Origin: Roseinatronobacter domitianus
GTDB taxonomy: Bacteria > Pseudomonadota > Alphaproteobacteria > Rhodobacterales > Rhodobacteraceae
NCBI RefSeq assembly: GCF_023336755.1
Contig: NZ_JALZWP010000001.1
Location: 265,959-329,958 of the forward strand
Length of the DNA: 64,000 nucleotides
Direction of reading: 5' to 3'
In this document: one piece after another, positions 1 through 64,000 of the stretch
Numbering within the stretch: position 1 is the stretch's first letter
How the letters are laid out: each line of letters begins with the position of its first letter
Notes under the pieces: model-generated
Databases searched by the model: none
What the model was told of the DNA's origin: nothing
Seen by the model: only the letters and a program-made list of their open reading frames with translations
Program-made: the position numbers and the translations under genes

Positions 1-588
1 GGCCTCGCGTATGATTGCATGGGCGGGACGGCTGACCAGTTTCCCGCGCATGTCGGGGATAATGCAGAATTTGCACTTGTGGTTACAGCCCTCGGAAATC
101 TTGAGGTAGCTGTAATGGCGTGGCGTCAGGCTGACACTGCTGGCGGGCAGCAGGTCCACGAACGGATCGGGCTTCGGCGGGACGGCCTTGTGCACAGCGT
201 CCAGCACTTGCTCATATTGGTGCGGCCCGGTCACGGCCAGAACCTTGGGATGCGCCCCGGTGATGTAATCGGGTTCCGCGCCCAGACAGCCGGTCACGAT
301 TACGCGGCCGTTTTCGGTCAACGCCTCGCCAATTGCATCCAGACTTTCGGCCTTGGCGCTGTCCAGAAACCCGCAGGTGTTGACGATCACTGCATCCGCG
401 CCGGTGTAATCGGGGCTGATAGCATACCCCTCGGCGCGCAGGCGGGTCAAAATGCGTTCGCTGTCGACCAGCGCCTTGGGGCAGCCAAGGCTGACCATAC
501 CGATGGTCGGCTGACCAGGGCGGGTGCTGTCACGCATAAGCGCGCGCGGGGCGATATCGGGGCGAAGCTGGGGCGGGTTTTGAGACAT
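1..588 (-). CDS. rimO: Ribosomal protein S12 methylthiotransferase RimO (3' end beyond window)
   Basis: Radical-SAM enzyme that adds a methylthio group to the conserved aspartate of ribosomal protein S12. Reading leftwards from an ATG at 588, the 196 visible codons hold the UPF0004 N-terminal domain ([14 protein letters not shown] near residue 31 and [11 protein letters not shown] near residue 65, two Cys of the first Fe-S cluster; a third in VTGCLGAEP). The radical-SAM signature CNHKCKFC follows at the visible end. The rest of the radical-SAM domain and the TRAM domain lie outside the window. An in-frame ATG at 597 is an equally possible start. The MiaB family is similar, but the VSLGCPK opening and the spacing match RimO. 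Confidence 0.93.
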
Positions 589-632
589 GCGCGCCATATA
601 GTCCCACGCAGGCGCGCAGGAAAGCGCAAAAC

Positions 633-1595
633 TCAGCGCGGCTTTTCGGCAACTAACACCGAATAGGTGATTGCTCCCATCGTGTCGCCAGAATTCGGCC
701 CGGCCCCTTCGATCATATAGGGGCCGACCAGCGCGGCCACGGCATTGCGGATCAGGTATTTCGGCAAGAAAGGACGCAGCAGACGGTATTTCCACGAATG
801 AAAAAACCGCGCCGCGCGATTGTGCAGGTAGCGCAGTCCGGCGATGGATTGATCGCTCAGATCATCGGAGTGCAGGACCACCAGCCCGGCACGGGCGAGC
901 GCGGCTTCCCAAGCCTCGATCATATGAAAGCCCCCGGTGACAGCGGTCGTCACCTCGAACAGTCGGGCGGCGGTCTGCACATCTTCGGGCGCGGTGACGA
1001 AATCGGCGCGGCGAAACCCGTCATACATCACGAAACGCCCGCCCGGCGCCATCGCGGCGGCAATCTGGCGTGCTACAGCATCCAGGTCGTTGGCATAGCA
1101 CAGGGTTTCCAAGGCAAAGATCACATCCGCATTGTGCAGATCGGGGGAAATGTCGAAATAGCTGCCCTGCAGGAACCGCAGATTGGGCACATGGCCCGCG
1201 TTCTTGCGGGCGGCTTTGACATGATGCGCCATCAGGTCCAGCCCGGTGAACTGCACATCCGGATGATCTGGCGCAAGCGAGAGTGTGTTGAACCCCATGC
1301 CGCTGCCCAGTTCCAGCACGCGGGCGGCTTGCACCTGCCTGATCTGGTAGGCCACGTTGCGGATCTGGGTGAAATAGCCATCGGTGGCGTAAACCCCGTC
1401 AGGGTTCAGAGCCATATGCATACACCCCTTTTCGGAATGCACACGTTTATAGCCCGGTTCGGATTGCAGATAATAAGGTTTCAGAATGTCCTGCCCTTCA
1501 TCGGCCAGGATCTGGTCAATGCCGAAAACCCGGTCCACATGCCCCAGAGCTTCGGTCAAGGACATGGCAAAGGGTGTGGTCCGGGCATGGGGCAT
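633..1595 (-). CDS. SAM-dependent class I methyltransferase
   Basis: About 320 aa. A Rossmann SAM-binding motif [11 protein letters not shown] sits near residue 93, followed by acidic motif II ([10 protein letters not shown]) and a late [11 protein letters not shown] motif, as in the sterol/tocopherol/small-molecule methyltransferase group. The substrate cannot be read from sequence. The reading frame is open further upstream to 1649, but that part overlaps the end of trpE. The ATG at 1595 (or 1565, beginning [11 protein letters not shown]) lies just downstream of the trpE stop at 1606 and is the more economical start. It follows trpE on the same strand and may be cotranscribed, although no link to tryptophan biosynthesis is evident. 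Confidence 0.8.
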
Positions 1596-1605
1596 GGCGA
1601 AACGG

Positions 1606-3132
1606 TCAGGCGTTGCCGCGCGCAAAGCGGCCCGCTTCTTCTGCGGCACGGCGCAGGGCTCGGGATTTGTTCACCGTCTCTTGATATTCGGCCTCTGGAT
1701 CGCTGTCATAGACAACACCGCCCCCGGCCTGAATATACAAAGTTTCATCCTTCAGAACGGCCGTGCGCAGGCAGATGCACATGTCCATTTCGCCATTGGC
1801 AGAAAAATATCCCGCCCCGCCACCATAGACACCCCGTTTTTCGGGTTCCAACTCGTCTATGATCTGCATGGCGCGGACTTTCGGCGCACCGCTGACCGTG
1901 CCTGCGGGCAGCCCGGCCAACAGCGCGGATAGCGCATCCTGCCCCTCGGCCAACTCGCCCACCACGTTGGATACGATATGCATGACATGGCTGTAGCGTT
2001 CGATCACGAATTCCTCTGTCGGGCGCACGGTGCCAATGCGGGCGACACGGCCTACATCGTTGCGGCCAAGGTCCAGCAACATCAAATGTTCTGACAGTTC
2101 CTTTTCATCGGACAGCAAATCCTGTTCATGCGCGCGATCTTCTTCCGGCGTGGCGCCGCGCGGGCGCGTGCCTGCGATGGGGCGAATCGTGACCTCGTTA
2201 TCGCGCAGGCGCACCAAGATTTCGGGACTGGCGCCAATGACCTGAAACGGCCCCTCAGCCAGCGAGAAATCGAAATAGAACATGAAAGGCGATGGGTTCA
2301 TCCGCCGCAAGGATCGATACAGCGCAAAGGGCGGTAGCGCGAAACGCTGCGACCAACGCTGCGACGGCACCACCTGAAAGATGTCACCCGCCCGAATGTA
2401 ATCCTTGGCCTTGTCCACAGCCGCCAGATAATCCGGCTTGGCGAAATTGGACATGGGCACGCCAATCGGCGCGTCCGCATCGGCCAACTCGCGCGGGGCG
2501 CTTGGCAAGCCGCGTTCAAGGTCGCGCACGGCGTCCATGACCCGCTCGGCGGCTTGGGCGTAAGCCGCGCGGGCAGGCAGGTCAGACGCCACCCAGGCCG
2601 GGGCAACCACGATGACCTCGCCCTTGACCCCGTCCAGCACCGCCACGACCGAAGGTCGCAGCATCAGCGCATCGGGTGCACCGATGGGGTCGGGGTTCAC
2701 ATCGGGCAAGTGCTCGACCAGCCGGATCATATCGTAACCCAGATAGCCGAACAGTCCGGCACAGGCGGCGGGCAGGTCGTCGGGTATCTCGATTCGCGAT
2801 TCGGCCAACAGGGCGCGCAGCGCGTCCAGTGGGGCCGCCCCCTGATCTTCCCACGCATCCGGGTCGAACCGTGCAGCGCGGTTCAGCCGCGCGCGGCCAT
2901 CGCGGCATTGCCAGACCAGATCCGGTTTCATCCCGATGATCGAATAGCGCCCACGCACCTCTCCGCCGGTGACGGATTCGAGGATGAAACTGCCGCGCGC
3001 AGCACCTGCCAGTTTCAGGTATAGCGAAACCGGCGTGTCCAGATCGGCCGCCAGCCGCATATAGACAAGCTGGTTTTCACCGCGCGACCAAGCAGCCTCG
3101 AAACGGTCGAAATCGGGGGTCAGGCTGGCCAT
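1606..3132 (-). CDS. trpE: Anthranilate synthase component I
   Basis: Converts chorismate plus ammonia (from the TrpG glutaminase) to anthranilate, the first step of tryptophan synthesis. 508 aa, normal family length. The N-terminal domain contains an ILES motif near residues 50-53, the position of the tryptophan feedback site in TrpE. The chorismate-binding domain has PIAGTRPRG, LMLLDLGRNDVGRV, HIVSNVVG, AGTVSGAPKVRAM and a glycine-rich AGGGVVYDSDPEAEY near the C-terminus. The ATG at 3132 lies 3 nt after the ppiD-like stop, so the two are probably cotranscribed. trpG, trpD and trpC are not in the window on this side. No leader peptide or attenuator is visible between trpE and the upstream gene. 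Confidence 0.96.
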   Translation of the reverse strand: MASLTPDFDRFEAAWSRGENQLVYMRLAADLDTPVSLYLKLAGAARGSFILESVTGGEVRGRYSIIGMKPDLVWQCRDGRARLNRAARFDPDAWEDQGAAPLDALRALLAESRIEIPDDLPAACAGLFGYLGYDMIRLVEHLPDVNPDPIGAPDALMLRPSVVAVLDGVKGEVIVVAPAWVASDLPARAAYAQAAERVMDAVRDLERGLPSAPRELADADAPIGVPMSNFAKPDYLAAVDKAKDYIRAGDIFQVVPSQRWSQRFALPPFALYRSLRRMNPSPFMFYFDFSLAEGPFQVIGASPEILVRLRDNEVTIRPIAGTRPRGATPEEDRAHEQDLLSDEKELSEHLMLLDLGRNDVGRVARIGTVRPTEEFVIERYSHVMHIVSNVVGELAEGQDALSALLAGLPAGTVSGAPKVRAMQIIDELEPEKRGVYGGGAGYFSANGEMDMCICLRTAVLKDETLYIQAGGGVVYDSDPEAEYQETVNKSRALRRAAEEAGRFARGNA

Positions 3133-3135
3133 GCG

Positions 3136-4983
3136 TCAAAAGCTCTGCTGAACCGCGTCGATCATCTGCTGGTTCAGCGTAATCGGCATGGACTGGCGCA
3201 GCGCACCGCTGAAATACCCGAACAGGTCTTGCGTATAGCTTTGCGTGATCTGGCTTTCGAGGGCGCGGCGTATTTGCTGCGTGGTATCCAGATCAGGATC
3301 GGGGGACGCAACGGCGTGCAACTGCACGACATGCACCCGCGCGCCATCGGTCACGGTGGCCAACTCTCCGCTTTGCAACTCGAACGCTTGGGTCAGGACC
3401 GCGCGGGGCAGGTCTGGCACGGGGTCCGAACGCGACAGGTCGGCAAAGCGCAGACTGTCGATTCCCAGCGCATCTATCTCGGTGCCGCTTTCAACCTCGG
3501 CGATCAAGGCGTCGGCCTGCGCGCTCAGTCGCGCACGGATTTCGGCAGTTTGCCAATCCTGCACGGCCTGCGTGCGGATATCTTCCAGCGGGCGCGGCGC
3601 GGCGGGCAGCTCTTCGACCAGTTCAAGCGCGAACATGCCGCCATCTTCCAGTATCAGGATTTCGGCAAAATCGCCCGCTTGCACGCTGCGTGCGGCGTCG
3701 CGGAATTCCTCGTATGCCGCGATCCCGCTTTGCACATCGGGGCGCCAGTCTATCTGTCCGGCCTGCATCTCTGTTTCATTGGCCAGTTGCGTCACCGTGG
3801 CGCCGCCGGCCAGCAGGTCTTCATAGAGATCAATATTCTCTGCCAGAATGCGGCGCGCGCGGTCCATCAGCAAAGCATCGCGCAATTCGGTGCGCGCGTC
3901 TTCAAACGGGGTTTCGCGTGCGGCCAGAATGGCGTTCATCCGAAAGATCGCGGGGCCAAGATTGGTCTCTACCGGCCCGGCCACGCCCGGCTCATTCAGC
4001 GCGAACACAGTGTCCCCTGCGGCGCCAAGAGCTTCGCGGGTCACATCGCCCATATCGGTATCGTCCAATGTCAGACCGCGCGCGGCGACCACGTCTTCGA
4101 AGGTGGTTTCGCCCGATGTGATACGGTCCAACGCGTCTTGCGCGGCGGTCATGTCGGGCAGGATCAAGCGCTCTACAAGCCGCCGTTCGGGTTGACGATA
4201 CTGTGCTGAGCGCGCCTCATAAGCCGCACGCAACTCGTCCTCGTCAGCTTCCAGCGTGTCAAGAAGCATTTCCGGGGTGATCCATGCGTAATCCAGCCGT
4301 TTTCCGGCAGGCAGGGTGTAACGCTCAAGATTTGCCTCGTAATACGCCGTTAACTCCGCGTTGTTTGGCTGGCCGACGGGGCTGTCCAGATCATCCGCAG
4401 TCAATGTCAGCACGGTGAAATCGCGCGTTTGGGCCTGATATTCCAGCAGCGGTTCAACCAACCCTTCGGGCGCGCTGGCGCCGCCGATTGTCGCCAGTTG
4501 CAGAATGGAACGGCTGATTTCTTCGCGGATCGAGGTTTCGAATTCTGCTTCGCTCAGGCCCGCGTTTTGCAAGGCGAAGCGGTAGGATTCGCGGTCGAAA
4601 GACCCATCCAGCCCTTGGAAACTTGGTATGGCGAGGATCTCTGCCTGCACGGTTTCGTCGCCAGCCGACACGCCAAGGCGGTCGGCTTCGGTGTTGAGCG
4701 CGGCTTGATCGATGAGTTGTTCCAGCGCGCGCTGGTCCAACCCGAATAGACGCGCCTGTTCCATTGTGATCGGCTGGCCAAGCTGCGCTTGCAACGCGCG
4801 CAGGTCGTTTTGCAGCGTGCGCGCATACTCATCCGCGGTTATGTCACGGTCGCCGACTGTGCCAATGGTCTGGCGCGCGGTGCCGAAGCCTTCGACGCCG
4901 AAACCGAGCAGGCTGAGCGCCAGCAAACCCATCAGCAGGCCAGCGCCCAGTTTCTTGCCTTTGGAATTCTTGTTCGACGACAT
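3136..4983 (-). CDS. ppiD: PpiD-like periplasmic folding chaperone (SurA_N / rotamase family)
   Basis: 615 aa, close to the usual PpiD length. A short basic N-terminus is followed by one transmembrane segment (about residues 13-28, LGAGLLMGLLALSLLGF). A SurA-type N-terminal chaperone domain (IGTVGDRDITADEYA onward, with the QLIDQAALNTEADRLGVS segment typical of the family) comes next, then a central parvulin-like region and a second helical region. The parvulin part is divergent, so prolyl isomerase activity is uncertain. It is expected to be anchored in the inner membrane, acting on newly exported proteins. It lies immediately upstream of trpE, an arrangement that I recall from other Rhodobacteraceae but cannot check here. 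Confidence 0.85.
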   Translation of the reverse strand: MSSNKNSKGKKLGAGLLMGLLALSLLGFGVEGFGTARQTIGTVGDRDITADEYARTLQNDLRALQAQLGQPITMEQARLFGLDQRALEQLIDQAALNTEADRLGVSAGDETVQAEILAIPSFQGLDGSFDRESYRFALQNAGLSEAEFETSIREEISRSILQLATIGGASAPEGLVEPLLEYQAQTRDFTVLTLTADDLDSPVGQPNNAELTAYYEANLERYTLPAGKRLDYAWITPEMLLDTLEADEDELRAAYEARSAQYRQPERRLVERLILPDMTAAQDALDRITSGETTFEDVVAARGLTLDDTDMGDVTREALGAAGDTVFALNEPGVAGPVETNLGPAIFRMNAILAARETPFEDARTELRDALLMDRARRILAENIDLYEDLLAGGATVTQLANETEMQAGQIDWRPDVQSGIAAYEEFRDAARSVQAGDFAEILILEDGGMFALELVEELPAAPRPLEDIRTQAVQDWQTAEIRARLSAQADALIAEVESGTEIDALGIDSLRFADLSRSDPVPDLPRAVLTQAFELQSGELATVTDGARVHVVQLHAVASPDPDLDTTQQIRRALESQITQSYTQDLFGYFSGALRQSMPITLNQQMIDAVQQSF

Positions 4984-5081
4984 GCGGGCACTCTCGATCA
5001 GCGAGGAAAGGATATTTTGCCTGTCTAGAGAATGCGCCGGGCAGGGGCAAGGCTGCCCGCGCGCCGCAGACCCGCAGTCGG

Positions 5082-5846
5082 TCAGAAACGCAGGTTGAAA
5101 TGGCGTGTCAGGCCAATTTTCGCGCTGATCTGATCGCGACTGCCTTGCCGCGTAATGGGAGAGTTCGCCGCATCACCCATTAAACGATCATAGCGCAGCG
5201 TGCCGGTAATGCCCCAATCGGTGGTCAGCGGCTGATATGCACCCAGTTCCACCCCCAGAGAGGTCAGGCCGCCCGATGGTGTATAGGTGCCAAGGTTGGA
5301 GCCGAGCGCCTCGGCCGGGGTGACGCCGAAATAGCTGCGCGCAAAGGCGCCGGAACCGAATTCAGCGCGCGGCCCGCCATGCAGGACCAGCCCGCTATCG
5401 GCACGGTAAATCAGGTTCGCGCCGGTTTCGGCGGCGAACCCATTATGCCCGGTGACGCCGTAGCGAATGTCAGCAAAGACTTGCCACGTTTCGGTCGTGT
5501 GATGCAGGCCCATGCCCAGTTCCAGCGCGGCATCGACATCATCCAGACCGGCAAGTTCATTGCGCCCTTCGCGCTTGGGGATAAAGCGGACTGCACCGCG
5601 CAACCCGGTGCCGGGGGCAAAGAGTGCAGGGCCATCCGGGTCGCCAAGCTGAAGCCCACCGGCGCGCAAACCGGTAAAGCCAAACGCAAAAGCCGGGGTC
5701 ACGCTGGACCCGTTTGCCCCGAAATAGCTGGGCGCCGTGCGCGCGCCTGCGGTTAACGAGAATGACAGTGCGTTATCCTGCGCGGCAAGCGGGCTGGCAG
5801 CCATACAAGCGGCGAAAAGAGCTGAGCAAACTCTGGACGTGACCAT
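5082..5846 (-). CDS. MipA/OmpV family outer-membrane protein
   Basis: Predicted outer-membrane beta-barrel of about 254 aa. A signal peptide (MVTSRVCSALFAACMAASPLAAQ, cleavage after AQA-like site) leads into repeated amphipathic strands, a GARTAPSYFGA segment typical of MipA/OmpV, and a C-terminal aromatic residue (ends HFNLRF), the usual outer-membrane insertion signal. The ATG at 5846 has an AGGAAA Shine-Dalgarno about 8 nt upstream and leaves a clean signal peptide. Upstream in-frame starts at 5861 and 5879 would add a short polar tail and are less likely. Function in the family is poorly defined (MltA-interacting scaffold in E. coli). No cotranscribed partner is obvious. Confidence 0.82.
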   Translation of the reverse strand: MVTSRVCSALFAACMAASPLAAQDNALSFSLTAGARTAPSYFGANGSSVTPAFAFGFTGLRAGGLQLGDPDGPALFAPGTGLRGAVRFIPKREGRNELAGLDDVDAALELGMGLHHTTETWQVFADIRYGVTGHNGFAAETGANLIYRADSGLVLHGGPRAEFGSGAFARSYFGVTPAEALGSNLGTYTPSGGLTSLGVELGAYQPLTTDWGITGTLRYDRLMGDAANSPITRQGSRDQISAKIGLTRHFNLRF

Positions 5847-5946
5847 AAAATTTCCTGCCATGAATGTCCCACCCCGCATGCAACACCAGATATTTGGGGG
5901 TGCTCTGCGCCAAGTCTAGTCACGTCTGGTTTACAAAACCCTAAGT

Positions 5947-6450
5947 TCAGGTGCCGCGATAGGGTTCGACATATTGCAAAGCCATGTCCCATGGAAAGAA
6001 AATCCATGTATCCTGCGACACTTCGGTGATGAAACTGTCCACCATCTCGCGGCCTTGCGGCTTGGCATAGACGGTCGCGAAATGGGCTTTGGGGAACATC
6101 CGGCGCACCAGCTCCAGCGTTTTGCCGGTATCGACCAGATCGTCGATAATCAGCACGCCTTCACCGTCCTTCCCCATGATATCGGTTTGCGGGGCTTTCA
6201 GCACCGCAGCGTCTGCCTGAGTTTGATGGTCGTAGGATTTCACGCTGATCGTATCGACCACGCGAATGTCCAACTCGCGCGCGATAATCATCGCCGGGGC
6301 CAGCCCGCCACGGGTGATGGCCACAACCGCGCGCCAGTCGCCGCCATCGGGGCCATGCTTGTCCAGCCGCCACGCCAGCGCGCGGCTGTCGCGGTGAATC
6401 TGGTCCCAAGAGATGTGGAAGCCTTTTTCGTGGGGCAGGCGGTCATTCAT
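5947..6450 (-). CDS. gpt: Xanthine(-guanine) phosphoribosyltransferase
   Basis: Purine salvage enzyme that transfers phosphoribose from PRPP to xanthine or guanine. 167 aa, the size of E. coli Gpt. The PRPP-binding signature [15 protein letters not shown] is complete (about residues 97-111) and the early [14 protein letters not shown] loop matches the family. [14 protein letters not shown] at the end resembles the Gpt C-terminus. It begins 3 nt after the fabI stop codon, so the two genes are probably cotranscribed. An HPRT-type enzyme is excluded by the length and by the N-terminal [18 protein letters not shown] region, which is Gpt-like. Confidence 0.93.
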
Positions 6451-6453
6451 GGA

Positions 6454-7275
6454 TCACGCCTCCTTCTTGCCGGTCACAACGTCGATATCGGGCGCATCGA
6501 CCGCTTTCATGCCGACCACATGATAGCCTGCATCCACATGCAGGTTTTCCCCCGTGGTGCCGGTGCCAAGGTCGGACAGTAGGTAAAGCGCGGCTTTGCC
6601 GACCTCTTCTTGGGTGACGTTGCGGCGCAGCGGTGAGTTCAACTCGTTCCATTTCATTATATAGCGGAAATCGCCAATGCCCGAAGCCGCAAGTGTCTTG
6701 ATCGGTCCGGCGCTGATGGCGTTGCAGCGAATACCGTCCTTGCCCAAATCCTCGGCAATGTATTTGACCGATGCTTCCAGTGCGGCTTTGGCCACGCCCA
6801 TGACATTGTAGTGCGGCATGACCTGCTCTGCGCCATAATAGGTCATGGTCAGCAGGCTGCCGCCATTGGGCATGAGTTTGGCTGCGCGCTGGCACACAGC
6901 GGTGAAGGAATAGACAGAAATATCCATCGTCATGGTAAAATTATCGCGACTGGTATCGACATAACGACCGCGAAGTTCGGCCTTGTCCGAAAACCCGATG
7001 GCATGGACCACGAAATCAAGCGTGCCCCATTGCGCTTCCAAGTCGCTGAACAGCGCATCGACAGAGGCCATGTCGGTCACGTCGCATTCGAACAGATGCG
7101 CGGTCCCAAGGCTTTCGGCCAGTGGCAGCACGCGCTTTTTCAAAGCGTCGCCCTGATAGCTGAAGGCCAGTTCGGCCCCTTGTTCGCCCAATGCCTTGGC
7201 AATGCCCCAGGCGATTGACTTGTCATTGGCCACGCCCATAATCAGGCCACGTTTGCCGCTCATCAAAAGGGACAT
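6454..7275 (-). CDS. fabI: Enoyl-[acyl-carrier-protein] reductase (NADH)
   Basis: Last reductive step of type II fatty acid elongation. 273 aa short-chain dehydrogenase with the FabI-specific glycine motif GVANDKSIAWGIAKALGEQGAEL (only part quoted: NDKSIAWGIA near residue 18). The catalytic Tyr-x6-Lys is in YNVMGVAK, preceded by LTMTYYGAEQVMPHY, and there is a nucleotide-contact GPIKTLAASGI loop. The N-terminus MSLLMSGKRGLIMG fits the ATG at 7275; the internal ATG at residue 5 is an alternative. First gene of a probable fabI-gpt unit. The 190 bp to the divergent pdxH hold both promoters, but I cannot assign boxes with confidence. Confidence 0.96.
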   Translation of the reverse strand: MSLLMSGKRGLIMGVANDKSIAWGIAKALGEQGAELAFSYQGDALKKRVLPLAESLGTAHLFECDVTDMASVDALFSDLEAQWGTLDFVVHAIGFSDKAELRGRYVDTSRDNFTMTMDISVYSFTAVCQRAAKLMPNGGSLLTMTYYGAEQVMPHYNVMGVAKAALEASVKYIAEDLGKDGIRCNAISAGPIKTLAASGIGDFRYIMKWNELNSPLRRNVTQEEVGKAALYLLSDLGTGTTGENLHVDAGYHVVGMKAVDAPDIDVVTGKKEA

Positions 7276-7467
7276 GAGGTCGCTCCTTTACCCATTAAAC
7301 CTGCTTTAGGACATCGGCCCGGTTGCTGCAAGCTACAGCAAGTCGTTCAGAGCTTTACGGGCTGCGCTTGCATCATATATCCAAGATGTTAATACTCCTG
7401 CCAGAGACGAGACAGGGCACCTTCGCTCAGGTCCTCCCCGAAAGACACAAGAAACCATGGTGATAGA

Positions 7468-8073
7468 GTGAGCGAACGGGACGGTATTTTCGTTGGAGAT
7501 GACCCCTTCGAGATTGCGCGCAAATGGCTGGCAGAGGCCGAGCCGGTTGAACCTAACGACCCGAATGCGATTGCGCTTGCCAGCGTCGATGCCGACGGGT
7601 TGCCAAATGTCCGAATGGTTCTGCTCAAGGATATTCTGGACGATTCTTTCGTGTTCTACACGAATTACACCAGCACCAAGGGGCAAGAGATCGCGGCAAC
7701 CGGCAAGGCAGCCTTCGTTCTGCATTGGAAATCGCTGCGCCGACAAATTCGCGTGCGCGGTGTGACAGAACGCTTCGAGGGGCCAGAGGCGGATGCCTAT
7801 TACGCCTCGCGCTCGCTGAAAAGCCGCCTTGGAGCGTGGTCTTCGCCGCAATCGCAACCTATTGCGTCTCGGGCCAGCCTTATGGCAGAAGTTGCGCGAC
7901 AGACCGCCCGACATGGGACCAACCCACCGCGCCCGCCATTCTGGGGCGGAATTCGCATCGTGCCCTCAGAGATCGAGTTCTGGGCAGATGGTGCTTTCCG
8001 CTTGCATGACCGCTTCCAATGGCGCAAAGGGGCTTCCGTCAATGGCTGGGCGATAACGCGCCTAGCGCCGTAG
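7468..8073 (+). CDS. pdxH: Pyridoxine/pyridoxamine 5'-phosphate oxidase
   Basis: FMN-dependent oxidase making pyridoxal 5'-phosphate from PNP or PMP. 201 aa. The FMN-binding split-barrel motifs are present ([58 protein letters not shown]), with the C-terminal [11 protein letters not shown] and [12 protein letters not shown] segments that complete the active site. The start is a GTG at 7468; there is no better in-frame ATG, and an ATG 11 nt upstream (7457) opens only a four-codon frame. The ending RLAP agrees with the family C-terminus. pdxA, another B6 gene, is 20 kb away, so there is no B6 operon. Confidence 0.95.
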
Positions 8074-8160
8074 CGCGCAGCACAGGTTTGTATTGGCCAG
8101 AGTTCCGGCTATCTCATGAAATTGCGCCGCAGAGCGCCAAGAGCACGAGCGAGATATAGC

Positions 8161-8688
8161 ATGGCGTCCGATTATGATCCCGATGAACAGGTTCAGGGGT
8201 CGGTAAAGTGGTTCGACCCGGCAAAGGGGTTTGGGTTTCTGGTCGCGACCGAGGGCGGCCCGGATATTCTGTTGCATGCCAATGCGTTGCGCAATTTCGG
8301 CCTAAGTTCCGTGTGCGACAATGCCCGCATGACCGTGTCGGTGCAGAAAACTGCGCGCGGTTATCAGGTGACAGAGGTGTTCGCGGTTCTGCCGCCGTTG
8401 GATAGCACGCTACCGGAGACTGGCGAAGACGGGGATGCGCCGGTCGTGGACCGCTCTGTCCCGTTGGAAGCCGCGCGCGTAAAATGGTTCGACAAGGTTA
8501 AGGGGTTCGGGTTTGCCAACTGTTTTGGCAAGTCAGAAGATGTGTTCGTGCATATGGAAACCCTGCGGCGCGCGGGTTTGGCCGAACTTATGCCCGGAGA
8601 GGCGATCGCGATCCGTGTGGTAGATGGCGAGCGCGGCCGCATGGCCGTGGTGATCGAACCATGGGAGGCCGCGCTGCATGAAGGCTAG
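8161..8688 (+). CDS. Cold-shock protein with two CSD domains
   Basis: 175 aa single-stranded nucleic-acid-binding protein. Two cold-shock domains are visible: the first at about residues 9-70 ([15 protein letters not shown], then [13 protein letters not shown]) and the second at about 105-170 ([15 protein letters not shown], then [15 protein letters not shown]). They are joined by an acidic linker. Both contain RNP1-like KGFGF, but the usual RNP2 VFVH is altered to ILLH in the first copy. Tandem CSD proteins of this size are common in alphaproteobacteria. The frame is open upstream to 8116, but the ATG at 8161 begins the conserved part. The end overlaps the next gene by 11 nt, implying translational coupling. 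Confidence 0.88.
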
Positions 8689-9166
8689 GGCGCAACTCAG
8701 GGCGATGCTTGGCGCGGCTGCGCTGGTGCTGTCGCTTGTTGCCCAAGCTGCCGCTGACTGCGCGCCAGACCGTGTTGACCTGCGCGGCCCGTGGGGGCAG
8801 GCGCGCTTCACCGCGGAAGTGGTGGACACGCCCGAAACCCGCGCGCAAGGGCTGATGTTCCGCGAAAGCCTGCCGCGTTTCGCGGGCATGTTGTTCATCT
8901 ATGAAGCGCCGACCACGGCGAGTTTCTGGATGCGCAACACGCTTATCCCGCTGGACATGATCTTTGTCGGCCCCGATGGGGGCGTGACACATGTGCATCA
9001 CAACGCGATCCCGTTGGACGAAACCCCGATTCCCGGCGGTGAGAATGTTCTGATGGTGCTGGAAATTAACGGCGGATTGGCCGAACGCTTCGGCATCGCA
9101 CCCGGAAGTGAGTTGCGGCACCCGCGTCTAGATCAAGACAACGCGCTCTGGCCTTGCCAGCCCTGA
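8678..9166 (+). CDS. DUF192 family secreted protein
   Basis: 162 aa with an N-terminal signal peptide (about residues 1-26, ending AQAAADC). It is followed by the whole DUF192 domain: [45 protein letters not shown] and [15 protein letters not shown] are family hallmarks. The molecular function of DUF192 is not established. Its start overlaps the stop of the cold-shock gene, so the pair is likely translated from one mRNA. tRNA-Pro follows 90 bp downstream. The protein is complete and appears intact. Confidence 0.85.
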
Positions 9167-9256
9167 GGCTTGCTTCGCTGGTCGGGAAAAATAAATCGTC
9201 CCCAAAGGCGATTTCGCCCTTTCCTAGCGCCGCTTGCCCGAGTAAACGATGCGTGT

Positions 9257-9333
9257 CGGGGCGTGGCGCAGCCTGGTAGCGCGACGGTTTTGGGTACCGT
9301 AGGTCGTAGGTTCGAATCCTATCGCCCCGACCA
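9257..9333 (+). tRNA. tRNA-Pro (anticodon TGG)
   Basis: A 77-nt cloverleaf can be drawn by eye. The acceptor stem is CGGGGCG with CGCCCCG, then A and an encoded CCA. The D arm contains the AGCCTGGTAGC consensus. The anticodon stem ACGGT/ACCGT surrounds the loop TTTGGGT with anticodon TGG, and the T arm contains GGTTCGAATCC. UGG reads proline codons. It stands alone, downstream of the DUF192 gene, and a terminator of the opposite-strand lipoprotein gene lies just after it. Confidence 0.97.
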
Positions 9334-9352
9334 TCTTTCCTTTGAATGTGAT

Positions 9353-9384
9353 AAAACGCGCGCGCCTTCCAAGGTCGCGCGCGC
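9353..9384 (-). terminator. Rho-independent terminator of the lipoprotein gene
   Basis: Read on the minus strand, GCGCGCGC and its complement form an 8-bp GC stem around an 11-12 nt loop, followed by GTTTTAT. It sits 6 bp past the stop codon at 9390, as expected for the end of that transcript. On the plus strand there is no T-tract, so it would not efficiently stop the tRNA transcript. Confidence 0.7.
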
Positions 9385-9389
9385 ATGTC

Positions 9390-10214
9390 TTACTCGAGGC
9401 AGGTGGCCGTGTTGCCATGGCAGGTCAGGAAGACCCCGCTCATGCCGCCCGCCGCATTTCCAAAGTTGAAGATACCTGCGGCTTCATCCGCATTCGGGCC
9501 ATAGAACGCGCCATGAATGTCGCCTCCGGCTTCGGCACCTTGAAACAAGATCAGCGTGTCGTCATTGGACGTGAACTCGCCATTCGTGGCACTGATGGTG
9601 ATGTTGTTGAAACTGGCATTAATGCCGGTGCCGCTTTCGGTCGCGCCCGAAAAAGCACCCGACAACTGCCCGGTGTTGAAATTGGCGATCAGTTGCGCAT
9701 TGCCTGACATGAGCCCGCTCTCGCCGCTTTCCAGCCCGAACCCGGCTTCGAAAGCGCCGGTGTAGCTGGCCTGTCCTGCGGGGAGTGTGGGCGTTATGCT
9801 GGCGGTTTCCGGCAAAGCGCCATGCGCAAGTTGGTTATTGCTGACCAAGGTGCCATTAACCAGTTGCAACACAGCGAAATTGCCGACGAAGGCATAGCTG
9901 CCAGCCATGCGCTGAAGCAATGTGCCTTCGGCGCTGGTGCCAGCCGGGCCGCCGACAACCTGGCAGCGCCCCATGGTCTGATCCTCGCACAGGACCGTCA
10001 TGCCTGCCATATCCCCTTCGGTCATGTTCAGAACAATGCGCCCGTCACTGCTACGAGAAATATCGGCGCGCGACTCCGTCACTTTGCCAGCCGTCCCAAG
10101 GGTAAAGCTGTTAGGCGGCGCAATTTGTGCGGACCCGCCACCGCCGCCGCCACCACAGGCGGCCAAAATGCCAAGGGACAGGACCGCGCCTGCGGCCTTT
10201 GCGTGACTGCTCAT
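9390..10214 (-). CDS. TbpB-like beta-barrel surface lipoprotein
   Basis: 274 aa. A lipoprotein signal peptide has the lipobox LAAC at about residues 16-19, followed by a run of glycines, so the mature N-terminus is a lipidated Cys with a flexible tether. The C-terminal third (GAFYGPNADEAAGIFNF, then GVFLTCHG) resembles the C-lobe beta-barrel of transferrin-binding-protein-like surface lipoproteins (TbpB_B_D). Two Cys near the middle and two near the end could form disulfides. The ATG at 10214 has GAGG 8 nt upstream. The function is unlikely to be transferrin binding in a free-living bacterium, and the ligand is unknown. It is monocistronic with its own terminator. Confidence 0.75.
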   Translation of the reverse strand: MSSHAKAAGAVLSLGILAACGGGGGGGSAQIAPPNSFTLGTAGKVTESRADISRSSDGRIVLNMTEGDMAGMTVLCEDQTMGRCQVVGGPAGTSAEGTLLQRMAGSYAFVGNFAVLQLVNGTLVSNNQLAHGALPETASITPTLPAGQASYTGAFEAGFGLESGESGLMSGNAQLIANFNTGQLSGAFSGATESGTGINASFNNITISATNGEFTSNDDTLILFQGAEAGGDIHGAFYGPNADEAAGIFNFGNAAGGMSGVFLTCHGNTATCLE

Positions 10215-10328
10215 AATGTGCCTCAATAAGTTTTTGTTTTGTGAGCAGATTCTGCATGCGCCATCGACTTGTCAAGGACGCTACCAGAGGCACCGAGGCA
10301 ATCGCGTAAGGCTGTGGCGGGAAAGACT

Positions 10329-12209
10329 CTATTTCGCGTCCCAGGCTACGGTGAAGCGGCCCAGACGTTCGGCCAGCCGCGGATCGGTCGCATCTGCCCC
10401 CGTGATCTGTGCAACAAGCCCGCGTTTTTTATCCTCGAACACCGTATCCACACGGGCATCCAGCCCGGCATCCGACAGGTCTGCATCCAGCACCCGTGCT
10501 ATGGCCAATTTGCGCAGGTCGGGCTTGAACACCTTTCCCACAGCGGTTTTGGGCAGTTCGGCCAGCACTTCGACATGTTTGGGGATGGCGGCGCGTTCCG
10601 ATATACGCGGCGTGGCATGGGCCAGCAATTCCTCTGGCGTGACCTGTGCGCCCCCGACCAGTTCGACATAGGCGCAGGGCATTTCGCCGGTTACCGGGTC
10701 GGGCTGGCCGATAGCGCCCACGAAGCCAACCGCGGGATGCGTCAACAGGGCTTCCTCTATCTCTGCGGGATCAAGGTTATGGCCGCCGCGAATAATCAGG
10801 TCTTTCGCGCGTCCGGTGATCCACAGATACCCATCGGGATCAATGCGTCCCAAATCGCCCGTGCGCAGGAAGCGGCCTTGGGCGAACAGGTCGTTATTCT
10901 TGTCGGCCTCTGTATAGGTTGCCCCTTCAAACACGCCCGGCGAGGACACGCAGATCTCGCCCACCTCATCAGTCGCGCAGTCGATAAAGCCATCTGGGCC
11001 GGTGCGCAGGATCTTCACCTCTGTAAAGGGCAGGGGAATGCCAACGGAGCCCACCTTTTTCAACCCGTCCACCGGGTTGCACGAGACAAGACAGGTGGCT
11101 TCGGTCAGCCCGTAGCCTTCGGAAATCTGCACGCCGGTTGCCTCTTCGAAGCGGCGGTAAAGTTCCTTGGGCAAGGGGGCGGACCCTGAAATGCCAGTCC
11201 GCAGGCTGGATACATCTGCATTGACCGGGCGCTGCATGAGTGCGGACAGCGCGGTCGGCACGGTAATCATGAAGGTGGCATTCCACCGTTCGATCAGCTT
11301 CCAGAAATTGTCGAACACACCTTCACCCCGGTAGCCTTGCGGGGTCGGGAAAACCACATGCGCGCCCGACATGACGCAGCACATCAGGATTGGGTAGGCG
11401 GCAAAGACATGGAACAGCGGCAGCGGGCAGAGCAGCACGTCGCGCTCGTTAAACAGCAGTTCCGCCCCAAGCCAGCCATTGTAGATCATGCCCGCGAACC
11501 TGTGCTGCGCCACTTTCGGCGTGCCGGTGGTGCCGCCGGTGTGGAAATAGGCGGCCACCCGGTCTGTATTGGGCGCGGCAAAGGACAGCGCCTTGCTACA
11601 TTCGAACATGGCGGCGTGAAAATCTTGCACTTTGGCATGATGATGCACCGTCACCTTGGGGCGGATCAGCGGCACGATCCAGCTTTTCGGCGGTGACAGA
11701 TGGCGCAGAAGGTCCACTTCCAGCACATGTTTGACCTCTGGTGCATGGGCCACGGCTTCTGCCACCTTTTGCGCGACATCGGTTTTCGGAAACGCCTTGA
11801 GCGTGACCACGACTTTCGCACCGGTTTCGCGCAGGATGGACGAAATCTTCTCCGGCTCCAGCAGCGGGTTAATCGGGTTCACACGCCCGACAGTCATTCC
11901 GCCCAGCAGCGCGATGGCGGTGTCGTTCAACGTGGGCAGCACATAGGCGACCGTGTCATCCTCTTGCACGCCAAGACTGCGAAACAGGTTCGCCGCCTGC
12001 GTGACACGGTTATGAAGCTGTGCCCATGTATAGGTTTCCGCCTGCGCTTTCGGGTCAGAAAACAACTGAAACGAGATTGCGGGCCTGTTACCCCATTTGT
12101 CGCGCGCGCGTGTCAGCGCCTGATAGACAGAGACCGGCAGATCGCGCGCTTCCCACGCGCCTTCTGCTTCGACCGTGCGCACATCCTCGGGTGATCTGAA
12201 ATCCCGCAT
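10329..12209 (-). CDS. Acyl-CoA synthetase (AMP-forming)
   Basis: 626 aa ANL-superfamily ligase that activates a carboxylic acid through an acyl-adenylate to the CoA thioester. The P-loop-like motif YFHTGGTTGTPKVAQH (about residue 215), SEGYGLTEATCL, TGDLGRIDPDGYLWITGRAKD and the hinge-type DLIIRGGHNLDPAEIEEAL are all present. The final catalytic Lys lies in PKTAVGKVFKPDLR. The chain-length preference cannot be read. It resembles the 600+ aa acyl-CoA synthetases of Rhodobacteraceae often annotated as fatty-acid--CoA ligases. The ATG at 12209 is preceded by a GGAGG sequence. The gene is flanked by about 100 bp on both sides, so it is probably a single-gene unit. Confidence 0.9.
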   Translation of the reverse strand: MRDFRSPEDVRTVEAEGAWEARDLPVSVYQALTRARDKWGNRPAISFQLFSDPKAQAETYTWAQLHNRVTQAANLFRSLGVQEDDTVAYVLPTLNDTAIALLGGMTVGRVNPINPLLEPEKISSILRETGAKVVVTLKAFPKTDVAQKVAEAVAHAPEVKHVLEVDLLRHLSPPKSWIVPLIRPKVTVHHHAKVQDFHAAMFECSKALSFAAPNTDRVAAYFHTGGTTGTPKVAQHRFAGMIYNGWLGAELLFNERDVLLCPLPLFHVFAAYPILMCCVMSGAHVVFPTPQGYRGEGVFDNFWKLIERWNATFMITVPTALSALMQRPVNADVSSLRTGISGSAPLPKELYRRFEEATGVQISEGYGLTEATCLVSCNPVDGLKKVGSVGIPLPFTEVKILRTGPDGFIDCATDEVGEICVSSPGVFEGATYTEADKNNDLFAQGRFLRTGDLGRIDPDGYLWITGRAKDLIIRGGHNLDPAEIEEALLTHPAVGFVGAIGQPDPVTGEMPCAYVELVGGAQVTPEELLAHATPRISERAAIPKHVEVLAELPKTAVGKVFKPDLRKLAIARVLDADLSDAGLDARVDTVFEDKKRGLVAQITGADATDPRLAERLGRFTVAWDAK

Positions 12210-12311
12210 ACCGTCCCCCTCCCGTTCCAGTATTTTTATGTTGCAAACACAAAAGCACCGGCGCCGGGGGCGTGCAAGTGAAACAGGAAAATCACGTGGC
12301 GTCAGGGCGCT

Positions 12312-13541
12312 TTAGCGCGCCGCGGCGTCTTTCGGGCGCATGGCCAGCCAGATCAGCGCACCGCCAGCCAGCACAAGGAAGGGGATCATGGCCATATTGA
12401 CGAATTGCCAGCCGGTTTGCGTGGTCCCGCCAGAGCAGTTCATCAACGTGCCCGAACTGAGCGAGGCCAGGAACACACCGCCAAACACGATCATGTCGTT
12501 CAGCCCCTGCACGCGGCCGCGCTCTTCCACCGAATGCGCGGCGGTCAGCATGGTGGTCGCGCCGATAAAGCCAAAGTTCCAGCCAATGCCCAGCAGGATC
12601 AGTGCGATGTAGAACTGCTCCAGCTCGACCCCGGAAATGGCCACAGCACCCGACAACGCCAGAATGACCAGCCCAACCGCCACCACCGCGCGCGACCCGA
12701 AGCGCGTAATGACATGGCCGGTAATGAAGGAGGGCGCATACATGGCCAGCACATGCGCCGAGACGATATTGGCCGCATCCCCGGTATCGAACCCGCAGCC
12801 GACCACGGCCAGCGGCGTAGAGGTCATGACAAGGTTCATCAGCGCATAGGCCACTGTGCCGCAGATGATGGCAACGGCAATGACCGGGCTTGTTAGCAAC
12901 TCGCGCACGGGTCGGCCCCGGTCGGCGCCCTCTTCGGGTTTCGGGGGCGTCGGGATGTCCAGGAAGGATAGCAGCACCATGCCCGCAATGTTCAGGCAGA
13001 TCACGCCCAGATAGGTCGCCAGAAAAGGCACCGCCATGGCGTCGGACGTGGCCGACACCAGTTGCGGGCCGAAAATGGCCGATAGCAGCCCGCCCGCCAT
13101 GACAAAGGAAATTGCCTTGGGGCGGAATTCGGGGCTGGCCATATCGGCGGCGGCAAAGCGGTAGAAACCATTGGCCGACATGTAGACACCCGACAGCAAA
13201 CTGCCCAGCAGGAAGATGATGAAAGACCCGGCATACAGCCCATAGGCCGCCAGCATTGCGCCAATCGCCCCGCAAACGCAGGCCAGCCAGAAGCCCGCGC
13301 GCCGCCCGTAAGCCTGCATAATGGCCGAAAGCGGGGTCGCCGCCAGCATAGAGCCCAGCACGATCATGGAAATCGGCAGGGTCGCCCAGCAGGGATTCGG
13401 GGCCAGCATCTGACCCGACAGCCCGCCAATGATGAACATGATCGGCAGTTGCGCGCCCACCACCGCTTGTGCGGCGACCAGAACGGCGACATTGCGCTTG
13501 GCGCGGGCTTGGGTTGCGGGGGTTGCAATCGTGTCGGTCAT
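12312..13541 (-). CDS. MFS transporter
   Basis: 409 aa with about twelve hydrophobic segments and the major-facilitator arrangement of two six-helix halves joined by a polar loop (TPPKPEEGADRGRPVRE, about residue 200). The motif-A-like GRRAGFW lies after helix 2. The substrate is unknown. The frame extends to 13748, but that upstream part overlaps the divergent glycosylase gene. The ATG at 13541 (MTDTIATPATQARAKRNVAVL) gives a standard short cytoplasmic N-terminus. It is divergent from the AlkA-type gene, with only 48 bp between the two start codons, so their promoters must overlap. Confidence 0.85.
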   Translation of the reverse strand: MTDTIATPATQARAKRNVAVLVAAQAVVGAQLPIMFIIGGLSGQMLAPNPCWATLPISMIVLGSMLAATPLSAIMQAYGRRAGFWLACVCGAIGAMLAAYGLYAGSFIIFLLGSLLSGVYMSANGFYRFAAADMASPEFRPKAISFVMAGGLLSAIFGPQLVSATSDAMAVPFLATYLGVICLNIAGMVLLSFLDIPTPPKPEEGADRGRPVRELLTSPVIAVAIICGTVAYALMNLVMTSTPLAVVGCGFDTGDAANIVSAHVLAMYAPSFITGHVITRFGSRAVVAVGLVILALSGAVAISGVELEQFYIALILLGIGWNFGFIGATTMLTAAHSVEERGRVQGLNDMIVFGGVFLASLSSGTLMNCSGGTTQTGWQFVNMAMIPFLVLAGGALIWLAMRPKDAAAR

Positions 13542-13589
13542 GCGCGCAGGATTAGCCTGAACGTATTCCATTTGGAAGAGGTGTTTTAC

Positions 13590-14237
13590 ATGTGCAACGA
13601 TAGGGGGGCGATTGGCCGTATCCTGACCTCGGAGGCTTGCATGGCCGAAGGGGCGGAATGGCTGGCACGTGCAGAGCCGCGCTTTGCCCATGCGCTGTCC
13701 CTGACCGGCGTGCCGCCCTTGCGCCGCCGCCCCGAGGGGTTCGGGCACCTATTGGGCGCCATTATCGGCCAGCAGGTCAGCACCCATGCCGCCCGCGCCA
13801 TCTGGGACCGGATGGACGCGGCGGGCCTGACCACGCCCGAAGCGGTTCTGGCCGCGGATGACGAAACATTGCGCGCGCCGGGCCTGTCGCGCCAGAAAAT
13901 TCGCTATGCGCGGGCCTTGGCAGAGGCGGGGATCGACTTTGACGCGCTGCGCGATGCGCCCGATGCCGAGGTCACGGCAACGCTTGTGCAAGTCACCGGC
14001 ATAGGCCGCTGGACCGCCGAGATTTACGCCATGTTCAGCCTTGGCCGCGCCGATGTGTTTGCGCCGAACGATCTGGCGCTGCAAGAATCCGCGCGCCGCC
14101 TGTTCATGTTACCCGACCGCCCGCGTGAAGCGCCCATGCGCCGTATGGCCGAAAGCTGGTCGCCGTGGCGCACGGTTGCGGCGGGCCTCTTGTGGGCCTA
14201 TTACCGCGTGGAAACCGACAGGGAAGGCGTCATATGA
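13590..14237 (+). CDS. DNA-3-methyladenine glycosylase, AlkA-like (HhH-GPD)
   Basis: 215 aa base-excision repair glycosylase. It has the HhH-GPD fold: LGAIIGQQVSTHAARAIW near the start, the hairpin GLSRQKIRYARALAEAG, the helix-hairpin-helix LVQVTGIGRWTAEIYAMF, and a catalytic aspartate in FAPNDLALQESARRLF. It lacks the N-terminal beta domain of E. coli AlkA, as do most alphaproteobacterial homologues. The ATG at 13590 is supported by a GAGGTG Shine-Dalgarno 8 nt upstream. The stop overlaps the start of the esterase gene by 4 nt (ATGA), implying coupling. No LexA or Ada-type operator is recognisable in the short divergent spacer. Confidence 0.88.
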   Translation: MCNDRGAIGRILTSEACMAEGAEWLARAEPRFAHALSLTGVPPLRRRPEGFGHLLGAIIGQQVSTHAARAIWDRMDAAGLTTPEAVLAADDETLRAPGLSRQKIRYARALAEAGIDFDALRDAPDAEVTATLVQVTGIGRWTAEIYAMFSLGRADVFAPNDLALQESARRLFMLPDRPREAPMRRMAESWSPWRTVAAGLLWAYYRVETDREGVI

Positions 14238-14899
14238 CACGGGTGTTGAAATCGGAAAAGCGCGGGCCTGCCAACGGCGGCCAGGCAACATCGGCTGTGG
14301 TGTTCGTGCATGGCTATGGCGCGGACGGGTCCGACCTGCTGGGGCTGGCCGACCCGTTGGGGCCACATATGCCGGGCACGGTGTTCTACGCGCCCGATGC
14401 CCCCGAACGCAGTGTGGCCAACCCGATGGGCTTTCAGTGGTTCCCGATTCCATGGATCGACGGGTCATCCGAGGACCAAGCGCGCGCAGGCCTGCTGGCC
14501 GCCGCGGATGATTTCAATGCCTTTCTGGATGGTATTCTGGAAACCGAAGGGCTTGCGCCCGAAGCCTTGGCGCTGGTCGGCTTTTCGCAAGGCACCATGC
14601 TAAGCCTGCATGTCGCGCCACGGCGCGCGGCACCTTTGGGGGCTTTGGTCGGGTTTTCGGGCCGCTTGCTGGAACCCAACCTGCTGGAGGCAGAGACCGT
14701 CAGCCGCCCGCCGGTGTTGCTGGTCCATGGCGATCAGGATGATGTGGTTCCGGTTGCGTCTTTGCCAGAGGCCGCCGATGCGCTGGTTGCGACGGGGTTC
14801 GAAACCTATAGCCATATCTCCAAGGGCACCGCGCATGGCATTGCCCATGACGGTCTGTCGCTGGCGCTGTCTTTCCTGCGTGACAAACTGCCCGGCTAA
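14234..14899 (+). CDS. Alpha/beta-hydrolase carboxylesterase (phospholipase/carboxylesterase family)
   Basis: 221 aa serine hydrolase. The oxyanion-hole region VVFVHGYGADGSDLLG comes first, the nucleophile elbow GFSQGTML at about residue 117, the acid Asp in HGDQDDVVP, and the catalytic His in SKGTAHGIAHDG. Together these form a complete triad in the order expected of the YpfH/YtpA-type esterases. The physiological substrate is unknown. It starts inside the stop codon of the upstream glycosylase gene, so the pair is cotranscribed, although no functional link is evident. Confidence 0.87.
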   Translation: MTRVLKSEKRGPANGGQATSAVVFVHGYGADGSDLLGLADPLGPHMPGTVFYAPDAPERSVANPMGFQWFPIPWIDGSSEDQARAGLLAAADDFNAFLDGILETEGLAPEALALVGFSQGTMLSLHVAPRRAAPLGALVGFSGRLLEPNLLEAETVSRPPVLLVHGDQDDVVPVASLPEAADALVATGFETYSHISKGTAHGIAHDGLSLALSFLRDKLPG

Positions 14900-14986
14900 G
14901 CCCCTCATATTCGCGTGAACATGATCGCTGTCATATGAACCGGGCGCAGGTTGTGCGACCCGGATGCCAGCGACTAGGAGAGAGAT

Positions 14987-15571
14987 ATGCACCGCACCAT
15001 CAAGATTGGATTTGCCGCATTACTGGGGGCTGCCGTAATCGGCGCGGGTCTGTTTGCCGCCGACACCCGCGCTTTGGCGCAGATGATGGGCCATGGCCAT
15101 GGCCACATGCACGGCGCCGACGGCACCGGCCATGACGAAGCGACCATGCCCGGCCTGCGCGGGTTGGACGCAACAGCGCTGGAAAGCGAGGAATTGGCGG
15201 TCATGTTCCGCAATTTCGACACGCTTCGCCGCGAGGTCGAGTTGCTGCCAAATGGCATTCGCACCGTGACCAGTTCGACCGACGCCGATGTGATGGCCGC
15301 ACTGGTCAGCCACGTTGTCGGCATGATTGCCCGCGTGGAAGAGGGCCGCGATCCGCAGATTTTCATCCAAAGCCGCACGCTGGATATTTTCTTTGAGCGG
15401 CCAGAGGTGCTTGCGACCGAAATCGACCTGACGGATGAAGGGATTATCGTGGTCCAGACCTCGGAAGACCCGGAAATGGTCACGGCGCTGCATGTCCATG
15501 CGCAAGAAGTCACCGACATGGCCGAACGCGGGATGCAGGCGGTGCATGAAAAGATGATGCAGGGCGGCTGA
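14987..15571 (+). CDS. Periplasmic His-rich protein of unknown function
   Basis: 194 aa, not recognised as a named family. A signal peptide (about residues 1-32, ending ALAQ) is followed by a His-rich stretch (His at about 36, 38, 40, 42 and 49, mixed with Met). A mainly helical domain then carries further His in LVSHVVGM, LHVHAQEV and AVHEKMM, so metal binding is plausible but unproven. An AGGAGAGAG Shine-Dalgarno precedes the ATG. It converges tail to tail on a TroABCD-type metal transporter with only 5 bp between the stops, which fits but does not prove a metal-related role. Confidence 0.7.
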   Translation: MHRTIKIGFAALLGAAVIGAGLFAADTRALAQMMGHGHGHMHGADGTGHDEATMPGLRGLDATALESEELAVMFRNFDTLRREVELLPNGIRTVTSSTDADVMAALVSHVVGMIARVEEGRDPQIFIQSRTLDIFFERPEVLATEIDLTDEGIIVVQTSEDPEMVTALHVHAQEVTDMAERGMQAVHEKMMQGG

Positions 15572-15576
15572 CCCGG

Positions 15577-16494
15577 TCAGACCGTTTGCGCGCCCTTGCG
15601 GTGTGGGCCGAACATGGCAGCAAGGGCAAGGATCACGCCAGACACCACGGCGATCATCCCCGCCGCACTGACCGCGTTCTGTGCGCCCAGCCAGAGCGGG
15701 CCATAGCCAGCCAGCACATAGCCAAGGATGGCCGAGGCTGCGGCGAATAAAAGCGACCACCAGACCTGCGCGGCAAGTGAATTGGTCATCAGGCGCGCGG
15801 CGGCGGGCGGGCAGATGAACATCGCGATCACAAGGATCGACCCGACGGCCTGAAAGGCGGCGACAGCGGCCAGTGCTGCCGAAATGACCAGTCCAAAACC
15901 CAGTGCGCCGGTGGGAATGCCCAGCGATTGCGCAAAGCCCTCATCAAAGGTCGCGATCTTCAGCCAGCGCCAGAAGGCAAGGATCAGCGCCGCGATCAGG
16001 GCGCAGGCCAGTGCCATGGTGGGCAATTCCTGGGGCAGGGCGGACAGGGCTGCGGGATCGGTCAGCGACTGCCAACCAGACGCGCGCAACCAGATCAACT
16101 GCTCCAGATTGCCCATCAACGCGTGTTCCACATCCAGATGCACCTGCGCGCTGCCGGATTGCTCCAGCAGCAGCACCCCGGCGGCGAACATGGTGGTAAA
16201 GACGACACCCATTGCCGCACCCGGCTCGACCCGGCCAAAGCGGCGGATGGCTTCGATCAGCACAACGGCGATAATCGCCGCGCCCGCAGCGCCCAGCCCC
16301 ATTGGCCCCGCTGCGATCGTGCCGCTAACCAGAAAACCGACCACGATGCCGGGCAATACGACATGGCTGATCGCATCGCCAATCAGGGCCTGACGCCGTA
16401 ATATCAGGAAATTGCCGGGCAGGGCGCAGGCCATCGCGGCGAAAGTGCCAATGAGGATTGGCGTCAGCGAGAATTGCACGAATTCCGCACCCAT
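15577..16494 (-). CDS. troD: Metal (Mn/Zn/Fe) ABC transporter permease 2
   Basis: 305 aa with about eight hydrophobic segments. It belongs to the ABC-3 permease family (LRRQALIGDAISHVVLPGIV near residue 40 is the family's coupling region). Its ATG at 16494 overlaps the stop of the upstream permease by one base (TGATG), so an upstream alternative start at 16539 is unnecessary. Last gene of a four-gene unit in the order binding protein, ATPase, permease, permease, as in TroABCD/SitABCD. Zinc systems of the ZnuABC type normally have a single permease, so the pair of permeases favours a manganese or broad-range importer (inference). Confidence 0.85.
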   Translation of the reverse strand: MGAEFVQFSLTPILIGTFAAMACALPGNFLILRRQALIGDAISHVVLPGIVVGFLVSGTIAAGPMGLGAAGAAIIAVVLIEAIRRFGRVEPGAAMGVVFTTMFAAGVLLLEQSGSAQVHLDVEHALMGNLEQLIWLRASGWQSLTDPAALSALPQELPTMALACALIAALILAFWRWLKIATFDEGFAQSLGIPTGALGFGLVISAALAAVAAFQAVGSILVIAMFICPPAAARLMTNSLAAQVWWSLLFAAASAILGYVLAGYGPLWLGAQNAVSAAGMIAVVSGVILALAAMFGPHRKGAQTV

Positions 16495-17413
16495 CACGCC
16501 CCCTGTTGAAACTGTCGACGCAGCCGAAGATAGCGCCATGCCGCGCTAACAATCCCGCGCTTGGGCGCTAAAAGCATCGACAGCGCAAAGCCCGCTGCAA
16601 GCACCAGCACGATTACCGGACCGGTGGGCAGATCTGGCGCGCTTGCCGAAATGGCGGCCCCCAGATAGGCGCCCGCGCCTCCAATGCCGCCCGCGATCCA
16701 GACCATCACCCCTGCGCGATCCGTCCAGAACCGCGCCGCGACCGGTGGAATAATCAACAGCGCGACAATCAGCACCAGCCCAACCAGCTTCAGCCCGATG
16801 ATCGTAACCGCCATGGCAAGCCCCATGATGGCAAGATCAATCGCGCGGGTGTTGTAGCCCAATGTCGCGGCATGGCCCGGATCGAACGCGACAAGCGTCA
16901 TGGGGCGGCGCAGCAGCCAGCATAGCGCCAGAACCACCGCCCCGCCCAGCGCGATCAGAATGGCATCCTCGCGCAGCATTCCGGCGGTGGCGCCCAGCAG
17001 GAAATCCTCCAGCCCCGCCTGCCGCCCGGCGCGCATTGTCTGCACCACAGTCAACAGCACGATCCCGGCCCCGAAGAACACACCCAGCACTGCGCCAATC
17101 GCGGCATCTTCCGCCAGTCGGGTGCGGGTCGTCAGCCAGGACATGACCAGCAGCCCCGCGCCACCGCTTAACGCGGCCCCCAGCAGCAGCCCCAGAAGCG
17201 AGCGCCCCTCGCCGCCAAGCGCCACCATGACCATGAAGGCCAGCACAATGCCGGGAAGCGCGGCATGGGCAACCGCATCAGAGACCAGCGACCGTTTGCG
17301 CAGCATCACGAAACTGCCCGCAACACCTGCCGCCAGACCCAGAAGCGCCGCGCCAATGGCCACAAGGGCGGCGTTATAGCCCGCTTGCAGCGTCAGGGCG
17401 GCCCAGAATTGTG

Positions 17414-17417
<4 letters not shown>
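16494..17417 (-). CDS. troC: Metal (Mn/Zn/Fe) ABC transporter permease 1
   Basis: 307 aa, ABC-3 family inner-membrane permease with eight to nine hydrophobic segments. The conserved LRKRSLVSDAVAHAALPGIV lies near residue 40, corresponding to the same motif in the downstream permease. The two are paralogues and probably form a heterodimer. The start overlaps the ATPase gene's stop by 4 nt. Metal selectivity cannot be read from the permease. Confidence 0.85.
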
Positions 17418-18177
<760 letters not shown>

Positions 18178-18181
<4 letters not shown>

Positions 18182-19137
18182 TGCGTGAGCGTTCCTTTCA
18201 GGCCCAATTCGGGTGCGCTGCCGCCCAATGCGCGGGCAATGGTGGTGACGTTGGAATCGATCATGCCGATATACGTTCCCTCATAGGTGCCATCCGCGCC
18301 CATTGCGTCGGAAAACAGTTCACCGCCAATGACCACCTCATGGCCCTGCGCGGCGGCCCCTTCGATCAGCGCCCGGATATTGCGGTCACTGACAGAGGTT
18401 TCCACGAAAACCGCGTCGATCTCACGGTCGACCAACATGTTGACCATCTCTGCAATGCGGCCAAGCCCGGCCTCGGATGCGGTCGAAACGCCCTGAATGC
18501 CCACCACCTCGAACCCGTAGGCCGCACCAAAGTAACCAAAAGCGTCATGCGCGCTAAGAAGCACACGCGCCGTTTCCGGCACAGAGGACAGCACATCGCG
18601 CGAGTAGCTTTCCAACTGCTCCAGTTTTGCCAGATAGGCTTCGGCATTGGCTGTGAAAGTATCGGCGCCCTCCGGGTCCGCCGCTATCAGGGCGTCGCGT
18701 ATTGTCACGGTCACATCGGCCCAAAGCGTCGGGTCCATCCAGACATGCGGATCGAACCGGCCTTCATAATCTTCATGCGCAAGCAGCCGGTCTTGCGGCA
18801 AGGTTTCGGCCACGGCGACAACATGCCCGTCCTCGCCCAGTTCCAGCAAAAATTCTTCCATCTGCGCTTCTAGAAACAACCCGTTCCACAGCACCAGATC
18901 GGCTTGGGCAAGTGCGACAATATCGGTGCGGGTCTGGCGGAAGGCATGCGGGTCAATGCCCGGCCCCATCAGTGCACGCATCTCGACCAAGTCACCGCCA
19001 ATGGCGCGGGCCGTGTCGGCGATCATCCCGGTCGTGGCGACCACGTTCAGCCGCTCCTGAGCGGCAAGGGGGGCGGTCAGAAAGGCCGCAATGCCCGCAA
19101 GGGCACAGGTTTGAAACAAACGCGTTATGGCACGCAT
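18178..19137 (-). CDS. troA: Metal ABC transporter substrate-binding protein, TroA-like
   Basis: 319 aa cluster-A-I binding protein with a cleavable signal peptide ending APLAAQ. Likely metal ligands are His64 (DPHAF), His131 (DPHVW), His197 (SAHDAFGYF) and Asp294 (GMIDSN), the His3-Asp set known for TroA. The His-rich loop of dedicated ZnuA proteins is absent. This fits uptake of Mn(II) or a range of divalent metals. First gene of the operon. A Fur/Mur-like sequence and a perfect palindrome lie 35-80 bp upstream and are listed separately. Confidence 0.87.
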
Positions 19138-19171
19138 GGACGCAAGACTCCTCTCGTCTCAGTGGGATATA

Positions 19172-19188
19172 TTGCGATTAAGTCGCAA
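19172..19188. promoter_or_regulatory. Perfect 17-bp palindrome upstream of troA
   Basis: TTGCGATTAAGTCGCAA: two exact 6-bp arms with a 5-bp centre, 35 bp before the troA start codon. The position is suitable for an operator overlapping the promoter or the 5' leader. I do not recognise the binding protein. Confidence 0.5.
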
Positions 19189-19198
19189 CGTCAACGTA

Positions 19199-19217
19199 AA
19201 TGCAAATCATTCTCAAA
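19199..19217. promoter_or_regulatory. Fur/Mur-like operator upstream of troA
   Basis: AATGCAAATCATTCTCAAA; the reverse complement, TTTGAGAATGATTTGCATT, resembles the GATAATGATAATCATTATC Fur consensus and the alphaproteobacterial Mur boxes found before manganese transport genes. It lies about 60 bp upstream of troA. The assignment rests on visual similarity only. Confidence 0.5.
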
Positions 19218-19364
19218 AACAAGCGATACCAGATCACGCCGCAATCACGAATTTGCCAGCAGGTTCCGGGTTCCGATCATCAAGCGGGGGCCAATCTGTC
19301 TTCATGTGCCTCTTGCATCAGCCGCAATGCACCCTTACATCTGTCTTGTCTCGCAAGGGACTAT

Positions 19365-19660
19365 GAGCATAAACGCGCTCGGAATAAGCGGATCGGACCC
19401 GGGGGCGGTACCCGGCGGCTCCACCAATATCCTTCATTTGGGGATCATGGGGCCGAAACAGGATCGACGAACGTGTAAAGGGGTTAGCTTTGCTTCGGTG
19501 AGCCACCACCGTTATCGGTGCAAAACGTACAGTTGCAAATGACAACCGTGCTCCGGTCGCAGTCGCAGCGTAAGCTGCCTCTAGACCGAAACTTAAGCCC
19601 TTGCGCCTAGCAGCGTAAGGCGGGGTTCGCAGGCACCTGGCAACAGAAGCCTGCACTTTC
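19365..19660 (+). ncRNA. ssrA: Two-piece (circularly permuted) tmRNA
   Basis: Ribosome-rescue RNA in the permuted order typical of alphaproteobacteria. The acceptor piece comes first: T-stem CCGGG/CCCGG, then CGGCTCC and ACCA ending at 19426. A 22-nt intervening segment follows, then the coding piece from 19449, GGGGCCGAAACAGGATCGAC. GGGGCCG pairs with CGGCTCC with a G-U at the third pair, the alanine identity element. The tag frame at 19535-19573 encodes ANDNRAPVAVAA and a TAA stop. The final hairpin GCAGGC/GCCTGC ends at about 19654. The 5' boundary is estimated; the 3' boundary is good to about 10 nt. Confidence 0.92.
19649..19660 (+). repeat. Direct repeat, copy 1 (ssrA 3' end)
   Basis: GCCTGCACTTTC, the last bases of ssrA, recurs exactly at 20364-20375. 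A second shared block, CCCCTTTCAAT, lies just downstream of each copy (19667-19677 and 20407-20417). This could be an attL-like site of an element that used ssrA as its target. Confidence 0.5.
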
Positions 19661-19940
19661 ATCACTCCCCTTTCAATGTAAGTTTAGTACAGAGATATGT
19701 AGTCTCATTTAGGTAATAGTCTTGTGGTTTGTTGCACGAGGTTTGCTTTCCGGTGCTGTTGAGCTCAGGTTTGGGCCAAGGCTATCAAAACGCTATGAAT
19801 TATAGGATGAAACCTTTCCTCATTTTGCTAAAGGATTCACGAATGAAGTTGCAACAGGAACAAGATTACGACAAGTAGAAGCCGGGTTAGGAAAGCTTGC
19901 GCGACTGCCCGCAAGCTTCTTCAGAAAAGGTATTGTCTTA
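19661..19940. other. AT-richer intergenic segment with a gene-remnant-like open frame
   Basis: No recognisable gene, and visibly richer in A/T than the surrounding genes. Codons 19806-19940 stay open in the frame of the following lipoprotein gene (about 45 codons, including FAKGFTNEVATGTRLRQ and LPASFFRKGIVL) but have no start codon. They look more like coding sequence than a leader. This may be the tail of a lost gene. A 23-codon frame from 19807 overlaps it and is not convincing. Confidence 0.4.
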
Positions 19941-20294
19941 ATGCGATCGCTAGCTGCCATTTTCTCAATCCTTGCCTTGTCGGCTTGCGGTTCGGTTTCG
20001 CAGCCGATCACTGCAATCAGCGAACGTGGCGAGATATACAGAGGAACAGCGACAGCAAGTCTTACGGAAGGCGGAAGCTTCATCTTGTCGCGTGGAGATA
20101 TCAGATGCAGCGGCAATTACGATGCACTGTCGCAAAGCCCAACGCTCAGTTTCCCTATCCTCTGCACTGATGGTAGAAAAGGCTTAGGCACAGCTATAAG
20201 AGAGACAAATGGCGTTTCTGGTTCTGGAACGATCCGAATGAGCGATGGAGAAGACTGGACTTTTGTATTCGGACCTAACGCAGCTTTTATGTAG
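19941..20294 (+). CDS. Small putative lipoprotein
   Basis: 117 aa, family not recognised. A lipoprotein signal peptide has the lipobox LSAC at about residues 13-16, followed by a small beta-rich domain with two Cys (RGDIRCSG and FPILCTDGRK) and several Gly-Thr/Ser turns. No clear Shine-Dalgarno lies at the best spacing (AAAAGG about 10 nt upstream). It sits alone between ssrA and sspB, inside the segment bounded by 12-bp direct repeats, and its base composition is AT-richer than its neighbours, so it may be acquired DNA. Confidence 0.6.
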   Translation: MRSLAAIFSILALSACGSVSQPITAISERGEIYRGTATASLTEGGSFILSRGDIRCSGNYDALSQSPTLSFPILCTDGRKGLGTAIRETNGVSGSGTIRMSDGEDWTFVFGPNAAFM

Positions 20295-20363
20295 TTCCAA
20301 CGCGTTGTTGGCGCTAGATGGCGTTGAGTCTTGGTTAAATTAGTCGCTTCCTTAACACTCCCT

Positions 20364-20375
20364 GCCTGCACTTTC
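20364..20375 (+). repeat. Direct repeat, copy 2 (ssrA 3'-end sequence)
   Basis: GCCTGCACTTTC, identical to the ssrA 3' end at 19649-19660 and 715 bp away. It is followed at 20407 by CCCCTTTCAAT, which also follows the ssrA copy. A possible attR-like scar. Confidence 0.45.
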
Positions 20376-20468
20376 CCCAAGCATTTACTGTCGCAGGCTC
20401 ACGGCGCCCCTTTCAATCGGGTCACAGTTGGGTATGCTGGGCGCACAAGCTTCGAAGGACGGAACGGA

Positions 20469-20945
20469 ATGATTGGCGAAATCGACTATGGCAACCTGAT
20501 GCATGACGCCATGCGCGGCCTGATCCGGTCGGTGATGGAACGCGTGGCGCAGGACGGTTTGCCGGGCGAGCATCATTTCTTCATCACCGTCGATACCGGG
20601 CACCCTGACATGCAGATGGCCGACTGGCTGCGCGACCGCTACCCAGAAGAAATCACGCTTGTGGTGCAACATTGGTTCGAGAACCTGGTGGTGGACCCGA
20701 ACGGTTTTGCCATCACGCTCAATTTCGGCAACGCGCCGGAACCTTTGTATATCCCGTTCGATTCGATCTCGACCTTTGTGGACCCGTCCGTAGAATTCGG
20801 GCTGCGCTTTGAATTGCAGCAGGATGACGAGGATGACGACGCAGAGTTCGGTGATGATGACGATGGGGAAGCCCCGATGCTTGAGGATGCCGAGCGCGTC
20901 GAGAAAAGCGCCGATGTCGTTAGTCTGGATCAGTTCCGCAAATAG
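20469..20945 (+). CDS. sspB: ClpXP adaptor SspB (alpha type)
   Basis: 158 aa adaptor that tethers ssrA-tagged polypeptides to ClpXP. The substrate-binding domain occupies about residues 1-115 (HHFFITVDTGHPDMQMADWL, LVVQHWFENLVVDPNGFAITL, EPLYIPFDSISTFVDPSVEFGL). A highly acidic flexible linker (DDEDDDAEFGDDDDGE) follows, and a C-terminal ClpX-binding tail ends VVSLDQFRK. All three parts match SspB-alpha as described in Caulobacter. ssrA itself lies 0.8 kb upstream on the same strand. The ATG at 20469 is preceded by GAAGGA and begins at the conserved N-terminus. Confidence 0.92.
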   Translation: MIGEIDYGNLMHDAMRGLIRSVMERVAQDGLPGEHHFFITVDTGHPDMQMADWLRDRYPEEITLVVQHWFENLVVDPNGFAITLNFGNAPEPLYIPFDSISTFVDPSVEFGLRFELQQDDEDDDAEFGDDDDGEAPMLEDAERVEKSADVVSLDQFRK

Positions 20946-21025
20946 CGGTATGCGGCGGTATGCTGATTGATCTTCGCGCGCTCTGGCGCTAAGCGAAAGG
21001 GAAATCAGTCGCAAGGAGCGCCGCC

Positions 21026-22420
21026 ATGACCAATATCCGCGTTGAAACCGACAGCTTCGGCCCGCTGGACGTGCCCGCCGACAAGTATTGGGGCGCGCAG
21101 ACGCAACGCTCCATTATGAATTTCCCGATTGGTTGGGAACGCCAGCCGGTGCCGATTATCCGCGCACTTGGGGCGATCAAATGGGCTTGCGCCTTGGTAA
21201 ATATGGAACAAGGCACGCTCGATGACCGCCGGGGCGGGGCTATCGTGCAGGCCGCAACAGAGGTGTTCAACGGCAAGTTCGACGACAATTTCCCGCTGGT
21301 CGTGTGGCAGACGGGGTCCGGCACACAGTCGAACATGAACGCGAATGAGGTCATCTCGAACCGTGCCATCGAAATTCTGGGCGGCGAGATGGGGTCAAAA
21401 GACCCGGTGCACCCCAACGACCATTGCAACATGGGCCAGTCCAGCAACGACACCTTCCCGACCGCGATGCATGTCGGTATCGGCATGCTGGCGCGCGATG
21501 TGCTGTTGCCGGGGCTGACAAAGCTGCATTTGGCACTTGCCGCCAAATCCGAGGAATTCAAGGACATCATCAAAATCGGCCGCACGCATACGCAGGATGC
21601 GACGCCGCTGACCCTGGGGCAGGAATTCGGCGGCTATGCGCATCAGGTGAAAATGGGCATTGCGCGGGTGGAAATGTGCCTGCCGCATATCTATGAGTTG
21701 GCCCAAGGCGGCACGGCAGTCGGCACGGGCCTGAACACCCGCAAGGGCTGGGATACGGGCGTGGCCGCGCATATCGCGCAGATCACCGATCTGCCTTTTG
21801 TGACCGCGCCGAACAAGTTCGAAGCGCTCGCCGCGCATGACGCAATGGTCATGTTCTCTGGCGCGCTGAAAACGGTCGCCGCAAGCCTGTTCAAGATCGC
21901 CAATGACATGCGCTTGCTCGGCTCCGGCCCGCGTTCGGGACTGGGAGAGTTGATTCTGCCGGAAAATGAGCCGGGCAGTTCCATTATGCCCGGCAAGGTG
22001 AACCCCACGCAGGCCGAGGCGCTGACCATGGTCTGCGCGCATGTTATGGGCAATGATGCGGCGGTTGGCTTCGCCGGTTCTCAGGGGCATTTCGAGTTGA
22101 ACGTGTATAACCCGATGATGTCCTACAATGTGTTGCAGTCCATGCAGCTTCTGGGCGATGCGGCCAGCAGCTTTACCGATAATATGGTCGTTGGAACCCG
22201 TGCCAATGTCGATCGGATCGACAAGCTGATGAAAGAATCGCTGATGCTGGTCACGGCGCTGGCCCCGACCATTGGCTATGACAACGCCACCAAGGTCGCC
22301 AAGACGGCGCATAAGAACGGCACCACATTGAAGGAAGAAGCGATTGCGCTTGGGTTCGTCGATGCGGAAACTTTCGACCGCGTCGTGCGGCCGGAAGAGA
22401 TGATTGGCCCGAAGGGTTAA
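21026..22420 (+). CDS. fumC: Fumarate hydratase, class II
   Basis: 464 aa TCA-cycle enzyme interconverting fumarate and malate. Signatures in order: [15 protein letters not shown] near the start, [15 protein letters not shown] (substrate loop), [38 protein letters not shown], and the fumarase/aspartase signature [15 protein letters not shown] with the catalytic Ser. [10 protein letters not shown] rather than the aspartase variant, together with the length, supports fumarase. It has an AAGGAGCG Shine-Dalgarno at 8-9 nt spacing. It is probably monocistronic, with a hairpin following the stop. Confidence 0.96.
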
Positions 22421-22427
22421 AACCATC

Positions 22428-22454
22428 CGCACCCTCGGATTTGCCGGGGGTGCG
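22428..22454. terminator. Hairpin between the convergent fumC and methyltransferase genes
   Basis: CGCACCCTCGG and CCGGGGGTGCG form an 11-bp stem (one G-U) around ATTTG. It lies between the two stop codons. On the minus strand it is followed after four bases by TTTT, and on the plus strand there is no T-run, so it works best, if at all, as terminator of the methyltransferase gene. Confidence 0.5.
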
Positions 22455-22456
22455 CC

Positions 22457-23374
22457 CTAATTCGCCACGGTTGTTCCGGGCTTGCGCCAGTAGGTTATCA
22501 GAACCGAAGCGCGCAATTCCTCGTCGCTGAACCCCTGCAATTCGCCCGCCGCCCGCAGCGTGTCCAGATCCGATTGTGCCGGATAGTCCTCTATCCCCAG
22601 CCAGTCCGAATGGCCGGGCCAGTGGTCTTCGAACACATGCCGGTAATCAGCCAGCCGCCATTCGTTCAGGTAGGAATTTGACTGCACCAACGCGCGTGTC
22701 TTTGCGCGCAAATGCGACCATGGCGGCAGCGCATGCGGGTCGGCAAACAGCCGCGTGTCATGCGCGCCGGTGTGGCTGGTATAAAGATGGGTAATCATAT
22801 GCGCCACGCCGCCGGGGCGCAGCACGCGCGCAACTTCGGCAGCCGCGCGGTCAGGGTGTTCCAGATGCTCGAAAACAGATGTGGACACAACCGCGTCGAA
22901 GCTGGCATCGGGAAAGGGCAGGGCCATCGCGTCGCCCTCTGTGATCCGGCTGCGCAACTGGCCCTTCCGCACCCCAAGTTGCCGCGCCAGTTCCGCACGG
23001 GTCCGCCGGTCTACCCCCAGCGCATGACGGCCCAGTGTCTTCACCAGTCGCAGGCTGCCATTCTTGCGCCAGATGCGCCATAATGCAGCCAACCCAAGGT
23101 GGTCTGGCGTGCGCTCCATATCGACGCCGACCGCGCGATTTGTCAAACCTACGGCCATCAGGAACAGCCGTGTCTGACCGGGGCCGATTTCAAGCACATC
23201 GCATCCGGCCAATGGCGCGCCGCGCAACTGCTCTATCCGTGCAACCGTATCGCGCTGCACTTCAAGAAATTCAGAGACGCTGCGGGGAATGTCCTGTGTC
23301 TGCCGCCGATACAGGGCCAAGAGCTCTGCCATCATGGCGCGAAATCCGCGATCGCCACGCAAGTAGGATTTCAT
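22457..23374 (-). CDS. SAM-dependent methyltransferase (Methyltransf_11 type)
   Basis: 305 aa. Motif I is DVLEIGPGQTRLFL near residue 60, motif II VGVDMERTPDH, then a post-motif GDAMALPFPDASFDAVVSTSVFEHLEHPDRAAAEVARVLRPGG that is the classical Methyltransf_11 core (quoted here only as LPFPDASFDAVVS). The N-terminal 50 residues and the C-terminal helical extension are not assigned. Substrate unknown. No functional neighbour. Confidence 0.78.
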   Translation of the reverse strand: MKSYLRGDRGFRAMMAELLALYRRQTQDIPRSVSEFLEVQRDTVARIEQLRGAPLAGCDVLEIGPGQTRLFLMAVGLTNRAVGVDMERTPDHLGLAALWRIWRKNGSLRLVKTLGRHALGVDRRTRAELARQLGVRKGQLRSRITEGDAMALPFPDASFDAVVSTSVFEHLEHPDRAAAEVARVLRPGGVAHMITHLYTSHTGAHDTRLFADPHALPPWSHLRAKTRALVQSNSYLNEWRLADYRHVFEDHWPGHSDWLGIEDYPAQSDLDTLRAAGELQGFSDEELRASVLITYWRKPGTTVAN

Positions 23375-23524
23375 GTCATAGCCTTGCCGAACTCATAATG
23401 ACCAAAGCGTGACCGAGAAACAGGGCAAGTTCAAGAACCTTATGCCCGCTTTGGCTTTGCGCTTAAGCCGGGCAGGGGCTAGACATGCGGCAACATGTTG
23501 CTCCAATCCAAGGCCCTGCCATCC

Positions 23525-24811
23525 ATGCCGCATCGTACCCCACCTTTCGCGCCTTTCGAATGGATGATCGCCTGGCGATATCTGCGTGCGCGCCGGGCAG
23601 AGGGCGGCGTCAGTGTCATGACGGTGATCTCCTTCATCGGGATCACGCTTGCGGTCTTCGCGCTGATCGCCACCTTGGCGGTGCGGTCGGGCTTTCGCAC
23701 CGAATTCGTGGGCACGATTCTGGGGGCCAATGCCCATGTCACCGTCTATTCCGCAGTAGAGGTTGATGAGGCCGGGCGCACCAGCCGTGTGATTGAAGAT
23801 TATGACGATATGGCTGCCCAGCTTGCCGCAATCCCTGGTGTGACCCGTGTTGCGCCGTTGGTGAAAGGGCAGGTCATGGCCTCTGCCAATGGCCGCAATA
23901 CCGGGGTAGAGGTGTTCGGGATCAGCCCCGAAAATCTGGCCACGATCCCGCGTATCGCTGACCCTCAGACCTCCATGGGCGATATCGACCGCTTTGCGGA
24001 CGGGGTCGCCATTGGCTCTGGCGTTGCGCGAGAGTTGAACCTTGGGGTGGGCGACAGCATCCGGTTGATCTCTCCCGATGGGGTGCGCACGGCATTCGGG
24101 ACCAGCCCGCGCATTTCGGCCTATGAGGTGGTCTATATTTTCAGCGCCGGGCGGTATGATATCGACCGCACGCGCCTTTACATGCCGTTTTCCGAAGCGC
24201 AGCTTTACTTTAACCGCGACGGCGTGGCTGACGAAATGGAAGTGATGGTCGAAAACCCCGACCAGATTGACACGCTGCGCGCCGCCCTTTTGCGTGCAGG
24301 CGGCGAGCGCGCCATGCTCTGGACATGGCGCGACAGTGCCGGGTCGTTCCTGCGCGCGCTGGAGGTCGAGGACAACGTGATGTTCGTGATCCTCTCTATC
24401 CTTGTGCTGATCGCGGCGATGAACATCATTTCCGGGCTTATCATGCTGGTCAAAAACAAGGGCCGCGATATCGGCATCCTGCGCACGATGGGATTGACCG
24501 AAGGCTCCATCCTGCGGGTATTCTTTATCTGTGGCGCGAGTATCGGCATTCTGGGCACGCTGGCGGGCGTCGTGCTGGGGTGCCTGTTCGTCATCTATAT
24601 CGACCCGATTTTCAGCCTTGTGAACTTTGTCTCGGGCGGCGGCGTCTGGGACCCGGCCATTCGCGGCATCTATGCTCTGCCGGCCGAATTGCGGCTGGAA
24701 GATGTGTTGAAATCTGTGGCTTTGTCGCTGTCGCTGTCGTTTATTGTCACCATCTTTCCGGCGCGCCGCGCGGCCCGTATGAACCCGGTAGAGGCGTTGC
24801 GCTATGAATGA
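23525..24811 (+). CDS. lolC: Lipoprotein-releasing ABC transporter permease LolC/LolE family
   Basis: About 428 aa inner-membrane permease that extracts outer-membrane lipoproteins for LolA. An N-terminal transmembrane helix follows the [23 protein letters not shown] motif region, then a large periplasmic MacB-like domain (about residues 50-260), and three C-terminal helices in the FtsX domain ([24 protein letters not shown]). Alphaproteobacteria typically have one merged LolCE permease, consistent with the single copy here. Start alternatives are ATG 23495 and ATG 23525; neither has a strong Shine-Dalgarno. It overlaps lolD by 8 nt. Confidence 0.88.
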
Positions 24812-25496
24812 GCTGTCGTTGGATCAGGCGCTGGCGCTGCACGGTATCAGCAAAACCTATAATGCCGGTCGCCCAAACGAGGTGCAGGTGCTGCGCGATG
24901 TGTCCGTCACGCTGGACCGGGGAGAGGTGGTCGCCCTTGTAGCGCCGTCCGGTGCCGGCAAGTCCACGTTGCTGCATATCGCGGGGCTACTGGACATGCC
25001 CGATACAGGCGATGTGCAAGTGGATGGCATGAATATGACCCGGCTGGGCGATGATGCGCGCACGCGCGCACGGCGCGATCAAATTGGGTTCATCTACCAG
25101 TTTCATCACCTGTTGCCCGAATTTACCGCGCTGGAAAATATCGTGCTGCCGCAACTGGCCAATGGTGTCGGGGCGGCACAAGCGCGGGACCGCGCGCGTC
25201 TGTTGCTGGACCGTGTTGGTGTGGCGCCGCGCGCCGATCATCGCCCCGCCGCTTTGTCGGGCGGTGAGCAACAGCGCGTCGCCTTCTGCCGCGCGCTGGC
25301 CAATGCGCCGGGGCTTTTGCTGGCGGATGAACCGACGGGCAATCTTGACCCGACAACATCCGATCAGGTCTTCGGCGCACTAATGGACCTTGTGCGCGAA
25401 ACCGGCTTATCGGCCTTGATCGCCACGCATAACCTTGAACTGGCCCGCCGCATGGACCGCGTGTTGCGGCTGGAAGATGGGCAGGTGGTGGGGTGA
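24804..25496 (+). CDS. lolD: Lipoprotein-releasing ABC transporter ATP-binding protein LolD
   Basis: 230 aa ATPase with Walker [14 protein letters not shown] (about residue 48), Q-loop [19 protein letters not shown] (the [10 protein letters not shown] sequence is characteristic of LolD), signature [15 protein letters not shown], Walker [13 protein letters not shown] and the H-loop [11 protein letters not shown]. It overlaps lolC by 8 nt, forming a transporter pair. In-frame internal starts exist but the conserved part starts early. Confidence 0.93.
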
Positions 25497-25581
25497 ACCT
25501 GGGCGGTTAATGCTGAACGCGCGCCCTCCCAGACGGCGCGGGTCCTCCGCATCCGCCTTGGGTGGGCGTAAGTTGTTTCGA

Positions 25582-26616
25582 TCAGTCCGAATAGACCCGC
25601 CGATACCGTGGCCCCAACCCGGTCAGCATCTCATACCCGATGGTCCCGATCATATCTGCCAGTGCGTCTACGCCCTGATGCGGACCCAGCAGGTCCAGCG
25701 CCTCGACAGGGCCATCAACGCGGCTGACATCAATCGTCAGCAAATCCATCGACACGCGGCCAACAAGCGGGCAGGGCGTATCGCCCGCCCAAAGCGTGGC
25801 CTTGCCCGACAAGGCGCGCTGAATGCCATCGGCATAACCCGCCGCGATGGTGGCCACCCGCATATCGCGCTCGGCCACGAAACTGTTGCCATAGCCCACG
25901 CTTTCGCCTGCCGCGACAGCCCGCGTCTGGATCACCGGGATCGACAGGCGCACCACCGGCTGCGCCTGCGCGAAGGGTAGCCCGCCATAAAGCCCGATCC
26001 CCGGTCGGGTCAGGTCGAAATGATACTCGCGCCCCAGCAGCACCCCGCCCGTGGCAGAAAGCGAGCGCGGCACCCCGGCACCATCGGTCAATTCGCGGAA
26101 GGTGGCCAGTTGTTGCGCGTTCATGGCGTGGTCTGGTTCGTCCGAACACGCCAAATGCGACATAATCAGCGTCGGGCCTTGCGCCAAAGCAATTTCCGCC
26201 ACGCTGGCCCATTCGGCGGGTTCCATGCCCAGCCGGTTCATGCCGGTATCAAGCTGTATGCCAAAGGGCGCGCCCGGCAGGTCTTCGACATGCCGGGTCA
26301 GTTGCTCGACCGAGTTCAGCATCGGGATCAGAGCCCCGTCGCGCAGCGTGGCTGCGTCATCCGCCATATGCCCGCCATAGACGTGAATTGGCAGGTCGGG
26401 ACCAATCGCCGCGCGTATGGCGGCCCCTTCTTCGGCCACCGCCACGAAAAACCGCCGCGCGCCAGCTTCTGCCAGCGCATATGCCACACGGCCTGCGCCA
26501 AGCCCGTAGCCATTGGCCTTGACGGTCGCGGCTGTCTCGACCGAAGTCATTGCATCCAGCGCGCGCCAATTCGCTTTCAGCGCGCCAAGGTCGATCTGCA
26601 ATTCTGCCTGTGCCAT
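25582..26616 (-). CDS. alr: Alanine racemase
   Basis: PLP enzyme supplying D-alanine for peptidoglycan. 344 aa. The PLP-binding lysine is in [12 protein letters not shown] (about residue 33), and the second catalytic region with Tyr is in [21 protein letters not shown], followed by [10 protein letters not shown]. The C-terminal beta-domain ends [11 protein letters not shown]. An MNRLGM motif is also conserved. It converges on lolD (85 bp apart) and is encoded 17 bp after rsmA on the same strand, so it may be the last gene of a pdxA-rsmA-alr run. Confidence 0.95.
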
Positions 26617-26633
26617 GCGTGGTTTCGCGTCCT

Positions 26634-27488
26634 TTACCTGTTGTCTTTGACCGCCCGCGCCAAGGCGCAGAACTGCTCTAGCCCGATTTCTTCTGCCCGC
26701 GCGGTGGGCGCGATGCCCGATGTCTGTAGCAGCGTTTCAATATCCGGGTGCAACCCTTTCAACGCCGCGCGCAACATCTTGCGCCTCTGGTTAAACGCCA
26801 TGGCGATCACGCGCTCCAGAACCTTCGCATCCGCCGGATAGCGCGGCGTCTCCAGCCGGGTGATATGCACCACCGCCGAGCTGACCTTGGGCGGCGGTGT
26901 GAACGCCTCTGGCGGCAGGTGCAGCACGATCTTCGCCTCGGCCCGCCACGCGACCATCAGCGCCAACCGTCCGTAAGCCTTGGACCCCGGTTTTGCCACG
27001 ATCCGCTCGGCCACCTCGCGCTGAAACATCAGCGTCAGACTGTCCCAGAAGGGCGGCCATTGTGCGGGCGTCATCCAGCGGATCAGCAGTTCCGTGCCCA
27101 CGTTATAGGGCAGGTTCGACACGATCTTGATGGGCGGCGTCAGATGACCCAGCGGGTCAATCGCCAGAGCGTCGCCTTCTATCACAGCCAACCGGCCCGG
27201 ATAGGCGGCCTCGATCTCGGCCAAGGCCGGCAAACAGCGCGCATCCTTTTCAATCGCCAGCACCCGGCGCGCGCCTGTCGCCAGCAACCCGCGCGTCAGC
27301 CCGCCGGGGCCGGGGCCAACCTCTAACACGTCGGACCCGGCCAAATCGCCCGCCGCCCGCGCAATCCGCGCCGTCAGGTTCAGATCCAGCAAAAAATTTT
27401 GCCCAAAGCTCTTTTTCGCCCGCAGGTCATGGTTGCGGATCACCTCGCGCAGAGGCGGCAAGTCGTCGATCACGCGCCCATCTCCCAC
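26634..27488 (-). CDS. rsmA: 16S rRNA dimethyladenosine transferase
   Basis: Methylates two adjacent adenosines in the 3'-terminal hairpin of 16S rRNA (KsgA). 284 aa. [17 protein letters not shown], motif [17 protein letters not shown], and the family's catalytic [18 protein letters not shown] (NLPY) are present, together with [16 protein letters not shown] in the C-terminal domain. The ATG at 27488 overlaps the end of pdxA by 19 nt. pdxA-rsmA adjacency is widespread in proteobacteria. Confidence 0.96.
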
Positions 27489-28423
27489 GCCATGCGGATG
27501 GCCGCAATCAGGCTGTCGGGCCGCGCCACGTCTTGCCCTGCGATGTCATAAGCCGTGCCATGATCGGGAGATGTGCGCACGAAAGGCAGCCCCAGCGTGA
27601 CATTCACGCCCTCGTCAAAGGCCAGCGTCTTGATCGGGATCAGCGCTTGATCGTGATACATGCACAGCGCCGCGTCGTAGCGCGCGCGGGCAGGGCCGTG
27701 GAACATGGTGTCGGCGGGCAGCGGTCCGCGCAGGTCCATTCCTTCGGCGCAAAGCCGCGCAATCACCCGCGCAATCACCTCGCGGTCCTCATGCCCCATC
27801 GTGCCATCCTCGCCCGCATGCGGGTTCAGCCCCGCCACGGCCAAACGCGGGCGCGCAATCCCGAAATCGCGGATCAGAGCGGCATGGGTGATGCGGATCG
27901 TCGCCTCCAGCAGATCGGGCGTCAAAGCCTTCGGCACATCGGCCAACGGAATGTGGATCGTCACGGGCACCACGCGCAACGCGTCGCTCGCCAGCATCAT
28001 CACCACGCGGTCCACGCCGGCCAGATGCGCCAGATATTCGGTATGGCCCGGAAACCTGAACCCCGCCCCGGCCTTCAGGGCCGCTTTGTGGATCGGACAG
28101 GTCACAAGACCCCGCGCCGCACCGGATTGCACAAGCTCCGCCCCGCGCCGGATTGCGTCTATCACGCCCGCCGCATTGGCCAGGTCGGGATGGCCCGCGC
28201 GCGCTTGTGCCGCAAAAGTCACGGGCACCACGGGCAACACGTCGCCGCCGCAATCGGCCACGTCATCGACAACCCGAAACGCTACGCCTTCGGGCAAATG
28301 CTGTGGGTCGCCCAGCCAGACAAAAGGGCACGCGCGCCCCACCGCGTTCCATGCCTTTGCCGCAATCTCTGGGCCAATGCCGGACGGGTCGCCGCAAGAC
28401 ATCACCAAGGGTCGTTCACCCAT
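27470..28423 (-). CDS. pdxA: 4-hydroxythreonine-4-phosphate dehydrogenase
   Basis: NAD-dependent dehydrogenase of the DXP-dependent vitamin B6 pathway. 317 aa. [18 protein letters not shown] at the N-terminus, metal-binding [30 protein letters not shown] and the metal/active-site [36 protein letters not shown] region (quoted only as [10 protein letters not shown] and [10 protein letters not shown]) are all intact. It overlaps rsmA by 19 nt. Upstream lies an intergenic repeat and then mnmA on the same strand, so transcription may start within that 97-bp gap. Confidence 0.96.
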
Positions 28424-28437
28424 GCGCCGTACTCCTC

Positions 28438-28513
28438 TTCATCTTGCCCGAAATACTCCGCAAGGGGGTGAATGGCCCGCAAGGGCCAGAGGGGGGCGGC
28501 GCACGCCCCCCTT
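28438..28513. repeat. Intergenic palindromic repeat, copy C (divergent)
   Basis: Starts TTCATCTTGCCCGAAATACT and continues with two adjacent hairpins, GGCCCGCAAGGGCC and GGGGGGCG...CGCCCCCC. It shares layout and flanking words (TTCATC..TTGCCC, GGTGAATGG, CCAGAGGGG) with copies A and B, but the hairpin arms differ while remaining complementary. It lies between pdxA and mnmA. Confidence 0.65.
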
Positions 28514-28520
28514 TACCCGC

Positions 28521-29660
28521 TTAACGCCCTTTCCAGATCCAGCCGCCGCCCAAAACACGCGTGCCGTCGCCATCATAGAATACGCAGGCCTGTCCGGGGC
28601 TGACCCCTTCTTCGGGCGTTAGCAATTCAACCTCGGCCTCGGTGGCGGACACAGGCCGAATGATCGCGGGCGCCGGTGGCCGGGTGGAGCGCAGCTTGAC
28701 CGACAGGTGCCATTCGGCTTGCCCCGTGAAAGGTCCATCCCCCAGCCAATTCACCTCACGTATCGGCACGGTGCGGGTCGCCAAAGCGGTTTTCGGGCCA
28801 ACGATGACCTGTCGCGCCTCCGGGTCCAGCTTGACCACATATAATGGGTCGGACAGCCCGCCAATGCCAAGTCCGCGCCGCTGACCGATCGTGTAGTGAA
28901 TGACGCCCTCATGCGTGCCCAGAACATGCCCGTCCATATCGACAATCTCGCCCGGCTCGCCCGCGCCGGGGCGCAGTTTCTCGATTACGGCGGCATAATT
29001 GCCATCGGGCACAAAACAAATATCCTGACTGTCGGGCTTGTCAGCCACCGCCAGCCCGTGCTTTGCGGCCAGCGCGCGGGTTTCCGCCTTGGTCGCCAGA
29101 TGCCCCAGCGGGAAGCGCAGGTAATCCAATTGCTCTTGCGTGGTCGAAAACAGAAAGTAGCTTTGGTCGCGCACCGGGTCTGCGGCGCGGTGCAATTCCG
29201 CGCCCTGCGCGCCCATTTTGCGCTGAATGTAATGGCCGGTCGCCATGCAATCCGCGCCCAAATCTTTCGCGGTTTCCAGCAGGTCCCGGAACTTTACCCG
29301 CTCGTTGCAGCGAATGCAGGGCACGGGCGTCGCGCCACCAAGGTAGGCGTCCGCGAATTCGTCAATCACCGCGTCGCGGAATTTCGATTCGTAATCCAGC
29401 ACATAATGCGGAAAGCCCATGTCCTCTGCCACGCGGCGGGCATCGTGAATGTCGCGGCCCGCGCAGCAGGCGCCTTTTTTCGCCAGTGCCGCGCCATGGT
29501 CATAAAGCTGGAGCGTGACGCCCACCACATCATACCCTTCGGCGGCCAGTTCGGCAGCCACGACCGAACTGTCCACACCGCCGGACATGGCCACAACCAC
29601 GCGGGTTTCGGCCACCGGCTTGGGCAGCCCGAGCGAATTGAGCGGCGGGTCGAAGGGCAT
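28521..29660 (-). CDS. mnmA: tRNA 2-thiouridylase
   Basis: Inserts sulfur at U34 of Lys/Glu/Gln tRNAs. 379 aa. The PP-loop [18 protein letters not shown] lies near residue 21. The first catalytic Cys is in [14 protein letters not shown] (near residue 110) and the second in [12 protein letters not shown] (near residue 208). GMGWKxx-like regions and a C-terminal beta-barrel ending GGGWIWKGR complete the family. Its start codon faces the divergent sciP gene, with 134 bp between them. Confidence 0.95.
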
Positions 29661-29726
29661 TTTGGATCACTCCTGGAAAACAAGCGCGAAATATAAGAAA
29701 ATGCTCTGTATTCTCAACCCCTGCAT

Positions 29727-29741
29727 TCAACCTCTGCTTAA
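29727..29741 (+). promoter_or_regulatory. CtrA-box-like sequence upstream of sciP
   Basis: TCAA-N7-TTAA (7-bp spacer CCTCTGC), a one-mismatch copy of the TTAA-N7-TTAA CtrA consensus, 54 bp upstream of the sciP start. In Caulobacter, SciP represses CtrA-activated genes, so feedback is plausible. The short motif also occurs by chance. Confidence 0.45.
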
Positions 29742-29794
29742 CATTCTCGCGCAATTCTTGGGTCATCGGGGCGAAGGACCAAGGAGGGTGCCTA

Positions 29795-30073
29795 ATGTAT
29801 ATCAAGAAAGTGGACGGGCCGCGCGCGGTTAGTCTGGACGATGGAACGGTTCTGACATTGGCGGACCTGCCGCCGCAGGACACACGCCGCTGGGTCGCCA
29901 GCCGCAAAGCGATTGTCGTGCAAGCCGTCGGCGCGGGGCTGATCTCACGCAAGGCCGCGCTGGAACGCTACGCATTGTCGGAGGAGGAGTTCGATCTCTG
30001 GGCAGACGCGGTCGAAACCCACGGGATAGAGGCATTGAAAGTCACGGCACTTCAAAGATATAGACAACTATAA
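29795..30073 (+). CDS. sciP: CtrA inhibitor SciP (DUF1153)
   Basis: 92 aa helix-turn-helix protein that in Caulobacter binds CtrA and blocks transcriptional activation. The whole sequence matches the family: MYIKKVDGPRAVSLDDG at the N-terminus, the helical pair RRWVASRKAIVVQAV and LISRKAALERYALSEEEF, and the C-terminus GIEALKVTALQRYR. It lies 88 bp upstream of ctrA on the same strand, the arrangement found in many Rhodobacterales. GGAGG precedes the start. Confidence 0.95.
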   Translation: MYIKKVDGPRAVSLDDGTVLTLADLPPQDTRRWVASRKAIVVQAVGAGLISRKAALERYALSEEEFDLWADAVETHGIEALKVTALQRYRQL

Positions 30074-30100
30074 GGCGAGTGTGCTCTTTATTGACGCACG

Positions 30101-30115
30101 GTAACCTAGAATTAA
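30101..30115 (+). promoter_or_regulatory. CtrA-box-like sequence upstream of ctrA
   Basis: GTAA-N7-TTAA (spacer CCTAGAA), one mismatch from TTAA-N7-TTAA, 47 bp upstream of the ctrA start. This is a suitable position for CtrA autoregulation. No GANTC CcrM methylation site is evident in this short leader. Confidence 0.5.
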
Positions 30116-30161
30116 CGAATTTGGTTGAAGCTAGGGTTAATGGCGACAATGGAGAACCCTT

Positions 30162-33082
<2,921 letters not shown>

Positions 33083-33083
33083 C

Positions 33084-35174
33084 ATGGCCGCGCGGCCCGA
33101 AGTTCTGTTCACCCTGTTCGGCGCATTGGAGGGGCTGGAGGGCGTTGGCCCCAAGACCGCGCGCGCCTTCGAGGGGCTGGATATTACCACCCCGCGCGAC
33201 TTGTTGTTCCACCTGCCGCATGGTGTGATCGACCGACGCAGGCGTAGCACTCTGAAAGGAATGGACTTTCCGGCCATCGCCACGGTCGAGGTTGTGGTGG
33301 GGACGCATAATGCCCCGCGGGTGCGCGGCAGACCTTACCGGGTGTTCGTGCAAGACGCCGAGATGGAATTCCAACTGGTGTTCTTCCATGCGCGGGGCGA
33401 TTACCTGCAAAAACTGCTGCCCACCGGACAGCGGCGGGTTGTGTCGGGCAAGGTCGAACTGTTCGACGGGCTGGCGCAGATGGTGCATCCTGACCATGTG
33501 TTGCGCGCCGATGAGGCCGAGGGTTTGCCGCAATTCGAGCCGACCCATGCGTTGTGTGCCGGTGTCAGCCAAAAGCTGATGGGGCGCGCGATTGCGGGCG
33601 CGCTGGAGCGTGTTCCGACGCTGGCAGAATGGATTGATCCCGCGCTGAAGGCCCAGAAGGGCTGGCCGGATTGGGCAGAGGCGGTGCGCGCCGCGCAGGC
33701 TCCGCAAGGCTTGGCCGATCTGGCGTTAGAAGCTCCGGCGCGGGCGCGGCTGGCCTATGATGAAATCTTCGCGCATCAACTGACGCTGGCATTAGCGCGG
33801 TCGCGCGCTCGGCGGAAACCGGGGCGCGAAACGCGCGGAACCGGGGCGTTGCAAAAGCGGGTTCTGGAAAGCCTGCCTTATGCGCCGACGGGGGCGCAGA
33901 CCCGCGCGCTAAGTGAAATCGCCGCCGATATGGCCAGCCCGCGCCGCATGAACCGGCTGTTGCAGGGCGATGTCGGCGCGGGCAAAACGCTGGTTGCCAT
34001 GCTGGCGCTGTTGATCGCGGTGGAATCTGGCGGGCAGGGCGTGATGATGGCGCCCACGGAAATTCTGGCGCGGCAACATCTGGACAGCCTGACGCCCCTG
34101 GCGCAGGCGGCGGGCGTGCGGCTGGAGTTGCTGACAGGCCGTGACAAGGGGGCGGAGCGTGCGGCCAAAATTGCCGATCTGGCCGAGGGGCGGATTGACA
34201 TTCTTGTGGGCACCCATGCCGTGTTCCAGAAAGGGGTCGATTTCGCTGATCTGCGGCTGGCTGTGGTCGATGAGCAGCACCGCTTTGGCGTCGCGCAACG
34301 CGCGGCGCTTGCGGCCAAGGGCGAGGGGGCCGATGTGCTGGTCATGACCGCAACGCCCATTCCGCGCTCGCTGGCCTTGGCGCAATATGGCGACATGGAT
34401 GTGGCGGTGCTGGATGAAAAGCCACCCGGTCGCAAACCGATCACAACGGCGCTGGTGTCCTCTGCCCGGCTGGACGAGGTCGTGACCAAGCTGCGCCACG
34501 CCATTGCCGAAGGGCGGCAGGCCTATTGGGTCTGCCCGCTGGTCGAAGACAGCGAGGTCAGCACCCTGACCGCAGCTCAAACCCGCTTCGAACATTTGCG
34601 CGCGGCCTTTGGCGAAAGCGTGGTGGGGCTGGTGCATGGCCAGCTTCCACCCGCCGACAAGGACGCCGCAATGACGCGTTTCGCGGCGAATGACACGCAG
34701 CTTCTGGTCGCCACCACGGTCATAGAGGTGGGCGTGAACGTGCCCAACGCGACGATCATGGTAATCGAACGCGCCGAAAGTTTCGGGCTGGCACAGTTGC
34801 ACCAGTTGCGGGGCCGTGTGGGGCGCGGCGCCGACGCCTCGACCTGTTTGCTGATCTACGAGCCGCCCTTGGGCGACACGGCCGCCCGCCGGTTGAAGCT
34901 GTTGCGTGACAGCGAAGACGGCTTTCGCATAGCCGAGGAAGACATGGCCATTCGCGGTGCGGGCGACCTGATCGGCACGGCGCAATCGGGCCTGCCGCGT
35001 TTTCGCGTGGCCGATCTGGAACGACAGGCGGCGTTGATGGCACTGGCGCAATCGGATGCGCGCAAACTGCTGCATGACGACCCCGACCTGACCACCCCGC
35101 GCGGCCAAGCGGCCCGCGTCGCGCTGTGGTTAATGGAGCAGGATAAAGCGATCCAATACCTCTCAATCGGTTAA
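33084..35174 (+). CDS. recG: ATP-dependent DNA helicase RecG
   Basis: 696 aa branched-DNA helicase for fork rescue. An N-terminal wedge/OB domain is followed by Walker A LLQGDVGAGKTLVA (about residue 293), a Walker-B-type VVDEQHRFG (DEQH), motif III MTATPIPRSLAL, and C-terminal motifs QLLVATTVIEVGVNVPNAT and QLHQLRGRVGRG. All helicase motifs are intact. It starts directly after ligA. A striking inverted-repeat region begins within its stop codon (see the 35.17-kb entry). Confidence 0.96.
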   Translation: MAARPEVLFTLFGALEGLEGVGPKTARAFEGLDITTPRDLLFHLPHGVIDRRRRSTLKGMDFPAIATVEVVVGTHNAPRVRGRPYRVFVQDAEMEFQLVFFHARGDYLQKLLPTGQRRVVSGKVELFDGLAQMVHPDHVLRADEAEGLPQFEPTHALCAGVSQKLMGRAIAGALERVPTLAEWIDPALKAQKGWPDWAEAVRAAQAPQGLADLALEAPARARLAYDEIFAHQLTLALARSRARRKPGRETRGTGALQKRVLESLPYAPTGAQTRALSEIAADMASPRRMNRLLQGDVGAGKTLVAMLALLIAVESGGQGVMMAPTEILARQHLDSLTPLAQAAGVRLELLTGRDKGAERAAKIADLAEGRIDILVGTHAVFQKGVDFADLRLAVVDEQHRFGVAQRAALAAKGEGADVLVMTATPIPRSLALAQYGDMDVAVLDEKPPGRKPITTALVSSARLDEVVTKLRHAIAEGRQAYWVCPLVEDSEVSTLTAAQTRFEHLRAAFGESVVGLVHGQLPPADKDAAMTRFAANDTQLLVATTVIEVGVNVPNATIMVIERAESFGLAQLHQLRGRVGRGADASTCLLIYEPPLGDTAARRLKLLRDSEDGFRIAEEDMAIRGAGDLIGTAQSGLPRFRVADLERQAALMALAQSDARKLLHDDPDLTTPRGQAARVALWLMEQDKAIQYLSIG

Positions 35175-35220
35175 TGTTCTAATTTTGTTCTTGACTATAA
35201 GAGGAACAAATGTGAACATT
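35173..35220. promoter_or_regulatory. Nested dyad containing a LexA-type box, upstream of the 37-aa gene
   Basis: Outer arms AATGTTC (35173-35179) and GAACATT (35214-35220), and inner arms TTTGTTC (35184-35190) and GAACAAA (35204-35210), are exact inverted repeats. The left half contains GTTC-N7-GTTC (35176-35190), the alphaproteobacterial LexA/SOS operator; the right half has GAAC-N6-GAAC, one base short. TTGACT and TATAAG between the arms look like promoter elements. No T-run follows, so a terminator function for recG is unlikely. Confidence 0.65.
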
Positions 35221-35246
35221 AGGTTAACAGAGCAAAGGAGGTTGCC

Positions 35247-35360
35247 ATGTCATCGCTGCAAACGAAAGCTGGTCGCGCAATGTTCATACAAGATTTGTGC
35301 GGCGGTCTGTCGCTTGTCGTGCTGGTGGTTTCTGCCTTTCATCTGCCGCTCTTTGCCTGA
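35247..35360 (+). CDS. 37-aa predicted single-pass membrane microprotein, possibly SOS-regulated
   Basis: A 37-codon frame starting at an ATG with a near-perfect Shine-Dalgarno (AAAGGAGG, 5 nt spacing). A polar N-terminus (MSSLQTKAGRAMFIQDL) precedes one hydrophobic segment (SLVVLVVSAFHLPLFA) that reaches the C-terminus. It lies between a LexA-like operator region and a strong Rho-independent terminator, so it looks like a complete monocistronic unit. No family is recognised. The layout recalls SOS-induced division inhibitors such as the 29-aa SidA of Caulobacter, but no sequence similarity is claimed. Confidence 0.7.
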   Translation: MSSLQTKAGRAMFIQDLCGGLSLVVLVVSAFHLPLFA

Positions 35361-35409
35361 GCTTTTGACACTGCTTGCGGGCATGTCCGCCCGCGCCTGA
35401 CCTGACTGT

Positions 35410-35447
35410 CGCCGCCATGCACCCCCATGCATGCGCGGCGTTTTTTT
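35410..35447 (+). terminator. Rho-independent terminator
   Basis: CGCCGCCATGCA and TGCATGCGCGGCG pair over 12 bp with a single bulged C and the loop CCCCCA, directly followed by seven T. It ends the 37-aa transcription unit and separates it from trmFO, whose start is 64 bp downstream. Confidence 0.9.
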
Positions 35448-35510
35448 ACGTCGCCATTTGCCAAACCCGTGTCGCGCGTTTATCTGGGGCGAAACAGGAA
35501 AGGGCTGGCT

Positions 35511-36866
35511 ATGGACAAGGTTCTGAACATCGTGGGCGGCGGCATGGCAGGCGCAGAGGCTGCGTGGCAGGCCGCCAATATGGGCGTGGACGTGATTATC
35601 CATGAAATGCGCCCGGATGTCGGCACATTCGCGCACCAAACCCAGCATCTGGCGGAAATGGTCTGTTCCAATTCCTTCCGCTCGGATGATGATGAGAACA
35701 ACGCCGTCGGCCTGCTGCATTGGGAAATGCGCGCGGCAGGCGGGCTGATTATGGAAATGGCCGATGCCCATGCGCTGCCTGCGGGCGGTGCGCTGGCGGT
35801 GGATCGCGACGCCTTTGCAGAGGCCGTGACCGCACGACTGCTGGCGCATCCACGTATTCGTGTGCAGCGCGGCGAAGTGAGCGCGCTGCCGGATCAGGGT
35901 CAGTGGATCTTCGCGACGGGGCCGCTGACATCAAGCGCTTTGGGGCAGGCCATTGCAGCCGAAACCGGCGCAGAGGCCCTGGCCTTTTTCGACGCCATCG
36001 CGCCGATTGTGTATTTCGACAGTATCGACATGTCGAAAGCCTGGTTCCAGTCGCGCTACGACAAGGGAGAGACCGAAGAACAGCGCACGGCCTATCTGAA
36101 CTGCCCGATGGACCGCGAGCAGTATGAGGCTTTCATCGACGCGCTTTTGGCTGCCGAAAAAACCGAATTCCACGAGGGTGAAACAGCGGGCTATTTCGAC
36201 GGCTGCCTACCGATAGAGGTGATGTCAGAGCGCGGGCGCGAAACCCTGCGACATGGCCCCATGAAGCCTGTCGGACTGACCAATCCGCATGCGCCCGATG
36301 TCAAACCTTATGCCGTGGTGCAGTTGCGCCGCGACAATGCCTTGGGCACGCTGTATAACATCGTCGGCTTTCAAACCAAGATGAAGTATGGCGCACAAAG
36401 CACTGTTTTTAAAACAATACCGGGGCTTGAAAATGCCTCCTTTGCGCGCCTTGGCGGCATTCACCGCAACACGTTCCTGAATTCGCCCACCTTGCTGGAC
36501 GACCAGTTGCGCTTGCGCAAACGTCCCAATTTGCGCTTTGCGGGCCAGATCACCGGGGTCGAAGGCTATGTCGAATCCGCGGCCATGGGCTTGCTGGCAG
36601 GCCGGATGGCAGCGGCGGAACTGTTGGGCGCGCATGTGCCCGCACCGTCGGGTGACACGGCCATGGGGGCGCTGGTCCATCACATTACTGGCGGTGCCGA
36701 AGCCAAAACCTTTCAGCCCATGAATGTGAATTTTGGCCTGTTCCCACCCATTGACGCGCGTGGCGGACGGCGCGGACGGCGTGAGCGCTACAAGGCCTAT
36801 ACAGACCGCGCAAAATCCAGTTTCCAAGAGTGGCTGGCCGCGCAGGCGCGCCCTGATGCCGCCTGA
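35511..36866 (+). CDS. trmFO: Methylenetetrahydrofolate--tRNA-(uracil-5-)-methyltransferase
   Basis: Folate/FAD-dependent enzyme that makes 5-methyluridine at position 54 of tRNA. 451 aa. The FAD-binding [18 protein letters not shown] begins at residue 4, followed by VIIHEMRP and the family motifs [27 protein letters not shown]-like (here [11 protein letters not shown]), [15 protein letters not shown] and FGLFPPID near the end. The ATG at 35511 has AGGAAAGGG upstream; the open frame extends further but that part crosses the terminator. It overlaps gluQ by 11 nt. Confidence 0.95.
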
Positions 36867-37719
36867 GGGCGCGGTTACGCGCTTTGCGCCGTCGCCCACC
36901 GGGCCGCTGCATCTGGGCCATGCCTATGCGGCGTTTGTCGCAGCCGAGCGTGCCGGGCCGCAGGGGCGGTTTTTGCTGCGAATTGAAGATATTGACCGCG
37001 AAAGATGCCGTGAAAGTTACGTTCGGGCAATCCTTGATGACCTGACATGGCTGGGCCTGGAATGGCATGGGCCGATCTGGCGGCAGTCCGACCATCTGGG
37101 CAGCCACCGCAAGGCGCTTAAAAAACTTGCAGCGCAAGGGCTTATCTATCCCTGTAAATGTTCGCGGGGCGATATTCGCGCGGCCCTTTCCGCCCCACAA
37201 GAGGGCGCGCCTGTGATCGGCCCTGACGGGTTTGTCTATCCGGGTGCCTGCCGGGGCCGCAGCATGCTCGACGCGGGATCGCAGGACGCGCTGCGGCTTG
37301 ATATGCGCAAGGCGCTGTCCCGGATCGGTCCCCTTGCCTTTCAGGAAAACGGGCCGTTGCATCCCGACCAGCATCGGCTCGACCCGGACTGGATGATCGC
37401 GCATGTGGGGGATGTGGTGCTGTCACGCCGCGACATGGGCACCAGCTATCACCTGTCGGTCGTGCTGGATGACGCCGCACAAGCTATTACCGAGGTGACG
37501 CGCGGTGTCGACCTGTTCGATGCCACCATGATCCATGTTTTGCTTCAGTCTTTGCTAGAACTTCCGCCTGTAACATATTGGCATCATGATCTTATTCGTG
37601 ATGAAGATGGCAAAAGGCTGGCCAAGCGCGACGATGCCCGCGCGCTGGCCACCCTGCGCGCCGATGGGGCGACACCCTCTGATATCCGGCTTAGCCTGGG
37701 CCTGCCATCGGGCGCATAA
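36856..37719 (+). CDS. gluQ: Glutamyl-Q tRNA(Asp) synthetase
   Basis: Charges glutamate onto the queuosine base of tRNA-Asp. 287 aa, a GluRS catalytic core without the anticodon-binding domain. The HIGH-type motif is [18 protein letters not shown] (HLGH), the zinc-binding motif [10 protein letters not shown] with a downstream YPGACRGR, and the KMSKS-like motif KRLAKRDDA. These fit YadB/GluQ. The ATG at 36856 overlaps the trmFO end. The C-terminal end overlaps the convergent hisI by 29 nt. Confidence 0.93.
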
Positions 37720-38059
37720 TCTCGACCTCGGCCCCATCGCGCAGCGCGGTGTAAAAGCATGACCGCCGGTTGGTATGGCAGGCCGGCCCGGTCTGGCGCA
37801 CCAGAACCAGCAGGCAGTCGCGGTCGCAATCGACCCGCACCTCGACCAATTCCTGAACATGGCCCGAACTTTCGCCTTTCACCCAGAACGCTTGGCGCGA
37901 GCGCGACCAATAGGTCACGCGACCGCTCTGCAAAGTGCGCGCCACAGCGTCAGCATTCATCCACGCCATCATCAGCACATCGCCGTTATCGGCATCCTGT
38001 GCGATGGCAGGGATCAGCCCCTTGTCGTCAAATCGTAGGGTTTGCGGATCGAAATTCAT
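37691..38059 (-). CDS. hisI: Phosphoribosyl-AMP cyclohydrolase
   Basis: Third step of histidine synthesis, ring opening of PR-AMP. 122 aa, the monofunctional alphaproteobacterial form without a HisE domain. PAIAQDADNGDVLMMAWMNADAV at the N-terminus, WSRSRQAFWVKGESSGH, and the metal-binding VDCDRDCLLVLVRQTGPACHTNRRSCFY are complete (quoted in part: GPACHTNRRSCFY). It converges on gluQ, sharing 29 bp of coding sequence on opposite strands. Other his genes in the window are hisH and hisB at 52 kb; there is no contiguous his operon here. Confidence 0.95.
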   Translation of the reverse strand: MNFDPQTLRFDDKGLIPAIAQDADNGDVLMMAWMNADAVARTLQSGRVTYWSRSRQAFWVKGESSGHVQELVEVRVDCDRDCLLVLVRQTGPACHTNRRSCFYTALRDGAEVEIMRPMAGPG

Positions 38060-38114
38060 GGGCTATGTCCTCTTTCAACGCAGACATACCGCGCCACATC
38101 GCCAAGGAAAAGCC

Positions 38115-38567
38115 ATGAGCGACAATGCCCAGATGATGAAACTCTATTCCACCCGTATCCTCGCGCTGGCGGCGGATATTCCGCATCAGGGGCGGCTGCA
38201 GGGGCCACAAGCCAGCGTCAAACGGCGCTCGCCGCTTTGTGGGTCCACCGTGACGGTGGATCTGGACATGGATCAGGGGCGCGTCAGCCGCTTTGGACAA
38301 GACGTGAAAGCCTGCGCTTTGGGGCAGGCGGCGGCGGCGATCCTTGGTCAGGTCATTCTTGGGCGCAGCACCGATGAGTTGGCGCAAGCGCGCGCGCAGC
38401 TTCATGCCATGCTGACGGCGGATGGCCCGATCCCCGCAGCGCCCTTCGACGGTTTTGAAGTGCTTTTGCCCGCACGAGAGTATCGCAACCGACATGCCTC
38501 CATCCTTCTGGCGCTTGATGCCGCGCTCGAGGCCAGCCGATCGCTGGCCCACGAAACCACGTCCTGA
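38115..38567 (+). CDS. IscU/NifU-like Fe-S scaffold-family protein lacking the third cysteine
   Basis: 150 aa. The scaffold-like fold is seen from Cys42 in RSPLCGSTVTVDL and Cys68 in VKACALGQAAAAIL. At the place of the third ligand cysteine of IscU, the sequence reads REYRNRHASILLALDAA, with His127 where Cys is expected. Such proteins are annotated as iron-sulfur cluster assembly scaffold proteins in Rhodobacteraceae, but cluster assembly with two Cys and His is unproven. AAGGAAAAG precedes the ATG. It is divergent from hisI (55 bp) and followed by an intergenic palindromic repeat. Confidence 0.75.
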   Translation: MSDNAQMMKLYSTRILALAADIPHQGRLQGPQASVKRRSPLCGSTVTVDLDMDQGRVSRFGQDVKACALGQAAAAILGQVILGRSTDELAQARAQLHAMLTADGPIPAAPFDGFEVLLPAREYRNRHASILLALDAALEASRSLAHETTS

Positions 38568-38568
38568 T

Positions 38569-38630
38569 TTCATCCTTGCCCAAATATCCTGGGGTGAATG
38601 GTCCCGCAGGGACCAGAGGGGCAAAGCCCC
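38569..38630. repeat. Intergenic palindromic repeat, copy A
   Basis: 62 bp, identical to copy B at 51497-51558 except for one base in the loop of the first hairpin. The 3' half forms two adjacent hairpins: GGTCCC/GGGACC and GGGGC/GCCCC. It fills the space between the convergent IscU-like gene and pgm. Confidence 0.85.
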
Positions 38631-40364
<1,734 letters not shown>

Positions 40365-40366
40365 TT

Positions 40367-42163
40367 ATGCGCGTCTTGGTGTTCAATGCGGGAAGTTCTT
40401 CGTTAAAATTTGGGGTCTTCGATCTGCCAAGCACGGCTTTGGGTGACGCGCAGGAACGGGTGCGCGGGACGCTGGATCGTTTTGGCCCCGAGGGGTGCGA
40501 CCTGAAACTGTTGGGGCAGGCACGCCGTCGGGCGGAACCGCGCGACCTGGCAGAGGCGACGGCGCTTGTGCCTGCGCTGCTGGCAAAAGCGGGGTTGGAC
40601 GGGTTTGATGCGGTTGCGCACCGCATTGCGCATGGCGGAGATCGCTTCGAGCGGGCGACAGTTCTGGACGACCTGACCCTGAAGCAAATCCGCGCCTTGA
40701 CCCCGCTTGCCCCCTTGCACAACCCCGCCAATCTGGCGGCGGTCAAGATGGCGCAACAGCTTTGGCCCGACCTGCCGCAATGGGGCGTGTTCGATACGGC
40801 GTTTCATCTGACCAACCCGGCGCGCGCGACCACCTATGCTGTGCCAGAGGCGTGGCGCAAGGCGGGGCTGCGGCGCTACGGGTTTCATGGCACCTCGCAT
40901 AAATATGTCGCGCAGCGTGCGGCAGACGCGTTGCAAACCCCTTTACGCGATCTGCGGCTGGTCAGCCTGCATTTGGGCAACGGGGCCAGTGCCTGCGCCA
41001 TTGCGGGCGGGCAGTCGGTCGACAGCTCGATGGGGCTGACGCCGCTGGAAGGGTTGGTCATGGGCACCCGGTCGGGCGATGTGGACCCCGGCCTATTCGG
41101 CTTTCTGCACCGCCAGATGGGGCTAAGCGCGCCCGAAGTCGAAGACGCGCTTTACCGTGACAGCGGGCTTCTGGCCTTGGCTGGTGTTTCTGACATGCGC
41201 GAGGTCGAGGCCCGCGCAGCCACGGGCGACCATGCTGCACAGCTTGCCATCAACCTATACGCCTACCGCGCGCGCAAATATGTGGGTGCCTATGCCGCCG
41301 CCATGGGCGGCTTGGATGCGCTGGTCTTTACCGGCGGAATTGGCGAGAATTCCGCGTCCATGCGCCGACGCATTTGTGATGGTCTGGAATTTCTGGGCTT
41401 GAAGCTGGATGACGACCGCAACACGACGGTTGATCTGCGCGGGCGTGCCGCTCCGCAAATTCAGGCTTATGGCGCGCGGGTCAATGTGCTGGTGACGCAA
41501 ACCGCCGAACAGTTGATGATCGCGCAAGAGGTGGCCGAGGCGATGCGCGCTGCGCGTCCCATGCCTATACGACGTTTGCCTGTGGCGGTGTCGGCGCGGC
41601 ATGTCCATCTGGACCGCGCGGCGGTCGATGCGCTGTTCGGGCCGGGTTACGAGCTGACGCCCGCGCGCCCTCTGCGCCAGAAGGGCCATTGGGCAGCGGC
41701 GGAACGTGTGACGCTGGAGGGGCCAAAAGGACGGCTGGAACATGTCGCGATCCTTGGTCCTTTGCGCCCGCACACGCAGGTCGAAGTGTCCCGCACTGAC
41801 AGTTTCGCACTGGGGCTGGATGCGCCTGTGCGCCAGTCGGGCGACATTTCCGGCACGCCGCGTATTCGCCTGCACGGCACCGTGGGGGCCTATGATACCA
41901 CTGGCCTGATCGTGGCCGCCCGCCATATCCACATGTCCAGCGAGGATGCCCGCAACTGGGGGGTGTCGAATGGCGATATGGTTGATGTCTGCCTTGACCA
42001 GACCGCGCGCGGCTTGACCTTTACGCATGTGCTGGTGCGCGTCTCCGACAAGGCGACGACCGAAATGCATATAGACACGGACGAGGCCAACGCCGCCGGG
42101 ATTGTCGGCGCGGTGGAAGGCGAGATCATGGGAGATGTCGCGATTACGCGCCGCCACGGTTGA
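40367..42163 (+). CDS. Acetate kinase fused to PduL-type phosphotransacylase
   Basis: 598 aa. Residues 1-395 are a complete AckA: NAGSSSLKFGVF, AHRIAHGGDRF, PLAPLHNPANL, FDTAFHLT, YGFHGTSHKYVA, LHLGNGASACAI, SSMGLTPLEGLVMGTRSGD and FTGGIGENS. After a short linker, residues about 403-580 are a PduL phosphotransacylase, with paired His motifs VSARHVHL and AARHIHMS and the central LGPLRPHTQVEVSRTDSF. One chain could convert acyl-CoA to acyl phosphate and then to acid plus ATP. The frame is continuous. The ATG at 40367 has AGAAGGG upstream. No separate pta is nearby. Propionate specificity is also possible. Confidence 0.92.
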   Translation: MRVLVFNAGSSSLKFGVFDLPSTALGDAQERVRGTLDRFGPEGCDLKLLGQARRRAEPRDLAEATALVPALLAKAGLDGFDAVAHRIAHGGDRFERATVLDDLTLKQIRALTPLAPLHNPANLAAVKMAQQLWPDLPQWGVFDTAFHLTNPARATTYAVPEAWRKAGLRRYGFHGTSHKYVAQRAADALQTPLRDLRLVSLHLGNGASACAIAGGQSVDSSMGLTPLEGLVMGTRSGDVDPGLFGFLHRQMGLSAPEVEDALYRDSGLLALAGVSDMREVEARAATGDHAAQLAINLYAYRARKYVGAYAAAMGGLDALVFTGGIGENSASMRRRICDGLEFLGLKLDDDRNTTVDLRGRAAPQIQAYGARVNVLVTQTAEQLMIAQEVAEAMRAARPMPIRRLPVAVSARHVHLDRAAVDALFGPGYELTPARPLRQKGHWAAAERVTLEGPKGRLEHVAILGPLRPHTQVEVSRTDSFALGLDAPVRQSGDISGTPRIRLHGTVGAYDTTGLIVAARHIHMSSEDARNWGVSNGDMVDVCLDQTARGLTFTHVLVRVSDKATTEMHIDTDEANAAGIVGAVEGEIMGDVAITRRHG

Positions 42164-42299
42164 CCAGATGGTGTCGACCGACATCGAGCTTACTGCAACA
42201 AGCATAACCCAATTAACGGTGAAGGCACCGGATTGGTCCTGAAGGAAATAGTTGATACAGCGGTCAGGGGCGATGCGGTTGGGGTCCGCACCTGGCGAC

Positions 42300-42800
42300 T
42301 TAGCCCGACCAGCCCGTGACCGAATTATGCGCGGCTTGCACGGAAACAGACGAAGAATTTACGCCCACACCTTCGGTATTGAGGATCTGTTCGATCGCAT
42401 ACATATGGTCCACCATCAAGCCTGCAATTCTGGTATCGCCCGCGTCAAGGTAGCGCTGAACAGCATGCGCGAAACCGTCATAGGTTACTTGCAACTGTTC
42501 TGGTGTGCGCCCCCAGTTGTTGATCTGGTCGATGAACCCGCCCGGCCCGTGCATCCACTCACGTGTCACGAAAAGGCCAGTGAACTCCCACATATCGGTA
42601 ATGCCGCCCAACTCGCCCAATGAGGCGACCTCTACACCGCTTAGGGCGATTTGGGTTTCAGTGCCAAGATCGTTTGTTCCGGTCCGCACGGATGCGACAC
42701 TGGCAATTCCAATGCCGACAATCGCCGCGCCGAGAATGACCCAGTCAACAGTCACTGCGCCGGATTCGTCGCTCTTGAATTTTACCACTGAACTGCGCAT
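42300..42800 (-). CDS. Flp-pilin-like protein with long C-terminal domain
   Basis: 166 aa. The N-terminus KFKSDESGAVTVDWVILGAA followed by a 20-residue hydrophobic stretch matches the Flp/TadE-type prepilin leader and transmembrane region common in Rhodobacteraceae. The C-terminal 120 residues (FVTREWMHGPGGFIDQINNW, AHAVQRYLDAGDTRIAGLMVDHMY) are not recognised. No tad assembly genes are in the window. The ATG at 42800 starts the conserved part; the open frame extends to 42839. Confidence 0.65.
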   Translation of the reverse strand: MRSSVVKFKSDESGAVTVDWVILGAAIVGIGIASVASVRTGTNDLGTETQIALSGVEVASLGELGGITDMWEFTGLFVTREWMHGPGGFIDQINNWGRTPEQLQVTYDGFAHAVQRYLDAGDTRIAGLMVDHMYAIEQILNTEGVGVNSSSVSVQAAHNSVTGWSG

Positions 42801-42886
42801 CGACCTGAACCTTTGAAAAATGAGTGTTAAAGGTGGCAACCGAATCTGACAGCATTAGGCCGCGATCGTGGCATTTATTCGCAGTA

Positions 42887-43333
42887 TCAGGGTGTGGCAG
42901 TGTCCATCCAGATCGTGACCGGCCCGTCATTCAGCAGATGCACGGCCATTTCGGCCCCGAACTGACCAGTCTCCACCGGCACGCCCAGGCCGCGCAGGCT
43001 GTGTGCGAAATGCAGATAAAGCCGCTCGCCCACATCCGGTGGGGCGGCGGTGGAAAAGCCGGGGCGATTGCCGCTGCGCGTGTCTGCGGCCAGCGTGAAT
43101 TGGCTGACAACCAAGGCCCCGCCGCCGGTGTCTTTCAGCGCAAGGTTCATTTTGCCCGCATCATCCCGGAAAATGCGCAGCTTGTGGATTTTCGCAGCCA
43201 GTTTCTCGGCGTCATCCGCTGTGTCACCCTGCATGGCGCAGACCAAGATCAACAGGCCCGGCCCGGTCTGGCCGATAGTCGCGCCATCCACCTCGACCCG
43301 CGCATGGGCCACACGCTGAATCAGCGCGCGCAT
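42887..43333 (-). CDS. dtd: D-aminoacyl-tRNA deacylase
   Basis: Hydrolyses D-aminoacyl-tRNAs to keep D-amino acids out of translation. 148 aa, normal length. [21 protein letters not shown] opening, catalytic [12 protein letters not shown], and the trans-acting [11 protein letters not shown] with the Gly-Pro pair are intact (the equivalent of the Gly-cis-Pro motif). It starts directly after the stop of the fructokinase-like gene, so the two are cotranscribed. Confidence 0.95.
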
Positions 43334-44257
43334 TTACAGCTCGTTTCGGCGGGGTGGGTTCGCCCCTGCGCGCGATACGGTCACGGCAGCAACCTGCGCC
43401 CCAAGGGCTAGGGCTGCACGCAGCGCATCCTCGGTCAGGTCGGGCAGCGCGCTACGGCTTAGCAGCCCCGCCTCATCCAGCGCCGCCAGAAACCCGGCGT
43501 TGAATGTATCGCCCGCGCCCACGGTATCGACCACCTCGACCCGGTTTGCTGCGGCATGGGCCACACCACCTGCATAGAAGGCGCGCGCGCCTTGCGCCCC
43601 TTCGGTCACGATGACCACGGTTGGACCGCGTTCCCGCAATGCTTGCGCCAGTTCGGTTACGTCACCTGCGCCCATCAGCCAATGCAGGTCTTCGTCAGAG
43701 ACTTTGACGATATCGGCGCGTGACAGCATCGCGTCCAGACGGGCGCGATATGTCGCCTCATTGCGGATAAAACCGGGGCGGATATTGGGGTCGAGCATGA
43801 CCACCCGGTCGCCGGCATCCGCGCAAAGCGTGGCAAAGCCCTCGCCACACGGATCGCCCACCAAAGAGATCCCGCCAAAGAACAGCGCGGTCACGTCGCT
43901 GTCCAGGGTCGGCAATTCCGACGGGGCCATGTCGCGCAGCGCGGTGCCGGTGTCATAGAACGCATAGCGCGCCTGTCCATCCGTCAGCGTGACAAAGGCC
44001 AAGGTGCAAGGGCGGTCCACGGCGGGGCAGCGCGCATGGTCGACATCGGACGCTTCCAGCGCGTCGCGCAGGCGCTCTCCGAACAGGTCATCCGACAAGG
44101 GGCAGAAGAACCCTGTCTGGGCGCCCAGCCGCCCCAATGCGATCGCCGTGTTGAACACCGCGCCGCCGGGATAGGGGGCAAAGACGGCTTCCCCCGCGTT
44201 GGTTTCGCGCGGCAACATGTCGATCAGCGCTTCACCGCAACACAGGATCATGGCCAT
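43334..44257 (-). CDS. PfkB-family carbohydrate kinase (fructokinase-like)
   Basis: 307 aa ribokinase-family sugar kinase. CCGEALIDMLP and FAPYPGGAVFNTAIALGRLG are at the N-terminus, and the second PfkB signature EVVDTVGAGDTFNAGFLAAL with the catalytic Asp is at about residues 245-260. The GGAxxN and FPYPGG context resembles fructokinase, but other hexoses cannot be excluded. It follows the zinc-ribbon gene by 5 bp and abuts dtd. Confidence 0.87.
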   Translation of the reverse strand: MAMILCCGEALIDMLPRETNAGEAVFAPYPGGAVFNTAIALGRLGAQTGFFCPLSDDLFGERLRDALEASDVDHARCPAVDRPCTLAFVTLTDGQARYAFYDTGTALRDMAPSELPTLDSDVTALFFGGISLVGDPCGEGFATLCADAGDRVVMLDPNIRPGFIRNEATYRARLDAMLSRADIVKVSDEDLHWLMGAGDVTELAQALRERGPTVVIVTEGAQGARAFYAGGVAHAAANRVEVVDTVGAGDTFNAGFLAALDEAGLLSRSALPDLTEDALRAALALGAQVAAVTVSRAGANPPRRNEL

Positions 44258-44262
44258 TCCCT

Positions 44263-45354
44263 TTAAAATCCGCCCATTTCCGCGACATAGAATGCAAGTC
44301 CCGCGAAAACCAGCCCCAATGTTACCGCAAACGCAATCTTCCAGGCGGAATAGGGCCGCTCTCCCTGAACCCGGCCCGACTGGCCATTGACGATAAAGCG
44401 GTAGCTTTTGCCCTTGTAGCGATATGCCGCCATCCAGATCGGCAGCAGCAGGTGCTTGAACCGTTCATCCGCGTAATCGGTGGAGAGGCTGTCGATGCGC
44501 TGTTCATCGCCGCCAATGTCGCGGCGAATATCGGAGCGGATGATGTCGGCCATCCGGTCTTTCCCGATCTCATAGCCGGGACCAAGATCCACCGTATAAC
44601 CCTCGGCGCGAAACCCTGACAGGAAATCCGTGGCATAGGGCGTCAACTCGCCCAGCGTCCATGGCTCCAGCGCGCGCAGGTTCTTGCGTGGCAAAGACTC
44701 GCTGGCCACCACCAATACATCGCTGAACTGCCGCGCCACGCGCCCAGAGGCCCGGCTCCAGCGCGTGCGCCGCTCGGTGCGCTTATCTTTGCCGCTGCCG
44801 ACGGTGACATAATAATGTACCCCGCGCTGACCGGTATAGCGGGTTTTCGTGTCTGCATCGAAAGCCCAGTAGGGCAGATAAAGCCCGTTCAGCTTGCCCG
44901 TGTCGCGCGCATATTGCGCCAGCCCATTGGGGGCAAACCACAGCCGCTTCAGCCACTCACGCATCTTGGTCTGTGCGGCGCCCTGATCCAGCTTGAAGGG
45001 CAATAGCGCCTGCGGCTTGATATGCCGATGCGCGCCGGTATCAGCCACGACCGGACTGGCGCAGAACGGGCATTCGGCAGAATGGATATTGGGGTCGAAT
45101 TGCACCTCTGCGCCGCAGGTGTCGCAATGCGAGACGCGGGTCTCCTCCATCGCCTCGGGGGCCAGCCGTTCTGCCAGTGCCGCATGCAGATCGAGCGTTG
45201 CCAAAGCATCTGCGCGCGCATCCTCCGACACTTCCGGCACAGCTTGGGCAAACCCGCAATAGTCGCAGGTCAGGCGGCCTTGCCCCGGCGTGAACCGAAG
45301 CGAGGCGCCGCATTGCCCACAGGGGAAACGATGCTCTGTTGCTCTGTCCGTCAT
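44263..45354 (-). CDS. Zinc-ribbon membrane protein (primosomal N'-like annotation)
   Basis: 363 aa. Two treble-clef/zinc-ribbon modules (CGQCGASLRFTPGQGRLTCDYCG and CDTCGAEVQFDPNIHSAECPFC, quoted as CGQCG, CDYCG, CDTCG and CPFC) lie in the first 90 residues. A large conserved soluble domain (LYLPYWAFDADTKTRYTGQ, RIDSLSTDYADERFKHLLLP) and one C-terminal transmembrane helix follow. Relatives are often labelled as replication factor Y/helicase-like, but no helicase motifs are present and the role is unknown. Its partner in many genomes is an SPFH protein, as here immediately upstream. Confidence 0.75.
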   Translation of the reverse strand: MTDRATEHRFPCGQCGASLRFTPGQGRLTCDYCGFAQAVPEVSEDARADALATLDLHAALAERLAPEAMEETRVSHCDTCGAEVQFDPNIHSAECPFCASPVVADTGAHRHIKPQALLPFKLDQGAAQTKMREWLKRLWFAPNGLAQYARDTGKLNGLYLPYWAFDADTKTRYTGQRGVHYYVTVGSGKDKRTERRTRWSRASGRVARQFSDVLVVASESLPRKNLRALEPWTLGELTPYATDFLSGFRAEGYTVDLGPGYEIGKDRMADIIRSDIRRDIGGDEQRIDSLSTDYADERFKHLLLPIWMAAYRYKGKSYRFIVNGQSGRVQGERPYSAWKIAFAVTLGLVFAGLAFYVAEMGGF

Positions 45355-45414
45355 CCGCCCAAATCGATCCTTGCCGTTCGTAACACAGGAAGTAGGTGCA
45401 AAACGCGGCCTGAT

Positions 45415-45436
45415 TTCATCTTGCCAAAAATACTCA
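45415..45436. repeat. Truncated intergenic repeat, copy D
   Basis: TTCATCTTGCCAAAAATACT repeats the 5' part of copies A-C, but the hairpin half is missing. It lies between the zinc-ribbon gene and the SPFH gene. Confidence 0.5.
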
Positions 45437-45457
45437 AAATCCCGTCGCTGGCCAAGA

Positions 45458-46543
45458 TCACGCCGGCGGGGGTGGTGGTGGCATGGCAGCAAACAGACCG
45501 CGTAGCGCAGGCACATCCCCGGCTTTGGTCCAGCCGCTTTGCCCTTCGGTCCAGACCAACGTGTCGCGGGTGACTTGGGCTGCCAACTGGCTTTGCGGGA
45601 TGGGACCGCGCGTCTGACCGTTCTCGGCGATATGCCACATGGTTTCCGACGGGGGCGGCGGCGGTGGCGGTGGCGCGGCGGCCTGAGTGGGTTGGCCAAA
45701 GCCTTGCGCCATTCCCATGCCCATCGCCATGCCCATACCAGCACCCAAGCCCTGACCCATGCCGCTATCACCCGCCTCGGCAGCCTTGGACATGGCTTGT
45801 GCGGCGGAAAACTGGCTGAATTTGTTCAGATCGCCCACGATCCCCATGCCGGTGCGCTGGTCCAGAACCTTCTCCACCTCAGACGGTAGCGAGATATTCT
45901 CGATATACAGCTCCGGCATCTCCAGCCCATAGGCGCTGATCGTGGGGGCGATTGCCTCTGCCACGACGCGCGACAGGTCCATGGTGTTGGCCGCCATATC
46001 CAGCGCAGGGATACCGCTTGCCGCCAGCACACGGCTAACCTTCTGCACCACGATATTGCGAATCTGGCCCGCGATCTCGTCTTGGGTAAACTCGCCATCG
46101 GTGCCGACAATCTCGGTCATGAAGCGCGGCGCATCCGTCACCCGCATGGTGTAAGACCCAAACGCGCGCAACCGCAGCGGCCCGAATTCCGGGTCGCGCA
46201 GCATGACCGGGTTTTGCGTGCCCCATTTCAGGCCCGGAAAGCGCCGTGTGTTGACGAAGTAGATTTCCGACTTGAAGGGCGACGCGAAGCCATGGTCCCA
46301 ATGCTGCAAGCTGGTCAGAAGGGGCATGTTGTTGGTTTCCAACATATACAAGCCCGGCCCGAACACATCGGCCAATTGCCCCTCATGCACGAATACCGCA
46401 ACCTGACCTTCGCGCACGGTCAGCTTCGCACCATACTTGATCTCGTTGCCGTAGCGCTCGAACCGATACACCATCGTGTCGCGGGAATCGTCGGTCCATT
46501 CGATAACATCGATGAACTGACCCTTGAGGAAACTGAAAACCAT
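45458..46543 (-). CDS. SPFH-domain protein with C-terminal GYF_2-type domain
   Basis: 361 aa. The N-terminal two thirds is a virion-core/SPFH (band 7-like) protein (WTDDSRDTMVYRFERYGNEI, VREGQVAVFVHEGQLADVFGPGLYML, PTISAYGLEMPELYIENISLP). A glycine/methionine-rich linker follows, then a run of prolines, then a GYF_2-like domain (WHIAENGQTRGPIPQSQL, LVWTEGQSGWTKAGDVPAL), and the protein ends in another proline run. SPFH proteins scaffold membrane microdomains (family knowledge). It pairs with the zinc-ribbon protein downstream. Confidence 0.85.
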   Translation of the reverse strand: MVFSFLKGQFIDVIEWTDDSRDTMVYRFERYGNEIKYGAKLTVREGQVAVFVHEGQLADVFGPGLYMLETNNMPLLTSLQHWDHGFASPFKSEIYFVNTRRFPGLKWGTQNPVMLRDPEFGPLRLRAFGSYTMRVTDAPRFMTEIVGTDGEFTQDEIAGQIRNIVVQKVSRVLAASGIPALDMAANTMDLSRVVAEAIAPTISAYGLEMPELYIENISLPSEVEKVLDQRTGMGIVGDLNKFSQFSAAQAMSKAAEAGDSGMGQGLGAGMGMAMGMGMAQGFGQPTQAAAPPPPPPPPSETMWHIAENGQTRGPIPQSQLAAQVTRDTLVWTEGQSGWTKAGDVPALRGLFAAMPPPPPPA

Positions 46544-46564
46544 CTTTTTACCCCTGCATTCGGC

Positions 46565-46729
46565 TTAGTTTTTCGTCGGTTTCGAAACAGCCGAGCCACC
46601 CTTGGGTGGTATCGGTCGCGGGGCAGGCTTGGTGGCTTTGGCGGGCTGATAACCGTTTTGGTTCATCCCACCCTCAACCACTTTGCGCCCTGCGGTGGTA
46701 TACCCTTCAACCAGCACTTTTCTTTGCAT
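46565..46729 (-). CDS. 54-aa microprotein between SPFH and DUF6338-like genes
   Basis: 54 codons with GGAGG at 6 nt spacing before the ATG at 46729. It begins MQRKVLVEGYTTAGRKVVEG and has a basic Pro/Lys-rich C-terminus (ATKPAPRPIPPKGG). It is not predicted to be membranous. The first 23 nt overlap the end of the upstream DUF6338-like gene, suggesting translational coupling. Family not recognised. Confidence 0.65.
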   Translation of the reverse strand: MQRKVLVEGYTTAGRKVVEGGMNQNGYQPAKATKPAPRPIPPKGGSAVSKPTKN

Positions 46730-47357
46730 CATCTGCCTCCTTGGGCTTTAGGAACTCGATGGATCGGATCCCTGCAAGGGAAATCCACGCTGCACGCGGT
46801 GGGTCTGCTAAGGTCCATTGATCTTGCACAACAGTATATAGGGACTCTAGATATATGTCGCTACGGTTCTCGTCCGATGCTGCGAGAGACAAGTCTCCGA
46901 AATAGCCATAAATGACGGTTCCATCGTCAAAAGTCAGGATCACGAACCCTTTTTGTTGTCCTCCAGCGAAGGCAAAATCATAGGCTTCGGCAATTGGGTG
47001 GGTGCCGGGCATCGATAAGCGACGCAAAACGAACCCCACGGTTCCCGAGCCTGCCAGCCTGCCGATGAGAATGCCTAGCAATACTGGGCAGACAAGGATT
47101 TCAACGTAGAAGTGCAGAGAATTGATGCCTGCGTTTTCGGACGCTGGGCTCAAAATTCCTGCACTTTCCAGTAAGGCGCGCCCGCCAAGAAAAACCACCT
47201 GATTGACAAGGCTCAGGACGACTGCATCAAGCAAGATCTCCCCTGGTTTGGGTGAGCGCGACGCCGTTAATCGCGAGCGCACAGAAATAACAATAAAACC
47301 CGCAAGCAGATAGCGTGCAAAAAACTCAAAAGTCTCCGGGCGCAGCAACTCGGCCAT
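46707..47357 (-). CDS. Membrane protein resembling DUF6338
   Basis: 216 aa. Hydrophobic segments are at about residues 14-27, 43-60 and 87-105 (LDAVVLSLVNQVVFLGG, ILVCPVLLGILIGRLAG). A cytoplasmic beta-rich domain with AYDFAFAGGQQKGFVILTFDDG and VIYGYFGDLSLAAS, then an Arg/Lys-rich tail, follow. The DUF6338 match is from memory and needs a search. Base composition looks less GC-rich than the flanking TelA and SPFH genes. The gene sits within an otherwise contiguous minus-strand cluster, so it may be an insertion. Confidence 0.6.
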   Translation of the reverse strand: MAELLRPETFEFFARYLLAGFIVISVRSRLTASRSPKPGEILLDAVVLSLVNQVVFLGGRALLESAGILSPASENAGINSLHFYVEILVCPVLLGILIGRLAGSGTVGFVLRRLSMPGTHPIAEAYDFAFAGGQQKGFVILTFDDGTVIYGYFGDLSLAASDENRSDIYLESLYTVVQDQWTLADPPRAAWISLAGIRSIEFLKPKEADDAKKSAG

Positions 47358-47360
47358 TGT

Positions 47361-48293
47361 CTAACTCGGTCCGCCCAACACCTCTGCCGCGATGCGGCGC
47401 ACGATGGGGCGGGCTTCTGCCTCTCGCAGGCCCGGTTCCAGACGGGGATCATACAAGATGCGCAGCAACTGCTCGTCCAGAACTGTCAACACCGCGAACT
47501 CGGCAGCATCGTTGAATAGCGACGGGCGCGCTTGGGGGCTGTCATTGGCCAGCCCCATGCCTTGTGCGATTTCCTGATAGTAGCAGGCGTCACGCGACAG
47601 GTCGGGCAGCTCTGCGCGGATGATGGCAACGGCATCCGTGTAACTGTTGCTGCCGTCGCGCGCAAAGGCGAGCACAAGGCAGGATATGCTCAGCGGCAGG
47701 TTTTCGACCAGCGACTGGCTGGCCGTGTCAATGCCGGGCACCAGCGCGCGCAGACGCGGTGCGATGGCGCGGCGCTCGCCCTCATCCAGCACCAACACAT
47801 GGAAATTGCCTTGTCCGCGCGTCACCGAAACCGGGTGCTTGGCGAACTCTGACAATTGGCGGGCAAAGCGCGTGACAATCCCGGTGTCACGCGCACGCCG
47901 ATCCTCTGGCACGCTGGCGCCGTATTCCAGCGAAATCCGCACCGGAACATCCCAACGCCGCAAAGGGGCTGGCGCGCTTTGTTGCACGATTTGCCCACCG
48001 GCGAATTGGTATTCGTCGCGCAGGGCCACAGCGGCAAAGGCGCGCTCCAGACTGATGGGCGTCACCGGCAGATCACGCGGGGCGCGGTCGGTGCGCAACA
48101 ATCCTTGTGCGATCCGCCGCGCCTGAAGCTGCGCGAAATAGGCCGCAACGGCGGATTGTTCGGCTTCGGGTTCGGCTTCGTCCTGCACAAACGGGTCCAC
48201 CGGTTCCGGATCGGACGCAGGCGGCGGCACCATGGTGCAGCCGACCAGCCCCGCCAAGGCCAGCGCCGCAGTATGGATGGCCGCCCCCCGCAT
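47361..48293 (-). CDS. DUF2927 family putative lipoprotein
   Basis: 310 aa. A signal peptide with lipobox LVGC (about residues 16-19) is followed by an acidic linker and a domain that resembles DUF2927 (YQFAGGQIVQQSAPAPLRRW, HPVSVTRGQGNFHVLVLDEGE, DACYYQEIAQGMGLANDSPQARPSLFNDAAEFAVLT, quoted as CYYQEIAQGMGLANDSP). The His/Tyr pattern around FNDAAEFAVL suggests a metallopeptidase-like fold, but the function is unknown. It starts 5 bp after telA, on the same strand. Confidence 0.75.
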   Translation of the reverse strand: MRGAAIHTAALALAGLVGCTMVPPPASDPEPVDPFVQDEAEPEAEQSAVAAYFAQLQARRIAQGLLRTDRAPRDLPVTPISLERAFAAVALRDEYQFAGGQIVQQSAPAPLRRWDVPVRISLEYGASVPEDRRARDTGIVTRFARQLSEFAKHPVSVTRGQGNFHVLVLDEGERRAIAPRLRALVPGIDTASQSLVENLPLSISCLVLAFARDGSNSYTDAVAIIRAELPDLSRDACYYQEIAQGMGLANDSPQARPSLFNDAAEFAVLTVLDEQLLRILYDPRLEPGLREAEARPIVRRIAAEVLGGPS

Positions 48294-48298
48294 TCGCC

Positions 48299-49477
48299 TT
48301 ACCCTTTTGCCGCAGTTTCCTCGGAGTTGACCCGCGCCGTCGCTGAAGACAGCGACTTGCGCAACTCATCCTCCATCTTGCCCAGTTCTTCCTCTGCGGC
48401 GGCCCGTTTGGCGCGGCCCGCATCGGCAATCTGCAAACTGTCTTCAATGGTGGCAATCAGCGTCTCGTTGGCCTTCTTGACGGCCTCTATGTCGAACACA
48501 CCGCGTTCGATCTCTTCGCGCACTTCGCGATTGGCATCGCGCAGGTTCTCGGCATTGGCGTTGAGCAATTCGTTGGTCAGGTCATTGGCGGCCCGCACCG
48601 ATGCCGCCGCCTCGCGCGAGCGCTGGATGGTCAGCGCCTGCGCAAGCTGGGTTTCCCAAAGCGGAACGGTGTTGACCAGCGTGGAGTTGATCTTGGTGAC
48701 AAGCGATTTGTCGTTTTCCTGCACCAGCCGGATAGAGGGCAGGGATTGCATCGTGACCTGCCGCGTCAGCTTCAGATCATGCACCCGGCGTTCCAGATCG
48801 TCACGCGCGGCGCGCAGATCGCGCAATTCCTGCGCTTTCAGGATCTTGTCGGCTTCGGGCGCGGCTTCGACCTCGGCTTCCTTGGCGGGAATGTCATTGG
48901 CGTCCAGATCGCGCAGCTTGGCTTCGCCTGCCGCGATATACAGCGCCAGTTCGTGGTAAAAATCGAGCGTCTTCTCATAGAGCTTATCAAGCGATTTGAT
49001 GTCTTTCAAAAGCGTCGTCTCATGCTCCAGCAAATTGTCGCTGATCCGCTCGATCTGGTCCTGCACGCTGTTGTAGCGTTCCTGGAATTTCACGATGGGC
49101 GCGGCACGGCCCAACAGCTTTTCCCACCAACTGCGTTTGCGGCGCGTGTCCAATTCTGACACCGAAAAGCCGCGCAGGGTCGTCACCATGCTGCGCAACC
49201 CGTCACCTGCCGGGCCAAGGTCTTTGTTTTTCACATCCGCCAGCATGGATTGGCTGATCTGCTGCAATTCCATCTGCGCGCGCGACCCGAAGCCAATAAT
49301 GCTGGATGTCTCGCCCATGTCGATTTCACCCATGCGGGTGCGGATTGCGGCGGCCTCGGGTTCCGGGGCGTCATCAATGGTCACAAGCGCGTTCTCGGGC
49401 TCTGCCAGCGGGCGCGCCACGATCTCGTCTATTTCCTTGGTCAGCCCTTCGGCTTTGGAGCGAACAGTCTCTGACAT
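48299..49477 (-). CDS. telA: Toxic-anion-resistance family protein TelA
   Basis: 392 aa, almost entirely helical with long coiled-coil stretches (KFQERYNSVQDQIERISDNL, EIERGVFDIEAVKKANETLI, KMEDELRKSLSSAT). TelA/KlaA was named for tellurite resistance, but its physiological role is unknown; it is often encoded next to XpaC. Here it follows xpaC and precedes the DUF2927 lipoprotein. TLVNTVPLWETQLAQAL and IRLVQENDKSLVTKINSTLVN are typical family segments. No membrane helix. Confidence 0.9.
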   Translation of the reverse strand: MSETVRSKAEGLTKEIDEIVARPLAEPENALVTIDDAPEPEAAAIRTRMGEIDMGETSSIIGFGSRAQMELQQISQSMLADVKNKDLGPAGDGLRSMVTTLRGFSVSELDTRRKRSWWEKLLGRAAPIVKFQERYNSVQDQIERISDNLLEHETTLLKDIKSLDKLYEKTLDFYHELALYIAAGEAKLRDLDANDIPAKEAEVEAAPEADKILKAQELRDLRAARDDLERRVHDLKLTRQVTMQSLPSIRLVQENDKSLVTKINSTLVNTVPLWETQLAQALTIQRSREAAASVRAANDLTNELLNANAENLRDANREVREEIERGVFDIEAVKKANETLIATIEDSLQIADAGRAKRAAAEEELGKMEDELRKSLSSATARVNSEETAAKG

Positions 49478-49519
49478 GGGTTCCCTTTCCCCGATGTTAA
49501 TCTTTACGTGCCAAAGCGC

Positions 49520-50401
49520 TCAGGTCTTATGGCGCAATCCTTCGCGGTCCAACCTCTCGCGCAAAACTTCAATTTCAATTTCCAGATCAGTGCGGTTGTC
49601 TTCCAAAAGCGCCTCGCGGCGCAAGGCGAACTGGCTTTCCAGATCGTCCAGCAAGGCTTCATATTCGGTGCGGGCCTGCGGATCGCGCCCACGCGCGTAA
49701 AAATCGGCGAATTTTACCGTCGCATCGCGTGCGCCGGTTAAATAAACGCCCAGATACCGCCGGGCGGCGTTCAACTGGCGTGGGTCATCCTGCACAGCGC
49801 GAAACAGAGGGCGGATATTGGCGGCGAAGCGTGCAACCCGGTCCGCAAGGTGCCGGTCTCCTGCGCGGCGAATGGCATCGGCCATCTCTGTCAAGGTTTC
49901 CTCGGCCCCCTCGACGGCGCGGGCAGCGCGGTCGGTTTGATGCGCGTCGATCCCCTCCATGCCCTTGTCGCTCAGCGGGTCCGCGCCGAAAGACGCGAAA
50001 TGCAAGCCAGCTCCCAGCACGCCAAATATGACCGCAGGCACCACACCACCGGACAGCCCGGCGGCGCCAAGCCCCAGCCCGGTCAGAACAGACCCAAACA
50101 TCTTGCGCGGAATGGCAGGCCGGCGTGCAACCTTGCGCGCGTCAAAAGCGGCTTGCGCCAGCGCGCCCTCGCGTGTCAGCCAAGCCGCCAGCATCAGCAC
50201 GCCAAACGCGCCAAGGTTTACCGCAAGCCCTACCGGGTCGCTGAAGAATGCCTTTACCGCGAATGCAAAAGGCAGCACGAATAACAGGTTAACCCGTGCG
50301 CCCACCGGATGCCGCCGCGCCATGCCCGGAGTGGCGACAGGCGCGTCGGCCGGGGCAGGGCCAGCATTTGGGCTGAATCGGCCGCTATATCGTTGTGCCA
50401 T
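49520..50401 (-). CDS. XpaC-like 5-bromo-4-chloroindolyl phosphate hydrolysis protein
   Basis: 293 aa. Two to four hydrophobic segments in the first 130 residues (LLFVLPFAFAVKAFF, LNLGAFGVLMLAAWL, and a glycine-rich LTGLGLGAAGLSGGVVPAVIFG) precede a cytoplasmic helical domain (RDPQARTEYEALLDDLESQFA). XpaC proteins partner TelA, and the original name reflects a phenotype, not an enzyme. The ATG at 50401 overlaps the stop of an upstream 26-codon frame. Confidence 0.82.
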   Translation of the reverse strand: MAQRYSGRFSPNAGPAPADAPVATPGMARRHPVGARVNLLFVLPFAFAVKAFFSDPVGLAVNLGAFGVLMLAAWLTREGALAQAAFDARKVARRPAIPRKMFGSVLTGLGLGAAGLSGGVVPAVIFGVLGAGLHFASFGADPLSDKGMEGIDAHQTDRAARAVEGAEETLTEMADAIRRAGDRHLADRVARFAANIRPLFRAVQDDPRQLNAARRYLGVYLTGARDATVKFADFYARGRDPQARTEYEALLDDLESQFALRREALLEDNRTDLEIEIEVLRERLDREGLRHKT

Positions 50402-50404
50402 GCG

Positions 50405-50485
50405 TCACCCTCCGACCAATGCGACATAGAACATCAGCGCCACAAGAAGCGCGTAAGAGGCTTTCTGCAACCCTGTTCCCGTCAT
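50405..50485 (-). CDS. 26-aa hydrophobic microprotein upstream of xpaC
   Basis: 26 codons: MTGTGLQKASYALLVALMFY, then VALVGG and TGA. It would be one short membrane helix. Its stop overlaps the GGAGGG that serves as the Shine-Dalgarno for xpaC (ATG at 50401), a classical coupling arrangement. GGAG lies about 13 nt upstream of its own ATG. It could be a real microprotein or a leader ORF. Confidence 0.45.
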   Translation of the reverse strand: MTGTGLQKASYALLVALMFYVALVGG

Positions 50486-50602
50486 GCCGGTTACGCTCCG
50501 CAATCACTATACACACATCGATATATGGGATGATCCGGGATATTGAAAGACAAAGCCCCGCGCGGTTGGCGAAAATCGGCGCCTGCAAGGACGAAGCTGC
50601 CA

Positions 50603-51487
50603 TCAGCTTGGGCGGCGGGGCCGTGGCTTGGCCATGTCCGAGCGCGCGGGTTTCCCGCGCGGCTTGCCCTGCGCCGGACCAGCCTTGCCACGTTCGGCAC
50701 CGCGATCTGTGCGGTCAGCCTTGGCGGGTGTTGCACCGGTGTGCTCCGCACTGGCCTCCACCTCTCCCAATTGCTCGCGCAGAACCTTGGATTTCACCTG
50801 CTCGACCGCGCCGCGTTTCAACGTGCCAAGCTGAAAGGGTCCGTAGCTGATCCGAATAAGGCGGTTCACGCTTAACCCCACATGGTCCAATGCACGGCGA
50901 ATTTCCCGGTTGCGCCCCTCGCGGATCCCCAGCGTCAGCCAGGCATTCGCGCCTTGCTGCCGGTCAATGCTGACCTCCATCGGTTGAAACCGCTCGCCAT
51001 CCAGCGTGATCCCTTGGCGCAAAGGCTCCAGCATGGCCGGGGTCGGCGTGCCGTTCACCCGCGCGCGGTAGCGCCGCAGCCAACCTGTGCTGGGCAATTC
51101 CAACCGACGCTTCAAGTCTCCGTCATTGGTCAGCAGCAGCAACCCTTCCGAATTCAAATCCAACCGGCCCACCGACAAAACGCGCCCCAATTCCGGCGGC
51201 AATGCCTCGAACACGGTCGGCCGGCCCTGTTCGTCGCGCTCGGTTGTCACCAGACCCAAAGGCTTGTGATACAGCCACAGCTTCGTTGGCTCGGCCTCTG
51301 GCAGCGGCTTGCCATCAACAACAACCCGGTCGCGCGGCCCCACATTCAAGGCGGGGCTGTCAATGATCTTGCCATTAACCTTAACGCGCCCCTCGACGAT
51401 CAAAATCTCCGCGCCGCGCCGAGACGCCACGCCCGCCCGCGCCAGAACCTTGGCAATCCGTTCGCCGGGCTTCACATCATCTGCCAT
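50603..51487 (-). CDS. rluB: 23S rRNA pseudouridine synthase B (RluB family)
   Basis: 294 aa RsuA/RluB-family synthase. An S4-like RNA-binding domain is at the N-terminus (GERIAKVLARAGVASRRGAEILI, quoted as KVLARAGVASRRGAE). The catalytic Asp is in SVGRLDLNSEGLLLLTNDG, then EGRNREIRRALDHVGLSVNRL and the C-terminal motif. A basic, Gly/Arg-rich tail (AQGKPRGKPARS) is a common extension. RluB modifies 23S rRNA U2605 (family knowledge); RluE or RsuA cannot be excluded without alignment. Repeat copy B follows upstream of its start. Confidence 0.9.
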   Translation of the reverse strand: MADDVKPGERIAKVLARAGVASRRGAEILIVEGRVKVNGKIIDSPALNVGPRDRVVVDGKPLPEAEPTKLWLYHKPLGLVTTERDEQGRPTVFEALPPELGRVLSVGRLDLNSEGLLLLTNDGDLKRRLELPSTGWLRRYRARVNGTPTPAMLEPLRQGITLDGERFQPMEVSIDRQQGANAWLTLGIREGRNREIRRALDHVGLSVNRLIRISYGPFQLGTLKRGAVEQVKSKVLREQLGEVEASAEHTGATPAKADRTDRGAERGKAGPAQGKPRGKPARSDMAKPRPRRPS

Positions 51488-51496
51488 GGCCTATCC

Positions 51497-51558
51497 TTCA
51501 TCCTTGCCCAAATATCCTGGGGTGAATGGTCCCACAGGGACCAGAGGGGCAAAGCCCC
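51497..51558. repeat. Intergenic palindromic repeat, copy B
   Basis: 62 bp, 61/62 identical to copy A. It holds the GGTCCC/GGGACC and GGGGC/GCCCC hairpins. It lies in the gap between hisH and the start of rluB. Confidence 0.85.
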
Positions 51559-51597
51559 TGACAACAATCAACCGAACCAAATCCCTTGAAACCGCCC

Positions 51598-52236
51598 TCA
51601 GGGCCGCCAGCGCAGGAAATTTGCAATTATCCTCAGGCCGGTCGCCTGAGATTTCTCCGGGTGAAACTGCGTGCCGATCACATTGCCTGTCGCCACGATG
51701 GCTGTCACGTCGCCGCCATAGGCCACATGCGCCAATCGGTCGGCGGGGTCGGCAACCTGAAACTGGTAGCTATGCACGAAATAGGCGTGATCGCCCGTGG
51801 CTACGCCGTCCAGCACCGGGTGAGCGCGGTCGATCACAAGATCGTTCCAGCCCATATGCGGCACTTTCAGCGTCGTATCTTCAGGTGCGATCCGCACGAC
51901 ATCGCCGCCGATCCAATTCAGCCCGGCCACATCCTCATATTCGCGGCCCTGTGTGGCCAGCATCTGCATGCCCACGCAAATTCCCATGAAGGGCACCGCG
52001 CGGGTGTGCACAGCTTCGGTCAAGGCCTCGACCATGCCGTCCACCGCGCCCAAGGCCCGGCGGCAGGCCGGAAAGGCCCCGTCACCGGGCAGCACCACGC
52101 GGTCGGCACGGGCGACATCTTCGGGGCGCGCGCTGACGATCACCTCACCGCCCCCGACGTCTGCCGCCATGCGCTCGAACGCTTTTTGCGCCGAATGCAG
52201 ATTGCCGCTGTCATAATCGACCAGAACCGTCAGCAT
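51598..52236 (-). CDS. hisH: Imidazole glycerol phosphate synthase, glutaminase subunit HisH
   Basis: 212 aa class I glutamine amidotransferase supplying ammonia to HisF. The nucleophile Cys is in [14 protein letters not shown] (about residue 85). The catalytic His and Glu are in [14 protein letters not shown] near the C-terminus. The N-terminus [20 protein letters not shown] is typical. The ATG at 52236 lies 7 bp after the hisB stop; the longer open frame would overlap hisB. Cotranscribed with hisB. Confidence 0.96.
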
Positions 52237-52243
52237 ATCTGCC

Positions 52244-52831
52244 TCACAATGCGCCCTTGGTGGACGGGATCGCATCTGCCTGCCGTGGGTCGGGCTCTAC
52301 CGCCATCCGCAGCGCCCGCGCCAGCGCCTTGAACGCGGCCTCGGCAATGTGATGGCTGTTGAACCCATGCACCCGGTCCATATGCAGCGTTATGCCGCCA
52401 TGCGTGCTGATCGCCTGAAAGAACTCGCGCACCAATTCGGTGTCGAACGTGCCGATCTTTTGGGTCGGGAAGTCCACATTCCACACAAGGAAGGGCCGCC
52501 CCGACAGGTCCAGCGCGCAGACCAGTTGCGCGTCATCCATCGCCAGGCGGCATTCGCCATAGCGCCGGATACCGCGTTTGTCGCCCAAAGCCTGCGCCAG
52601 CGCCTGCCCAAGCGCGATGCCCACATCCTCGACCGTGTGGTGATCGTCGATATGCAGATCGCCCGTGGCGCGAACCGTCAGATCAATCATCGAATGCTTC
52701 GCCAACTGGTCCAGCATATGGTCAAAGAACCCAACGCCGGTCTGGCAGTCATAGGCTCCGGTTCCGTCCAGCGTGACGGCCACCGAAATCTCGGTCTCAG
52801 AGGTTTTGCGGGAAATCTCTGCCTTGCGCAT
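52244..52831 (-). CDS. hisB: Imidazoleglycerol-phosphate dehydratase HisB
   Basis: 195 aa, the monofunctional dehydratase. The two metal-binding repeats [20 protein letters not shown] and [17 protein letters not shown], and the second pair [10 protein letters not shown]-like (here [27 protein letters not shown]) carry the expected His/Glu ligands. The start at 52831 matches the family N-terminus [17 protein letters not shown]. The open frame extends to 53044 but that part overlaps the divergent deoD. First gene of the hisB-hisH pair. Confidence 0.96.
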
Positions 52832-52922
52832 CGTGTCACCTGTTTGTCGCTCAGGGCCGGGTATAGGCGCTTGATTGCTGCGGGGGAAGGGGGCAATCAT
52901 GCCCTGAAACAAGGAGCGCCGC

Positions 52923-53630
52923 ATGACCATCCATATTGGGGCCCAGCCGGGCCAGATCGCTGAAACCGTTTTGATGCCGGGGGACCCGCTGCGCGCCAAA
53001 TGGGCCGCAGAGACATTTCTTGATGCGCCGGAATGTGTGAACAAGGTCCGCGGTATGCTGGGCTACACGGGAACATGGCAGGGCCACCGTGTCACGATCC
53101 ACGGCTCTGGCATGGGAATGCCGTCCTTGTCGATCTATGCCAATGAACTGATCCGCGATTATGGCGCCAAGCGGCTGATCCGGGTCGGCTCGGCGGGTGC
53201 CATGCAGCCCGATGTCGCCCTGCGCGACATTGTGCTGGCGCAGGGCTGCACGGCGCTCTCCACACCGTCGCGCGGGATATTGCGCGAGGTGAACCTGGCC
53301 CCCTTGGCGGATTTTAGCCTGCTCATGGCCGCCCATAAGGCCGCCGAAGATCGCGGCGCACGGGTGCATGTCGGCAATATTTATTCCTCGGATGTGTTCT
53401 ATGACGAACGCCCCGACCTGAACCAGATCATGCGGCGCCACGGCGTTCTATGCGTGGAAATGGAGGCGGCGGAACTCTACACGCTCGCGGCGCGCCACGG
53501 CGTGCAGGCGCTGGCGGTGCTGACGATTTCCGACCACCTGCTGACCGGCGACGCGCTGCCCAGCGATCAACGCGAACAAAGCTTCGGCCAGATGATCGAA
53601 ATCGCACTGAACGCGGCGTTTGGGGGGTAG
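52923..53630 (+). CDS. deoD: Purine nucleoside phosphorylase DeoD-type
   Basis: Phosphorolysis of purine (deoxy)nucleosides. 235 aa, the normal size of hexameric Deo[21 protein letters not shown] (phosphate site), [39 protein letters not shown], and the active-site [33 protein letters not shown] (quoted in part: [16 protein letters not shown]) are all present. AAGGAGCG precedes the ATG at 52923. Monocistronic. Confidence 0.95.
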
Positions 53631-53767
53631 GGCTGCCGGGTGACACTTGCGCCACAGGGTTCGGGCGACGCGGCAAAAGTTGGAATTCCTATCTGGATCA
53701 CCGCGCTGCATTTGCGCTATCACGACCAAGAGGCAGGCAAAAACAGGCAATCACAATAGGTTGCATT

Positions 53768-54475
53768 ATGAACGTCATCTCTCGGCGCGGGTTTATCGCG
53801 TCTGCCACCTCCGCTTTTGCTTTGGCCGGTTGTCAAAGCACCACGCAATCGGGGACCACCACGCGCACCAATGCCGATGGCCGCCCCATTGCGACCACGC
53901 GGGCAGAGCCGCTGAATGCGGTCGCCGCGCGCTACGGGATTGAACCGGTCAACTACGCCGCGCGGCGCGATGGTCCCCATGAAATGCAGGCGGCAGGTGT
54001 CAGCATGCTGGCCCCGGAGCATCACCGGCAGGTTGTGCCCTATTCCGGCCCCCACAAGCCCGGCACCATCGTGATCGACAATGGCAAGCGGCAGTTGTTT
54101 CTGATCCTCGAGGACGGGCACGCGCTGCGTTACGGGATTTCCGTCGGGCGTGAGGGCTTTACCTGGCGTGGCACCGGCACGATTTATCGCCGCGCGCATT
54201 GGCCGACATGGACGCCCACGGCAAACATGATCCGTCGTGACCCGGCTTTGCGGGAATATGCAGGCGGGTATCCGGGCGGGCCAAGCAACCCATTGGGCGC
54301 GCGGGCGCTCTATTTGCTGACAGGGGGCGCGGATCGCGGCTACCGCATTCATGGCACGCCGGAATGGTGGCTGATCGGGAAATACGTGTCGTCCGGCTGC
54401 ATCCGCATGATTAATCAGGATGTGGCTGATCTCTATGAACGCGTGTCCAACGGCACGCGCGTCATCACGATCTGA
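53768..54475 (+). CDS. L,D-transpeptidase (YkuD domain) lipoprotein
   Basis: 235 aa peptidoglycan-modifying enzyme. The N-terminus has a twin-arginine motif SRRGFI and a lipobox LAGC (about residues 19-22), suggesting Tat export as a lipoprotein. The YkuD domain shows TIVIDNGKRQLFLILEDG at the start and the catalytic IHGTPEWWLIGKYVSSGCIRM with the essential SGC-x-R cysteine. It would form 3-3 crosslinks or attach lipoproteins to peptidoglycan. It follows deoD by 137 bp. Confidence 0.92.
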   Translation: MNVISRRGFIASATSAFALAGCQSTTQSGTTTRTNADGRPIATTRAEPLNAVAARYGIEPVNYAARRDGPHEMQAAGVSMLAPEHHRQVVPYSGPHKPGTIVIDNGKRQLFLILEDGHALRYGISVGREGFTWRGTGTIYRRAHWPTWTPTANMIRRDPALREYAGGYPGGPSNPLGARALYLLTGGADRGYRIHGTPEWWLIGKYVSSGCIRMINQDVADLYERVSNGTRVITI

Positions 54476-54673
54476 CGGGCAGCGCACGGCCCGCCCGGCG
54501 GCCCGGTCCTGCTGGGCCGCCGTGGGAGCGCCGTGGGACCAATTTCGACACGGCACTCTCGGCTGGACGCGACCCGTTTGGGCGCCGAGGGCCGCTGCGA
54601 GACTGCGCGCCAAGATTCGCTTGAGTTTCAAGGCTAAGCGCCTATCCTGCGCCGCAGAAACACAGGGGCGTTC

Positions 54674-57202
54674 ATGCCGAAATATCTGACCCTCACCGAT
54701 TATGCCTTGATTACCAATTCCGCCCCGATCAAGCGTCAGACCCATGGCTGGCGCGCGAAATGCCTGCAACGGCTGGTGCGGTTGGATATGCCGGTGCCGA
54801 TGACGATCGCGCTGTCCTTTGGCGTGGTGCGGGAAATCGCGACCGGGGCGCAGATGACGCTGCGCCATCTGTTGGGGCATTTCCCCGAGGGCCAGCTTTT
54901 GTCCGTGCGCCCGAGCGCCGAGCATCCGCAATGGGGCGGGCCAGCGGCGATCCTGAATATCGGCATGAATGACGCGATGCATGAAAAGCTGACGGCGTCG
55001 CATGGCGAAGAGGTGGCGACAGCGCTGTATCTGAATTTTGTGCAGGCGTTTGCCCAGCATGTCGCGCGGCTGGACCCGGACATGTTCGATGCCGACAAGC
55101 CCACCCGTGCCGCCCTCGACGCCGCCCTGCGCGCCTATGAGGACGAGATGGAAGACCCGTTTCCGCAATCGGTCGCGCAACAACTGGCCGATGTGCTGCG
55201 CTCTATGGCGCGCGCATGGGAAGGCACTTCGGCGCGCCTGTTGCGTCAGGCCAAAGGCGCGCCGGTCGATGCCGGGCTTGGGCTTGTTGTGCAGGCCATG
55301 GCCGGCGGCATGGGTGTGGGCTATGGCACCACCGATGCTTGTGGCGTGGGGATGATCCGCTTCATAGACGCGACAACCGGCGCGCCGCAGGTGATGGGCC
55401 GTTTCCGTCCCGACAGAAGCGAGGAAACGCTGTTCCTGACCCATGATGCACGCGGCCCGTCACTGGAAGACCGCAGCCCAGAGGCATTCACGCAACTGCT
55501 GGCTTACGGTGCCAATGCCCGCAAACGTCTGCGCGAGGAGATGGAGATCGAGTTCACGCTGGAAGATGGCAAGCTGTGGATTCTGGATGCCGTGACGGTG
55601 CCGCGCTCGTCGCGGGCGGCGGTGCGCGTGGTGGTCGATCTGGCCAATGATGGCGTTATCCTGCGCGATGAAGCGATCAGCCGCATAGCGCCCAAGGCGC
55701 TTGGCGAATTGCTGCATCGGCAGGTCGACCCGAAGGCGCGCGCAACCGTTCTGGGGCGCGGGATTGCCGCCAGCCCCGGTGCCGCTGCGGGGCGGCTGGT
55801 GTTCAGTTCCGCCGCGGCACTGGCCAGCGCCGCGCGCGATGAACCCTGCATATTGGCCCGGCGCGAAACGACGCCAGAAGATATTCGCGGGATGCATTCT
55901 GCGCATGCCGTGCTGACCGAACGTGGCGGAATGACAAGTCATGCGGCGGTGATCGGGCGGGGCTTGGGCGTGCCTTGCGTGGTTGGCGCGTCGAACATCA
56001 CCATCGATGCGCGCCGCAAGACGCTGCAGGCCAATGGCCACACGCTGAACGAGGGCGATCTAATCACCATCGACGGCACCAACGGGCTGGCCTTGGCGGG
56101 CGAAGTCGCGCTGTTGGAACCCGCGCTGGACGACCGCTTCACGACCTTGCTGGACTGGGCTGATGCGCGCCGCGACATTGGCATTCGCGCCAATGCCGAC
56201 ACGCCTGCTGATGCGCGCATCGCGCGGGAATTTCAAGCGCAGGGGATCGGGCTGTGCCGGACCGAGCATATGTTCTTTGAGGAAGATCGCCTGACACTGA
56301 TGCGCGAGATGATCTTCGCGGACACGTCTGAGGACCGGCGCGACGCGCTCGACCGTTTGCTGCCCATGCAGCGCGCTGATTTCATTGATCTGTTCGAGAT
56401 CATGCAAGGCCAGCCCGTCTGCATCCGGCTGTTCGATCCGCCCTTGCATGAATTCCTGCCGCATTCGCGCGAAGGCATGCGCTTTCTGGCCGATGCGCTG
56501 GATAAACCCCTGTCAGAAATCACCCGCCGGGCCGAAGCCTTAGCAGAATTCAACCCGATGCTGGGGATGCGGGGGGTGCGGCTGGGGATCACGCTGCCCG
56601 AGATTTACGAAATGCAGGCCCGCGCCATTTTTGAAGCCACTATCGAGGTTACGCGCAGGGGCGCGCCCATCGTGCCGGAAATTATGATCCCGCTGGTATC
56701 GGCCATGCGCGAGGTCGAATTGGTGAAGTCGCGTATAGATTCCTGTGCCGCGCAGGTGCGTGGGCGTGCAGGCGTCGATTTTGACTATAAGTTGGGGGTT
56801 ATGGTCGAAACCCCGCGCGCGGCCCTGCGCGCAGGCGATATCGCGCAACACGCGGCGTTTTTGTCGTTCGGCACAAATGACCTGACACAGATGACATATG
56901 GCCTGTCGCGCGACGATGCCGGGCGCTTCATGTCGGATTATGTGCAACAAGGTGTCTTTGCCGAAGACCCGTTCCATACGCTGGATGAGGATGGTGTGGG
57001 CGAGCTGTTGCGCCTTGGCGCGGCGCGCGGACGCGCAGCACGCGACGACCTGACCTTGTCAATCTGCGGCGAGCATGGCGGCAGCCCCGAAGCGATCCGA
57101 TTTTGCCGGGATCTGGGCTTTGATTATGTGTCCTGTTCGCCATTTCGGGTGCCTGTGGCACGTCTGGCTGCGGCGCAACTGGTCATCGCCGAGCGGGGCT
57201 AA
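54674..57202 (+). CDS. PPDK-like PEP-utilising enzyme with altered ATP-grasp domain
   Basis: 842 aa. The central swivelling domain carries the phosphohistidine His423 in LTERGGMTSHAAVIGRG, and the C-terminal PEP/pyruvate TIM barrel is complete (GLCRTEHMFFEEDRL, VCIRLFDPPLHEFLP, NPMLGMRGVRLGI, SFGTNDLTQMTYGLSRDD, CGEHGGSPEAI). The N-terminal nucleotide-binding domain (residues 1-330) is divergent: the SVRSGA-type loop reads SVRPSAEHP, and the LQTR-type segment that contacts ATP is LWILDAVTVPR, so the glutamine is missing. The enzyme may have lost ATP use. It could be a PPDK paralogue; whether an orthodox ppdK exists elsewhere is not visible. Confidence 0.8.
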   Translation: MPKYLTLTDYALITNSAPIKRQTHGWRAKCLQRLVRLDMPVPMTIALSFGVVREIATGAQMTLRHLLGHFPEGQLLSVRPSAEHPQWGGPAAILNIGMNDAMHEKLTASHGEEVATALYLNFVQAFAQHVARLDPDMFDADKPTRAALDAALRAYEDEMEDPFPQSVAQQLADVLRSMARAWEGTSARLLRQAKGAPVDAGLGLVVQAMAGGMGVGYGTTDACGVGMIRFIDATTGAPQVMGRFRPDRSEETLFLTHDARGPSLEDRSPEAFTQLLAYGANARKRLREEMEIEFTLEDGKLWILDAVTVPRSSRAAVRVVVDLANDGVILRDEAISRIAPKALGELLHRQVDPKARATVLGRGIAASPGAAAGRLVFSSAAALASAARDEPCILARRETTPEDIRGMHSAHAVLTERGGMTSHAAVIGRGLGVPCVVGASNITIDARRKTLQANGHTLNEGDLITIDGTNGLALAGEVALLEPALDDRFTTLLDWADARRDIGIRANADTPADARIAREFQAQGIGLCRTEHMFFEEDRLTLMREMIFADTSEDRRDALDRLLPMQRADFIDLFEIMQGQPVCIRLFDPPLHEFLPHSREGMRFLADALDKPLSEITRRAEALAEFNPMLGMRGVRLGITLPEIYEMQARAIFEATIEVTRRGAPIVPEIMIPLVSAMREVELVKSRIDSCAAQVRGRAGVDFDYKLGVMVETPRAALRAGDIAQHAAFLSFGTNDLTQMTYGLSRDDAGRFMSDYVQQGVFAEDPFHTLDEDGVGELLRLGAARGRAARDDLTLSICGEHGGSPEAIRFCRDLGFDYVSCSPFRVPVARLAAAQLVIAERG

Positions 57203-57308
57203 GGGCACGGGCTAGACTTTTCAGCCCGTTTTAAGTAAAAACGCCGCTGATAGTGAGAGTGCACGTTACTTGGGCGGGACGCACACATTCGGTGTGCTTG
57301 TGAATTTT

Positions 57309-58409
57309 ATGGTCAAACGACTGTTGAGAGATCTGCAAACCGGCCTGTCGGGAGCGGTTTACGGAGCGGCGCCCAAGGGTGCTGTTTGCCGTGACATGAC
57401 GGTGCGCAATGCGGTCACTCGTCGCTGGTATCGCACGCCCACATTGATTTCTGTCTGGACCCTGTCGCTTATGGTGGCCATGCCGGGCATCGGGTCTTCG
57501 GTTGCTGATGCGACCTTGTCCAGTGCCGCCCGGAGTGCCTTGGTATTGGCCTCTGTGAACGGTGCTGGCGCCGCGCCGCGTGTGATGACGCGAATCGCGT
57601 CTGATGCAGCGCCGCTGGTGCGGATGGTGCGGCTGGAAAGTTCCGATCTGGACCATGGTGCTGGTCTGCCGCAGGGCACCGTCATGCGGCTGGACGATGG
57701 GCTGTTTCACGCGGCAGATCAGAGTGATGAGTCCCATGCGCAGGACCACAACCCTACCGAGGTGGATATCAGCCGTCTGCACGTGGCATGGCTGTCGGCT
57801 TTTGCACCAAAGGCCAGCCTGCGCCCTGCATCCCGCCCCATGCAACCTGCGCCCAGCCTGTCGACAAGTGGTGTGATCGCGGCCCCTGCTGCAATGGCGC
57901 CAACGGTCAGCGCGCCGCGTGCCAGCCTTGTGCCACGCGCCCGCCCAGAAGGGCTGGAACGCCGCATGGTGCAATATTCGCGTGACTGGTTGCGCAATGT
58001 TTCGCTGCGCCCTGCCTCCGAGCAAGAAGCCTGCCTTGCCACGGCGATTTACCACGAAGCGCGCGGCGAAACCTTGAAAGGCCAGTTCGCGGTGGCCGAG
58101 GTGATCCTGAACCGTGTCCGGTCGGGCAAGTTTCCCGGCAGCATCTGCGGGGTCGTGTTTCAGGGCGTCCGTGAAGGCCGCTATGGCGGTTGCCAGTTCA
58201 GCTTTGCCTGCGACCGCAAGTCGGATGCATTGCGTAACGGCGCCGCCGCGGATTTGGCCCGCCGAATCGCGCAGGTAATGGTCGATGGTGGACATCGCGG
58301 CTTGACCGGAGGCGCGCTGTTCTTCCACACCACGGCGGTCAACCCGTCTTGGGCACGGCGCTTCACGCAGACCACGCAGATCGGCGCGCACCTGTTTTAT
58401 CGCGGCTAA
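57309..58409 (+). CDS. SleB-type cell wall hydrolase (Hydrolase_2)
   Basis: 366 aa. A transmembrane or signal-anchor segment is at about residues 40-60 (LISVWTLSLMVAMPGIG). A long Pro/Ala-rich linker (residues about 150-220) is followed by a Hydrolase_2 domain (EQEACLATAIYHEARGET, FAVAEVILNRVRSGKFP, CGVVFQG, GGCQFSFACD). The Glu and Cys pattern is that of SleB/CwlJ-type muralytic enzymes, which in non-sporulating bacteria are peptidoglycan hydrolases of unknown role. The ATG at 57309 has a weak Shine-Dalgarno; an upstream TTG at 57270 is less likely. Confidence 0.88.
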   Translation: MVKRLLRDLQTGLSGAVYGAAPKGAVCRDMTVRNAVTRRWYRTPTLISVWTLSLMVAMPGIGSSVADATLSSAARSALVLASVNGAGAAPRVMTRIASDAAPLVRMVRLESSDLDHGAGLPQGTVMRLDDGLFHAADQSDESHAQDHNPTEVDISRLHVAWLSAFAPKASLRPASRPMQPAPSLSTSGVIAAPAAMAPTVSAPRASLVPRARPEGLERRMVQYSRDWLRNVSLRPASEQEACLATAIYHEARGETLKGQFAVAEVILNRVRSGKFPGSICGVVFQGVREGRYGGCQFSFACDRKSDALRNGAAADLARRIAQVMVDGGHRGLTGGALFFHTTAVNPSWARRFTQTTQIGAHLFYRG

Positions 58410-58525
58410 TTTGCCGGGTGGTTCGGGGTGTCGCATTGGGCTCACCATGCGGCGCAATCACCCGTTGCCGTGCCGGGCAGGGCGGGTAAGACTGCGACAA
58501 TAACAGACCCGGAAAGCCCGACCGC

Positions 58526-59440
58526 ATGAGCACTGATATCCGCCTGGCATTCGCCCATCCCGAAGCGCGCGCAGAAGCCTCGGCCCCCGCCGACCCGCGC
58601 GACCGCATATCGCTGCGCGATCATCTGGTCGAGGTTGAGATTGGCGCCTTTCAAGCCGAACGCGGCGTCCGACAGCGGCTGCGCTTCAACGTCGTGGTAG
58701 AGATTCGGCCCCATCCCGAACCCTTGCAAGACGATGTCGACCGCATCTTGTCTTATGACCGGATTACAGAGGCAATCTCGGCGGCTTTGGCGGAAGAACG
58801 CCTGAACCTGCTGGAAACCCTGTCAGAGCGCGTGGCTGCGCGCATCTTGTTGGAACCGCAGGCGATGCGGGTTTTTGTCCGTATTGAAAAGCTGGATCGT
58901 GGACCGGGCGCGCTTGGGGTTGAAATTGTGCGCACGCGCGCGGCGGTGCCATTGCGCGAAGTCACATCTACCGGGCACGAGCAAGCGGTGCATCCGTTGG
59001 TTGTGTATCTGGACAACGCAATGATCGCCTCTGACGGGTTGGCGACGCGGCTGGACGCTTTGCAAGCGCGCGGCGCGCCGGTGATCCTGTGTGTGGGGAT
59101 GCCCCCAGAGGGCGCACCAGAGGTTGATCTGCGGCCCGCGCAGCGCCGGATTGACCTGTTGGCGATTGAGCAGAACGCGTGGCGGCTTGCAGCGAGGGAT
59201 GCGCGCTGTGTCGTCGTTGCCAGCCGGACAGAGATCGACTGGGCGATAAAGCAGGGCCAGATGATTGTCTGGGCACCGTCGAAGCTGATCCTTGATTCGA
59301 CCGACAGCCCGGATTGCAGCCCGCGCGATGGCACCGCCCTGGCGCTGTGGCTTGCCGAACACATGGCGGCTGCCTGCTTTCTGGCCCCTGAAGGTCTTGC
59401 TGTGCCGCCCGGCAGCCATATGCTGATGGAGCGTTTCTGA
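58526..59440 (+). CDS. folB: Dihydroneopterin aldolase FolB with unusual C-terminal extension
   Basis: 304 aa, while FolB is usually about 120 aa. Residues about 28-145 are the aldolase (ISLRDHLVEVEIGAFQAERG, SYDRITEAISAAL, LNLLETLSERVAARIL with the catalytic Glu, and Lys122 in FVRIEKLDRG). Residues about 150-304 form a second, unrecognised domain (HPLVVYLDNAMIASDGL, VVVASRTEIDWAIKQGQMIVW, FLAPEGLAVPPGS). Followed by folP 42 bp downstream. A weak Shine-Dalgarno precedes the start. Confidence 0.88.
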   Translation: MSTDIRLAFAHPEARAEASAPADPRDRISLRDHLVEVEIGAFQAERGVRQRLRFNVVVEIRPHPEPLQDDVDRILSYDRITEAISAALAEERLNLLETLSERVAARILLEPQAMRVFVRIEKLDRGPGALGVEIVRTRAAVPLREVTSTGHEQAVHPLVVYLDNAMIASDGLATRLDALQARGAPVILCVGMPPEGAPEVDLRPAQRRIDLLAIEQNAWRLAARDARCVVVASRTEIDWAIKQGQMIVWAPSKLILDSTDSPDCSPRDGTALALWLAEHMAAACFLAPEGLAVPPGSHMLMERF

Positions 59441-59482
59441 CAGGGCTTGCACCTGCGCCTCTGCTGCGGCAACAGAGGCGGC

Positions 59483-60499
59483 ATGACATATGCTCTGCCG
59501 CTTTTGTGTTCTGCCGCGCTTGCCGCAGATGACAGTCCTGCATTTCAGGGGCAGGCGGCCTTGCGTTTGCGGGGCGTGGCAGAGCTTGGCAGGGCGGGCA
59601 CGCGCCTGGAGCGCGCGGTGGACCCTGTGCAAGATGCCGTATTTCTTGATCCGCCCGCGCCCGTTGCCGGGCTGGAGCTGACGCGCCCCCGCATTATGGG
59701 GATTGTGAATGTCACCCCTGACAGTTTTTCCGATGGGGGCCGTTTCGACAGCCAAGCCAGCGCGGTCGCCCATGCCCTGAGGTTGCTGGCAGAGGGTGCT
59801 GATATTCTGGACATTGGCGGCGAATCCACCCGGCCCGGCGCGGTAGAGGTCGCGGTCGCCGATGAGATCGCGCGCACCGCGCCGGTGATCGCCGCGCTGC
59901 GTGACGCCGGGGTGCGCGCGCCCATCTCGATTGACACGCGCAAGGCCGAGGTGGCGCGCGCAGCACTTGCCGCCGGCGCTGATATTGTGAACGATGTGTC
60001 AGCGCTGACATGGGATCGTGACATGGCACCGCTGGTGGCCGAGGCGGGTGTTCCGGTCTGCCTGATGCACGCGCAGGGCACACCCCAGACCATGCAAAAA
60101 GACCCGAAATACAACGATGTGCGCTTTGATGTGCACGATTGGTTAATGGCAGCCATGGCCCGTGCGGAAGCCGCGGGTATCGACCGCGCGCGCATTATCC
60201 TTGATCCCGGAATTGGCTTTGGCAAGACGGTTGCGCATAATCTTGCCTTGCTGGCTCATCTGGCGCTGCTGCACGGTTCTGGCTGTGCTATCTTGCTTGG
60301 AGCATCGCGCAAGCGCTTTATCGGTGTGATTGGTGGCGTGGACCAGGCTGGCGAAAGGTTGGGCGGGTCGCTTGCGGTGGCACTTCAGGGGGCCGCGCAA
60401 GGCGCGCATATTCTACGCGTTCACGATGTATCTGAAACACGGCAAGCCCTGTCGCTTTGGCAGGCGCTGCATGAAAAACAAGAATGTGGCGGCATATGA
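59483..60499 (+). CDS. folP: Dihydropteroate synthase
   Basis: 338 aa TIM-barrel enzyme joining DHPP with p-aminobenzoate. [19 protein letters not shown] (loop 1), [34 protein letters not shown], and [12 protein letters not shown] are all intact. A 60-residue N-terminal extension precedes the barrel, longer than in E. coli FolP (about 282 aa). It overlaps glmM by 4 nt (ATGA), reproducing the widespread folP-glmM pairing. Confidence 0.95.
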
Positions 60500-61842
60500 C
60501 ACAAAAACTTTTCGGAACCGACGGAGTGCGCGGAACCGCAAACACTTATCCCATGACGGCGGAAAATGCGCTGCGCATTGGCGCGGCGGCGGGGCGGCAT
60601 TTTCGGCGTGACGGCAGCAATGGCCACCGTGTGGTGATCGGCAAGGATACGCGCCTGTCGGGTTACATGATCGAGAACGCGCTGACGGCGGGGTTGACCA
60701 GCACGGGCATGAATGTGCTGTTGCTTGGCCCGGTGCCGACACCTGCGGTCGGGTTTCTGACACGCTCCATGCGCGCTGATTTGGGGATCATGATTTCCGC
60801 CAGCCATAACGGCCATCAGGATAACGGTATCAAGTTTTTCGGGCCTGACGGGTTCAAGCTGTCGGACGAGGCCGAAGCCGAGATCGAGGCCATCATCGCC
60901 GGAGAGATTGCACTTGCCCAGCCTGCAAATATCGGGCGCGCGAAGCGGATCGACGACGCGCGCGGCCGATATGTCGAATATGCCAAGACGACTTTGCCCA
61001 AGGGTAATTTGTTTTCCGGCATGAAAGTGGTGGTCGATTGCGCAAATGGCGCCGCGTATCAGGTGGCGCCGCAGGTCTTGTGGGAACTGGGCGCAGAGGT
61101 CATCCAGATCGGCGTCACCCCGAATGGCAAGAATATTAACCTTGAATGTGGGTCCACCCACCCACGAGTCTGTGCCGCCAAGGTTCTGGAAACCGGCGCA
61201 GATTTGGGGATAACGCTGGATGGCGATGCTGACCGGCTGATCGTGATTGACGAGCGCGGGCAGATCGCTGATGGCGACCAGATCATGGCGCTCTTTGCCG
61301 AACGCTGGGCTGCCGAGCAACGGCTGCAAGACGGCGTTCTGGTGGCCACCGTTATGAGCAATCTGGGGCTGGAGCGGTTCCTTGACGGGCGCGGTTTGCG
61401 GCTGGAGCGCACCTCTGTTGGCGACCGTTACGTTGTTGAACGCATGCGCCAAGGCGGCTGGAATCTTGGTGGAGAGCAGTCTGGTCATATCGTGATGACC
61501 GATTACGCCACGACAGGCGATGGGCTGATCGCGGCGTTGCAATTCATGGCGGTGCTGGCGGAGTCGGGCAAACCGGCTTCGATGCTGACACGCTGTTTTG
61601 ACCCGGTGCCGCAGCTTTTGCGCAACTTGCGCTACATGCCGGGCGTGGACCTGCTGGCAGAGACCAAGGTCATTGCCGCGATTGACGCGGGCCGCGACGC
61701 GCTGGCCGGGCGCGGGCGCTTGCTGATCCGCAAGTCGGGCACCGAACCCTTGGTTCGGGTTATGGCCGAATGCGAGGATGAAGGGCTGATGGTGCGGGTC
61801 GTGGGCGACATTATCGCAGAGATGGAATCGGTCGCGGCCTAG
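60496..61842 (+). CDS. glmM: Phosphoglucosamine mutase
   Basis: 448 aa enzyme for glucosamine-6-phosphate to glucosamine-1-phosphate, upstream of UDP-GlcNAc. [18 protein letters not shown] opening, phosphoserine loop [19 protein letters not shown], metal site [11 protein letters not shown], and sugar loop [24 protein letters not shown] (quoted as [11 protein letters not shown]) are present. The phosphate-binding end is [14 protein letters not shown]. Coupled to folP by ATGA. Confidence 0.96.
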
Positions 61843-62399
61843 CGCCCCAAGCGTAGCACGCCCAGATTGTGCAGCCGGTCATCGACCAGCCGTTGGAGAT
61901 GAGCGGCCACCGGGCGCGCGCGTGGATATAGCGGGGCCGCGCGGTCATCAAGCACTGGCCCCCAGCCGCGCGTCGTGTCGAAAAATCGCGCCACGCCCTC
62001 AGCGCCGAACTCGCGGTCGAACCCCTCGACCACCACGTCCAGATAGCTGAGCTTGATGGGCGCTGTGTGGCTGGCCTTGTCTGCATCTTGCGCTGCAATC
62101 GCGTAGATCATCGCCGGGCGAATGGGGCCGCGTGCGAATGCCCCCGCGCCCAGCGCATGGCGCTGGTAGCCGGTTTCACGCAGATCAAGCGCCGCCCAGT
62201 CATTGCCCGGCACCCGCGCCACCAGCCCGTCTATTTGCGCCCCCGCATCGGGCACGACGCTCAGAAACGTCCGCCCCAAGCTGCGCGCCATGCGCCATTC
62301 GCGACGCCAGCCGCGAATCGTAACCGGCAGCGCATCGGGGTAATCATGGGTATGGCGGTTCACCAACGACCCGTAGCCAAAGAAAAAAGCATCATCCAT
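61839..62399 (-). CDS. Gamma-glutamylcyclotransferase-like protein
   Basis: 186 aa. [10 protein letters not shown] at the N-terminus is the GGCT-fold YGSL motif, with a later Glu in [11 protein letters not shown] as candidate catalytic residue. The ChaC/GGCT grouping is structural, and the substrate could be glutathione or another gamma-glutamyl compound. Its stop overlaps glmM's stop by 4 nt on the opposite strand. The ATG at 62399 is the first that begins the conserved domain; the upstream frame runs through the glycine riboswitch and is not coding. Confidence 0.78.
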
Positions 62400-62417
62400 G
62401 TCGCGTAAATGTGGCCT

Positions 62418-62465
62418 GTGTCGCACAATGACAAGGGTTTGCAAAAAGGCTTGCAAATGCGACAC
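62418..62465. promoter_or_regulatory. Nested inverted repeats upstream of the glycine riboswitch
   Basis: Outer arms GTGTCGCA (62418-62425) and TGCGACAC (62458-62465) are exactly complementary. An inner pair, TTTGCAA (62438-62444) and TTGCAAA (62451-62457), surrounds six bases and abuts the right outer arm. It lies between the divergent GGCT gene and the riboswitch, probably in the promoter region. An operator is likelier than an RNA stem because the spacings are unequal. Confidence 0.5.
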
Positions 62466-62487
62466 GCGATCCGGTAACACCAAATTG

Positions 62488-62646
62488 CAGACACGGGAGA
62501 CATTGGACCCATCCCAAGGCCGAAGGAGCAACCGCCCCGGTAAACTCTCAGGCAAAAGGACCGGTCTGCAAAAACACTCTGGAGAGTGGTGCATCCAGGC
62601 ACCCGCCGACGGGATAACGATCTCAGGCGCAAGGACAGAGGGGGTA
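62488..62646 (+). promoter_or_regulatory. Tandem glycine riboswitch
   Basis: Two consecutive aptamers with the recognised words GGAGA, CCGAAGGAGCAA, CTCTCAGGCAAAAGGACCG (first, ending near 62570) and CTCTGGAGAGTG, CATCCAGGCACCCGCCGACGG, ATCTCAGGCGCAAGGACAGAG (second, ending near 62643). Glycine binding would activate the downstream gcvT-gcvH genes, giving a classical on-switch (family knowledge). The gcvT start lies about 35 bp downstream. Boundaries are accurate to about 10 nt. Confidence 0.93.
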
Positions 62647-62680
62647 GGGCGCGATCACGCGCAGACCAAAAGGGGCCTTT

Positions 62681-63796
62681 ATGTCTGATACCTTGCGCCG
62701 AACACCGCTTTATGACCTGCACACAGAGCTTGGCGGCAAAATTGTGCCTTTCGCGGGCTATGCGATGCCCGTGCAATACCCGATGGGCGTTATGGGCGAG
62801 CACACCCACACGCGCAGCCATGCGGGCTTGTTTGATGTCAGCCATATGGGGCAGGTCATTTTGCGCGGGCCGGATGCCGCTTTGGCGCTGGAACGTCTGG
62901 TGCCGGTCGATGTGGCGGGGCTGGCGGAAGGGCGGCAGCGCTACGCCATGTTCACCAATGACAAGGGCGGCATTCTGGACGACCTGATGGTCGCCAATCG
63001 CGGCGATCACCTGTTTTTGGTGGTCAATGCGGCCTGCAAGGCGGCCGATATTGCCCATATGCGCGCGCATTTGCCAGAGTTGGAGGTGCGCGAGATCACC
63101 GACCGCGCGCTGCTGGCGCTGCAAGGGCCGGGCGCAGAGGCGGCTTTAAACGCGCTGCTGCCCGGCGTGGCGGACATGCGCTTTATGGATGTGGCTACGT
63201 TTGACTGGCAAGGCCATGCGTTGTGGGTCTCTCGGTCCGGCTACACGGGCGAGGACGGGTATGAAATTTCCGTGCCCGATGCGCAGGCCACGGCTTTTGC
63301 CCGCGCACTGCTGGCCCAGCCTGATGTCGCCCCAATTGGCCTTGGCGCGCGCGACAGTTTGCGGCTGGAAGCGGGGCTGTGCCTGTATGGCCATGACATT
63401 ACCGAAATGACCTCGCCGGTTATGGCGGGGCTGCAATGGGCCATCCAGAAAGCCCGCCGCGCGGGTGGCGCGCGCGAAGGCGGCTTTCCCGGTGCCGAGC
63501 GTATCCTGCAAGAACTGGCCGACGGCCCATTGGCGATCCGTGTCGGCCTGCGCCCCGAGGGGCGCGCGCCGATGCGCGAAGGCACCGTGCTGTGGGACGC
63601 ACCCGAGGGCGGTCGCAATCTGGGCGGTGTCACGTCCGGCGGCTTCGGCCCCAGCATTGGCGCACCCATCGCGATGGGATATATTCCCACCACCAGCGCC
63701 CAACCCGGCACCCGCCTTTGGGGCGAGGTGCGGGGCAAGCGTCTGCCGGTCACGGTCTGTGACCTTCCGTTTCGACCTTCCACCTATAAGCGCTGA
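62681..63796 (+). CDS. gcvT: Glycine cleavage system T protein (aminomethyltransferase)
   Basis: 371 aa. Transfers the methylene group from aminomethyl-lipoyl-GcvH to tetrahydrofolate. RTPLYDLHTELGGKIVPFAGYAMPVQYP opening (quoted as LHTELGGKIVPFAGYAMPVQ), GLFDVSHMGQV, GVRxxDSLRLEAGLCLYGHDI (as GLGARDSLRLEAGLCLYGHD), and GGFGPSIGAPIAMGYIP are present. Catalytic Asp is expected in the VVNAAC..D region. First gene of the operon, directly under the glycine riboswitch. Confidence 0.96.
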   Translation: MSDTLRRTPLYDLHTELGGKIVPFAGYAMPVQYPMGVMGEHTHTRSHAGLFDVSHMGQVILRGPDAALALERLVPVDVAGLAEGRQRYAMFTNDKGGILDDLMVANRGDHLFLVVNAACKAADIAHMRAHLPELEVREITDRALLALQGPGAEAALNALLPGVADMRFMDVATFDWQGHALWVSRSGYTGEDGYEISVPDAQATAFARALLAQPDVAPIGLGARDSLRLEAGLCLYGHDITEMTSPVMAGLQWAIQKARRAGGAREGGFPGAERILQELADGPLAIRVGLRPEGRAPMREGTVLWDAPEGGRNLGGVTSGGFGPSIGAPIAMGYIPTTSAQPGTRLWGEVRGKRLPVTVCDLPFRPSTYKR

Positions 63797-63808
63797 GGAG
63801 CGTTCCCA

Positions 63809-64000
63809 ATGAAATATACCGAAGAGCATGAATGGCTGCGCATCGAGGGTGATAGCGTTGTCGTGGGCATTACCGAACATGCCGCCGAACAGCTTGGCGA
63901 TGTGGTGTTTGTGGAATTGCCAGAGATCGAGGCCGTGGTCGCCAAAGGTGACGAGGTCTGCGTGATCGAATCGGTCAAGGCCGCATCCGACATTCTGGCC
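63809..64000 (+). CDS. gcvH: Glycine cleavage system H protein (3' end beyond window)
   Basis: The 64 visible codons cover the lipoyl domain: [40 protein letters not shown] and the lipoyl Lys57 in [15 protein letters not shown] precedes the ATG at 63809, 12 nt after the gcvT stop. It carries the aminomethyl group between P, T and L proteins. Probably followed by gcvP outside the window. Confidence 0.95.

Follow-up and report, generated by a model that had tools for sequence, protein, structure and literature searches.

We report that the intergenic region 3′ to recG in Roseinatronobacter domitianus, within the 64,000-nucleotide stretch of DNA analyzed here (hereinafter the window), codes for a predicted membrane microprotein of 37 residues with its own putative promoter and terminator, and that this unit is conserved in nearly all Rhodobacteraceae examined. 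Control of the single-pass membrane microprotein by LexA is well supported by the comparisons of sequence described below. Our preferred reading, to which we give a probability of about one half, is that this is a free-standing LexA-repressed gene, whose membrane product would bind a protein of the divisome and hold septum synthesis until repair. All the elements claimed for the unit at 35173-35447 in an initial annotation of the locus are present in the sequence (Table 1). The stop codon of recG abuts the operator region.

Table 1. Features of the recG-trmFO region, in window coordinates.
Feature	Position	Strand	Basis
recG, 696 codons, upstream neighbor	33084..35174	+	ORF list; recG adjoins the microprotein gene in relatives (tblastn)
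Outer dyad AATGTTC...GAACATT	35173..35220	.	Sequence; conserved only in parts in the family promoter columns
LexA-type operator GTTC-N7-GTTC (GTTCTAATTTTGTTC)	35176..35190	+	Motif count in relatives; motif also before lexA and recA
Putative -35 element TTGACT, abutting the second GTTC	35191..35196	+	Columns of box-aligned promoters
Putative -10 region GAACAT, after a 17-nt spacer; holds the near-invariant GAAC	35214..35219	+	Columns of box-aligned promoters
Predicted short 5′ leader, about 21 nt	35226..35246	+	Placement relative to the putative -10
Shine-Dalgarno AAAGGAGG, 5 nt upstream of ATG 35247	35234..35241	+	Sequence
Microprotein gene MSSLQTKAGRAMFIQDLCGGLSLVVLVVSAFHLPLFA, 37 codons plus stop	35247..35360	+	ORF, homologs, pN/pS, one predicted helix
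Intrinsic terminator: stem 35410-35440, T-run 35441-35447	35410..35447	+	RNA fold
trmFO, downstream neighbor in the window's genus	35511..36866	+	ORF list; tblastn in relatives

Profile searches recovered the frame in 35 of the 37 genomes of the window's genus and in 269 of 292 good Rhodobacteraceae genomes, representing 108 of 112 genera (both counts include the window's own genome). Upon inspection of 20 of the 23 genomes of the family missed by the profile, a divergent copy turned up behind recG in 17 and a copy elsewhere in one, leaving two (G227 and G619) that seemingly are without the frame. When loci were picked by RecG alone, the frame was situated no more than 500 nt from recG in 78 of 80; in the remaining two it occurs 0.6 kb downstream or at another locus, in both cases with the box. 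The trmFO gene is more distant and convergent in 33 of the RecG-chosen loci. Carriers of the unit include genomes of a Ruegeria sp. (locus L211), Rhodovulum robiginosum (L163) and Thioclava sediminum (L150). The initial annotation had proposed conservation of the frame with mostly synonymous change as a check, and this is what we observed: the pooled pN/pS is 0.24 in the protein frame, whereas the two shifted frames give 1.14 and 2.94.

The GTTC-N7-GTTC motif by itself is not rare, with two occurrences in the window against 1.13 expected; the operator stands above chance because it is conserved, being present in 76 of the 80 recG-downstream stretches of the RecG-chosen loci versus 4 of 1718 control windows. 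A second set of loci, outside the 80, yielded the motif in 147 of 148 (in two of the 148, L006 and L007, the N7 pair counted is one half-site over, with 6 nt between the first GTTC and the second). The operator of the initial annotation is hence conserved alongside the frame. The same annotation had also described a nested perfect dyad, which is indeed present in the window, with AATGTTC (35173-35179) pairing with GAACATT (35214-35220) on the outside and TTTGTTC (35184-35190) with GAACAAA (35204-35210) on the inside. However, it does not stand as a conserved feature: only the direct repeat and the GAAC at the -10 position (35214-35217) are kept family-wide, and the inner arm GAACAAA recurs only in some close relatives. 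An alignment of 76 promoters on the box revealed a -35-like word and a -10 GAACAA at a fixed distance from it, with the columns of the former, TT(T/G)AC, conserved at 92-100% and those of the latter at 96-100%. A GCAACA near the expected transcript start is conserved as well. Three further promoters of the window genome were checked, of which those of lexA and recA are preceded by the same motif, and that of uvrA, which belongs to the SOS genes of many bacteria, is without the box. The published LexA box of Caulobacter is likewise GTTC-N7-GTTC (PMC12700426). The core of the initial annotation, namely that an SOS-type operator, a short membrane-protein frame and a terminator form one unit, is thus supported, because change in the frame is mostly synonymous, the operator is conserved with the frame, and the two have moved together in the two genomes in which the unit is found away from recG.

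The prediction of one membrane segment in the 37-codon frame was borne out by a single predicted hydrophobic helix, which a structure model extends over residues 5-36 (mean pLDDT 81). Members of the family are 31-49 residues in length, mostly about 40, and their best 19-residue hydropathy is at least 1.78 in all 72 measured (the length, charge and hydropathy statistics omit 6 of the 78 matched loci, in which a start could not be placed). They share a short and usually positive N-terminal part, a predicted helix whose start is marked by a nearly invariant Asp-x-x-Gly, and a brief tail that lacks charge and contains Leu-Pro; these Asp, Gly, Leu and Pro positions are kept family-wide while most other residues vary. 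Taken with the structure model, this arrangement suggests that the N-terminal part probably lies inside and the tail at the outer face. Periodicity of conservation along the helix was not significant at 95-107 degrees (by permutation, p=0.25 over columns 28-46, 0.21 when the end residues were excluded and 0.06 over columns 24-46); therefore, we dropped a conserved binding face on the helix as a candidate feature and make no claim for one. The strong Rho-independent terminator reported in the initial annotation was also recovered, its stem and the seven T that follow giving a fold of -20.6 kcal/mol (z -4.4; none of 200 shuffles equally good). A simple terminator scan, which gave only a weaker site inside the frame, skipped this stem with its one-base bulge. 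Terminator-like hairpins occur within 260 nt 3′ of the frame in 68 of 70 relatives, compared to 6 of 709 control windows.

Scans of 30 members against Pfam, NCBIfam, PHROGs and PADLOC (E up to 0.1) recovered no fitting curated family, and family members gave no match to PDB chains at E up to 1. The only curated-family matches were stray ones (best E 0.024-0.036, 1-2 members each), namely to Pfam HTH_11 (best E 0.027, 2 of 30 members), Pfam HTH_23 (best E 0.024, 1 of 30) and one PHROG (E 0.036, one member), all of which we attribute to chance. Within the class, profile A2 (alignment A2 leaves out loci L039, L046, L054 and L055, for which internal starts had been called) gave two marginal matches in 289 genomes besides four of the window's family, and profile A4 gave 16 matches at E 0.0035-0.043 in 385 genomes besides five of the family. 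We rejected these as homologs outside Rhodobacteraceae, the 16 of A4 comparing with about 19 expected by chance at E up to 0.05; with these two profiles and genome sets, no homolog above chance was found elsewhere in the class.

These features can be assembled into a mechanism. LexA sitting on GTTC-N7-GTTC, against the -35, would keep the promoter shut, as suggested by the motif, its position and its use before lexA and recA. Damaged DNA would, via RecA, trigger the self-cleavage of LexA, thereby allowing the synthesis of a short mRNA of about 220 nt that is predicted to end at the hairpin and to be translated from its strong ribosome site. The product, a predicted single-pass inner-membrane protein with one helix, would most likely bind one of the membrane proteins of the divisome, the first candidates by analogy to SidA, YneA and SosA being FtsW and its partners FtsI/FtsN; by the same analogy, septum synthesis may be held until repair is done and LexA re-forms. 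No sequence feature points to FtsW or any other partner, and division inhibition through FtsW/FtsI/FtsN is our best guess. SulA is a larger, soluble inhibitor of FtsZ, and the microprotein would have the same role as an SOS division inhibitor if it acts on division at all; however, it differs in size and solubility, and the SulA family (PF03846) has no match in the window genome. Titles and abstract openings of the open-licence literature contain, among the matches listed, no SOS division inhibitor of Rhodobacteraceae. The unit occurs in almost every member of the family examined and is, therefore, a good candidate for the missing post-damage division brake.

One of the closest known parallels is SidA of Caulobacter crescentus, reported as a 29-aa SOS-induced division inhibitor of the inner membrane (PMC4211646; PMC12700426). 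The likeness comprises LexA control in an alphaproteobacterium, the same type of box and a tiny inner-membrane protein, and a SidA-like division inhibitor, as the initial annotation envisaged, is a reasonable inference by analogy. Removal of sidA is reported to lessen the filamentation of lexA-null Caulobacter (PMC12700426). Division inhibition is established for SidA, whereas for the microprotein it is a proposal; SidA was compared by description, and the microprotein-family profiles found nothing better than chance in the class outside Rhodobacteraceae. YneA is described as acting through FtsW, with low-confidence models placing ChiZ, SosA and SidA on it as well (PMC13396833). Like YneA (Bacillus), SosA (Staphylococcus) and ChiZ (Mycobacterium), the microprotein would combine damage control and one membrane helix with a putative late-division target, but a LysM domain is reported in YneA and ChiZ, and the effect of SosA is reported to require an extended region (PMC13396833), in contrast to the predicted outer tail of the microprotein, which is a few residues long. 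A more specific proposal is a family-wide DNA-damage division checkpoint of Rhodobacteraceae, in which a vertically inherited and lineage-specific unit, present in nearly all of the family, would combine an unusually elaborate operator (for most of the family, GTTC-N6-GTTC-N7-GTTC reaching the -35, plus the near-invariant -10 GAAC) with action on the septal cell-wall synthase and almost no outer domain. We advance it tentatively, and taken as a whole it falls somewhat short of even odds.

Alternatively, the microprotein could be an SOS-induced regulator of another membrane machine, such as a sensor kinase, the machinery for DNA uptake or gene transfer agents, a transporter or a membrane protease, instead of the divisome, which we consider unlikely but still worth weighing. 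Many bacterial membrane microproteins bind such complexes. The Rhodobacteraceae SOS response is, moreover, reported to be tied to gene transfer agents, competence and CtrA control (PMC6473078). Against this, we noticed no linkage to a gene of this kind, the common neighbor being recG, which the unit can leave.

The main rival, which we likewise regard as rather improbable, is an SOS-induced depolarizing peptide that would lower membrane potential and ATP and slow the cell with no protein target, in the manner of the Escherichia coli type I toxins TisB and DinQ, which are SOS-induced, hydrophobic and about 30 residues long and are controlled by LexA. The size, single helix and LexA-type control of the microprotein resemble those of TisB (29 aa) and DinQ (27 aa) (PMC8309996; PMC3567139). 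However, unlike that of a mobile toxin, its gene is chromosomal and occupies one place across almost the entire family, and a search with a member from locus L188 found no plasmid or phage match up to E 1 (sensitivity being limited with a 40-residue query); we accordingly rejected a mobile or phage origin. TisB and DinQ are described as having antisense RNAs and processed mRNAs, with tisB possessing a structured leader, whereas the predicted leaders in the relatives of the window gene are 19-37 nt long and fold weakly in 60 of 70 cases (the leader and first codons of the window gene fold at -7.1 kcal/mol). Further, in place of the charge stripe of TisB, the predicted helix has a single conserved charge where it begins, and no net charge is present in 71 of the 72 tails.

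Far less probable is that a regulator other than LexA uses the GTTC repeats, or that the promoter is active without damage, the gene in either case being one for a housekeeping membrane microprotein. The evidence for LexA is a motif, which the uvrA promoter of this genome does without; but the identical direct repeat, with its 7-base spacing, precedes lexA and recA in the same genome and matches the Caulobacter box (PMC12700426), and in all 76 promoters aligned on the box it is followed at once by a T, the -35-like TTxAC keeping its A in 70 and its C in 71 of them. That the transcript acts as an RNA with an incidental reading frame is very improbable given the protein-like substitution pattern (pN/pS 0.24) and the constancy of the Asp, Gly, Leu and Pro positions amid varying residues, notwithstanding the strong promoter and terminator and the case of G619, where the promoter motif is kept together with a hairpin and its T-run (the hairpin read by eye) and the frame is not recognized.

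The family in which we place this putative LexA-repressed division inhibitor comprises widespread aquatic bacteria that serve as a model group for gene transfer agents. Its SOS response is reported to be wired into gene transfer agent programs (PMC6473078). The microprotein gene illustrates that a gene may be conserved and yet be absent from the curated protein libraries scanned here. With about 40 codons, near universal in one family, at one place and under its own LexA-type switch, it would therefore offer a direct handle on division after damage; if FtsW is the target, its product would be one of the smallest inhibitors of septal wall synthesis in nature.

All the nested dyad arms that the initial annotation had described were recovered by sequence inspection where it had placed them, in a 48-nt stretch whose start is overlapped by the recG stop codon, and its reading of the sequence elements proved right. 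TTGACT immediately follows the second GTTC of the LexA-type box and is itself followed, after 17 nt, by GAACAT; we infer these to be the −35 and −10 elements of a predicted promoter. Two boxes occur in the 64-kb window against 1.13 expected, so the box alone is not rare and the argument depends on conservation. The second exact copy lies within an open frame and looks like a chance occurrence.

Coordinates of the unit and of the second box in the window
Feature	Position	Strand	Detail
recG end	35174		
Box GTTC-N7-GTTC	35176-35190		
AAAGGAGG	35234-35241		5 nt upstream of the ATG
Microprotein start codon	35247		ATG
Microprotein frame end	35360		translation MSSLQTKAGRAMFIQDLCGGLSLVVLVVSAFHLPLFA
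Hairpin	35410-35440		followed by seven T; -20.6 kcal/mol, beats 200/200 shuffles
Second box GTTC-N7-GTTC	37855-37869	minus	
Open frame around second box	37691-38059	minus	

A single-protein search (E up to 1) matched 36 of 60 genomes, its own included, 34 of them in the genus. A profile from a 24-row alignment (A1) matched 35/37 genus genomes, again with its own, and in a family-wide draw of 394 genomes it matched 171. A 30-row profile with family members included (A2) found the frame in 269 of 292 genomes, and in 108 of 112 genera, of a sample drawn from the order, in which every listed genome belongs to the same family and some supplied A2 rows; the conservation of the frame that the initial annotation proposed to look for is thus borne out. 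Among the 23 genomes missed, 20 were checked by locating recG and reading the DNA 3′ of it, and in 17 of these, as judged by eye, the box is followed by a short frame sharing the Asp-x-x-Gly and the hydrophobic layout of the microprotein. In genome G619 (locus L121) the box promoter motif still stands just 3′ of recG, and a hairpin followed by a T-run is also retained, with no microprotein frame recognised between the two, as if the frame had been lost and the promoter left in place. Neither box nor frame was found 3′ of recG in G227 (L105) and G553 (L112). With a broader profile that includes near relatives of the divergent form (A4), the frame was recovered at another locus in G553 (E 2.5e-7), and G227 and G619 still had none. 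The two genus misses are incomplete genomes (71% and 82%): in G035 recG runs off the contig end and A4 matches are weak (E 0.057 and 0.61), and G029 yielded no close recG match and no A4 match. Eight genomes (G106, G177, G246, G499, G520, G565, G584 and G604) have two A2 matches each, possibly second copies. Among 289 genomes of the class, A2 gave two marginal matches outside the family, and among 385 A4 gave 16 marginal ones there, about chance level.

Loci were also picked by RecG alone, by scanning genome contigs with a RecG alignment and retaining the best 80 of 574 relatives, a sample accordingly biased toward RecGs resembling that of the query. It includes Roseibaca ekhonensis (92% RecG identity, the closest named relative among the matches listed), Yoonia, Roseovarius, Ruegeria, Thioclava, Rhodovulum, Litoreibacter, Limimaricola and Mameliella. 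Within these best 80, the frame lies at most 500 nt 3′ of recG in 78 (by an HMM from A2, some rows of which come from the same genomes), and 76 have the box on the coding strand, no more than about 250 nt 3′ of recG, as against 4 of 1718 other 260-nt windows of the same loci. Among the remaining four, one locus (L135) has N6 spacing instead of an N7 box 3′ of recG, and another (L184) has one half-site changed and no intact box; the unit, with a full promoter, stands about 0.6 kb 3′ of recG in Frigidibacter albus (L139) and at a site without recG in 3.1 kb in Roseovarius aestuarii (L209). In a separate set of 148 loci, partly overlapping by genome and chosen by protein match rather than by box, 147 carry the box at most 150 nt upstream of the frame. 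Promoter and frame were found jointly at new sites away from recG in Roseovarius aestuarii (L283) and G553 (L284), and this joint relocation indicates that they form a unit independent of recG. As for trmFO, it is the next gene in the window's genus. Of the 37 RecG-selected loci (of 80) with a trmFO match, 33 have it in opposite orientation and at a greater distance, about 2 kb 3′ of recG, many of these matches being cut by the locus end.

The gene encodes a protein under protein-level selection: over 41 pairs, compared inside five sets of genus members and not independent because they share sequences, pooled pN/pS is 0.24 in the frame versus 1.14 and 2.94 when the frame is shifted, the mostly synonymous change that the initial annotation had named as support. 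Across the 72 of 78 matched RecG-selected loci with a placeable start, the protein has 40 residues in 60 and conserves an Asp (71/72), a Gly three residues on (70/72), a Leu (71/72) and a Pro (66/72); Asp, Gly and Pro are retained in divergent A4 rows from genus g48. All 72 reach a best 19-residue hydropathy of at least 1.78; net charge is 0 to +3 in the N-terminal part of 68 and zero over the last eight residues of 71. AlphaFold2 models a single helix over residues 5-36 (mean pLDDT 81, pTM 0.40). These features point to an inner-membrane protein that spans the membrane once, N-terminus inside. A test for a conserved face along the membrane helix failed, leaving the conserved Asp-Gly and Leu-Pro as the only hints of a partner from sequence.

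In the genome of the window, the box, as GAAC-N7-GAAC on the other strand, is found upstream of lexA and of recA, the latter placement assuming an ATGGCT start, which fits the usual RecA N-terminus and is taken because the first ATG of the frame falls inside the box. No box was found upstream of uvrA, with one single GAAC within 260 nt. Elsewhere in this genome (contig C23, L097), a box lies about 1.5 kb upstream of a gene, in the same locus, that matches the LexA profile in its C-terminal part. The published Caulobacter LexA motif is GTTC-N7-GTTC (PMC12700426), and Dinoroseobacter LexA sites have been predicted with GTTC and GAAC forms (PMC6473078); the terms recG and trmFO are absent from the main text of the latter. 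When the 76 promoters were aligned on the box (on the one preceding a −35-like word where a locus has several), the second GTTC runs straight into TT(T/G)AC (92-100% per column), 23 nt separate the box from GAACAA (96-100%), and GCAACA lies 3′ of the latter (87-100%). The −10-like GAACAA is without T at −7, as are most alphaproteobacterial promoters analysed in PMC8407463. In most of the 76 another GTTC, the third, precedes the box by 6 nt (84-95% per column), a position occupied in the window, which has none, by the end of recG; with the box and the near-invariant GAACAA, whose GAAC may also serve as a LexA half-site, this gives the family promoters a putative four-half-site layout. The predicted leader spans 19-37 nt, and in 60/70 its fold, computed together with 24 nt of coding sequence, is weaker than -8 kcal/mol; a terminator-like hairpin stands 3′ of the frame in 68/70, versus 6/709 control windows. 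At the level of sequence, operator, promoter, frame and terminator thus form a conserved unit under protein-level selection. Comparative genomics supports the proposal of an SOS-controlled microprotein, with LexA repression and damage induction very probable.

By analogy, the microprotein may act as a division brake. In Caulobacter, Bacillus, Staphylococcus and Mycobacterium, small membrane proteins induced by damage act at a late stage of division, and DidA is an FtsN binder outside SOS control (PMC4211646, PMC13396833). No SulA-family match was found in the genome of the window, so that the post of SOS division inhibitor is, as far as tested, vacant. A membrane depolariser like TisB or DinQ is less likely, since the microprotein is near-universal at one genomic place, its predicted leader is short and weakly folded, and it lacks a charge stripe. 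A SidA-like division brake is plausible, at about even odds.

No match to one member was found in plasmids or phages; for the family, NCBIfam, Pfam, PHROGs and PADLOC gave no curated family and stray weak matches only, no PDB chain matched, and no open-licence paper among the matches listed describes this gene in its title or abstract start. Some genomes may well carry the microprotein under a hypothetical-protein annotation. It is a new lineage-specific family within a known kind, the SOS-controlled membrane microproteins.
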